Shown here one piece after another: positions 1 through 39,102 of a DNA stretch of 39,102 nt. The notes under the pieces were generated by a model that searched no databases, was not told the origin of the DNA, and saw nothing but the letters and a program-made list of their open reading frames with translations. Made by a program: the position numbers and the translations under genes. The DNA is from Terriglobia bacterium (GTDB lineage Bacteria > Acidobacteriota > Terriglobia > Acidiferrales > UBA7541): positions 1 to 39,102 of the forward strand of contig JAIQGC010000043.1 of NCBI GenBank assembly GCA_020072805.1, given 5' to 3'. Numbering within the stretch: the stretch's first letter is position 1; every line of letters begins with the position of its first letter.

Positions 1-1
1 A

Positions 2-157
2 AAAAACGCCTTCGCTTATGTAATCGGCGGAGGAGGAGACTACCGGCTGAATCCGCTGCTTTCCTTCCGCATCCAGGCGGACCTGGTGGGAACGGCCTTT
101 TTTGGGCAGCACCAGCGGCACTATCAGGCCACCACCGGACTGGTGCTGAACTTCTAA
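2..157 (+). CDS. C-terminal end of an outer-membrane beta-barrel protein (partial)
   Basis: This is an open reading frame that enters the window from the left and ends at TAA 155-157, leaving about 51 residues. The residues show the alternating polar/hydrophobic pattern of transmembrane beta-strands (for example FRIQADLVGTAFF) with glycine-rich turns. The protein ends in L-V-L-N-F, and a C-terminal phenylalanine is the usual recognition signal for BAM-mediated insertion of outer-membrane barrels. It resembles the last strands of small OmpA-like or porin-like barrel domains. The rest of the gene lies outside the window, so the family cannot be fixed. A structured terminator follows at 318-376. 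Confidence 0.6.
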   Translation, partial: KNAFAYVIGGGGDYRLNPLLSFRIQADLVGTAFFGQHQRHYQATTGLVLNF

Positions 158-317
158 CCCGCATTTCTCACAAGGCTCACGCAGTAGGGGCGAAGCTTGC
201 CTGCCCCGGACAGCAGTCGGGGCTCCGCCCGCTGCGCCATCAGCACGATTGCCTGCTCGGGCGCAACCGCCACAATGTAGTCTCATTGCCCGGCGAAAAA
301 TTCCTCCGAACTTCTGT

Positions 318-376
318 AGCCGCCCTCTTTAGTCGCGAGACTCCGGGCAGCAGCCGGAGAGGGCGGGCTTTTTTAC
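318..376 (+). terminator. Intrinsic terminator with a branched stem
   Basis: CGCCCTCT (321-328) pairs with AGAGGGCG (358-365), and the stem extends outward with one bulge. It is followed by a run of T from 369. Inside are CTCCGG/CCGGAG (341-346 with 354-359) and a competing GNRA-type hairpin AGTC-GCGA-GACT (331-342). It probably ends the transcript of the barrel gene. Nothing else is recognised between 158 and 317, which holds short GC-rich inverted repeats but no gene. Confidence 0.7.
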
Positions 377-430
377 TCTGCTCGCACAAACTTACTCCTG
401 CTCGTGAAAATGCCCGTTAGAATCCAGACG

Positions 431-470
431 AAAAAAAAGCCCGGCTCCCATCGAGCCGGGCTTTTTTATT
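431..470. terminator. Bidirectional intrinsic terminator
   Basis: A near-perfect stem, AAGCCCGGCTC / GAGCCGGGCTT, closes a 5-nt loop. It has an A-run on its left and a T-run on its right, so it can stop transcription in both directions. It sits just past the stop codon of the minus-strand aldehyde dehydrogenase gene and is most likely that gene's terminator. Confidence 0.85.
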
Positions 471-495
471 TACCTCGGGCCGCAGCCAACGCGGT

Positions 496-1968
496 TTACA
501 GCTGTATGGTCACGGTCTTCACTTCGGTGTAGTTGGCCAATCCGTACTCGCCCAACTCGCGCCCGATTCCGGATTGTTTGAAGCCGCCGAAGGGCGCTCC
601 TGCGTCGAACACGTCGAAGCAGTTCACCCATACCGTGCCCGCGCGCAAGCTGTTGGCAATCGCGTGCGCCTTGGTGATGTCCTTGGTCCATACGCCGGCC
701 GCCAGTCCGTAGATGGACTTGTTGCCGCGCTCGATTACTTCGTTCAGGTCCTTGAACTTCAGGATGGTCATGACCGGCCCGAAGATCTCTTCCTGGGCGA
801 TCTTCATGTTGTCTTGAACATCGGAGAAAACGGTGGGTTCGATGAAGTAGCCCTTGTCTCCGACGCGGTTTCCGCCGGTCATCAACTTGGCCTTCTCCTG
901 CTTCCCGCTCTCGATGTACCCCATGATCTTTTTGAACTGGTCGTTATCCACCTGCGGGCCCTGTTCCGTGCTCTTTTCGAACGGATCGCCCACGGTGCGC
1001 TTCTTGGCCCGGGCCACGCTCTTCTCCACGACCTCGTCGTAGCACTTTTCCTCGACGAAGAGCCGCGATCCCGCGCAGCACGCCTGCCCCTGGTTGAAAA
1101 ACAGCGCCTGATGCGATCCTTCGATCGCCTTGTCCATGTCCGCGTCCGCGAAGATAATGTTGGGGCTCTTTCCGCCCAGCTCCAGCGTTACCCTCTTCAG
1201 GTTCGATTCCGCGGCGGCCTTCATGATCAGGTGACCCACTTCGGTCGAGCCCGTGAACGCCACCTTGTCCACGTCCATGTGCCGCGTGATCGCTCCCCCC
1301 GCTGTCGGGCCGTACCCCGGCAGAATATTGACCACTCCCGGCGGGAATCCCGCTTCCAGAATCAATTCGCCCACTCGCAGCGCCGTCAGCGGCGTCTGCT
1401 CCGCGGGCTTCAATACAACCGTGCATCCGGCGGCAAGCGCCGGTCCCAGTTTCCACGACTGCATCAGCAGCGGAAAGTTCCATGGGATAATCTGCCCGCA
1501 AACTCCCACCGGCTCGTGCTTGGTGTAGCTGAAATAAGGCCCATTGACCGGGATCGTTTTGCCCTGCGTCTTGTCCGCCCATCCCGCGTAGTACCGGTAA
1601 CAGGCGATCGTCAGCGGCAGGTCCGCAACGGACGCGATGAAATAGGGCTTTCCGTTGTCCAGCGCTTCCAGTCGCGCCAACTCGTCGGCGTGCTTTTCCA
1701 GCAGGTCCGCCAGCTTGTACATCATCCTGCCGCGCTGCGAGCCGCTCATCTTCCGCCATGCCCCCGTCTCAAACGCCGCCCGCGCCGCGCGGACCGCCTT
1801 GTCCACGTCGGCCGCATCCGCCTCCGCTACCTGGCAGATCTCTTCGCCCGTGGTTGGATTGATCGTCGGAAACGTCTTTCCGCTGACGCTGTCCACCCAT
1901 TCGTTGTTGATCAAGAGCTTTTTCGCCCGGACTTCCACGCCCGGCTTCAGTGTCGCTGCTGTGGCCAT
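496..1968 (-). CDS. NAD(P)-dependent aldehyde dehydrogenase
   Basis: This 490-residue protein of the ALDH superfamily oxidises an aldehyde to the carboxylic acid. The usual family features are visible: [10 protein letters not shown] (about 160-169) in the cofactor-binding region, the FTGST segment (238-242), the general-base glutamate in LELGG (E263) and the catalytic cysteine in NQGQACCAG (C297). Length and motifs match the class 1/2 (retinal/betaine-aldehyde-like) group, but the substrate cannot be read from sequence. The start was placed at the ATG 1966-1968 because a GGAGG lies 6 nt upstream. The frame stays open for 37 more codons, but those residues are proline-rich and unlike the family. 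It is a monocistronic gene closed by the terminator at 431-470. Confidence 0.93.
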
Positions 1969-2051
1969 AAATGCCTCCTTCGTGGGATTCGCGTCCGGGG
2001 GCTGGGGGATGTAGGCCGGCGGGCGCGCCATGACTGTGGAAAACTTGCCCA

Positions 2052-2078
2052 TAGTATACCCGCAGGCGGGGTCAGGCA
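2052..2078 (-). promoter_or_regulatory. Possible promoter of the aldehyde dehydrogenase gene
   Basis: On the minus strand TTGCCT (2073-2078) precedes TATACT (2052-2057) with a short 15-bp spacer. The -10 is good but the spacing is tight. The predicted start lies about 75 nt upstream of the ATG. Confidence 0.35.
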
Positions 2079-2163
2079 AGGTGCTTGTGTCCGTAACTTG
2101 TTCTCCGCTGCCGCGGGTATTGCTCGCTTGTTGGTATGAATAGAGAGTAGCGAAAACGGCGGC

Positions 2164-3846
2164 CTAAATCTCCAGAATCACCGGCAGGATCATGGGCCGC
2201 TTGGACGTGTGCTTGTTGATGTATTTCTTCAAATCCACCCGGATCTTTTCCTTGATCACGCCCCAGTCCTTCTTTTCCTCGGAGTTCGACTGCTCCACCG
2301 TCCGCAGAACCATTTCCCGCGCGCCATTGACCAGTTCCTGGGTGTTTTCACTGGGCAGAAATCCTCGCGTGACGATCTCCGGCGTCGATTCCACCTTGCC
2401 CGTGTGCTTGTCGATGGCGATGATCGGCACCACCACGCCGTCCTCGGAGAGGTGCTTGCGGTCGCGGATCACGAACTCCTCGATGGCTTCCAGTGAACCA
2501 GAATCCACCAGGACCCGCCCCGCCGTTACCGGCTCGGTTCGATAGGCGCCCTCGGCCGTGAATTCAATCGGCTGGCCGTCCTCGATCAGCAGCACTTCGC
2601 CCGACACCACGCCCAGTTGGTGCGCCAGCGCGGCATGCCGGAACAGTTGCCGGTATTCCCCGTGCACCGGGATGAAGTACTTGGGCCGCACCAATTGCAG
2701 CACCAGTTTCTGCTCTTCCTGGCTGGCGTGTCCGGAAACGTGTATCGTTCCCGCGCTGTTGTCGTAATAGACCAGCGCCCGCCGCCGGAACATGTGATCC
2801 AGCATGCGGAATATGGCCTTGTCGTTGCCGGGAATGATCCGCGCGGAGAGAATGACCGAGTCGTTTTCATCCACGGTCACGAAGCGGTGACTGTCCACGG
2901 CAATCCGCGATAGGGAAGACATCGGCTCGGCCTGGCTTCCGCTGGCCAGCACGATCAGCTTCTTCGGGTCGAATGCGCGTATGTCCTGCGGCCGCACCAC
3001 CATGCCGTCGGGAATTTTGATCAGGTCCATCGAGTGCGCGATCTCGACGTTGTCCACCATGCTGCGCCCGACAAACGCCACCTTGCGCCCCACCCGCTGC
3101 GCAATCTCGATCACCTGCTGGATGCGGTGAATGGAGGACGCGAAGCAGGACAGCACCACCTTTCGCGGCGCCATCCGGCACAGCTCTTCCAGCCGCGGCA
3201 CCACCACCCGCTCCGACGGCGTGAATCCCGGCCGCTCCACGTTGGTGCTGTCGCTGAATAGCGCCAGCACTCCTTCGTTTCCGTAGCGCGCGAACGCGTG
3301 CAGGTCAAAGGGCGCTCCGTCCACCGGCGTCTGATCAATCTTGAAATCTCCCGTGTGTATCACCACGCCGATGGGCGTGCGGATGGCCAGCGCCACGCAG
3401 TCCACCGTGCTGTGCGTCACGGCGATGAATTCGATCTCGAACGGCCCGATCTCCGCTTTCCGCGTCGGCAGCACTTCGCGCAGCTTGACCTTGTCCAGCA
3501 GGCCCGCTTCTTCCAGCCGCTTCTTCGCCAGCGCCAGCGTGAACCGCGTGCCGTACACCGGCACGTTCACGTCCCGCAGGATGTAGCTCAGCGCTCCGAT
3601 GTGGTCTTCGTGGCCGTGCGTCAGGATAATCGCGCGTACTTTCTCGCGGTTCTGTTTCAGGTAGGTGATGTCCGGGATGACCAGGTCCACTCCCAGCAGC
3701 TCGGATTCCGGGAACATCATGCCGCAGTCGATCACGATGATGTCGTCGCCGTAGCGCAGCACCATCATGTTCATCCCGAATTCACCGAGACCGCCCAGGG
3801 GTATGGCTAGAAGGGAACTCTTATTCTTGCTTAGGTGCTTGCTCAA
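2164..3846 (-). CDS. rnj: Ribonuclease J
   Basis: This 560-residue metallo-beta-lactamase/beta-CASP ribonuclease is known in its family for 5'-to-3' exonuclease and endonuclease activity in mRNA decay and rRNA maturation. The zinc motif THGHEDHIGAL (about 76-86) is intact, followed by the GDFKID strand, the SDSTN segment, the beta-CASP region (SCFASSIHRIQQ) and the SGHAS and PVHGEYR motifs. The C-terminal domain of about 100 residues is present, so it is full length. The frame starts at TTG (3844-3846), with GGAG 11 nt upstream. An ATG in the same area opens a frame that stops after six codons. The family normally starts 5-15 residues before IPLGGLGE, which fits this start. It appears monocistronic. 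Confidence 0.95.
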   Translation of the reverse strand: MSKHLSKNKSSLLAIPLGGLGEFGMNMMVLRYGDDIIVIDCGMMFPESELLGVDLVIPDITYLKQNREKVRAIILTHGHEDHIGALSYILRDVNVPVYGTRFTLALAKKRLEEAGLLDKVKLREVLPTRKAEIGPFEIEFIAVTHSTVDCVALAIRTPIGVVIHTGDFKIDQTPVDGAPFDLHAFARYGNEGVLALFSDSTNVERPGFTPSERVVVPRLEELCRMAPRKVVLSCFASSIHRIQQVIEIAQRVGRKVAFVGRSMVDNVEIAHSMDLIKIPDGMVVRPQDIRAFDPKKLIVLASGSQAEPMSSLSRIAVDSHRFVTVDENDSVILSARIIPGNDKAIFRMLDHMFRRRALVYYDNSAGTIHVSGHASQEEQKLVLQLVRPKYFIPVHGEYRQLFRHAALAHQLGVVSGEVLLIEDGQPIEFTAEGAYRTEPVTAGRVLVDSGSLEAIEEFVIRDRKHLSEDGVVVPIIAIDKHTGKVESTPEIVTRGFLPSENTQELVNGAREMVLRTVEQSNSEEKKDWGVIKEKIRVDLKKYINKHTSKRPMILPVILEI

Positions 3847-3936
3847 GGCAGGTTTATCTCCATGCAGTAAGCCACCATCGTATCACAGCGGGCCTTTCCG
3901 CGTACGATTTCGCCCTGCGGCTCTTTTCCATCTCCG

Positions 3937-4236
3937 CTATTTTTGCTGGTGCCCGCCAAACATCCGCGCAATCGACACCAATATCACCGCCCCCAGCGTC
4001 GCCGCGGCCAGCGAATAAAAAAATCCCCCGCCCCAGAATTCCAGCTTCACGAATATCCATCCGCCCAGCACCGCTCCCACCAGCCCCAGAATCACGTTCG
4101 CGAAACACCCATACCCCCGCCCTCGCGATAGCGTCCCCGCCAGCCACCCCGCCAGCAGCCCGATCGCCAGCCACCCGATCAGCCCCCGCGGCGCCCCGCC
4201 CATCAAGACCATCCATATGCTCGCGTAGTTCATCAT
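3937..4236 (-). CDS. GlsB/YeaQ/YmgE-family small membrane protein (transglycosylase-associated)
   Basis: This 99-residue, very hydrophobic protein has three membrane segments (about 18-36, 46-65 and 69-89) rich in glycine. The GWLAIGLLAGWLAG and ILGLVGAVLGGWIF segments are typical of the family often labelled transglycosylase-associated protein or general stress protein GlsB/YeaQ. Its biochemical role is not established. The family is induced by stress in several bacteria, which is family knowledge and not visible here. The start at 4236 is supported by a G-rich ribosome-binding stretch about 10 nt upstream. It lies between rnj and aguA on the same strand. Confidence 0.85.
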   Translation of the reverse strand: MMNYASIWMVLMGGAPRGLIGWLAIGLLAGWLAGTLSRGRGYGCFANVILGLVGAVLGGWIFVKLEFWGGGFFYSLAAATLGAVILVSIARMFGGHQQK

Positions 4237-4267
4237 GAATTTGCGCCCCCCTGCGCGAGAATTCTTC

Positions 4268-5356
4268 CTATCCCGCCGCGGGCTGCTGCTGCGTCAGGCA
4301 ATGCAGCGTCCCCAGCCCCAGCACCAGATCGCGGCAGTTGATCCCCGCCACCCGCCTGCCCGGAAAGAGCTTGGCCAGCGTATTCAGTGCCACACGGTCG
4401 TTCGGATCGTTGAACGTTGGCACGATCACCACTCCGTTGGCGATGTAAAAGTTCGCGTAGCTGGCCGGCAGCCGCTGCCCGTCAAAATAGATCGGCGCCG
4501 GCATCGGCAGCGTTTCCACGCGCAGCCGCCGCCCTTCCTGGTCCCGCGCTGCCCGCAGATGTGCCAGGTTCTCCTGCAGCGCCGCGTAGTTGATGTCCGC
4601 GCGGTCCTCTTCCACCGCCGTGACCACCGTCGTCGCGTTCACAAACCGCGTCAGGTCGTCCACGTGTCCGTGCGTGTCGTCCCCCGCGATTCCGCGCTTC
4701 AGCCAGATTACGTGCGCCCCGCCCAGATAGTCCCGCAAAATCTGTTCCAACTCTCCCCGCGAAACGCCAGGGTTCCTCGCCTGCACCGGGCTCAGCAGGC
4801 ATTCCTCCGTCGTCAGCAGCGTCCCGCGCCCGTTCACCTCGATGCTTCCGCCCTCCAGCACCACCCGCCGCCCCTGATGCGCCGGCTGCCATACCCTCTT
4901 GCGCAGCCGCTTATTCACCTGCGTCACGGCCGCCGCATCCTTCTTGTAATTGTTGTATTTCGCCCATGCATTGAAGGCCCAGTGCGTGAACGCCACTTCG
5001 CCCGCCGCGTTCTTCACGCAGATCGGCCCCGAATCCCGCATCCATCCGCGGTCCGTGGGCACGCGGAAAAACACCACGTTCCCCATCTTCACTCCCGACT
5101 TCTTCAGCACCTCCCGCGCCTGCGCCTCCTCTGCGCGGTTCTGCACCAGCAGATATACATGCTCCTCGCCCGCCAGGTGCCGCACGATCTCCGCGTACAC
5201 CCACGGAATCGGCGCAAATTTTCCCGGCCAGTCCGTCTTCTCGTGCGGCCAGCCCAGCCACGTTGCTTCGTGACGCTCCCATTCCGCCGGCATCCAGAAT
5301 CCCTGCTCGGCGGGTGTCGGCTGCATAACCGCGGGCACTGCCATCTTCTTTGTCAT
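4268..5356 (-). CDS. aguA: Agmatine deiminase
   Basis: This 362-residue enzyme of the guanidino-modifying (PPAD) family converts agmatine to N-carbamoylputrescine and ammonia. Visible family motifs are WLGWPH (33-38), WMRDSGP (105-111), LEGGSIE (167-173), GDDTHGHVDD (225-234, holding the catalytic Asp/His) and the C-terminal HCLTQQQP carrying the nucleophile (about Cys353). Length matches the family. It is followed on the same strand by the small membrane gene and preceded by aguB (5532-6413), giving aguB-aguA order. The 175-nt gap between them holds a palindromic repeat. Together with PdaD (7791-8348) and AguB it forms the arginine-to-putrescine route. The exact start is uncertain: ATG 5356 is used, and in-frame ATGs also occur at residues 5 and 11. 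Confidence 0.95.
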   Translation of the reverse strand: MTKKMAVPAVMQPTPAEQGFWMPAEWERHEATWLGWPHEKTDWPGKFAPIPWVYAEIVRHLAGEEHVYLLVQNRAEEAQAREVLKKSGVKMGNVVFFRVPTDRGWMRDSGPICVKNAAGEVAFTHWAFNAWAKYNNYKKDAAAVTQVNKRLRKRVWQPAHQGRRVVLEGGSIEVNGRGTLLTTEECLLSPVQARNPGVSRGELEQILRDYLGGAHVIWLKRGIAGDDTHGHVDDLTRFVNATTVVTAVEEDRADINYAALQENLAHLRAARDQEGRRLRVETLPMPAPIYFDGQRLPASYANFYIANGVVIVPTFNDPNDRVALNTLAKLFPGRRVAGINCRDLVLGLGTLHCLTQQQPAAG

Positions 5357-5452
5357 GCGTCAAGCATCCTCATTCCGCAGGTCTCACCTGCGTTCCTTCC
5401 GTGCGGGATTGGCAATCGTAAATTCGAACAGAAGGCTCAAAAAGTAAAATCT

Positions 5453-5494
5453 GTCATTCTGAGTCCCGGCGCTCTTGCCGGGACTCAGAATCTC
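5453..5494. repeat. Palindromic GTCATTCTGAG-type extragenic repeat
   Basis: GTCATTCTGAG starts a perfect inverted repeat: ATTCTGAGTCCCGGC pairs with GCCGGGACTCAGAAT around a 6-nt loop. The same GTCATTCYGAG...GARTC design recurs at 12505-12545 and, in the opposite orientation, at 23817-23850. It probably folds in the aguB-aguA transcript and may act as a partial terminator or RNA stabiliser. Confidence 0.7.
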
Positions 5495-5531
5495 AACTCT
5501 CTGTGTCCGCAGGGAACCCTCGTGGCGTCTC

Positions 5532-6413
5532 TTACTTTCCATTCCACCGGTTCAAGATCGGCTGGTAAGCGTCGATTCGCCGGTCGCGCAGAAACGGCCA
5601 GTTCCGCCGCGTCTCTTCCACGCGTCCCGGGTCGCATTCCACCACGAGGATCTCTTCCTTGTCGCTCGAGGCCTGCGCCACCACCTGCCCGAACGGGTCC
5701 GCCACGAACGAATTTCCCCAGAACTCCAGCCCGCTTTCCTTGGTTCCCTCGTATCCCACGCGATTCACCGCCGCCACGTACACCCCGTTGGCAATCGCAT
5801 GCCCGCGCTGAATCGTCCGCCAGGCGTCCAGTTGTGCCGCTCCGTGCTCCGCCTTCTCCGCCGGATGCCACCCGATCGCCGTCGGGTAAAATAAAATATT
5901 CGCCCCGCCCAGCGCCGCCAGCCGCGCCGCTTCCGGATACCACTGGTCCCAGCAGATCAGCACGCCGATGCGCCCGCTGGCCGTATCGAAATTCAAAAAT
6001 CCCAGATCGCCCGGCGTGAAATAATATTTCTCGTAATAAAGCGGGTCGTCCGGAATGTGCATCTTCCGGTATTTTCCCAGCAGCGCCCCGTCGCTGTTTA
6101 GCACCACCGCCGTGTTGTGATACACCCCCGCCGCCCGCCGCTCAAAGAGCGACCCGACGATTGCCACGCCCATCTCCTTCGCGATTTTCCCCAGCGCCTC
6201 GCTCGTGGGCCCGGGGATCTCCTCCGCCAGGTTGAACAACTCCGCGTTTTCCTCGCGGCAGAAATATTGCGAACGAAACAGCTCTTGCAGGCAGATCACC
6301 CGCGCGCCCATCCGCGCCGCTTCCCGGATCTTCCCCAGCGTCTTGGCGAGATTGGCGGCCGGCTCGGGGCCGCAGCTCATCTGAATCAGTCCAATGGTGA
6401 ATTTTTCCGACAT
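5532..6413 (-). CDS. aguB: N-carbamoylputrescine amidase
   Basis: This 293-residue nitrilase-superfamily amidase hydrolyses N-carbamoylputrescine to putrescine, CO2 and ammonia. The Glu-Lys-Cys triad is visible: LQELF (E44), KYRKMHIP (K117) and LICWDQWYPE (C154). The CWDQWYPEAAR motif and the DDPLYYEKYYFTPGD loop are typical of AguB rather than general nitrilases. The frame is open to an ATG six codons earlier (6431). I chose MSEKF (6411-6413) because it fits the family N-terminus and because a -10-like TATCAT lies just 6 nt upstream, suggesting a leaderless mRNA. No ribosome-binding site is visible. It is probably co-transcribed with aguA downstream. Confidence 0.94.
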   Translation of the reverse strand: MSEKFTIGLIQMSCGPEPAANLAKTLGKIREAARMGARVICLQELFRSQYFCREENAELFNLAEEIPGPTSEALGKIAKEMGVAIVGSLFERRAAGVYHNTAVVLNSDGALLGKYRKMHIPDDPLYYEKYYFTPGDLGFLNFDTASGRIGVLICWDQWYPEAARLAALGGANILFYPTAIGWHPAEKAEHGAAQLDAWRTIQRGHAIANGVYVAAVNRVGYEGTKESGLEFWGNSFVADPFGQVVAQASSDKEEILVVECDPGRVEETRRNWPFLRDRRIDAYQPILNRWNGK

Positions 6414-6419
6414 GCCCGA

Positions 6420-6447
6420 ATGATACAACATCTTTTCCCGCCGGTAA
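6420..6447 (-). promoter_or_regulatory. Promoter of aguB (apparently leaderless)
   Basis: On the minus strand TTACCG (6442-6447), a 16-bp spacer and TATCAT (6420-6425) precede the aguB ATG (6411-6413) by 6 nt. Transcription would begin at or next to the start codon. Confidence 0.5.
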
Positions 6448-6513
6448 CCCGTTTCCCTCCGCTTGCCTGGAAAATTCGTTTTCCCTCGTTTTCCGCTTTC
6501 TTTGTCCGCTCGT

Positions 6514-6542
6514 TTGTAATATCAATCGTATGTTGCAATACT
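6514..6542 (+). promoter_or_regulatory. Possible promoter of the deoxyhypusine-synthase-like gene
   Basis: TTGTAA (6514-6519), a 17-bp spacer and AATACT (6537-6542) lie about 70 nt before the ATG at 6612, in the aguB/DHS-like divergent intergenic region. Hexamer agreement is moderate. Confidence 0.4.
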
Positions 6543-6611
6543 CTGAATTCTGCAATTTGCGCCGCGCCGCTCCATCCGCGCGGCGGTCACCTTGGGAGGC
6601 GAGAAAAGGGA

Positions 6612-7682
6612 ATGGTCAAAACCAATAAAACTGTTACCGGACGCGTGCTCCACGATCCCGTGAAGGACAAGCTGCGCCCCATCTTTCCGATCGATCTTTC
6701 CAAATGCCGCACCATCGATGAACTCGTCCGCGCCATGGGCGACACTGCCTTCACCGGCCGCCAGATCGGCGACGCCGCCGACGTACTCGAAGCCATGGCC
6801 CGTGACAAGGACTGCTTCGTCGTCATGACTCTTTCCGGCGCTCTCACCGTCGGCAAGATGGGCCTCATCTTCTGCGACCTCATCGAATCCGGCGTCGTCA
6901 ACGCCATCGTCTCCACCGGCGCTCTCATGGCCCATGGCCTCGTCGAAGCCACCGGCCACTCCCACTTCCGCTACAACGAAAAAATGGACGACAAGGCCCT
7001 CTTCCACGCCGGCTACAATCGCGTTTATGACTCCCTCGAACCCGAAGTCAACCTCGACCACGTCGAGGAAGTCATGGATCACATCCTGGACAGTTGGAAC
7101 GCCAACGAGGTGGTGTGCAGCCACAAGATTCACCGCAAAATCGGCGAATTTCTCATCAAACATTCCAAGGGCCGCGGCATCCTCAAATCCGCCTACGAAC
7201 ACAACGTCCCGGTCTTTGTCCCCGCCTTCACCGATTCCGAACTGGGCATCGATTTCGCCCTGCACAAGATCGTCCGCCAGAAGCAGAAGCGGCCCCTCCT
7301 GCGCTTCGACCCCTTCGAGGATTTCGAAAAGTTCGCCGACACCATGCTGGCCACCAAGCGCATGGGCATCTTCACCGTCGGCGGCGGCGTTCCCCGCAAC
7401 TGGTCCCAGCAGTTTGGCGTTTACGCCGAATTGCTCGCCCGCCGCGGCTACAAGAATCTCCCCCTCAAGCGCTATAACTACGGCCTGCGCATCTGCCCCG
7501 AACCTGTCTTCTGGGGCGGCCTCTCCGGCAGCACCTATACTGAAGCCGTTTCCTGGGGCAAGTTCGTTCCCCCGGAGGAAGGCGGCCGCTTCGCCGAAGT
7601 CTTCGATGACGCCACCGTGGCCCTCCCGCTCATCGTCGGCTCCGTCCTCGAACGCATCGGCCACTTCAAGAAGAAAAAATAG
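6612..7682 (+). CDS. Deoxyhypusine synthase-like protein (probable homospermidine-type polyamine enzyme)
   Basis: This 356-residue protein belongs to the deoxyhypusine synthase family, which uses NAD+ to transfer an aminobutyl group from spermidine. The LSGALTVGKMG segment, the STGALMAHGL segment and the C-terminal TYTEAVSWGK (K317, aligned with the catalytic imine-forming lysine) are all present, so it should be catalytic. Bacteria lack eIF5A, so hypusine synthesis is unlikely. Some bacterial and archaeal relatives make homospermidine from putrescine. Its position beside aguA, aguB and pdaD supports a polyamine product, but the exact acceptor is inference. The start has GGGAGG about 13 nt upstream and an AAAGGG closer in. 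It converges on pdaD across a shared terminator. Confidence 0.9.
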   Translation: MVKTNKTVTGRVLHDPVKDKLRPIFPIDLSKCRTIDELVRAMGDTAFTGRQIGDAADVLEAMARDKDCFVVMTLSGALTVGKMGLIFCDLIESGVVNAIVSTGALMAHGLVEATGHSHFRYNEKMDDKALFHAGYNRVYDSLEPEVNLDHVEEVMDHILDSWNANEVVCSHKIHRKIGEFLIKHSKGRGILKSAYEHNVPVFVPAFTDSELGIDFALHKIVRQKQKRPLLRFDPFEDFEKFADTMLATKRMGIFTVGGGVPRNWSQQFGVYAELLARRGYKNLPLKRYNYGLRICPEPVFWGGLSGSTYTEAVSWGKFVPPEEGGRFAEVFDDATVALPLIVGSVLERIGHFKKKK

Positions 7683-7709
7683 CCGGGCAGGGAACTCCCC
7701 AGCCAAAAC

Positions 7710-7741
7710 AAAAAGGCCGCCCTTCATCGGGCGGCCTTTTT
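7710..7741. terminator. Bidirectional terminator between DHS-like gene and pdaD
   Basis: A perfect stem AAAAAGGCCGCCC / GGGCGGCCTTTTT around a 6-nt loop lies between two convergent stop codons, with A- and T-runs on its two sides. It can serve both genes. Confidence 0.9.
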
Positions 7742-7790
7742 GTTATCGAACTTCGACTTTCGAATTTCGTCTTTTGTCTTTCTTACTTCT

Positions 7791-8348
7791 TCAGTCGTCT
7801 TCTCCAATCAGAATCGCAGCTCCCAGCACGGTCGTCCAGATTCCGCGCTTGTCTCCCACCGCCGACTGCGTCACGTTCAGCGTGCGCACGATCTTATTCG
7901 ATATCCGGTACACTTCCTTCTTCTCGTCCCACGACAGGTCCGGGTCGAACTCCACGTTCAGCGTCGTCGCCAGCATTTCCGCCGCCAGCTCTTCCGCGTA
8001 TTCGCCCGCCACTTCCTCGGTTTCCCCGAAGGAGTGATGCTCGGACAGGTACCCGTACATGGATTTGTCCGCCGGCAGCGCCAGCCCGATGCTCGCGGCG
8101 ATCAGCCGGTGCGCTTCCTTCGTGGAATTCTCGCTGATCACCGTGAACGCCACCTGGCCCGGCTTGATGTGTTTCAGCCCTTCGCTGCGCGAGATCAGTT
8201 TGCAGTTGGGCGGAAAGATGGATGAAACGCGCACGATGTTGCATGCGGCGATGCCCGCATTGCGCAGAGCCAGCTCGAAACTTGACAGCCTCTCGCGATG
8301 TTTTCCGACGCCTTTGGTGAGGAAAATCTTCTTTGCGACGAACGCCAT
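7791..8348 (-). CDS. pdaD: Pyruvoyl-dependent arginine decarboxylase
   Basis: This 185-residue proenzyme of the PvlArgDC family decarboxylates arginine to agmatine, which feeds AguA. The self-cleavage site is visible in RVSSIFPP: cleavage between S42 and S43 would give the beta chain and a pyruvoyl group on the alpha chain. Other family features are GVGKH (14-18), the [11 protein letters not shown] segment, and [18 protein letters not shown], which places Glu near the active site. Length matches the family. It is common in archaea and patchy in bacteria. It is transcribed alone from a promoter at 8411-8440 and ends at the shared terminator. The arrangement completes arginine-agmatine-carbamoylputrescine-putrescine within 4 kb. 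Confidence 0.95.
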
Positions 8349-8410
8349 GGGTAATACCGGCTTGCGGTGCCTCCCTCGTTGGAGTCGGACAAAATTTCTG
8401 AAGCTTTGAA

Positions 8411-8440
8411 AAAATAACAGGAAGCTCCCGCCACTGTCAA
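8411..8440 (-). promoter_or_regulatory. Promoter of pdaD
   Basis: A consensus TTGACA (8435-8440) is followed on the minus strand by an 18-bp spacer and TATTTT (8411-8416), about 60 nt before the pdaD ATG. Confidence 0.5.
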
Positions 8441-8473
8441 CGCAATTCGCTCCGTTTTTACGCCGTTCGCCCG

Positions 8474-9007
8474 CTACACCGGAAAATGCTGAATCAGTTT
8501 TCCCAGCGCCTGGCTCAGCGCCACCACCTTGTTCACGTCCGCCTGCGTGAAGTCCGGCCCCGCATTCCTTGTATTGGGCGCTTTGCGGCTCACCTGAATC
8601 ACTCCCACCGCCTTGCCCCCCGCCTGAATTGGCGCGCTGATGATTTTCTGAATCATGTCCCCCGTGCTTCTCCCCTCCAGCCGTACTCCCTCGAAAACGT
8701 ACGCATGCCGCACCGTCGTGAAATTATTCACCATTTCCGCGCGCCCTTCCCTCATCGTCCGCGCGGCCAGCGACGTCGTGCTCGAGAGCGGCAGCGCTCC
8801 CACCTTGGTCAGTTTCTCCGGAAATAGAAAATGCAATTGCCGCGAACTCGAGGACAGCGCCAGGATGGCCACCTCGTCCGGCTGTACCGCGAGGCTCTTC
8901 GCTATCTTCTCCGCGATCGTCGTCATCGAGATCTCCGGCGCTCCGCTTTCATGCGCCGCGAGGACATCCGCCAGTCGTTCCAGTTCTGCGGCTAAAGTTG
9001 TGCTCAT
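8474..9007 (-). CDS. GAF-domain protein
   Basis: This 177-residue protein is essentially a single GAF domain (about 25-170). It shows the alternating pattern of the fold, with a segment [15 protein letters not shown] at about 93-107 and the [24 protein letters not shown] strand pair (about 115-138) that closes many GAF domains. There is no output domain, signal peptide or membrane segment. GAF domains bind small ligands or act as dimer platforms, but nothing in the sequence identifies the ligand. It lies between pdaD and the divergent sdh operon. It may be a free-standing sensor, and its partners cannot be named from context. Confidence 0.75.
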
Positions 9008-9169
9008 CGCTTCGCTTCACCTGTCCCTGGATTCTCCGGGTTCCATCTTTACTTTTCGCATTTCCTCGCCGTTCTCAGTTTAATCGGCCCTCGCGGTCCT
9101 CCGCGCAATTTTTCCCCTTCGTTTGCGGTGAAAGATAATCCCCTGTCTTCATTTTTTTGCATTGCCGCC

Positions 9170-9198
9170 TTGCAAGAACGCCGCGAACTCCCTATACT
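9170..9198 (+). promoter_or_regulatory. Promoter of the sdhCAB operon
   Basis: TTGCAA (9170-9175), a 17-bp spacer and TATACT (9193-9198) lie about 50 nt upstream of the sdhC start. It is one of the best sigma-70-type matches in the window. Confidence 0.65.
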
Positions 9199-9250
9199 CT
9201 TTTTGTCGCGCAGATTGAAAGCGTTCCGTGCTTTCCGCGGCGGAGAGGGC

Positions 9251-9898
9251 ATGTCCAAAGGATTCCGGCCTGACCTGAGTTACCTCCTGAGAAAGCTTCA
9301 TTCGCTCTCCGGCATCGTCCCCGTCGGGGCGTTCCTCGCCGAACATTTCTGGTCCAACAGCTCCGCCCTGGTCAGCGCCGACAGGTATAACGCTGTCTCC
9401 CACGAACTCCAGACCATTCCTTTCCGCCCCTTCGTCGAAGCCTTCGCCATCTGGCTCCCCATCCTTTATCACGGCTGCTACGGCGTCTACATCTGGCTGC
9501 GCGGCAAGTCCAACGTCTCCGATTACCCCTGGGTCGGCAATTGGCTCTACACCCTCCAGCGCTTCACCGGCCTCATCGCCTTCGCCTACATCGGCTGGCA
9601 CGTCTATAGCGAGCGCTTCCTCACCCAAGGCAAGTCCAATTATGAGGGCGTCGCGCACACCTTGCAGAACCCCTATGCTTTGGCTTTCATGGCCGTGGGC
9701 ATCGTCGCCTCTTCTTTCCACCTCGGCATCGGCATCTGGAATTTCCTCTGTAAATGGGGTCTGGCCGCCACCGTCCCCGCCCAGCGCGCCGCCGGCCGCC
9801 TGGGACTTCTCGTCGGCGTTTCCTTCAGCGTTGTCGGCATTCTGATCCTGGCCAGCTTCCGTTTGAACTGGCATCCCTTCGAGTTCTACATAAAATGA
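9251..9898 (+). CDS. sdhC: Succinate dehydrogenase cytochrome b558-type membrane subunit
   Basis: This 215-residue, five-helix membrane anchor of the SdhC/FrdC b558 type (Bacillus/Wolinella-like) carries haem b and passes electrons to quinone. Candidate haem-ligand histidines are in LHSLSG (about 17), AEHFWS (about 31), YHGCYG (about 76), GWHVY and SFHLGIG, each in or next to a hydrophobic segment. The start at ATG 9251 is preceded by GGAGAGGG and fits the family start. The frame is open further upstream, but that part overlaps the promoter. The stop overlaps the sdhA start by 4 nt (ATGA), indicating translational coupling. A single fused anchor in the order C-A-B is typical of this class. 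Confidence 0.92.
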   Translation: MSKGFRPDLSYLLRKLHSLSGIVPVGAFLAEHFWSNSSALVSADRYNAVSHELQTIPFRPFVEAFAIWLPILYHGCYGVYIWLRGKSNVSDYPWVGNWLYTLQRFTGLIAFAYIGWHVYSERFLTQGKSNYEGVAHTLQNPYALAFMAVGIVASSFHLGIGIWNFLCKWGLAATVPAQRAAGRLGLLVGVSFSVVGILILASFRLNWHPFEFYIK

Positions 9899-11679
9899 GA
9901 CAGCCTAAAATCATCATCGTGGGTGGTGGACTGGCCGGGCTGATGGCCTCGATTCGCGTGGCCGAAGCCGGCGTCCCCGTCGATCTCTTCTCCATCGTTC
10001 CCGTCAAGCGCTCGCACTCCGTCTGCGCCCAGGGCGGCATCAACGCCGCCAAGAACCAGAAGGGCGAGGGCGACACCACCGACAAGCACTTCGACGACTC
10101 CATCTACGGCGGCGATTTCCTCGCCAACCAGCCCCTCGTCAAGCGCATGTGCGAAGCCGCTCCCGGCATCATCGACCTCCTCGACCGCATGGGCGTGATG
10201 TTCAACCGCACCCCCGAGGGCCTTCTCGACTACCGCCGCTTTGGCGGCACTCTCTATCACCGCACCGCCTTTGCCGGCGCAACCACCGGCCAGCAGCTTC
10301 TCTACGCCCTTGACGAGCAGGTCCGCCGCCACGAATCCGAGGGCCGCGTCCGCAAGTACGAAGGCTGGACCTTCCTCTCCGCCGTGCTCGATGATTCCGG
10401 CGTCTGCCGCGGCATCTGCGCCATGGACCTCCGCTCCATGGAAGTCCGCACCTTCGCCGCCGACGCCGTCATCTTCTGTACCGGCGGCAACGGCGCCATC
10501 TTCGGCCGTTCCACCAATTCCGTCGTCTGCACCGGTTCCGCGCAATCCGCTCTGTTCCAGCAGGGCGTCGACTACGCCAACGGCGAATTCATTCAGGTTC
10601 ACCCCACCGCCATCCCCGGCGAGGACAAGCTCCGACTCATGAGCGAATCCGCCCGCGGCGAAGGCGGACGCGTCTGGGTTCCCAAAAAGCCCGGCGACAC
10701 CCGCGCCGCCAAAAGCATCCCCGAATCCGAGCGCTTCTATTTCCTCGAGCAGTGGTATCCCAAGTACGGCAACCTCGTCCCGCGCGATATCGCCACCCGC
10801 GCCATTCACAAGATCGTCTTCCAGGAAAAGCTCGGCCTCGCCGGACAGCAGGCCGTCTATCTCGACCTCACCCACATCCCCCGCGAAACCCTCGACCGCA
10901 AGCTCGAAGGCATCCTCGAAATCTACGAAAAATTCATCGGCGTGGACCCCCGCGTCGAGCCCATGAAAGTTTTCCCCGGCATGCATTACACCATGGGCGG
11001 CATCTGGGTGGACAACGAAAATCAGGCCACCAGCGTTCCCGGCATCTACGCCGCCGGCGAATGCGAATACCAGTATCACGGCGCCAATCGTCTCGGCGCC
11101 AATTCTCTCGTTTCCTGCATCTTTGGCGGCGGCATTGCCGGCCCCGCCGCTGTGAAATACGCGAAGAACCTCGAAAAGGGCAGCGAGAGCACCGACGCTT
11201 CCGTTTTCGAACGCGAGAAAAAGCGCCAGCAGGCCATGAACGACGCTTTGATCAAGCAGGACGGCTCCGAAAATCCCGTCACCATCTGGCGCGAACTCGG
11301 CGATCTCATGACCGAGCACGTCACCGTCACCCGCTACAACAAGAATCTCGAAATCGCCGACCGCAAAATTCAGGACCTCATCGCCCGCTTCAAAAAGGTC
11401 AATCTTTCCGACCGCACCCAATGGTCCAATCAGACCCTGAATTTCACCCGCGAACTCGGCAACATGCTCGTCCTCGCACGCGTCATCACCCTCGGCGCTC
11501 TGGCCCGCAACGAATCCCGCGGCGCCCACTACAAACCGGACTTCCCCGAGCGCGACGACGCCAACTGGCTCAAGACCACCCGCGCCAAATGGGTCAATAA
11601 CGATATCCAGCTCACGTACGAGCCGGTGGACACTTCCTTGATTAAACCGCGGCCGCGCCGGTACGACGCCGCATCCTGA
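9895..11679 (+). CDS. sdhA: Succinate dehydrogenase / fumarate reductase flavoprotein subunit
   Basis: This 594-residue FAD subunit oxidises succinate to fumarate. The N-terminal GGGLAGL dinucleotide-binding motif (10-16) and the RSHSVCAQGGINAA segment are visible, with H41 in the position that binds FAD covalently. The HPTAIPG segment, SEGARGEGG-like active-site stretch (here SESARGEGGRVW), HYTMGGIWVD and the HGANRLGANSL segment follow in order. The C-terminal helical domain (about 460-590) is complete. The start is fixed by the 4-nt overlap with sdhC. sdhB follows after 29 nt. Confidence 0.96.
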   Translation: MRQPKIIIVGGGLAGLMASIRVAEAGVPVDLFSIVPVKRSHSVCAQGGINAAKNQKGEGDTTDKHFDDSIYGGDFLANQPLVKRMCEAAPGIIDLLDRMGVMFNRTPEGLLDYRRFGGTLYHRTAFAGATTGQQLLYALDEQVRRHESEGRVRKYEGWTFLSAVLDDSGVCRGICAMDLRSMEVRTFAADAVIFCTGGNGAIFGRSTNSVVCTGSAQSALFQQGVDYANGEFIQVHPTAIPGEDKLRLMSESARGEGGRVWVPKKPGDTRAAKSIPESERFYFLEQWYPKYGNLVPRDIATRAIHKIVFQEKLGLAGQQAVYLDLTHIPRETLDRKLEGILEIYEKFIGVDPRVEPMKVFPGMHYTMGGIWVDNENQATSVPGIYAAGECEYQYHGANRLGANSLVSCIFGGGIAGPAAVKYAKNLEKGSESTDASVFEREKKRQQAMNDALIKQDGSENPVTIWRELGDLMTEHVTVTRYNKNLEIADRKIQDLIARFKKVNLSDRTQWSNQTLNFTRELGNMLVLARVITLGALARNESRGAHYKPDFPERDDANWLKTTRAKWVNNDIQLTYEPVDTSLIKPRPRRYDAAS

Positions 11680-11708
11680 CGAAACGTCTTCGCACCGGAG
11701 AGAGCTCC

Positions 11709-12473
11709 ATGTCGGATAAAAAGTCGGACAAAAAGAAAGTCATCCTCAGGATCAAGCGCCAGGCCGGACCGAGCGACTCGGCCCACTGGGAGGAGTTTTC
11801 TCTCGACTGGCGCCCCTCCATGAACGTCATCATCGCCCTGCGCGATATCGCCGAAAATCCCGTCACCCGTGACGGCAAGAAAACCACTCCCCTCAGCTAC
11901 GACTCCAATTGCCTCGAGGAAATTTGCGGCTCCTGCGCCATGCTCATCAACGGCAAGGCCCGCATGGCCTGCTCCGCCCTCATCGATGATCTCGAACAGC
12001 CCATCCGCATCGAGCCTCTCTCCAAGTTTCCCGTTGTCCGCGATCTCGCCGTCGACCGCCAGTTCATGTTCGAAAGCCTCAAGCGCGTCAAAGCCTGGAT
12101 TCCCATCGACGGCACCTACGACCTCGGCGAGGGACCGCGCGTCTCTCCCGAAATTCAGGAAAAGGGCTATCCGCTTTCCAATTGCATCACCTGCGGCAGT
12201 TGCCTCGAGGTCTGCCCTCAGGTGAACGAACACAGCAAATTCGTCGGCGCCGCCATCATCAGCCAGGTCCGCCTCTTCAACATGCACCCCACAGGGGCCA
12301 TGCACGCCAATGAGCGCCTCGAAGCCCTCATGGGCCCCGGCGGCATCGCCGACTGTGCCAACGCCCAGAATTGCGTCGAAGCCTGCCCCAAGGGCATCCC
12401 CCTCACCGAATCCATCGCCCAAGTCAACCGCGAAGCCTGGAAACACGCCCTCCTCGGCTGGCTCTGGGGCTAA
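11709..12473 (+). CDS. sdhB: Succinate dehydrogenase iron-sulfur subunit
   Basis: This 254-residue protein relays electrons from FAD to the membrane subunit. Three cluster motifs are intact. The [2Fe-2S] ligands are C68, C73, C76 and C88. C159, C162, C165 and C169 (CITCGSCLEVC), together with C216, C222 and C226, supply the [4Fe-4S] and [3Fe-4S] clusters. A GGAGAGAGCTCC ribosome-binding stretch precedes the ATG. It is the last gene of sdhCAB. No clear terminator follows, but a palindromic repeat lies 32 nt downstream. Confidence 0.96.
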   Translation: MSDKKSDKKKVILRIKRQAGPSDSAHWEEFSLDWRPSMNVIIALRDIAENPVTRDGKKTTPLSYDSNCLEEICGSCAMLINGKARMACSALIDDLEQPIRIEPLSKFPVVRDLAVDRQFMFESLKRVKAWIPIDGTYDLGEGPRVSPEIQEKGYPLSNCITCGSCLEVCPQVNEHSKFVGAAIISQVRLFNMHPTGAMHANERLEALMGPGGIADCANAQNCVEACPKGIPLTESIAQVNREAWKHALLGWLWG

Positions 12474-12504
12474 ACCGTAAACCGCATTTCCCACTACCAC
12501 CCGT

Positions 12505-12545
12505 TGTCATTCCGAGGCGCCGCAGGCGCCGAGGAATCCGTTTTT
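12505..12545. repeat. GTCATTCCGAGG-type palindromic repeat, copy 2
   Basis: GTCATTCCGAGGCGCC-GCA-GGCGCCGAGGAATCC forms an imperfect hairpin between sdhB and the convergent oxidoreductase gene. It shares its ends with the repeats at 5453-5494 and 23817-23850. Confidence 0.7.
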
Positions 12546-12600
12546 CTCTCAGCCTCCTACTGTCCCGCCGGCAGCAAAGCGCCGCCTCCGCATTCCGTTG

Positions 12601-13659
12601 TCATGCCGTTCCTGACCCAGACGATGACCCGGCGCACACGAGCACAAGCTTGCCGGTCACGCCTCCCTGCCCGAGCAACTCGTGCGCTTGTCTTGCCTCG
12701 GCTAGAGGAAATCGCCCCGCGATCAGTGGCTTGATCTTTTGCTGTTGAAGGAGTTCAAGCAGGCCGGTCAAATCTTGTCGAAAGAATGCCGGCCTCAGCC
12801 GTTTGAGCCATTGGATGCTGTAGGGCACCACCCGCCTCCGGCTCGGCAGTATCCAGCCGCCGGCAATGTACAACCCGAAAATGGGGATTCCATGAAAGCG
12901 ATGACGGCGGCCGGAAGCCAATCGTCCCCCGCTGAGCGAGGAAGTCAGCCCATACACCACTACCGTCCCGCCAGGACGGAGCGCCTTGCGCGAACGCCAT
13001 ATATGCGTGCCACCAATGCCGTCAAAGACAGCGTCTGCACCCTCGCCCGTGAGGCGGTGAATTTCCCTTACGAAGTCCTGATTCTGGTAATCAATCGGGA
13101 CGCCGCCCAGTTCGGAAACGGCCGATGCACCTCGCGAGGAACAGGTGCCGTACATCTCCAGCCCCGCGAGGCGCCCAAGTTGCAAACGCGCCGTGCCCAC
13201 CCCGCCTGCCGCTCCATGGATCAGCACGCGCTGGCCCGCTCGAACCTTGGCGGAACGATGCATCATCTGGTACGCCGTGATGTAGTTCAGCACGAGGCTG
13301 ACCGCCTCGCCGGCATCCAACCCAGGCGGCACCGGAACCACTTCACTTTGCGGCAGGCAGACGAACTCCGCGTACGCACCGCTGATCGGTAGCGCGGCAA
13401 CGATCTGTCCCGGTTCGATTCCAGAGACACCGGGGCCGAGCTGCTCCACCGCGCCAACCAGATCCCATCCGGGCGTGAAAGGCAGCCGGGGCGTCTCGGG
13501 ATGAACACCCTCGCGCATCATCACGTCGGGCAGGGAAACACCCGCGGCCAGCACTCTCACCCGCACTTCACCAACTTTCGGCTCGGGGCACTCTTCTTCA
13601 ACCACCCGAAGTTCTTCGGGCCCGCCGTAGTGCGTGACGATGATGCGCGTGTGTCTCAT
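12601..13659 (-). CDS. Quinone-oxidoreductase-like medium-chain dehydrogenase/reductase
   Basis: This 352-residue zinc-independent MDR-superfamily oxidoreductase is predicted to reduce quinones or enones with NADPH. The N-terminal GroES-like domain has AAGVSLPDVMMREG and PFTPGWDLVGAV (about 38-72). The Rossmann domain carries HGAAGGVGTARLQLGRLAG (about 149-167). Zinc-binding cysteines of alcohol dehydrogenases are absent. The variable region around 245-280 (GRRHRFHGIPIFGLYIAGGW) differs from classical QOR and is closer to the VAT-1/medium-chain reductase-like group. A strong GGGAGGAAGAGG precedes the ATG. Base composition is more even than in neighbouring genes, which may mean a later arrival. 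It is monocistronic and divergent from the dipeptidase remnant. Confidence 0.88.
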   Translation of the reverse strand: MRHTRIIVTHYGGPEELRVVEEECPEPKVGEVRVRVLAAGVSLPDVMMREGVHPETPRLPFTPGWDLVGAVEQLGPGVSGIEPGQIVAALPISGAYAEFVCLPQSEVVPVPPGLDAGEAVSLVLNYITAYQMMHRSAKVRAGQRVLIHGAAGGVGTARLQLGRLAGLEMYGTCSSRGASAVSELGGVPIDYQNQDFVREIHRLTGEGADAVFDGIGGTHIWRSRKALRPGGTVVVYGLTSSLSGGRLASGRRHRFHGIPIFGLYIAGGWILPSRRRVVPYSIQWLKRLRPAFFRQDLTGLLELLQQQKIKPLIAGRFPLAEARQAHELLGQGGVTGKLVLVCAGSSSGSGTA

Positions 13660-13731
13660 GGTCCTCTTCCTCCCTTGGCGGCGCTCGAGTGGCCTGACCG
13701 AGCTTTTGTACCAGCTTTACTGAGAGAGTCT

Positions 13732-13760
13732 ACATTAGGCGGATGGCTTGGGGTTTCCAA
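13732..13760 (-). promoter_or_regulatory. Promoter of the MDR oxidoreductase gene
   Basis: TTGGAA (13755-13760), a 17-bp spacer and TAATGT (13732-13737) lie on the minus strand about 73 nt before the ATG. The rest of 13660-13951 holds no gene, and no convincing plus-strand promoter was found for the dipeptidase. Confidence 0.4.
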
Positions 13761-13951
13761 TGGCCGATCGGATGACGGCGTCGGCGAGTCGCGCAGATGT
13801 GGATCGCCAAGGAGTTTTGTCATGTTATTTGGTACAGTATGAGCATGCAGCGCGCAGGATTTAAGGGGACAGAGCAGTTCCTGAGAATCGAGTGTTGTTG
13901 AGAATCTGTGACTAAACCGGATTTTACGCGTCAATTATCTCTGGAGGTCTC

Positions 13952-15134
13952 ATGCGCCGTACCGTTCTGCTCTCTGCTTTTCTAGTCCTCTCCGTTGCTT
14001 TCCTGCTCGCCCCGGCCTCCGCCGACGATCTCGCCGACCGCGCAAGAAAACTCCACTTCTCTTCCATCGTCGTGGACACTCACGACGACACCACCCAGCG
14101 CCTCCTCGTTCCCGGCTACGACATCGCGGCAAAAAATCCCGACGGCCATATTGACATCCCCCGCATGCACCGGCCCCGAAGCCGCCCGCCAGGCCCTCGA
14201 TCAGATTGACGCCGTCCGCGAAGCCGTCCGCCGTCATCCCGCCGACCTCGCTCTCGCCACCACCGCCGCCGAAGTCCGCGAAGCCCGCAAGCAGGGCAAA
14301 ATCGCCGCCCTCCTCGCCCTCGAAGGCGGCCACATGATCGCCAACGACCTCTCCGTCCTCCGCTCCTTCGCCGCTCTCGGCGTTCGCTACATGACCCTCA
14401 CCCACAGCGTGAACGACGAATGGGCCGACTCCTCCGGCGACAAACCCGTCCACAACGGCCTCACCGACTTCGGCAAGGACGTCGTCCGCGAAATGAACCG
14501 CCTCGGAGTCATCATGGACATCTCTCACGTCTCCGACAAGACCTTCTACGACGCCCTCGAAACCAGCAAGGCCCCCATGATCGCCTCGCACTCCTCCTGC
14601 CGCGCCCTTTGCGATCATCCCCGCAACATGACCGATGACATGATCAAGGCCCTCGCCGCCAAGGGCGGCGTCATCCAGATCAACTACTACATTGCCTTCC
14701 TCAGCCAGGAGTTCCGAAACGCCACGCAGGCCCATCCGGAAATCCAGCGCCAGATTGACGAAGAAGTGAAAAAACTCTGCGAAGGCAAGGGCAAGGGAGA
14801 AGCCTGCCAATTGATTGAAGGCAACCGCCTGGTCCGTGAAGCGGTGGCCCAGGGCAAGCTTCCCCGCGTCGGCTGGGAAAAAATCATCGAACACATTGAC
14901 CACGCCGTGAAACTGGTCGGCGCCGATCACGTCGGCCTCGGCTCCGATTTCGACGGTTCCGATGTGCCTTACGGCATGGACGATGTCACGCACCTCCCCC
15001 AGATCACCGAAGCGCTTTTGCGCAAGGGCTATTCGGAAAGCGATATTCGAAAGATTCTCGGCGAAAATACCCTGCGCGTCATGGCCGAAGTCGAACGCGT
15101 CAGCCGCGAACTCAACGCCGCCAAGGCCAACTGA
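13952..15134 (+). pseudogene. Membrane dipeptidase (peptidase M19) broken by a frameshifting internal deletion
   Basis: The gene begins well: GGAGG, an ATG, a signal peptide (about 1-24, ending near ASA) and the metal motif VDTHDDT. After IDIPRM (14150-14167) the frame runs into a stop at 14207-14209. Homology resumes at once one frame over (TGPEAARQALDQIDAV, from 14169) and continues to 15134 with LEGGHMI, the DISHVSD and ASHSSCRAL metal histidines and GSDFDG. Family members carry about 18-20 residues between these two points, including a core strand. Roughly 55-60 bp therefore seem to be missing, with a one-base phase change. All catalytic residues survive, so the loss may be recent. A sequencing or assembly error could explain the frame, but less easily the missing strand. 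Confidence 0.8.
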
Positions 15135-15162
15135 CCGTCAAATCAGGGAAAGGGAACTGGCG

Positions 15163-15927
15163 ATGAAACGAAAACTCTTTTTGCTGTGCGGCGCTTTCGG
15201 TTTTCTCTTTTCGCTGGCGGCCTCTGCACAGACCCCGCCACTGGCGAAAAAACAGCTTGTGAAATTATCCTCGGCCCAAAAATCCGCCGTGGTCCCTCTT
15301 CCGTTTGACCGCGCTCTCCTGCGCCCCGCCCTGCTGAAAGAGAAAGCTCCCGAGGTCTTCGACGTCAAATTCACCACCACGCGCGGCGATTTCACTCTGC
15401 GCGTCACCCGCGCCTGGGCTCCTCTTGGCGCCGACCGCTTCTATAATCTTGTAAAACACCATTTCTACGACGGCGCCGTTTTCTTCCGCGTCGTGGATGG
15501 TTTTGTCGCCCAGTTCGGCATCAGCCCCTACCCGCGCGTCTCCGCCGCCTGGAAGCACGCCGTCATCAAGGACGATCCGGTGAAGCAGAGCAACCTTCCC
15601 GGTTATGTCACGTTTGCCACCGACGGGCCGAATACGAGAACCACGCAGCTTTTCATCAGTTTGAAGAATAATTCCCATCTGGACCACATGGGATTTTCCC
15701 CCTTCGGAAAAGTGACCGAGGGAACGATGGCCGTTGTGAAGCTCTATGGCGGCTACGGCGATTCGCCGGATCGCGGCGGGGATGGTCCCGACCAGGACAA
15801 AATCGAAAAGCTTGGCAATCCATATCTGGAAAAGGGCCTGAAAGGCGGAAAAGGCTGGCCCAAGCTCGACCGCATCAAGTCCGCCGCCATCGTGAACCCG
15901 TCTGCACCCGCTTCCTCGCCCAAGTAA
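15163..15927 (+). CDS. Secreted cyclophilin-type peptidyl-prolyl isomerase
   Basis: This 254-residue protein has a clear Sec signal peptide (MKRK, then a hydrophobic core, cleavage near ASA-Q at about 22-23). The cyclophilin domain spans about 65-240. Recognisable parts are the catalytic-arginine motif FFRVVDGFVAQFG, GYVTFATDGPNTRTTQLFISLKNNSHLD and FSPFGKVTEGTMAV. The usual GFMIQGGD is changed to GFVAQFGI, so the active-site loop is atypical. Folding catalysis in the periplasm is the likely role. The ATG has an AGGGAAAGGG stretch upstream. The start lies 28 nt after the dipeptidase remnant on the same strand, so the two may once have been one transcript. Confidence 0.9.
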   Translation: MKRKLFLLCGAFGFLFSLAASAQTPPLAKKQLVKLSSAQKSAVVPLPFDRALLRPALLKEKAPEVFDVKFTTTRGDFTLRVTRAWAPLGADRFYNLVKHHFYDGAVFFRVVDGFVAQFGISPYPRVSAAWKHAVIKDDPVKQSNLPGYVTFATDGPNTRTTQLFISLKNNSHLDHMGFSPFGKVTEGTMAVVKLYGGYGDSPDRGGDGPDQDKIEKLGNPYLEKGLKGGKGWPKLDRIKSAAIVNPSAPASSPK

Positions 15928-16006
15928 TCGGCGTTTTCCCGCGGGCCGCCATACTCCCATCGGTTCTGCGCTCGGCTTCTATCTCTTTTTTGGTTGCTTG
16001 TGGGTA

Positions 16007-16035
16007 TTGACAGAGCTTTCTATCTCCCGTATTCT
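16007..16035 (+). promoter_or_regulatory. Near-consensus promoter of the sulfur assimilation operon
   Basis: TTGACA (16007-16012), exactly 17 bp, then TATTCT (16030-16035). The predicted transcription start (about 16042-16045) falls within a few bases of the ATG of the cysteine-rich leader ORF at 16045, so the mRNA would have almost no 5' leader. Confidence 0.75.
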
Positions 16036-16044
16036 CGCCACCTC

Positions 16045-16140
16045 ATGAAAGTAGCCTGCCAGAGGATGTGTTGTCTGTCTGCATGCAACGCTGCGTGTTG
16101 TATGCCCTCCATCTCTGGCCGGGTGAAGCTCCGAACTTAG
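16045..16140 (+). CDS. Cysteine-rich leader peptide (31 residues) of an attenuator
   Basis: This short ORF runs ATG 16045-16047 to TAG 16138-16140 and encodes 31 residues. Six are cysteine (positions 5, 9, 10, 14, 18 and 19), including two Cys-Cys pairs. Cysteine is normally among the rarest residues, and the run stops before the C-terminal third. The ORF starts 9 nt after a -10 box and has no room for a ribosome-binding site, so it would be read from a leaderless or nearly leaderless mRNA. It sits directly before an intrinsic terminator and the sulfite/nitrite reductase gene. The likely role is sensing cysteinyl-tRNA: ribosomes stall when cysteine is short and alter RNA folding downstream. 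Comparable leaderless polycysteine upstream ORFs are known from mycobacteria. Here the assignment is inference from sequence. Confidence 0.8.
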   Translation: MKVACQRMCCLSACNAACCMPSISGRVKLRT

Positions 16141-16183
16141 CATTTCTTTATTCAATAAGTTCCGAAGCCCGCGTGCCAGAGCA
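16058..16183 (+). promoter_or_regulatory. Attenuator RNA with mutually exclusive pairings
   Basis: Segment 1 (GCCAGAGGATG, 16058-16068, within the Cys codons) can pair with segment 2 (CATCTCTGGC, 16110-16119). Segment 2 (CTCTGGC plus CGGG, 16113-16123) can instead pair with segment 3 (CCCG at 16168-16171 and GCCAGAG at 16175-16181, with a 3-nt bulge). Segment 3 is also the 5' arm and loop of the terminator. A ribosome stalled on Cys codons would mask segment 1 and free segment 2 to disrupt the terminator. A ribosome reaching the stop codon would mask segment 2 and let the terminator form. Confidence 0.7.
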
Positions 16184-16210
16184 TCTGGTAACGCGGGCTT
16201 TTTTGTTTTT
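16165..16210 (+). terminator. Attenuator terminator before the sulfite reductase gene
   Basis: AAGCCCGCGT (16165-16174) pairs perfectly with ACGCGGGCTT (16191-16200). An inner CCAGA/TCTGG stem lies in the loop, and a T-rich tail TTTTTTGTTTTT follows. It lies 24 nt before the reductase ATG, so unless relieved it would block the operon. Confidence 0.85.
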
Positions 16211-16233
16211 ACAGACGAGGGGGACCAGGATTC

Positions 16234-17934
16234 ATGGCCAGTGCAACGGAAACCAAGGTGAAGCGCGTCGAGCGCCTCAAACGCGAAAAGAACGCCTGGG
16301 AGCATATCGAGGAGATTCGCTCCTTTGCCCGCCAGGGGCATGCTTCCATTCCTCCCGAATGGCTGGGCACTTACTTCCGCGCCTGGGGAGTTTACACTCA
16401 GGGCGACGGTGCGGGCGTGATTGGCGGACAGGGCGGGGAAGGCAAGGCCGTTCCGTATTTTATGGTGCGCATCCGCGTTCCCAATGGTTTCCTGCGCAGT
16501 GATCAGGTTCGCGTGATCGCCTCTCTGGCGGAGCGGCATGCCCGAGGTGTCGCCGATATCACCGTGCGCCAGAACATTCAGCTGCACTGGGTCGCCATCG
16601 AGTCCTTGCCCGGCGTGCTGGAAGAGCTTTGGAACGCGGGTTTGACCACCACCGGGGCTTGCGGCGATGTCGCCCGCAATGTCACCGGCTGCCCGCTGGC
16701 CGGCATCGATGCCCGCGAAATTGTCGACGCTTCTCCCCTGGCATTGGCCATCGACCGCGCCCTCGCAGGCAATCCGGCGTTTTACAATCTGCCCCGCAAA
16801 TTCAAAATCTCCATCACGGGTTGCCGCTCCTGGTGCTCCTATCCGGAGATCAACGATGTCGGTTTGACTGCCACCACGCGTAAGCGTGCCGGAGATATCG
16901 AAACTGGATTTACCCTGCGCATTGGCGGCGGCCTCTCCACTGATCCGCATCTGGCTGTCCGCCTCGATGCCTTCATCCAGTGGGAGCAAGTCGTTCCCGT
17001 AGTCACCGCCGTCGCCGAACTCTTTCGCGAAAGCGGCATCCTCCGCCTGAGCAGGGAACAGGCCCGCTTGAAGTTTCTTTTCCTCAAGCACGGTTGGACC
17101 GCGGATGCGTTCTTGCAGGCTTTGCAGCAGCGCCTTCCTTTTTCCCTGGACCCCGCCGAGATCGAAGACGTCCCCGTGGACATTCACCGCGACCATGTCG
17201 GCGTCCACCCCCAGAAGCAGCAAGGACTGGTTTACGTGGGCGCCTCCGTTCTCCGCGGCCGCATCACTCCCCGGCAGCTCCGCGTGGCCGCTGGCCTGGC
17301 CGATCGTTTTGCCGATGGACGGATTCGCACTACCACCCTGCAGAATCTGCTGATCGTCAACGTGAAGCAGGAAGATTCCGCGCGCGTCGCCGACGAACTC
17401 ACCCTCGCCGGACTTCCCGTCGCTGCTTCCGCCTTTGCCCGCGGTACCGTCGCCTGCACTGGCTCGGAATTCTGCAAATTGTCACTGACGGAAACGAAAT
17501 CATTCGCCCGTTGGCTTACCTCCGAACTGGAAGAACGTTTGCCTGGTTTCCAGGAACAAGTGAAATTGCACATCACGGGCTGCCCCAACAGTTGCGGCCA
17601 GCACTGGATCGCCGATATCGGCATCGAGGGCAAGAAAATCAAGGAAAATGGCCTCCTGGTGGACGCTTACTATTTCTGCGTGGGCGGCAGCGTCGGCCAG
17701 TTCTCCTCCATCGCGCGCCCCGTCGGCTATCGTTGTGCGGCCACGGACGTGCCCGCGGCCATCGAACGCCTGCTGCATGGATTTCACGCGCGCCGCGAGC
17801 CTGACGAAACCCTGCGCTCCTTCTTCGCGCGCCTTCGCAATGAGGAGATTCGCTTTCTATTGGCGGGCGGCGACGTCCCGGAGGTCCCTCGCGACCTCGC
17901 CGCAGCCGCCACGCCGCACGGAATCGAGGGCTGA
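16234..17934 (+). CDS. Ferredoxin-type assimilatory sulfite (or nitrite) reductase
   Basis: This 566-residue sirohaem and [4Fe-4S] enzyme of the sulfite/nitrite reductase family does a six-electron reduction of sulfite to sulfide (or nitrite to ammonia). The duplicated ferrodoxin-like and sirohaem domains are visible: VADITVRQNIQLHW and TTGACGDVARNVTGCPLAG (about 106-157) and SITGCRSWCSYPEINDVG in the first half. In the second half are the cluster ligands C408 and C414 (CTGSEFC) and C450 and C454 (CPNSC). Sequence alone does not separate the substrates cleanly. The cysteine leader peptide upstream and the siroheme genes downstream favour sulfite. No sulfate activation or APS reductase genes are in the window. 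The next gene starts 3 nt after the stop. Confidence 0.9.
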   Translation: MASATETKVKRVERLKREKNAWEHIEEIRSFARQGHASIPPEWLGTYFRAWGVYTQGDGAGVIGGQGGEGKAVPYFMVRIRVPNGFLRSDQVRVIASLAERHARGVADITVRQNIQLHWVAIESLPGVLEELWNAGLTTTGACGDVARNVTGCPLAGIDAREIVDASPLALAIDRALAGNPAFYNLPRKFKISITGCRSWCSYPEINDVGLTATTRKRAGDIETGFTLRIGGGLSTDPHLAVRLDAFIQWEQVVPVVTAVAELFRESGILRLSREQARLKFLFLKHGWTADAFLQALQQRLPFSLDPAEIEDVPVDIHRDHVGVHPQKQQGLVYVGASVLRGRITPRQLRVAAGLADRFADGRIRTTTLQNLLIVNVKQEDSARVADELTLAGLPVAASAFARGTVACTGSEFCKLSLTETKSFARWLTSELEERLPGFQEQVKLHITGCPNSCGQHWIADIGIEGKKIKENGLLVDAYYFCVGGSVGQFSSIARPVGYRCAATDVPAAIERLLHGFHARREPDETLRSFFARLRNEEIRFLLAGGDVPEVPRDLAAAATPHGIEG

Positions 17935-17937
17935 GCC

Positions 17938-18551
17938 ATGAGCCTTTTTCCCCTCTTCGTGAAGCTGCACGGCCGGCTGGTCGTGGTCATTGGCGGCGGA
18001 AACATCGCCCAGGCAAAAATTCCCGGCCTTCTCGCTGCCGGTGCCCGCGTGCGCGTCATCGCCCCCGATGTGCTGGAAGAAATTTCCTCCGCGGCGCTTC
18101 AAGGCTCGCTCGAGTGGCGGCCCAAGCTCTTTGCTGTGGACGATCTCGATGGCGCTCATCTCGTCATCGCCGCCACATCCTCTTCGGAAGTCAACAAATC
18201 CGTTTTCCGCGCATCCGAAAGTCGCGGCCTCTGGTGCAACGCCGTGGACGATCCCCAACACTGCCATTTCTATTACGGTGCGGTCGTGCAGCGCGGTGAT
18301 CTGCAAATCGCCATCTCCACCAACGGCAAGAGTCCTGCGCTGGCCCAGCGTCTGCGCCAGGAACTCGAATCGCAGTTCGGCCCGGACTATGCTCCCTGGC
18401 TTGAATGGCTGGGCGTGACCCGCGACCTTTTGCGCGCGGAGAATGGCGATGCGCATTCCGGCAAAGCGCTTCTTCACCACCTGGCCAGCCGCCCGCAATT
18501 CGAAAATTTTCTTCGCGGCACCCGCCGTGCATCGGAACAAGGAGCCGCCTG

Positions 18552-18552
<1 letters not shown>
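17938..18552 (+). CDS. Precorrin-2 dehydrogenase (siroheme synthase N-terminal domain type)
   Basis: This 204-residue protein corresponds to the Met8/SirC or CysG N-terminal domain, which oxidises precorrin-2 to sirohydrochlorin with NAD+ and may chelate iron. The Rossmann motif VVVIGGGNIAQAKI (about 15-28) is followed by the LVIAATSSSEVNKSV and WCNAVDDPQHCHFYYGAVVQRGDLQIAISTNGKSPALAQRLR segments that are diagnostic of the family. It lies 3 nt after the reductase and its stop overlaps the next ATG (TGATG). It supplies sirohaem for the reductase. A dedicated CbiX-like chelatase is not in the window. Confidence 0.93.
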
Positions 18553-20286
<1,734 letters not shown>

Positions 20287-20293
20287 CTACCGC

Positions 20294-21694
20294 CTACATA
20301 TTCTCGATAATGGCCGATGCGAACGCCGCAGTCCCCAGCTTGGTCGCTCCGGGCATCAGGCGTTCCAGGTCGTAAGTTACTTTTTTCTGCTGAATGGTTT
20401 TGGCGATGCCGTCCTCGATCAGCTTGGCGGCTTCCTTCCATCCCAGGAACTCGAACATCATGGCGCCGCTGAGCATTACCGAGCTGGGGTTGATGACGTC
20501 CTTGTCCGCGTACTTAGGGGCGGTGCCGTGGGTGGCTTCGAAGACGCCGTAGCCATCGCCGATATTGGAGCCGGGGGCCATGCCCAGGCCGCCGACCTGC
20601 GCCGCGCAGGCGTCGGAGAGATAATCACCGTTGAGATTGGAGGTGGCCAGGACGCTGTATTCATCCGGGCGAGTAAGTACCTGCTGGAAGACGCTGTCGG
20701 CGATGCGGTCGTTGATCATCAGCTTCTTTTTCCACTGTCCCTTGCCATGCGTGGCGTAGATGGCGTCGAGGGTCTTCTTGACCTCGGCATAGATGGTTTT
20801 CTTGAAGTCTTCGGTGGCCTGTTCGAGACCGGGCTCGACCATGGCGGCGTTTTGCTCGATGGTCAGCTGGGGATTCTTGTCGAGGTTGTCCACGATCCAG
20901 CTTTCGCGTTCGGTGATGGTTTCCGCGCGGAACTCTTCCTTGGCCAGTTCGTAGCCCCAGTCGCGGAAGGCGCCTTCGGTGAATTTCTGGATGTTGCCCT
21001 TGTGGACCAGCGTGACGCTCTTGCGCCCGTTCAGGAGCGCGTATTTGATGGCGCGGCGCACCAGGCGCTTGGTGCCGGTGGGAGAGATGGGCTTGATGCC
21101 CACGCCGGAATCCCAGCGGATCTGTTTTTTGCCGTCCTTGAGCATTTCGTTGTTGAGGAACTCGAGGACTTTTTTGGCTTCGGGCGTGCCGGACTTCCAT
21201 TCAATGCCGATGTAAACGTCCTCGGTGTTTTCCCGGAAGATGAAGACGTCCATCTTTTCCGGCTGGCGCACGGGGGAGGGAACGCCGGGAAAATATTTTA
21301 CAGGGCGCTCGCAGGAATAGAGGTCCAGAAGCTGGCGCAGAGCCACGTTGAGGGAGCGAATGCCGCCGCCCACGGGGGTCGTCAGAGGCCCCTTGAGGGC
21401 AATCCGGAAGTCGCGGATGGCATCCACGGTGTCGGTGGGCAGCCACTCCTTGAAGGTGTTGAAAGCCTTTTCGCCCGCAAAAACTTCGAACCAGGCCACG
21501 GAGCGCTTTCCGCCGTAGGCTTTGGTAACGGCGGCGTCAAAGACGCGGCGCGAGGCCTTCCAGATGTCCCGGCCGGTGCCATCGCCTTCGATGAAGGGGA
21601 TGATGGGGTTATCCGGCACCTGCAATTCGCCGCCGCTGTATCCGATCGCCTTGCCGTTTGCTGGTACCGCTTGTCCGTTATAGGACTGTTTCAT
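20294..21694 (-). CDS. icd: Isocitrate dehydrogenase (NADP-type)
   Basis: This 466-residue enzyme oxidatively decarboxylates isocitrate to 2-oxoglutarate. It is homologous to E. coli Icd: [15 protein letters not shown] (32-46), the [22 protein letters not shown] segment with the substrate Ser/Arg residues (about 94-115), [14 protein letters not shown] (153-166), [13 protein letters not shown] and [27 protein letters not shown]. It is longer than E. coli Icd by some 50 residues, mainly in an internal insertion at about 240-310. GAGGAAC precedes the ATG. It is probably transcribed from the strong promoter at 22160-22188, giving an unusually long leader of about 460 nt. mdh follows downstream. 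Confidence 0.96.
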
Positions 21695-21751
21695 CTGAGG
21701 TTCCTCTTGCGGAGTGTGATTTGTGCTGCGTAAAAACCTGGAGGGCGGGAG

Positions 21752-21767
21752 TCATACAGATGTATGA
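21752..21767. promoter_or_regulatory. Dyad upstream of icd
   Basis: TCATACA-GA-TGTATGA is a perfect 7+2+7 dyad 58 nt before the icd ATG. Its right arm contains GTATGAG, the core of the direct repeats at 21957-22080. It may be an operator or an RNA hairpin. Confidence 0.4.
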
Positions 21768-21828
21768 GGAGGTCTCACCCGGAACAATAAAGATAGCACA
21801 TTGCGGGGAAGGACTGAAATGGCGGGGC

Positions 21829-21860
21829 GTGACTCGTGGTTCGTGACTTGTGACTCGTGG
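21829..21860. repeat. Short tandem repeat GTGACTCGTGG
   Basis: Two exact copies of GTGACTCGTGG (21829-21839 and 21850-21860) flank a shortened GTGACTT copy. Such simple repeats are frequent in intergenic DNA, and no function is evident. Confidence 0.5.
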
Positions 21861-21956
21861 TAGGGAAGAAGAAGGCGCATGGATCGAGTCGTGACGATGG
21901 GAGAGGGCGGAAGTGGACCATTTTGGGAAGAGATGGGGTACACCGCGGCTGTTTTC

Positions 21957-22080
21957 GTATGAGTGGCAAATAAAGGGGGTTACAGCGCGCGATTGTGTAT
22001 GAGTGGCAAACACAGGGGGTTGAAGTGATTTGTTTTGATATTGATGTGGAGTGCTTGTAAGAGTAGCAAAGAAAGGGGTT
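21957..22080. repeat. Three direct repeats with core GTATGAGTGGCAAA
   Basis: Copies start at 21957, 21997 and 22057. Each reads GTATGAGTGGCAAA followed by a short A-rich stretch and GGGGGTT; the third is degenerate (GTAAGAGTAGCAAA). Start-to-start distances are 40 and 60 nt. They lie between the strong minus-strand promoter at 22160-22188 and icd, so they are probably in the transcribed icd leader. No open frame around them looks protein-like. They could be protein-binding sites (iteron-like) or repeated RNA motifs. The rest of 21695-22488 holds no gene. Confidence 0.65.
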
Positions 22081-22159
22081 AGGGGAGGAAGTAATGAGGT
22101 AAAGAAGTAGAGAGGTAAGGAGAGGGGGCGGAGGGGGTAAGGGTCGAAGTTCACTAAAA

Positions 22160-22188
22160 ATGATAGCATCAAAAGTACTGTTTGTCAA
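22160..22188 (-). promoter_or_regulatory. Strong promoter reading towards icd
   Basis: On the minus strand TTGACA (22183-22188), exactly 17 bp, then TATCAT (22160-22165). Start would be near 22153, about 460 nt before the icd ATG. No other gene lies in between on that strand. Confidence 0.7.
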
Positions 22189-22330
22189 TTGGATAATGGT
22201 AAGTGGTAGGTGGGGCGGGGGATAGGTGGGGGGGAGGCGGTGGTGGCGAGGGCAGTCTCATGGATGAGGTTGGCGGAGGGGTGTATGGAGTTAGCGTCAT
22301 GACGCTTACAGGTAAGGGCAAAGGAAAGAT

Positions 22331-22348
22331 GCCAGGCTGAAGCCTGGC
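22331..22348. repeat. Palindrome GCCAGGCT-GA-AGCCTGGC
   Basis: A perfect 8-bp inverted repeat with a 2-nt centre in the intergenic region between the tlpA-like gene's terminator and icd's promoter. It resembles dispersed extragenic palindromes. No second copy was seen in this window. Confidence 0.4.
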
Positions 22349-22411
22349 GCTACATAAGCAAGGGCTGAGAAAGAGCCGGGCTGAACTGTTGAGGTGCGGG
22401 TGAGAGAGAAG

Positions 22412-22453
22412 AAATAAAAGCCCGCACCCTTTCAAAAATCGAAAGGGTGCGGC
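22412..22453 (-). terminator. Terminator of the larE-tlpA transcript
   Basis: On the minus strand GCCGCACCCTTTC pairs with GAAAGGGTGCGGGC around a 7-nt loop and is followed by TTTTATTTC. It lies 35 nt past the stop of the thioredoxin-like gene. Confidence 0.8.
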
Positions 22454-22488
22454 ACCCCCCCTCCCACGCGGTGGCAGGAGTTGTGCGG

Positions 22489-23931
22489 CTAGTGGGCGAG
22501 GGCGGATTGGACGGCGGCGGAGAGAGAAGTTTCGAAGTCGTCGTTGCCTTCGCCTTCGGTGCGGAAGGAGATTTTTCCCTGGCGATCGAGGACGATGACG
22601 GTGGGGAAGGAGTTGACGGCGAGCAGGGAGTCGAGGCCATCGGCGAAGACGGCGGTTAGACGGGATTTTTCGTGGTCGAGGTAGGGGGCGACCAGGGTTT
22701 CGTCTTCGTCGGCGTTTACGGTGAGGAAGAGGACATTGGCGTTGGAGAGGAATTGGGCGGCTACGCGGGCGTAGTGGGGCTCGAGTTCGCGGCAGGGGCC
22801 GCACCAGGTGGCCCAGAAATTCATAACGATGACTTTGCCGCGGGTGGTGGAAAGGTCCAGCGGGGGGCCTTCGGCTACGCGGCGGAGTTTGAAGTCGTAG
22901 GGATCGTGGGCGTCGGGATTGCGTTTTTCGGGGGCGGGGCGATTGGCCGCGGAGAGGGCGTCGTAGGTGTTCAGAAGAAAAGCGCCGAGGCCGTCTTCGG
23001 AGCCGTGGGCCTGCTTCCAGACGTTGCCGAGTTTGCGGCGGATGGCGAGGCGGTCGGCGGAATCGTCTTCCTCGGCGGCGAGGAGAAAGGCGCGGGCGTA
23101 GTGTTCGATGGCGGCGGGGAGGTCCTTATCGAGTTCGGCGAGTTCGCCTAGTTTTTCTGCGGCGCCGCGGTTGGGTTCGGCGAGGTAGCTGGACTGGAAA
23201 TCGGCGCGGGCGGCGGGGCGGTCGTTCAAGCGAAAATTCAGGCGGCCGCGGAGGAAGAGGAGGGTCATGCGCAGGCGGCGGTGTTCTTCTTCCCACTCGC
23301 GGGGAGAGACGCGGGGGGATTTGTCGGCGATGTTGTCGCGGGCGGTCTGGTCCAGCAGGCGGGTGGCGTAGGAGGTGGCGCGCTTGAGGGCCGCGAGGTC
23401 GCCGCCGCGCTCGACCAATTGGATGGCCAGCAGGGTCATGGACATGTCATCGGGGGAAAGGGCCAGGATACGTTCGGCGTAGCCAGCGGCGGCGGAGTTG
23501 TCGCGGAGCTGGAGTTCGGCTTCGACCAGGGCGCGGTAGATTTGCGGGCGGCGGGGGCTATCGGGATATTGCTGGAGGTAGGCTTCCAGATTGCGGACGA
23601 GGGCGGCGCTGTCATTGCCGGCGGATTGAATGGCGCGCTGGAGGTCTTCTTCGGCGGAATTGGGGCTGGCGGATGATTTGGACTTTGCGGGTTTTTCCGC
23701 GCGCTCGGGAAGAGTCTCTTTTGTTTCCTGTGCGTGCGCCGGGAAGTAAGCGGATGCGGCGAGAACGAGGAGCAGGGCGAGGGGGCTGTTTGTTGCTGAA
23801 AACCCAAGAAAAAAGCGGATTCCTCGTCGCCTGCGGCTCCTCGGAATGACAGCAATGGGATTTTTCAGCAACCTGATGGGGAAGAAGGCGGTGCGAGGCT
23901 GTTGGGGGCGGAGCTGTTGGGGGTTGGGCAT
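22489..23931 (-). CDS. TlpA-like periplasmic thioredoxin with a helical repeat domain
   Basis: This protein of up to 480 residues is predicted to be exported and to act as a thiol-disulfide oxidoreductase. A hydrophobic segment (about 49-62) ending in AHA-Q at 67-68 looks like a signal peptide. Residues about 95-330 are alpha-helical with TPR-like alternation. The C-terminal thioredoxin domain has FWATWCGPC (C377/C380) and the cis-proline motif SFPTV (P443). The N-terminus is odd: residues 28-39, including RSRRRRG, are encoded by a GTCATTC-type palindromic repeat (23817-23850). No start codon lies between that repeat and the signal peptide, so translation must begin upstream of it. The larE stop lies 2 nt before this start. 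Confidence 0.85.
   Translation of the reverse strand: MPNPQQLRPQQPRTAFFPIRLLKNPIAVIPRSRRRRGIRFFLGFSATNSPLALLLVLAASAYFPAHAQETKETLPERAEKPAKSKSSASPNSAEEDLQRAIQSAGNDSAALVRNLEAYLQQYPDSPRRPQIYRALVEAELQLRDNSAAAGYAERILALSPDDMSMTLLAIQLVERGGDLAALKRATSYATRLLDQTARDNIADKSPRVSPREWEEEHRRLRMTLLFLRGRLNFRLNDRPAARADFQSSYLAEPNRGAAEKLGELAELDKDLPAAIEHYARAFLLAAEEDDSADRLAIRRKLGNVWKQAHGSEDGLGAFLLNTYDALSAANRPAPEKRNPDAHDPYDFKLRRVAEGPPLDLSTTRGKVIVMNFWATWCGPCRELEPHYARVAAQFLSNANVLFLTVNADEDETLVAPYLDHEKSRLTAVFADGLDSLLAVNSFPTVIVLDRQGKISFRTEGEGNDDFETSLSAAVQSALAH
23817..23850. repeat. GTCATTCCGAGG-type palindromic repeat, copy 3, inside a coding sequence
   Basis: GGATTCCTCG...CTCCTCGGAATGAC matches the repeats at 5453 and 12505 in reverse orientation. 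Unlike those, it lies inside the 5' coding part of the tlpA-like gene and contributes the positively charged n-region of its export signal. Confidence 0.75.
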
Positions 23932-23933
23932 GA

Positions 23934-24806
23934 CTACTGTTGGTCTCGATGGATGGCTTCGTTGAGAGAGCCTTGGCGGTAGCCTTCGAGGTCGATGGTG
24001 ACGTAGGAGAAACCCAGGGCTTTGAGGCGGGCGGCGATGGTGGCGCTCATCTCCGGAGTGAAGGCACGGGGCATTTCGTCAGGAGAAATTTCGACGCGGG
24101 CCATGGTGTCGTGGAGGCGGACGCGGAATTGGCGGAAGCCGAGCTGGCGCAGGACGGCTTCGCCTTGTTCGACGAGGGAAAGTTTTTCGCGGGTTACTTT
24201 AGTGCCGTAGGGAAGGCGGGAAGCCAGGCAGGCGGAGGCGGGGCGGTCCCAGGTGGGGAGGTTTGCAAGGCGGGAAAGGAGGCGAATGTCCGCTTTGCGC
24301 AAACCGGCATCGAGGAGGGGGGCGAGGACGCGATGTTCGGCGGCGGCGCGGTGGCCGGGGCGGAAGTCGAGAGTGTCGTCGGCGTTGACGCCGTAGGCCA
24401 CGGCGGCAAAGCCGCGGGAGGCGGCGAGCGAGTCCATGGCGGAAAAAAGTTCGTCCTTGCAGTGGTAGCAGCGGTCGGGCTGATTGGCCTGGTAGGCGGG
24501 ATTATCGAGTTCCTGCGTTTCGATGAATTCGTGGGCTATCGGAACGGTTTGGAGAAACTCCTCGACGCGTTCGCGGTCGTAGGCCGAATAGCTTGCGGAG
24601 AGGGCGGTGATTGCAAGGCAGCGGTTGCCGACGGCGCGGTGGGCGGCCCACGCGAGATAGGCGGAATCGGCGCCGCCGGAGAGAGCGATGAGCAGCGAAC
24701 CTGATTGCGCGAGGCGGTCGAGAAGGAGGCATTCCTTTTCTTGCGCGGAGGAGGCGCTGGGGGCGGCGGAGGTTTCCGGCGTCTGAATGCGGATGTAGGA
24801 ACTCAT
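23934..24806 (-). CDS. larE: LarE-family ATP-dependent sulfur transferase (cluster-type)
   Basis: This 290-residue PP-loop protein of the LarE family adenylates and sulfurates the carboxylates of the nickel-pincer nucleotide precursor used by lactate racemase and related enzymes. The PP-loop SGGADS (43-48) is intact. ACLASRLPYGTKVT (192-205) contains the conserved cysteine (C193) that is sacrificed in the Lactobacillus enzyme. There is also a CxxC pair in DRCYHCKDEL (C113, C116). LarE proteins with these three cysteines are thought to carry a [4Fe-4S] cluster and act catalytically. No larA, larB or larC is in the window. A TATACT lies 8 nt before the ATG, so it may be leaderless. The tlpA-like gene follows after 2 nt. 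Confidence 0.9.
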   Translation of the reverse strand: MSSYIRIQTPETSAAPSASSAQEKECLLLDRLAQSGSLLIALSGGADSAYLAWAAHRAVGNRCLAITALSASYSAYDRERVEEFLQTVPIAHEFIETQELDNPAYQANQPDRCYHCKDELFSAMDSLAASRGFAAVAYGVNADDTLDFRPGHRAAAEHRVLAPLLDAGLRKADIRLLSRLANLPTWDRPASACLASRLPYGTKVTREKLSLVEQGEAVLRQLGFRQFRVRLHDTMARVEISPDEMPRAFTPEMSATIAARLKALGFSYVTIDLEGYRQGSLNEAIHRDQQ

Positions 24807-24814
24807 CGCGGGCC

Positions 24815-24820
24815 AGTATA
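24815..24820 (-). promoter_or_regulatory. -10 element of larE
   Basis: TATACT on the minus strand, 8 nt before the larE ATG. No good -35 was found at 16-18 bp, so support rests on the hexamer and its position. Confidence 0.4.
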
Positions 24821-24872
24821 GCGCAATGTGCTGGGGAAGAAACGCCGGCGGGGGTGCATCTGCGCGCGGGGA

Positions 24873-26174
24873 TTATTTGAAGTCGAGCATGACGGTGATG
24901 GTTTTGTTTTCGGGATGGCATTCGAGCCAGTGGCCGACCTGGTCGAAGTTTACGGGCATGTTTCCGAAGATGGCGCGGCTGTGACTTTGCAGTTGTCCGA
25001 GGAAGAGATCGTATTTGGTTTTGTCGAAGATTTCGCCGGGGGGAATGGGCCAGGCGGCGCGGACCTTGGCTTCGCCATTGACGGAGAGGCCGGTGAGGAG
25101 CAGATCGCCGTGGCGATACTGGTTTTCTTCTTCGATGGCGACATGAAAGGAGACCGTGGAGGAGGAATCGTCGTAATGGGCCTGCGGGGAGAGCTTGGCG
25201 TTGACGTAGCCGTGGCGGCCGTATTCATCGAGGATGCGTTCCCAGGCGAGGTCGATGGCCTGGCCGTCGGCCACGGCGCCGGTGGTCATGCCGAGGCGTT
25301 CATTGAGGAGCGTGGAGGACAGCGCTGCGTTGCCGGACCATTCGGCGGCTTGCCAACGGTAGGCGATTCCGGGAGTGATGGGAATAAAGACGGGAAGGGA
25401 ATCGGGAAGGCGAGCAGCGGGCGGGCCGGCGAGGCGAATTTGCGGAGTGGCGAAATGCACGCGGAGGAAACCGTGCTGGAGATAGAGCGGGCGAACTTTT
25501 TCGGCGAGGAAGAGCTGGATGGCCAGGCGGGAGTAGGGTTTGCCGAGGAGGGCGGATAAGTCGGCGGGCAATTTGGGCGAGGTGGAGGCGAGCGCGTCGG
25601 AAAACTCCACGCTGGCGATGCGGGAGTCGGCGCCGATGGCGCGAAACTGCTGCAGGGCGCCATCGCCCAGGGGATTGGGGACGAGCTGATGCTCGATGGC
25701 GGCGTTGATATTGCGCGATTGCAGAAATTGGCGCAGGGAACTGGCGATCGCGTCGAGGGCGCTGCCGGTTTCCGGCGCGGTGCCGTCGAAGTAGGGAAGA
25801 TCGGCGTGGAGGGCGGTGTTGATTTCGGAGTCGTCGAGCGTGGGCATGTTGTCGAAGAGGACGGGGACGCGGGGGGCTTCCTCGGCGTGAAAGGTGACGG
25901 AAAGGCCGTCGGCGAAGGTGCGATATTCGTAGGTGACGCGGGAGAAGAGGCCGAGCTGCAGGAGACGGTCTGCGGCGGCTTGCAGGTCGTCCTTGGCGGC
26001 GTTGGCGCCGGGCGGGAGCGCGGCGACGAGGAGGAAAGGTTCGGGAGGAAGGGTGCGCAAACCGGTGATGGAGACGCGGGCGATGCGGGTGGTGGGCTGA
26101 GGGGATTGGGCGCGGGGAGCGGGGGAGGGAAGCAGGAGGAAAAAGAGAAGAGCGAATTTTGCGGCGCGAAGCAT
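24873..26174 (-). CDS. Exported POTRA-domain protein without a beta-barrel
   Basis: This 433-residue protein has a signal peptide (about 1-22, AQS region) followed by what look like several POTRA repeats. RIARVSITGLRTLPPEPFLLVAALPPGANAAKDDLQAAADRLLQLGLFSRVTYEY (about 30-84) is a textbook first POTRA unit. Later units are seen around 180-270 (LGKPYSRLAIQLFLAEKVRPLYLQHGFLRVHF) and 270-350 (LDEYGRHGYVNAKLSPQ). The chain ends near VMLDFK where an Omp85 protein would begin its 16-stranded barrel, so no barrel is encoded. It may be a periplasmic partner of BAM/TAM-type assembly. Function is inferred from domain type only. A TAGAAT lies 9 nt before the ATG. Confidence 0.75.
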   Translation of the reverse strand: MLRAAKFALLFFLLLPSPAPRAQSPQPTTRIARVSITGLRTLPPEPFLLVAALPPGANAAKDDLQAAADRLLQLGLFSRVTYEYRTFADGLSVTFHAEEAPRVPVLFDNMPTLDDSEINTALHADLPYFDGTAPETGSALDAIASSLRQFLQSRNINAAIEHQLVPNPLGDGALQQFRAIGADSRIASVEFSDALASTSPKLPADLSALLGKPYSRLAIQLFLAEKVRPLYLQHGFLRVHFATPQIRLAGPPAARLPDSLPVFIPITPGIAYRWQAAEWSGNAALSSTLLNERLGMTTGAVADGQAIDLAWERILDEYGRHGYVNAKLSPQAHYDDSSSTVSFHVAIEEENQYRHGDLLLTGLSVNGEAKVRAAWPIPPGEIFDKTKYDLFLGQLQSHSRAIFGNMPVNFDQVGHWLECHPENKTITVMLDFK

Positions 26175-26277
26175 GGCGGGATGATTCTACGAAAGAAGCG
26201 GCGCGAGCGTAATCGTTTATTTTTGCCGCTGCAGAATGGATGCCGGCGGCGGGAGGCGGGATGCCCGGAGCGGGCGG

Positions 26278-28143
26278 TTATTCGACGGTGACGGATTTGG
26301 CGAGGTTGCGCGGCTGGTCCACGTCGCAGCCGCGGCGGACGGCGATGTGATAGGCGAGCAATTGGAGGGGAATGATTTCGAGAAGGGGGACGAGGAGCTC
26401 GGGGGCGGAGGGAAGCTCGATCAGATGATCGGCGGCGGCGCGGGCGAGCTTGTCGCCGGCGGTGACGATGGCGATGACCTTGCCGTCGCGGGCTTTGACT
26501 TCCTGCATGTTGGAGACGCTTTTTTCGTAGAGAGTGACGGAAGCGGGGTCGGAGTCGTCGCGAGTGGCCAGGATGACGACGGGGAGATTTTCGTCAATGA
26601 GGGCGTTGGGGCCGTGCTTCATTTCGCCGGCGGGATAGCCTTCGGCGTGGATGTAGGAAATTTCCTTGAGCTTGAGGGCGCCTTCGAGGGCGATGGGGTA
26701 ATGAATGCCGCGGCCGAGATAGAGGAAATCGGTGTGGCGAAAAAATAGGCGGGCGAGGGATTCGTATAATCCGGTTTCGTCCTTTTGCAGGATCAATTCC
26801 ATTTTTTGCGGGATGCGGGTGAATTCCTGAAGGAGGAGTTTGGCGGAAGCGTCGGAAAGAGCGCCGCGGAGTTCGCCGAGATGGATGGCGAGGAGGAGGA
26901 GAGCGGTGAGCTGGGCGGTGAAGGCTTTCGTGGAGGCGACGCCGATTTCGGGGCCGGCGTGAGTGAGGATGCTGCCGGCGGCTTCGCGGGTGATCATGGA
27001 GCCCATGACATTGCAGATGGCCAGTGTGGGGGAGCCTTTCTGCTTGGCTTCGCGCTGGGCGGCGATGGTGTCGGCGGTTTCGCCGGACTGGCTGATGCAG
27101 ACGGTGAGGGTACGGGAATCGAGGATGGGGTCGCGGTAGCGGAATTCGCTGCCGTAATCGACTTCCACGGGGAGGCGGGCGAGGCGCTCGATCATGAATT
27201 TGCCGGCGAGGGCGGAATGCCAGCTGGTGCCGCAGGCCACGATGCGGACGTTTTGGAAGGCGCGGAAGTCTTTTTCGGTGATCTGCATTTCATCGAGGAA
27301 GATTTTTCCGGTGTCCTGGGAGATGCGGCCGAGGAGAGTATCGCGGACGGCGCGGGGCTGCTCGAAAATTTCCTTCTGCATGAAATGCTTGTAGCCGCCC
27401 TTTTCGGCGAGGATGGGATCCCAGGCGACGTGCTGGGTGGGGCGGGTGACGGGATTGCCGTCGTGGTCCATGACGCGGACGCCCTTTGCGGTGAGCACGG
27501 CGATGTCGCCGTCGGCCAGGAAGAAAATCTCGCGGGTGTGCTGGAGCAGGGCAGGGATGTCGCTGGCGACGAAGCATTCGTCCTTGCCGAGGCCCACGAC
27601 GGAGGGCGGGCCCATGCGGGCGGCGACGATTTTCAGGGGGTCTTTGGCGGAGAGAAACACGAGGGCGTAGATGCCGCGCAATTCCTTGAGGGAGCGGCGC
27701 ACGGCTTCTTCGAGGGGCACGCCCGCGGGCATATTTTTTTCGACGAGGTGGGCGACGACTTCGGTGTCCGTCTCGGTGACGAATTTGTGGCCTTCGGCCT
27801 GCAGTTTTTCTTTCAGCTCCAGGTAGTTTTCGATGATGCCGTTATGTACGACGACAAGATTGCCGGTGCAGTCGCGGTGGGGGTGGGCGTTTTCCTCGGT
27901 GGGGCGGCCGTGGGTGGCCCAGCGGGTATGGCCGATGCCGTAGATGCCTTCGATGGGGGACTTGGCGACGACTTCTTCGAGATTGTGGAGTTTGCCGGAG
28001 GCGCGGCGAATGTGCATTTTGCCGTCCGCGCCGACCACGGCGATACCGGCGGAGTCATAGCCGCGGTATTCCAGACGCTTGAGGCCTTCGAGAATAAGCG
28101 GCACCACTTTTTTGGGGCCGATATAGCCGACGATTCCGCACAT
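26278..28143 (-). CDS. glmS: Glutamine-fructose-6-phosphate aminotransferase (isomerising)
   Basis: This 621-residue enzyme makes glucosamine-6-phosphate for peptidoglycan and LPS. It begins MCGIVGYIG, with Cys2 as the N-terminal glutaminase nucleophile, followed by [12 protein letters not shown]-like ([16 protein letters not shown]), GHTRWATHG and TDTEV. The two SIS domains hold [18 protein letters not shown] and the [21 protein letters not shown] helix. It ends in the NLAKSVTVE motif of the family. GAGGAG is 9 nt before the ATG. No glmS ribozyme-like leader is possible in the 29-nt gap to purS, so the two genes are probably co-transcribed. Confidence 0.97.
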
Positions 28144-28172
28144 GCGCGCGTTCTCCTCTGTCTTCCGATGCG

Positions 28173-28415
28173 CTACTCGACGATCTCGAAGCGGTATTCC
28201 TCGATAACCGGATTGGCCAGGACGTCGCGGGCAATGCGCTCGAGCTGCTTTTGCGCGTCGTCGCGAGTCATCCCCTCGAGATCGAGGACGAAGAATTTTC
28301 CCTGGCGGACGTTCTTAACCGCGGCGAAGCCGAGGGAAGAGAGGGCATGGTGAATCGTCTGCCCCTGGGGATCGAGCACGGTGGTTTTTGGCATGACCCA
28401 GACGTGTGCTTTCAT
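28173..28415 (-). CDS. purS: Phosphoribosylformylglycinamidine synthase subunit PurS
   Basis: This 80-residue protein is the small scaffold subunit that holds PurL and PurQ together in the glutamine-dependent fourth step of purine synthesis. The pattern [40 protein letters not shown] and the C-terminal [13 protein letters not shown] are typical. purQ and purL are usually adjacent but are not in this window. It is followed by glmS after 29 nt. A TATACT (28423-28428) lies 7 nt before the ATG, with no ribosome-binding site, so the mRNA may be leaderless. Confidence 0.93.
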
Positions 28416-28422
28416 GGGAGAA

Positions 28423-28428
28423 AGTATA
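28423..28428 (-). promoter_or_regulatory. -10 element of purS-glmS
   Basis: TATACT on the minus strand ends 7 nt before the purS ATG. The -35 region is weak. It points to a leaderless or near-leaderless transcript. Confidence 0.45.
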
Positions 28429-28742
28429 GCAAACGGCGTGCGTCGTCGTCTTGGCGTTAAAATCGCCGGAGTCGCTGCGTTCCTGTTGGCGACACACGCC
28501 TCAAGGAGAATTCTTCCTCATCTTGCGGAGTCAGGAAGCCTGCGCCGCTCGTTGAATGTCGGGGACTATGGGAACTGGTGGATTACTTCCGATTCACCGA
28601 CCATCCGCCCGGAATCTAACCATTCACTTCCCACAACGCCGTTTGTGGCCAGCGACATGCACTTGCCCTGTTATCCGACTTATCGGGACTTTGCTAGCGA
28701 GCAACTTGTACCAGTCCGCATAAACTAAGTAACGCGTGTGCC
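28429..28742. other. Intergenic region before the SIR2-like gene
   Basis: No gene was recognised. Base composition is lower in GC and more even than on either side. An open frame crosses part of it but shows no recognisable protein pattern. It may be the border of an acquired segment. Confidence 0.4.
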
Positions 28743-28771
28743 ACGACAGATGATCGGTTCTTGGATATACT
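28743..28771 (+). promoter_or_regulatory. Promoter of the SIR2-like gene (leaderless)
   Basis: TATACT (28766-28771) lies 6 nt before the ATG 28778, so transcription would start on the start codon. A weak -35 (ACGACA, 28743-28748) is 17 bp upstream. Confidence 0.5.
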
Positions 28772-28777
28772 CCGAGC

Positions 28778-29875
28778 ATGCTGATGGTAATCTTCGGCGC
28801 CGGCGCCTCTTACGATTCTGCTCCTGACTTCCCGCCGCCTCAGTCCCAAGCTGGCCAGCAGAATTTCGGTCCCCCTCCCACGCCGCCGAACCCGCGTGAA
28901 ATCTGGCGTCCTCCCCTCACCCCGCAACTCTTTCTTGACTCCAACGGTGAATTCGGGGGCATCGTCCGAAATTATCCCAAGCTGCTTCCGATCCTTCCTC
29001 ACCTGCGTCGGCCATCAAGCGGCAGAAGCGTCGAGGAGGAACTCGAGGCCTGGCAAGCTGAGGCCAGCGGGGACCCAGAACGAAACCGCCAACTGTTTTC
29101 CATCCGCTACTATCTTCACGATCTTCTCCTCAAGGTCTCTACCGAGTGGCTCAAACAAACAAGCAATGTCACCAACTACGTTATGCTCATCGATCAGATT
29201 CGACACCTCAATACGGTGAACGAGCCCGTCTGCCTTGTCACATTCAACTACGACCTCTTGCTCGACCGCGCTCTGCTTTCTTTTGCCTACCACCCGCAAA
29301 CACTCGATCACCGCTACTTCGACGCTCACCCCACGCTAAAACTATTCAAACCCCATGGCTCCGTTGACTGGGCTAGGTTTGTCGACGTGCCTCCAAACAC
29401 CAGACTTGGCGTCGACCAACTTATCGATCAGGCCGACACCATAAAAATCTCCGAGGACTATCTCATCGCCGACGCCAGTCACCCGTCCACAATCCACAGT
29501 TTCGGGAGGCCTGTAGTCCCAGCGATCGCTATTCCAGTACAGACGAAGACCGAGGATACCTTCGAATGGCCGCAGCGCCATCGCGCGTACCTCGATGAAC
29601 TGCTCCCCTCTGTCACAAGAATCCTAATCATCGGCTGGCAGGCCAAAGAGGCGCACTTCCTGAAGCTACTTAGAGAAAAACTTCCGACAGGTGGACTCAC
29701 ACAAATCACACACCTGCAGGTAGTCGGGAGGGACACGGCGGAAGCCATGAACATTTCAAAACAATTCACTGCGGACATTGGCCGGACCGTCAAGAAATTC
29801 CATTCTGGTCCTACCCAAGGAGGCTTCAGTCACTTTGTCGCGCAAAAGTTGGTAGACTTTTTCTTTGACTACTAG
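28778..29875 (+). CDS. SIR2-like domain protein, possible anti-phage NADase
   Basis: This 365-residue protein of the SIR2-like family is often found in bacterial defence systems, where it depletes NAD+. The nucleotide-binding start VIFGAGAS (4-11), the TFNYDLLLDRAL strand (155-166) and KPHGSVDW (191-198, with the catalytic-type histidine H193) appear in the expected order. IPVQTK and ILIIGWQAKEAHFLKLL follow near the C-terminus. There is no membrane segment and no fused effector or sensor. Codon use is more mixed and less GC-rich than in flanking genes, and the gene runs against its neighbours. It stands alone between spacers of over 350 nt, as expected of an acquired single gene. The defence role is inference; a solitary regulator or enzyme is possible. 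Confidence 0.8.
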   Translation: MLMVIFGAGASYDSAPDFPPPQSQAGQQNFGPPPTPPNPREIWRPPLTPQLFLDSNGEFGGIVRNYPKLLPILPHLRRPSSGRSVEEELEAWQAEASGDPERNRQLFSIRYYLHDLLLKVSTEWLKQTSNVTNYVMLIDQIRHLNTVNEPVCLVTFNYDLLLDRALLSFAYHPQTLDHRYFDAHPTLKLFKPHGSVDWARFVDVPPNTRLGVDQLIDQADTIKISEDYLIADASHPSTIHSFGRPVVPAIAIPVQTKTEDTFEWPQRHRAYLDELLPSVTRILIIGWQAKEAHFLKLLREKLPTGGLTQITHLQVVGRDTAEAMNISKQFTADIGRTVKKFHSGPTQGGFSHFVAQKLVDFFFDY

Positions 29876-29881
29876 AGCGTA

Positions 29882-29935
29882 TTGCACAACCCAGCTAAGT
29901 TATTGATTCTAATGAGTCGAAATTGGGTTATGCAA
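29882..29935. repeat. Inverted repeat after the SIR2-like gene
   Basis: TTGCACAACCCA (29882-29893) and TGGGTTATGCAA (29924-29935) match at 11 of 12 positions around a 30-nt spacer. The repeat begins 7 nt past the stop codon. It could be a transcript-end hairpin or the remnant end of an insertion element. No transposase fragment is recognisable, and 29936-30246 holds no gene that I can support. Confidence 0.45.
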
Positions 29936-30246
29936 CAGCTTCTAAAAATCACAGCTCCAAAGCACTCATGTCAGTGCCCGATTAACGCGCTAACCGGACA
30001 AGTGCCCCCCTGGCTCCCCAGAAGTCCCGTTGTGGAAAGTTCCAAGTTCCGTTGGAGACTTGCCGCCAATTGCTGGCGGATGACAGGTTAACCGGAAGTT
30101 AGCAACGACTCCATTCTAGTTTCCGGATTGCCGACCATCAGCGAATGCAAAGCAGCCAGAACACTCCGCGAGAGCGGCCAACCTCGCATTTGTTGCGACC
30201 GGCGGTGCTTCACGCCGAAAAACTGGTGCTGAAGGGTTTCGCGCCG

Positions 30247-31242
30247 CTAATCCTCAATGGGCGGGGGGCCATCGAAGGCGTGTTCGAAACTCATGGCCAG
30301 GAGGCGGCGCAGTTCCTCTTCGCGAAGGCCCATCGCGCCGGCGGCGGCATATTCGCCGAGGAGGGAGGTGTGAAACATAGCGGGGTCGTCGCTGGAGAGG
30401 ACGATGGGAAGGCCGCGGCGAAGGAGTGCGGGGAGAGGGTGATCGGTGATGGCGGCCGATTCGCGGACGAGCTGTTTGGCGAGGGCGGCGGTGCAGAGGT
30501 TGCTGGTGGGGCAGATTTCGAGGGGGATGCGGCGCTCGGCGAGGAGTTCCTGCAGCGCGGGGTCGTGCATGGCGGAGATGCCGTGGCCGATGCGTTCCGC
30601 GCCGAGGAGTTCGATGGCATCGCGAATTTCGCCGGGTCCGCCGATTTCGCCGGCGTGGACGAGGCGGTGCAGGCCGTGTTCGGCGGCGTAATCGTAAGCC
30701 TCGCGGAAGGCGGCGGCGGGGACAGAGAGTTCGTCGCCGCCCATGCCGAAGGCGACGACGCCTTCGCCGGCGTATTTGGCGGTGACTTCGGCGACGCGCA
30801 GGGCCGGTTCCGCGCCGAACTGGCGGGTGACATCGAAGATCCAACGCAGGCGCAGGCCCTGGCGGGAAAACTCTTCGGCGACGCGGAGCATGGCCTCGAA
30901 ATTGGCTTCGGCGGATTGCTTTCTCCAGAGCATGACGCCGACGGAGAGGGTCAGTTCGGCATAGACGACATTTTGGGCGCGGAGGCGCTCGGCGAGGCGG
31001 CGGGTGATCAAGGCGAAATCTTCGGGACCGCGCAGATAGGCGGTGACCCATTTGAAGGCCTCGATGAAACCGGCAAAGTCAGTGTAAGAGTAGCGGGCGC
31101 GGGCTTCTTCCTCGGTAACGGTTTCCCCGTGGCGGGCGGCCAGTTCGCTCACGGTGGATGGTTCAATCGAGCCTTCGAGATGCAGATGCAGTTCGGCCTT
31201 GGGCAGGGCAAGGAAGTGCGGAGAGAGGGAGTGCGGGGCCAT
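30247..31242 (-). CDS. add: Adenosine deaminase family protein
   Basis: This 331-residue metal-dependent deaminase converts adenosine to inosine, or acts on a related aminopurine nucleoside. The zinc ligands HLHLEG (19-24), HAGE and the SSDDP motif (about 278-282) are all present, with GHG between them. The length matches bacterial Add. Members of this family also include aminodeoxyfutalosine deaminase of menaquinone synthesis, and I cannot separate the two by eye. It lies 8 nt after a secreted nuclease gene on the same strand, which favours purine salvage. It is the last gene of the three-gene operon. Confidence 0.88.
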   Translation of the reverse strand: MAPHSLSPHFLALPKAELHLHLEGSIEPSTVSELAARHGETVTEEEARARYSYTDFAGFIEAFKWVTAYLRGPEDFALITRRLAERLRAQNVVYAELTLSVGVMLWRKQSAEANFEAMLRVAEEFSRQGLRLRWIFDVTRQFGAEPALRVAEVTAKYAGEGVVAFGMGGDELSVPAAAFREAYDYAAEHGLHRLVHAGEIGGPGEIRDAIELLGAERIGHGISAMHDPALQELLAERRIPLEICPTSNLCTAALAKQLVRESAAITDHPLPALLRRGLPIVLSSDDPAMFHTSLLGEYAAAGAMGLREEELRRLLAMSFEHAFDGPPPIED

Positions 31243-31250
31243 GCGCGGCG

Positions 31251-32111
31251 TCAGTGCTGCGGCAGGGCGGGTTTTCCTGCGTTGACCCAGGCGGTGTACC
31301 AGTAGGAGCCCACGTCGGTCGCGGAATCGGAGATCTGCCGGATGAGGATGGCCGCGGCCTGATTAAAGAAGCGGTCGTAGTATTCGTCAGTGTAGGAGGG
31401 AAGGCCGCGGCGGGAGTTGCGGTCGGCGAGGAGGATGGTTTCGAGCCAGCTGTGGGCGCTCAGGCAGGCTTCGAAGGCCTGCTCGGTGGGTTCGTTGACG
31501 AAGATGGCGTCATTGGGGCGCAGAGGAAAAAAGGAGGCGTAGCGTTCGATGAGATTGGTGCCAAAGCGCAGGCTGAGGCCGGCCTGGCCGCTGAGCTGGC
31601 CGTCCTGGTTGTCGGTGGTGTTGAAGGGGTCGTGGGCCGCGCCGACGTAATAGGCCAGCAGGGCAGCGTTTTCCCGGGCTTCGTCCCACTTGCCGGCGCG
31701 CATGGCATTGGTGAGTTTTTCGCTGTAGACGCCGATCTGCCAGGGGAGGAGGCCGTTGGCTTCCAGCTTGGCGCGGGAGAATTTGGCCACGGCGGCTTTG
31801 TAGCTGCGGGGGAGGGAGTCGAAGGGGAAGCGGCCGTAGCGTTCGAGAAAGAGAAACTGATTTTTTCGCTCGGCGGGGTTCTTGGCGACGGTTTCCTTCG
31901 GGCCGGTGACGTGCTGGAGGAGGAAATCGCGGTTGGCCTCGAAGAAGGGCCGCATTTCCTGGGGGAGCGTTCCCAAGGCGCTGCTGACGATGAGTTTGTT
32001 GCCCTTTTCGCCCCAGGCGGAGGCGCCCGCCGGGAGGAGCAGGCTCAGGAGCACGGCTGCGGCGAGCGCCGTAAGTTCCCAGGAAGCTCGGCGATCAGCA
32101 GGGCGAAGCAT
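31251..32111 (-). CDS. Secreted S1/P1-nuclease or phospholipase-C-like zinc enzyme
   Basis: This 286-residue protein has a Sec signal peptide (hydrophobic core about 14-29) ending ASA before W33. In the S1/P1 nuclease and zinc phospholipase C fold, the new N-terminal tryptophan itself binds zinc, and cleavage here would leave exactly W-G at the N-terminus. The HDPFNTTDNQDGQLSG stretch (about 159-174) matches the His/Asp zinc-binding region of that fold. A further His is seen in the C-terminal part. Substrate (RNA, single-stranded DNA or phospholipid) cannot be fixed. Its place between an amino acid permease and adenosine deaminase fits scavenging of nucleic acids. Confidence 0.7.
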   Translation of the reverse strand: MLRPADRRASWELTALAAAVLLSLLLPAGASAWGEKGNKLIVSSALGTLPQEMRPFFEANRDFLLQHVTGPKETVAKNPAERKNQFLFLERYGRFPFDSLPRSYKAAVAKFSRAKLEANGLLPWQIGVYSEKLTNAMRAGKWDEARENAALLAYYVGAAHDPFNTTDNQDGQLSGQAGLSLRFGTNLIERYASFFPLRPNDAIFVNEPTEQAFEACLSAHSWLETILLADRNSRRGLPSYTDEYYDRFFNQAAAILIRQISDSATDVGSYWYTAWVNAGKPALPQH

Positions 32112-32132
32112 CCACTTCCTCCTGATAAGGCG

Positions 32133-33629
32133 TTAAGCGTTCAAGGTGCTGCGCTTGCGGCTATACACGAAATAGACTACCAGACCGATGGCGAGCCAGA
32201 CAAAAAATCGGATCCAGTTCTCGACGGTCAGGCTGGCCATGAGCACCAGACAACTGAGGATGGCCAGAATGGGAAGCGCGGGCACGAAAGGCACGCGGAA
32301 GCTGCGGGGGCGGTCCGGCTGAGTCTTGCGCAGGATGAGCACGGCAATGGCCACCAGCAAAAAGGCGAAGAGCGTGCCGATATTGGAGAGGTCCGCCAGG
32401 GTTCCGATATCGAAGATTCCGGAGGGAATGCCGACGACGATGCCGGCGACCCAGGTGGCTACGTGGGGGGTGCGATATTTCGAATGCACCCGCGAAAAGG
32501 ATTTGGGGAGCAAGCCGTCGCGGGACATGGCGAACCAAACGCGGGCCTGGCCCAATTGATAGACGAGCAGGGAGGAGATCATGCCCATGAGAGCGCCGAC
32601 GGTGACCAAACGCTGGAGATTGTCCAGGCCGATATTGTGCAGAGCGGTGGCTACCGGAGCGGCATCGCCCTTGAAGATGGAAAAGGGCTGAATTCCGGTC
32701 AGGACCACGGCCACGCTGACATAGAGCGTGGCGCAGACGAAGAGCGAGGCCATGATGCCCAGGGGCAGATCGCGCTTGGGATTCTTGCATTCCTCGGCGG
32801 CGGTGGAAACCGAATCGAAGCCGATGTAGGTGAAGAAGACGATGGCGCCGCCGGTGAGAACGCCCTGCCAGCCGTTGGGCATGAAGGGATGCCAGTTGGT
32901 GGGGTGGATGTATTTGGAAGCGAAAATGATGAAAATGAAAATCACGATGAGCTTGATGCCCACGAGGATACTGTTGGCCCCGGCCGATTCGCGGATGCCG
33001 CGCACGAGAATCACCGTGAGGAACATGACGATGAGGAAGCCGACCAGATTGAAATGGGGCAGCCACCCGGTGGCGGGGGAATAGGCGGGCTGGCTCAGGG
33101 CATCCGGCAAATGAATGCCGAAGGAGGAGAGCAGGCTGTCAATGTAGGCGGAAAAACCGACGGCGACGGCCATGTTGGAGACCGCATATTCCAGGATGAG
33201 GTCCCAGCCGATAATCCAGGCGACGAGTTCGCCCAGCGTCGCGTAGGTGTAGGTGTAGGCGCTGCCGGCGATGGGAATCATGGAGGCCAGTTCGGCATAG
33301 CACAAGCCGGCAAAGCCGCAGACCACGGCGACGAGAAAAAACGAAAGGGCAATGGCCGGGCCAGCGCCGGGCCGTCCGGTGGCCCCAGTGGCGTGGGCGC
33401 CGTGCAAAATCACGTCGAGCAGCGGGGCTTTGAGCAGGGAGGGAACCAGGACTTCCTCGCCGGCGGCGGCCGTGCCGGTCAGGACGAAAATTCCGGTGCC
33501 GATGATGGCGCCGATGCCCAGAGCGGTGAGGCTGATCCAGCCCAGGGTGCGCTTGAGGCGCTTCTCCGGGTCTTCGGAGTCGGAGATAAGCTGGTCAATA
33601 TTTTTAGTGCGGAAGAGTTGTGATCCCAC
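32133..33629 (-). CDS. APC-family amino acid permease (cationic amino acid transporter type)
   Basis: This 498-residue inner-membrane transporter has about 12 membrane segments. The first begins LGWISLTALGIGAIIGTGIFVLTG (about 29-52), the signature of the amino acid-polyamine-organocation superfamily. AELASMIPIAGSAYTYTYATLGE and FFTYIGFDSVSTAAEECKNPKRDLPLGI are typical of the CAT (cationic amino acid) subfamily. Substrate is probably a basic amino acid, not proven. The start is a GTG (33627-33629) with GGAG upstream, preceding the acidic N-terminal tail usual for CAT proteins. The nuclease gene follows after 21 nt. Confidence 0.92.
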   Translation of the reverse strand: MGSQLFRTKNIDQLISDSEDPEKRLKRTLGWISLTALGIGAIIGTGIFVLTGTAAAGEEVLVPSLLKAPLLDVILHGAHATGATGRPGAGPAIALSFFLVAVVCGFAGLCYAELASMIPIAGSAYTYTYATLGELVAWIIGWDLILEYAVSNMAVAVGFSAYIDSLLSSFGIHLPDALSQPAYSPATGWLPHFNLVGFLIVMFLTVILVRGIRESAGANSILVGIKLIVIFIFIIFASKYIHPTNWHPFMPNGWQGVLTGGAIVFFTYIGFDSVSTAAEECKNPKRDLPLGIMASLFVCATLYVSVAVVLTGIQPFSIFKGDAAPVATALHNIGLDNLQRLVTVGALMGMISSLLVYQLGQARVWFAMSRDGLLPKSFSRVHSKYRTPHVATWVAGIVVGIPSGIFDIGTLADLSNIGTLFAFLLVAIAVLILRKTQPDRPRSFRVPFVPALPILAILSCLVLMASLTVENWIRFFVWLAIGLVVYFVYSRKRSTLNA

Positions 33630-33751
33630 CCGATCGCTCCATCGCTTCCGGCCCTGCCGGAGTTATGAATTTGCCGCACGACTGCCGATGCTGATTGCGC
33701 GGAGAAACTTTACCCCGTTGAAGCCGTGTGCGCAACCGTAAGGCGGCAAGT

Positions 33752-36046
33752 TCAGGCCGGCGTCAGCTGGGCATAGCGCTCGATCAGCTTTTTGGTTCCG
33801 CGGCCGGGGAAGGAGATGGAGAGGCGGCGGTCTTCCTCGTCGCCCTCGACGGCAATGATGGTGCCGACGCCAAAGCTGGGATGGCGCACTTTCTGTCCGA
33901 TAAGGGGATTTTCGTTTTTGCGCCCTCCGCGGGAGGATCCTGTGCCGCGCTGCAGGGCGGGGCGTTCGAAGTCACCGTCGTAGCGGCGCTCGGGCGCGCC
34001 TCCGCGCGTCGCGGGAGGGCCGCTGCGCACGCGGCGCACGAACTCCTGCGGAGTGAAGGAGTATTCCGGGTCGCTCTCATAGCGGCGGGATTCGCCAAAC
34101 TCGGCCAGCGAGCCGCGCACGGTTTCCACCAGTTCGCCGGGAATTTCCGCCAGGAAGCGGGACGGCAGAGAACCGCGCAGGCGCTGTTCCTCGCCGAACA
34201 TGCGGCGGTAGACCGCTCGGGTGAGCGTCAGAGTGCTCTTGGCGCGGGTCATGCCCACGTAGCAGAGGCGGCGCTCCTCTTCGATGCCATCGGGGTCGTC
34301 GGTGGAGCGGCTGTGTGGAAAAATTCCTTCTTCGAGGCCGGCGAGGAAGACGTGATCGAATTCGAGACCCTTGGCGCTGTGCAGGGTCATGAGAATGACG
34401 CCGGGTTTTTCTTCGTAGGTGTCCGAATCGCTGACCAGCGCGGCGCGGTCCAGAAAGTCCGCGAAGGTTTCCCCGGCGTCGGTGCCTTCGGCCACGGCGC
34501 GGACCAGTTCCTCGAGGTTTTCCATGCGGGAGATGTCCTCGGGAGAATTGCGTTCGCGCAGCATGGCGAAGTAGCCGGTCTTGTCCAGCAGGGCATGCAG
34601 GAACTCGGCCGGGAGGCTGTGCGCCAGATCGTCCTGGAGCTGCGTGAGCAGTTCCTGAAAAGCGCGCAGGGGAACGACGGTGCGTCCGTTGGGCTGGGTT
34701 CCCGCGCCGTCCACGATTTTGCCGATGGCGGCCCACAGGCTCCCGCCGTCCTGCTGGGCCGTCTGACGGATGAGGTCCACGCTGGTCTTGCCGATGCCGC
34801 GCGGCGGGACGTTCAGGACGCGCAACAGGGAAATATCGTCATCGGCATGAAACGCCAGGCGGGCGTAGGCCAGGGCGTCCTTCACTTCGGCGCGGCTGTA
34901 AAAGCTGAAGCCGCCGACGAGGCGGTAGCGCACGCCCATGCGCCGGAAAACTTCCTCGAAGGCGCGGGACTGAAAATTGGTGCGGTAGAGGACGGCGCAG
35001 GTTTCGTCGCCCAGGTCGTTGAGGCGGCGGGAAACTTCTCCGGCGACGAATTCGGCTTCGGCCTGGGCGTCGCGGGCTTCGAGATAGCGCACTTTTCCGC
35101 CGGAACCCTGCTCGGAGGAAAGTGTTTTGCCCAGGCGCTTGGAGTTGTTGGCCACGACGGCTCCGGAAGCGTCCAGAATGGTTTGTGTGGAGCGGTAATT
35201 GCGTTCGAGGCGCACGACCTGGGCGCGGGGGAAATCCTCGGTGAAGCGCAGGAGAATGCCGACGTCGGCGCCGCGCCAGCGGTAGATGGACTGATCCTCG
35301 TCGCCCACCACGCAGACGTTTTCTTCGGGGCCGCAGAGCAGGCGCAGGAGGTCGTACTGCACGCGGTTGGTGTCCTGGTATTCGTCCACGTGAATGTAGC
35401 GGAAGCGAGCCTGCCAGCGTTTGCGCACTTCGGGGACGTCGCGGAGCACGCCCATGGCGCGCAGGAGAAGGTCGTCGAAATCCACGGCGCTGCTTTGTTT
35501 TAAAAGCTTTTCATAGGCCGCGTAAATTCTGGCTACGCGCCGCCCTTCGCTTCCGATGGAGTCCTTCTCCATCGATTCGGCGGACTTGCCGTGATTTTTG
35601 GCGTGGCTGATGGCGCTCAGGATGCTGCGGGGATTGAGTTTTTCCTCGGCGAAGTTGAGCTGGGCGATGCACAGCTTGATGGCGGCCACCTGATCGTCGT
35701 CGTCGAAGATGGAAAAATTCTGGGGCAGGCCGGCGCTGGCCGCTTCGCGGCGCAGCAGGCGGGCGCAGAGGGAATGGAAGGTGGAAAGCCAGGCGCTGGC
35801 CGGGGGCAATCCGGACTTCAGCAGCAGGTCGGAAAGGCGCTCCTGCATCTGCTCGGCGGCCTTGTTGGTGAAGGTTACGGCCAGGATGGATTCCGGCGCG
35901 ACGCCGCTGGCGATTAGATGGGCCATGCGATAGGTGATCGCACGTGTCTTGCCGGTGCCTGCGCCGGCCAGGATGAGCACTGGGCCTTCCGTGGTTTCGG
36001 CGGCCTGGCGCTGTTCCGGATTCAAATCGTCGAGAAAAGGTCTCAT
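33752..36046 (-). CDS. pcrA: UvrD/PcrA-type DNA helicase
   Basis: This 764-residue superfamily-1A helicase unwinds DNA 3' to 5' in nucleotide excision and mismatch repair. The N-terminal LNPEQRQAAETTEGPVLILAGAGTGKT carries motif I (27-34). VDEYQDTNRVQY is motif II, GDEDQSIYRWRGAD is motif III, LERNYRSTQTIL is motif IV, VILMTLHSAKGLEFDHVFL is motif V and EERRLCYVGMTRAK is motif VI. The C-terminal linker ends in a small SH3-like module (GQKVRHPSFGVGTIIAVEGD), which marks the PcrA/UvrD group. It is alone on its transcript. UvrD and PcrA naming is interchangeable here. Confidence 0.95.
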   Translation of the reverse strand: MRPFLDDLNPEQRQAAETTEGPVLILAGAGTGKTRAITYRMAHLIASGVAPESILAVTFTNKAAEQMQERLSDLLLKSGLPPASAWLSTFHSLCARLLRREAASAGLPQNFSIFDDDDQVAAIKLCIAQLNFAEEKLNPRSILSAISHAKNHGKSAESMEKDSIGSEGRRVARIYAAYEKLLKQSSAVDFDDLLLRAMGVLRDVPEVRKRWQARFRYIHVDEYQDTNRVQYDLLRLLCGPEENVCVVGDEDQSIYRWRGADVGILLRFTEDFPRAQVVRLERNYRSTQTILDASGAVVANNSKRLGKTLSSEQGSGGKVRYLEARDAQAEAEFVAGEVSRRLNDLGDETCAVLYRTNFQSRAFEEVFRRMGVRYRLVGGFSFYSRAEVKDALAYARLAFHADDDISLLRVLNVPPRGIGKTSVDLIRQTAQQDGGSLWAAIGKIVDGAGTQPNGRTVVPLRAFQELLTQLQDDLAHSLPAEFLHALLDKTGYFAMLRERNSPEDISRMENLEELVRAVAEGTDAGETFADFLDRAALVSDSDTYEEKPGVILMTLHSAKGLEFDHVFLAGLEEGIFPHSRSTDDPDGIEEERRLCYVGMTRAKSTLTLTRAVYRRMFGEEQRLRGSLPSRFLAEIPGELVETVRGSLAEFGESRRYESDPEYSFTPQEFVRRVRSGPPATRGGAPERRYDGDFERPALQRGTGSSRGGRKNENPLIGQKVRHPSFGVGTIIAVEGDEEDRRLSISFPGRGTKKLIERYAQLTPA

Positions 36047-36152
36047 GCGTTGGAAAGTCCCTGGTCGGAAGTTACTATTTCATGTTAGCCGAGGAGCGCG
36101 GCGGCGGCAAACGAGCTTGCCGCGGCACCTTCGGAAAATGTTGAGGCGAAAC

Positions 36153-36797
36153 TCATTGCCGCGCGGAGTGCGCGAATTCCAGTTCAAAATAGAGCAGCGG
36201 GCGGCCCTGCTCGACGATGGTCACTTCGGGAATGTAGAGCCGCGCGGTGTCCAGCAGCTCAAACTGGCCAGCCAGATCGAAGTAGAGCAGACCTTCCAGT
36301 TTGCCGTGCGGCGGAACCATGCTGGAGGTGATGCCCGCATCGCTGGCGCGCGTTTGCAAGTCCGTCCAGTCTTTTCCGTTGTTGCGCAGGGGCAGGGGGC
36401 CGCGGCGGGAGGGATCTTTCATTTTGCCTTTGAGCATGATGGTGGCTACGTCGTCCGGGGAGAGCGGTTCGAGGCTTTGGCGGGAGTCGTCGCGCAGGGT
36501 TACCAGCAGGCGGATCTGCTCGATGTTGACGCGGATGGTTTCTGCGGTATCGTTCTGGAAAATCGTGTGAATGGCGATGATGCCGGAGGAAAGGGGATTT
36601 TTCTTTGGGAATTTGGGCTTGTAGGTTTCCGATTTCGTCCAGGGCACGGCGCTGATGGTCAAGCCGTTATGCGATTCGGAAGCGGCCACGGGCGGCGGGG
36701 TCTGAGCACCGGCGGGGGGAGCCTGAAGAGTGCGGGCGGCTCCGGCGAGGAGCGAGGTGAAGAAAAGTAGAATGAATGCGAAGGTTGGGAGGCGCAT
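36153..36797 (-). CDS. Exported protein of unknown function
   Basis: This 214-residue protein has a clear signal peptide (MRLPTFAFILLFFTSLLAGAA, cleavage near residue 20-30). A proline/alanine-rich linker follows (about 22-40). The remaining 170 residues form a beta-rich domain with no recognised catalytic motif; IIAIHTIFQNDTAETIRV looks like part of a beta-sandwich. It has no cysteine for lipidation. A TATTAT lies 6 nt before the ATG, which suggests a leaderless mRNA. It is divergent from kdtA, and its envelope location is compatible with that neighbour, but no function can be named. Confidence 0.75.
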   Translation of the reverse strand: MRLPTFAFILLFFTSLLAGAARTLQAPPAGAQTPPPVAASESHNGLTISAVPWTKSETYKPKFPKKNPLSSGIIAIHTIFQNDTAETIRVNIEQIRLLVTLRDDSRQSLEPLSPDDVATIMLKGKMKDPSRRGPLPLRNNGKDWTDLQTRASDAGITSSMVPPHGKLEGLLYFDLAGQFELLDTARLYIPEVTIVEQGRPLLYFELEFAHSARQ

Positions 36798-36802
36798 GCG
36801 CT

Positions 36803-36809
36803 TATAATA
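36803..36809. promoter_or_regulatory. Overlapping divergent -10 elements
   Basis: TATAAT (36803-36808, plus strand, towards kdtA) overlaps TATTAT (36804-36809, minus strand, 6 nt before the ATG of the exported protein). The near-palindromic CTTATAATAT could serve both genes, although neither -35 region is convincing. Confidence 0.45.
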
Positions 36810-36909
36810 TCCTTTTTGCTCCAGAAATAGATTTGATTCTCCGGAGAACGTTGGGGTTGCCGCTGATTCCGCCCGGCCGGTGGGGCGGGGAAATGACCGA
36901 GGGCTGAAC

Positions 36910-38301
36910 TTGTACTTTGTTTACAGCGTTTTGATGGGCATGGCTGCGTTGCTGCTGCTGCCGTACTGGTTGGTGCAGGGTGTGCGCCACGGCAAATATT
37001 TGTCGAATCTGCGGGAGCGGCTGGGTTTGGCGTATCCCACGCTGGATGGACTGGGGGCGGCGTCCGGCGGGGCCATCTGGCTGCACGCCGTTTCCGTTGG
37101 CGAGGTGCTGTCCGGGGTGCCGCTGGCCCGGCAGCTGAAGGAGCGCTATCCGGGGAGGCGGCTGATTATTTCCACGACGACTTTGACGGGGCACGTGATG
37201 GCGCGGCAGCGCATGCCCTTTGCGGATGCGGTCATCTATTTTCCGCTGGACTGGGATTTTGCGGTGCGGCGGGCGTTTCGCGCTGTGAATCCGGGAATCG
37301 TGGTCATTCTGGAGACAGAAATCTGGCCGAATTTTCTGCGGGAAGCGGCGCGGCGGGGCGTTCCGGTGGTTTTTCTCAGCGGGCGCGTGTCGCTGCGGTC
37401 GTTTGCGCGGTTTCAGCGCTGGATTTCGCGGGCGGGATTTTTGCTGCGGCCGCTGTTGCGCAACGCGCTGGCGATACCCGCGGCGTTTCTGATGCAGACC
37501 GAAGAGGATGCGGAGAGGATACGGGCCTTAGGCGCGCCGGCGGAGCGGGTGCGCGTCAACGGCAATCTGAAGTATGACCAGGAACTGCCGCAGACCACGC
37601 CGCTGGCGGACTGGCTGGCGAAGGAGTTGAACGCGCGCGGGCGGCGCCCGGTGTTTGTGGCCGGGAGCGTGGTGGCGCACGAAGAGCCGCTGGCGCTGAT
37701 CGCCTTTGGCACCGCGCAGGGCGAGCACTCGCGGGCGTTTTTGGTGCTTGCGCCGCGCAAGCCGGAGCGCTTCGAGCCTGCCGCGGATTTTATTCGCGAA
37801 TCTCACCGCAAGTTTTTGCGCCGCTCGGAACTGGACGTTGCTGCTCCGGGCGTGCAGGCCGAAGCGGACTCCGGCGCGCAGGCCGTGCTTGCTGATGACG
37901 TGACCGTGCTTTTGCTCGATAGCATCGGAGAGCTTGCTTCGCTTTACGCGCTTGCCGATGTTGTTTTCGTCGGCGGCTCGCTGGTACCGTCCGGGGGACA
38001 CAATATTCTCGAGCCCGCCGCTTTCGGCAAGATTCCCGTTTTCGGTCCGCACACGGAAAATTTTGCGGAGATGACCGGGCGATTCATCGAGGCGGGAGCG
38101 GCCATCCGCGCGGAAAGTCCAGAGGACGTGGGCGTGGCCTGGATCGATTTGCTGAAAAATCCGGAAAAAATGAATGAGATGGGAGCGAAGGCCAAGCGCG
38201 CGGCGGACGAAAGCCGCGGGGCCACGGCGCGGGCGATGGGCGAGATTGAGCGCATCCTGGCGGCGGAGAAGACGGCGGGAGCGGGCGGTGGCCTCGCGTG
38301 A
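36910..38301 (+). CDS. waaA: 3-deoxy-D-manno-octulosonic-acid (Kdo) transferase
   Basis: This 463-residue inner-membrane glycosyltransferase (KdtA/WaaA) attaches Kdo to lipid A. An N-terminal membrane anchor (about 2-19) is followed by WLHAVSVGEV (about 59-68), TTTLTGHVMA, the ETEIWPNF motif with the catalytic glutamate, and the C-terminal VFVGGSLVPSGGHNILEPAAFGKIPVFGPHTENF, all family hallmarks. I chose the TTG at 36910 because GAGGG lies 7 nt upstream and the product then begins MYFVYS, as in relatives. A GTG at 36880 in the same frame is possible but lacks a ribosome-binding site. Its stop overlaps the lpxK ATG (GTGATG). Confidence 0.93.
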   Translation: MYFVYSVLMGMAALLLLPYWLVQGVRHGKYLSNLRERLGLAYPTLDGLGAASGGAIWLHAVSVGEVLSGVPLARQLKERYPGRRLIISTTTLTGHVMARQRMPFADAVIYFPLDWDFAVRRAFRAVNPGIVVILETEIWPNFLREAARRGVPVVFLSGRVSLRSFARFQRWISRAGFLLRPLLRNALAIPAAFLMQTEEDAERIRALGAPAERVRVNGNLKYDQELPQTTPLADWLAKELNARGRRPVFVAGSVVAHEEPLALIAFGTAQGEHSRAFLVLAPRKPERFEPAADFIRESHRKFLRRSELDVAAPGVQAEADSGAQAVLADDVTVLLLDSIGELASLYALADVVFVGGSLVPSGGHNILEPAAFGKIPVFGPHTENFAEMTGRFIEAGAAIRAESPEDVGVAWIDLLKNPEKMNEMGAKAKRAADESRGATARAMGEIERILAAEKTAGAGGGLA

Positions 38302-39102
38302 TGTTTGCGCTCTCCATCCTGCGGTGGCTTCTGCGGCCGCTGGGGAGCGTCTATGGGGCGGTGGCGCGTTTTCGCGCGCGTCTGTATGCCACAGGAGTGC
38401 TGGAGCAGAAGCGCCTCGATGCCGCGGTGATCAGCGTGGGGAATTTGACGGTCGGCGGCACGGGCAAGACGCCCATGGTGATGTGGCTGGCGGAAAAATT
38501 TCTTGCGCAGGGCAAGCGCGTGGCGGTGCTCAGCCGGGGCTACCGCGGCGCGGACGGCCTCAGCGACGAAGTGACCATGATGATGGCGCGCTTTCGCGGG
38601 CGGGTGCAGTTTGGCGTGGGTAAGGACCGCTACACGCAGGGGCTGCAGCTGGAAGACCGCGGCGTGGATGTTTTTCTGCTGGACGACGGATTTCAGCACC
38701 TGCAACTGGCGCGCGATGTGGACATCGTTCTGGTGGATTGCACGCATCCGCTGCATCACGAACGCATGCTTCCGGGAGGGCGGCTGCGCGAGCCGGCCTC
38801 GGCCATGCACCGCGCCAATCTGGTGGTCTTCACGCGCATGGACAGCGATCCGGTGCTGCGGGAAGTTTTTCCGCGGCTGGGCAATCTTCCTGTTTATCCA
38901 GCGTCCACACGGCTTGGCGGGTTTCGCTTGTTGGGCGCAACTTTGTCCGGCGATGCTTTGCAGAGCGCCGAGCAAATTGGCGCCGGGCCTTTTTATGCTT
39001 TTTGCGGGATTGGCAATCCTGAAGCTTTCTCGGGAGATCTGCAGCGCTGGGGTCTGCCGCTGGCGGGGAGGAAATATTTCCGCGACCATCACCGCTATAG
39101 CC
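38301..39102 (+). CDS. lpxK: Tetraacyldisaccharide 4'-kinase (5' part, runs off the window)
   Basis: At least 267 residues are present. This inner-membrane kinase phosphorylates the lipid A precursor at the 4' position. The P-loop VGNLTVGGTGKTPMV (about 47-61) is longer than usual, as in all LpxK proteins. The hallmark LLDDGFQHLQLARD (about 127-140) and GGRLREP follow. The last visible stretch (FYAFCGIGNPEAF and KYFRDHHRY) is still inside the conserved domain, so only the C-terminal part is missing. Overlap with waaA by one base indicates an LPS operon. Together with waaA it shows the organism makes lipid A and Kdo. Confidence 0.94.
   Translation, partial: MFALSILRWLLRPLGSVYGAVARFRARLYATGVLEQKRLDAAVISVGNLTVGGTGKTPMVMWLAEKFLAQGKRVAVLSRGYRGADGLSDEVTMMMARFRGRVQFGVGKDRYTQGLQLEDRGVDVFLLDDGFQHLQLARDVDIVLVDCTHPLHHERMLPGGRLREPASAMHRANLVVFTRMDSDPVLREVFPRLGNLPVYPASTRLGGFRLLGATLSGDALQSAEQIGAGPFYAFCGIGNPEAFSGDLQRWGLPLAGRKYFRDHHRYS

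Follow-up and report, generated by a model that had tools for sequence, protein, structure and literature searches.

A putative cysteine-sensing transcription attenuator with a leaderless or near-leaderless leader peptide upstream of a NirA-type reductase in Acidobacteriota

A NirA-type reductase gene in the genome of a Terriglobia bacterium (assembly GCA_020072805.1, contig JAIQGC010000043.1) is preceded by a promoter, a short open reading frame (ORF) rich in cysteine (Cys) codons, and a hairpin followed by a T tract. This arrangement raises the question of whether, and by what means, expression of the gene follows the supply of charged tRNA-Cys. The stretch of DNA that was analyzed, referred to below as the window, comprises 39,102 nucleotides. 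As judged from its sequence and from that of related loci, the region upstream of the reductase is very probably a ribosome-mediated transcription attenuator of the trp type, which would sense charged tRNA-Cys on a leaderless or near-leaderless mRNA.

Leader region and operon in the window

A preliminary description of the locus had reported the promoter, its distance from the ATG, and an ORF of 31 codons with six Cys codons, and direct reading of the window confirms all three (Table 1). The -35 hexamer TTGACA (16007-16012) and the -10 hexamer TATTCT (16030-16035) are separated by a 17-nt spacer, and 9 nt lie between the -10 hexamer and the ATG at 16045. The promoter is also recovered by a promoter scan, which finds 2 promoter-like sites in 1.2 kb compared with 0.3 in shuffled sequences. 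The encoded peptide, MKVACQRMCCLSACNAACCMPSISGRVKLRT, carries Cys at codons 5, 9, 10, 14, 18, and 19, including two Cys-Cys pairs. The three mutually competing segments (GCCAGAG, CTCTGGC, and GCCAGAG again within the 5′ arm of the terminator) are likewise found where they had been described. Moreover, a second antiterminator helix, formed by 16133-16138 and 16157-16162, was identified that had been missing from the preliminary description.

The terminator stem consists of GCCCGCGT (16167-16174) and ACGCGGGC (16191-16198), with the inner stem CCAGA/TCTGG, and the T tract ends 23 nt before the reductase ATG (16234). Both the hairpin and the T tract are thus present as described, but the stem contains a bulge, so that the word "perfect", which had been applied to it, is slightly too strong. 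A simple terminator scan misses the structure, probably because of this bulge and of the loop rule of the scan; the sole terminator-like site that it lists lies elsewhere, on the minus strand. The leader RNA folds with -71.3 kcal/mol, compared with -57.2 ± 4.5 kcal/mol for shuffled sequences (z -3.14). Across the whole window, no match to an Rfam family passes the cut-off of that family, and the best weak match between 15900 and 16300 is Trp_leader (18.1 bits, with a cut-off of 41); identity with a riboswitch or a known Rfam leader was rejected because of this lack of Rfam matches.

Table 1. Features of the leader region and of the downstream genes in the window
Feature	Position	Strand	Basis or role
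Sigma-70-type promoter, TTGACA-17-TATTCT	16007..16035	+	Sequence; relatives have a similar promoter, similarly spaced from the short ORF
Leader peptide ORF, leaderless or near-leaderless	16045..16140 (TAG)	+	Sequence; Cys-rich ORF conserved in relatives
Segment 1, GCCAGAG	16058..16064	+	Partner of segment 2 if the ribosome is absent there
Segment 2, distal part, CTCTGGC	16113..16119	+	Alternative partners: segment 1 or segment 3
Segment 2, proximal part, GAACTT	16133..16138	+	Overlaps the stop codon; second antiterminator helix
Segment 3, proximal part, AAGTTC	16157..16162	+	Pairs with 16133-16138
Intrinsic terminator hairpin	16167..16198	+	5′ arm includes the distal part of segment 3, GCCAGAG, 16175-16181
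Terminator T tract, TTTTTTGTTTTT	16199..16210	+	Sequence
NirA-type siroheme/4Fe-4S nitrite/sulfite reductase, 566 aa	16234..17934	+	Controlled gene; probable sulfite reductase
Siroheme synthase N-terminal domain	17938..18552	+	Probably same operon
Uroporphyrinogen-III C-methyltransferase (CysG C-terminal/CobA)	18552..19376	+	Probably same operon; start inferred, as the family match begins there within a longer ORF (18405-19376)

In the proposed mechanism, in which the transcript start, ORF translation, termination, and cysteine response are all predictions, RNA polymerase would initiate at most a few nucleotides from the ATG at 16045, and a ribosome would load on the 5′-terminal start codon without a Shine-Dalgarno site. 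With ample Cys-tRNA, the ribosome would reach the stop codon, segment 2 would be either covered or paired with segment 1, and the terminator (16167-16198) would form, ending transcription before the reductase. With scarce Cys-tRNA, the ribosome would stall at one of the Cys codons (5 to 19) and cover segment 1. Segment 2 (16113-16138) would then pair with segment 3 (16157-16181) while the terminator 3′ arm has yet to be transcribed, and the polymerase would continue into the sulfite reductase and siroheme genes.

Conservation of the leader and its response to ribosome position

Reductase protein searches, one of them taking the best 80 of 575 relatives, yielded 102 usable loci, two of which are the window itself; they represent 92 distinct upstream regions. 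The nearest named relatives, within those best 80 of 575, are acidobacterial MAGs with 75% protein identity, one of which is labelled Candidatus Acidoferrales. A short Cys ORF and a terminator, mostly together with a promoter, are present in 67 of the 92 regions. The preliminary description had named as a refutation a terminator kept in relatives while the ORF or its Cys codons are lost; what is found in these 67 regions is instead joint conservation of ORF, segments, and terminator, on which grounds a chance ORF was rejected. The 25 regions without an assigned leader comprise 17 from Rokuibacteriota, Methylomirabilota, or Actinomycetota, two that are too short, and six from Acidobacteriota. 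No such leader lies upstream of the reductase in L064, L083, L088, and L096 (all Acidobacteriota); in L098, Ns extend over the ORF and the terminator is retained.

Two further arrangements were observed at reductase loci. In the Rokuibacteriota/Methylomirabilota loci L072, L076, L087, L089, L100, L107, and L108, the Cys leader is absent upstream of the reductase, which is preceded by a protein of 60-70 aa with two CxxC pairs. In L051, a Thermoanaerobaculia record and the last of the six acidobacterial regions, MICNPRPMCCLCDATSVAASGEFVHM and an ORF ending in NCPCCRDSRWTSSGNGSG lie some 340 bases ahead of the reductase, and each of these two Cys ORFs is followed by a hairpin with T-rich sequence; the L051 leaders are possible tandem attenuators.

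The alignment comprises 65 leaders, cut at the T tract, with L057 and L063 (a 16-codon ORF with a weak terminator) excluded and with start codons that are uncertain for L013, L014, L015, L016, and L109. Typical leader peptides in relatives are MSICCQTICCSCACNAACRKAPISGQRSFRT and MSDSQNLRAVCCCTCCCCACVCTGAGRLLT. Across the 65 leaders, TGY occurs in frame at 413 of 1932 codons and in the other two frames at 169 and 79, each out of 1867. Cys makes up 22% of the leader codons (263 TGT, 150 TGC), with a mean of 6.35 per ORF; part of this excess is due to selection, because the ORFs were initially picked for at least three Cys, but the mean lies far above that floor. The Cys codons end approx. nine residues before the end of the ORF: the last eight residues hold only 6 of the 413 Cys, and the fourteenth residue from the end is Cys in 88% of the leaders.

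All 65 aligned leaders have a hairpin and T tract in a corresponding position. Of the compensatory changes foreseen in the preliminary description, those in the terminator are clear, as the stem contains 34 double-change cells compared with 12.2 ± 2.8 in shuffles (reached in 0 of 500); those in the antiterminator are weak, and those in the 1:2 helix are absent, both of these helices being nearly invariant. In particular, over the 65 leaders 88.5% of cells in the distal antiterminator helix (TCTGGC/GCCAGA) are paired, and a single pair covaries. Among the 13 closest leaders, no pair covaries in the antiterminator (95.2% of cells paired) or in the nearly invariant 1:2 helix (97.4% of cells paired). 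With so little covariation, it is more conservation than compensation that supports the antiterminator and 1:2 helices.

Pairing between segments 2 and 3 was also assessed through duplex energies. In the 65 leaders, duplexes between a leader's own segments average -27.2 kcal/mol, compared with -24.4 kcal/mol for swapped partners (0 of 10000 permutations, in a test that ignores the relatedness of the leaders), and dinucleotide shuffles of segment 2 give a median z of -1.64, with z < -2 in 27 of 65 leaders. When 56 of the 65 leaders were divided into three clade groups, whole-segment duplexes were stronger with the group's own partners than with those of the other clades in group 1 (-26.2 vs. 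-19.2 and -21.9) and group 3 (-29.0 vs. -22.8 and -22.3), and slightly so in group 2 (-27.3 vs. -26.3 and -26.5). With the proximal part alone, group 2 shows no preference for its own partners. Cross-clade covariation of the proximal antiterminator helix is not demonstrable column by column because the register shifts between clades.

The effect of ribosome position was modeled by equilibrium folding of the full-length leaders with a 27-nt ribosome block, based on a footprint estimate of 26 nt given in the available extract of PMC13236596. The terminator probability averages 0.97 with no ribosome, 0.98 with a ribosome at the stop codon, and 0.96 with a stalled one; there is no switch in most leaders, and a drop of more than 0.1 at the best Cys codon is seen in 6 of 65. 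Since full-length equilibrium favors the terminator, the proposed switch would depend on co-transcriptional order. Attenuation would be decided during RNA synthesis, and the exposed RNA was therefore cut at the 5′ arm of the terminator, ending five bases beyond it. In this second model, a stalled ribosome blocks all upstream RNA as well as its own footprint, whereas a ribosome at the stop codon blocks its own footprint only.

In the cut RNA, the mean antiterminator probability is 0.50 when the ribosome is absent; a ribosome at the stop codon gives 0.39, and one stalled at Cys gives 0.77 (64 leaders, one of the 65 being without the needed columns). A shift greater than 0.2 occurs in the predicted direction in 40 of the 64 leaders and in the opposite direction in two. 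The corresponding values for the window leader are 0.56, 0.24, and 0.89. When the stall is moved along the window ORF, the probability stays at 0.88-0.89 for codons 1-19, falls to 0.44 at codon 20, and does not exceed 0.05 for any later codon; codon 19 is the last Cys codon. The leaders found before other genes (see below) give 0.46 at the stop codon and 0.73 when stalled, with shifts greater than 0.2 upward in 23 and downward in two of 45 leaders (45 of 46, L149 omitted; the model frame is wrong in L149, L162, and L173). In the truncated-RNA model, a stall at the sensing codons is thus predicted to free segment 2, whereas arrival at the stop codon is not.

With regard to the start of the message, a promoter rule was applied that calls for a -35 element with at least five positions of TTGACA, a spacer of 16-18, and 5-11 bases between the end of TAnnnT and the start codon. 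It is satisfied by 53 of 64 reductase leaders, for which promoter fit had played a part in choosing the start codon (shuffles 0.16), and by 28 of 60 other hits of the covariance model described below, whose starts were set regardless of promoter (shuffles 0.11). None of 67 reductase start regions, with starts extrapolated from the alignment, satisfies a like rule (3-13 bases). Shine-Dalgarno-like sequences precede 13 of 124 leader ORFs and 7 of 67 reductase starts, the latter being approximate; as they are equally rare at reductase starts, the feature does not discriminate. In the part of PMC8079986 that was available, the distance from the -10 element to the start site in Streptomyces lividans averages 6.3, with a range of 4-9. 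If this spacing applies, the window leader would have a 5′ UTR of approx. 0-5 bases. The term leaderless, used in the preliminary description, is likely to be right; strictly, with a 5′ UTR of approx. 0-5 nt, near-leaderless is the safer word.

Genes preceded by related leaders

At E 0.01, a covariance model built solely from the reductase leaders matches 167 of 399 genomes in the class, many of which contain several matches; at E 0.001, it matches 34 of 396 genomes across the phylum. Of these 34, 16 belong to the class, with the window's own among them, and 18, which score lower, lie outside it; one of the 18 was read (G517, locus L221, cut at the contig end). Outside the own genome, 70 matches were read: 30 as returned and 40 chosen for genome spread with their genes unseen. 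At least three Cys occur in 57 of 60 distinct matches with a start codon at the model start. Because the model itself contains Cys runs, the Cys content of the matches is not independent evidence; the downstream genes are. Representatives of these genes were named by Pfam and NCBIfam, tRNA genes by ARAGORN, and cluster members by BLAST; L145 was named by its position in the reductase protein search, and L160 and L187 were named by reading translations.

NIR/SIR reductases follow 24 of the 70 matches, several of which are loci already in the reductase set. The remaining 46 stand before CysD (15), rhodanese-domain sulfurtransferases (14, for which the NCBIfam model that comes nearest, though below cut-off, is 3-mercaptopyruvate sulfurtransferase), a group of rhodanese, family 2A encapsulin, and cysteine desulfurase (four: L178, L180, L181, and L183, with all three genes annotated only in L180 and named by BLAST cluster or by eye in the others), outer-membrane receptors (four), siroheme synthase (three), and, once each, CysK, CysH, TauE, DsrC/TusE, aspartate-semialdehyde dehydrogenase, and tRNA-Cys. 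The gene cysS was identified at none of the 70 loci read, and the gene downstream in the window encodes the NirA-type reductase. The leaders before other sulfur genes, together with the joint conservation at reductase loci, support the reading as ribosome-mediated Cys attenuation put forward in the preliminary description.

It is fairly probable that these leaders define a cysteine regulon of Acidobacteriota, in which one leaderless attenuator, sensing Cys-tRNA charging through a stall of the first ribosome, precedes genes for many steps of sulfur assimilation, for sulfur storage, and sometimes for tRNA-Cys, with His and Thr leaders built on the same chassis. If so, a single leader architecture would have been reused across the sulfur genes of one class of soil bacteria. 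The position of the leader before family 2A encapsulin suggests that the encapsulin compartment is made on cysteine shortage, which would link this protein to cysteine starvation. The family is large and would offer a testable case of one leader that unites a Cys sensor with a leaderless-type start and an intrinsic terminator.

At four loci (L138, L143, L153, and L185), the Cys leader stands before outer-membrane beta-barrel proteins with a carboxypeptidase-regulatory domain, which possibly import a sulfur compound. In L172 (G047), the leader MSNRRQMRTTIMGTCHKCIRPPSGAGTLPS, with only two Cys, precedes aspartate-semialdehyde dehydrogenase, and siroheme-synthase-like ORFs lie further down. In the window's own genome, no further Cys leader is found by the covariance model. 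This genome, which is 99.8% complete, contains no protein with a PAPS_reduct domain (CysD or CysH), a domain present in 14 of 14 control genomes, so that some route besides the standard CysD/CysH one would have to supply its sulfite.

The occurrence of the leader at tRNA-Cys genes was examined in 30 loci fetched by tRNA-Cys similarity within the genus, 24 of which were scanned, the six weaker matches being left out. The leader lies upstream on the same strand in 13 of the 24, tRNA-Cys without a leader was found in eight, and ARAGORN detected no tRNA in three. In two genomes, the leader directly precedes tRNA-Cys(GCA) (L224 in G027 and L227 in G025), and in eleven loci it lies further upstream (L225, L229-L237, and L247). 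Six loci were measured; an ORF for a sulfurtransferase of 294-296 aa lies between, the distance from leader to tRNA is 995-1261 bases, and a separate tRNA promoter in this gap is possible. The own genome gave no match to the queried tRNA-Cys gene. Were the regulon real, the cell would tune its cysteine supply and its tRNA-Cys through one signal, and it may be asked why expression of a tRNA gene should depend on how far that tRNA is charged.

The regulon also bears on the substrate of the enzyme. The attenuation might be real and the controlled enzyme an assimilatory nitrite reductase, as the names of the best NCBIfam models (ferredoxin-nitrite reductase and NirA family, both below cut-off) and of the best PDB sequence match (NirA, 1zj8, called a probable nitrite reductase in the PDB) would have it; this is unlikely, however, given a leader with Cys codons whose family also stands before CysD, CysH, CysK, and siroheme synthase. 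NirA 1zj8 is reportedly the Mycobacterium tuberculosis enzyme shown to be a sulfite reductase, which counts against nitrite as well. From the regulon and the NirA match, the substrate is probably sulfite, and the leader would help to annotate NirA-type enzymes as sulfite reductases.

According to the portion of PMC9031893 that was available, mycobacterial leaderless polycysteine ORFs control downstream translation, and by analogy a stalled ribosome might here free a downstream ribosome-binding site, with the hairpin being no working terminator. Such translational attenuation is very improbable, because the hairpin and T tract recur throughout the 65 leaders with a covarying stem, end 23 nt before the reductase ATG in the window, and, in the two genomes with the leader directly before tRNA-Cys, precede a gene that has no ribosome-binding site to hide. 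Least credible of all is a conserved Cys-rich peptide that acts in trans, for instance as a small metal- or redox-binding protein, the hairpin being an ordinary terminator or a riboswitch platform. Apart from the Cys run and the codons of segment 2, the peptide varies in length and sequence; nearly all Cys lie outside the last eight residues; the last two bases of codon 5 (GC, in segment 1) are fixed in the 13 closest leaders while the amino acid there is C, R, or G; and nothing in the window passes an Rfam cut-off.

Relation to known leaders and the His and Thr leaders

Ribosome-mediated transcription attenuation is known from the E. coli trp, his, and thr attenuators, which use segment pairings 1:2, 2:3, and 3:4 and sensing codons in a leader peptide. 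They resemble the window leader in the segment logic proposed for it and differ in having a Shine-Dalgarno start and in sensing an amino acid other than Cys. Leaderless polycysteine ORFs were reportedly described in mycobacteria by Canestrari et al. in 2020.

Cys leader peptides in Actinobacteria, with no conserved terminator in the excerpted text, were described by Seliverstov (2005, PMC1262725), and Cys-rich upstream small ORFs in mycobacteria, with attenuation proposed, by Shell (2015, PMC4633059), each as far as the available excerpt goes. One actinobacterial polycysteine ORF precedes cysA2, according to extracts of these sources (PMC1262725/PMC4633059), and an extract of the review PMC9031893 states that the polycysteine system of Canestrari et al. 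acts on translation. The mycobacterial and actinobacterial ORFs are like the window leader in being short and upstream of cysteine genes, with a run of Cys codons, and the title of Canestrari et al. names them as leaderless, as is probable for the window leader; as excerpted, they differ in lacking a terminator and in controlling translation, whereas the acidobacterial leader has an intrinsic terminator and an antiterminator. The gene cysA2 is presumably a sulfurtransferase gene.

A further parallel is uORFC-8-2, a Cys upstream ORF with an intrinsic terminator before cysS in Rhodobacterales, for which attenuation was proposed (Brewer 2021, PMC8632094). By its description in the available extract, it shares with the window leader the Cys ORF, the intrinsic terminator, and the proposed ribosome-mediated attenuation; it differs in having two tandem Cys codons, in standing only before cysS, and in belonging to another phylum, and a leaderless start is not mentioned in that extract. 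In S. lividans, leaderless leader peptides with Rho-independent terminators (such as trpL1, leuL2, and ilvL) are described in the excerpted text of PMC8079986. They are like the window leader, which is probably leaderless, in this combination and unlike it in phylum, and Cys dependence is claimed for none of the eight listed in that excerpt.

For Acidobacteria, attenuators have been predicted, with no function given in the extract available (PMC2965389), and leader-gene distance statistics have been presented (PMC4833913, likewise in extract). Within the top-ranked openly licensed literature, no report of a leaderless Cys ORF combined with a terminator, and none of a Cys leader in Acidobacteriota, was found. 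The known pieces are the mycobacterial leaderless polycysteine ORFs and the Rhodobacterales Cys leader with terminator before cysS; new are their combination, the lineage, and the probable regulon, the last of which goes beyond the preliminary description.

The model built from reductase leaders also finds leaders for other amino acids in the own genome, each with a promoter-like sequence near the ATG and a terminator. The Thr-rich leader MISTSAKRITTATTTSKTSTTWMCTIFAFGAGRNS (L113, G000:C124:4281-4378, minus strand) precedes aspartokinase, and similar Thr leaders occur in relatives (L191, L192, L193, L195, L202, L209, L210, and L213). The His leader MALQTQRQHHHHHGHNPRLLRCA (L114, G000:C93:29314-29359, minus strand), which contains HHHHHGH, precedes HisI and has counterparts in relatives (L196, L197, L201, L203, L204, and L205). 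These leaders on the same chassis suggest that leaderless attenuation is a general form of amino-acid control in Acidobacteriota. In the cut-RNA model, the own Thr leader shows no switch (0.88 at the stop codon, 0.84 stalled), and the own His leader does switch, from 0.05 at the stop codon to 0.59 when stalled.
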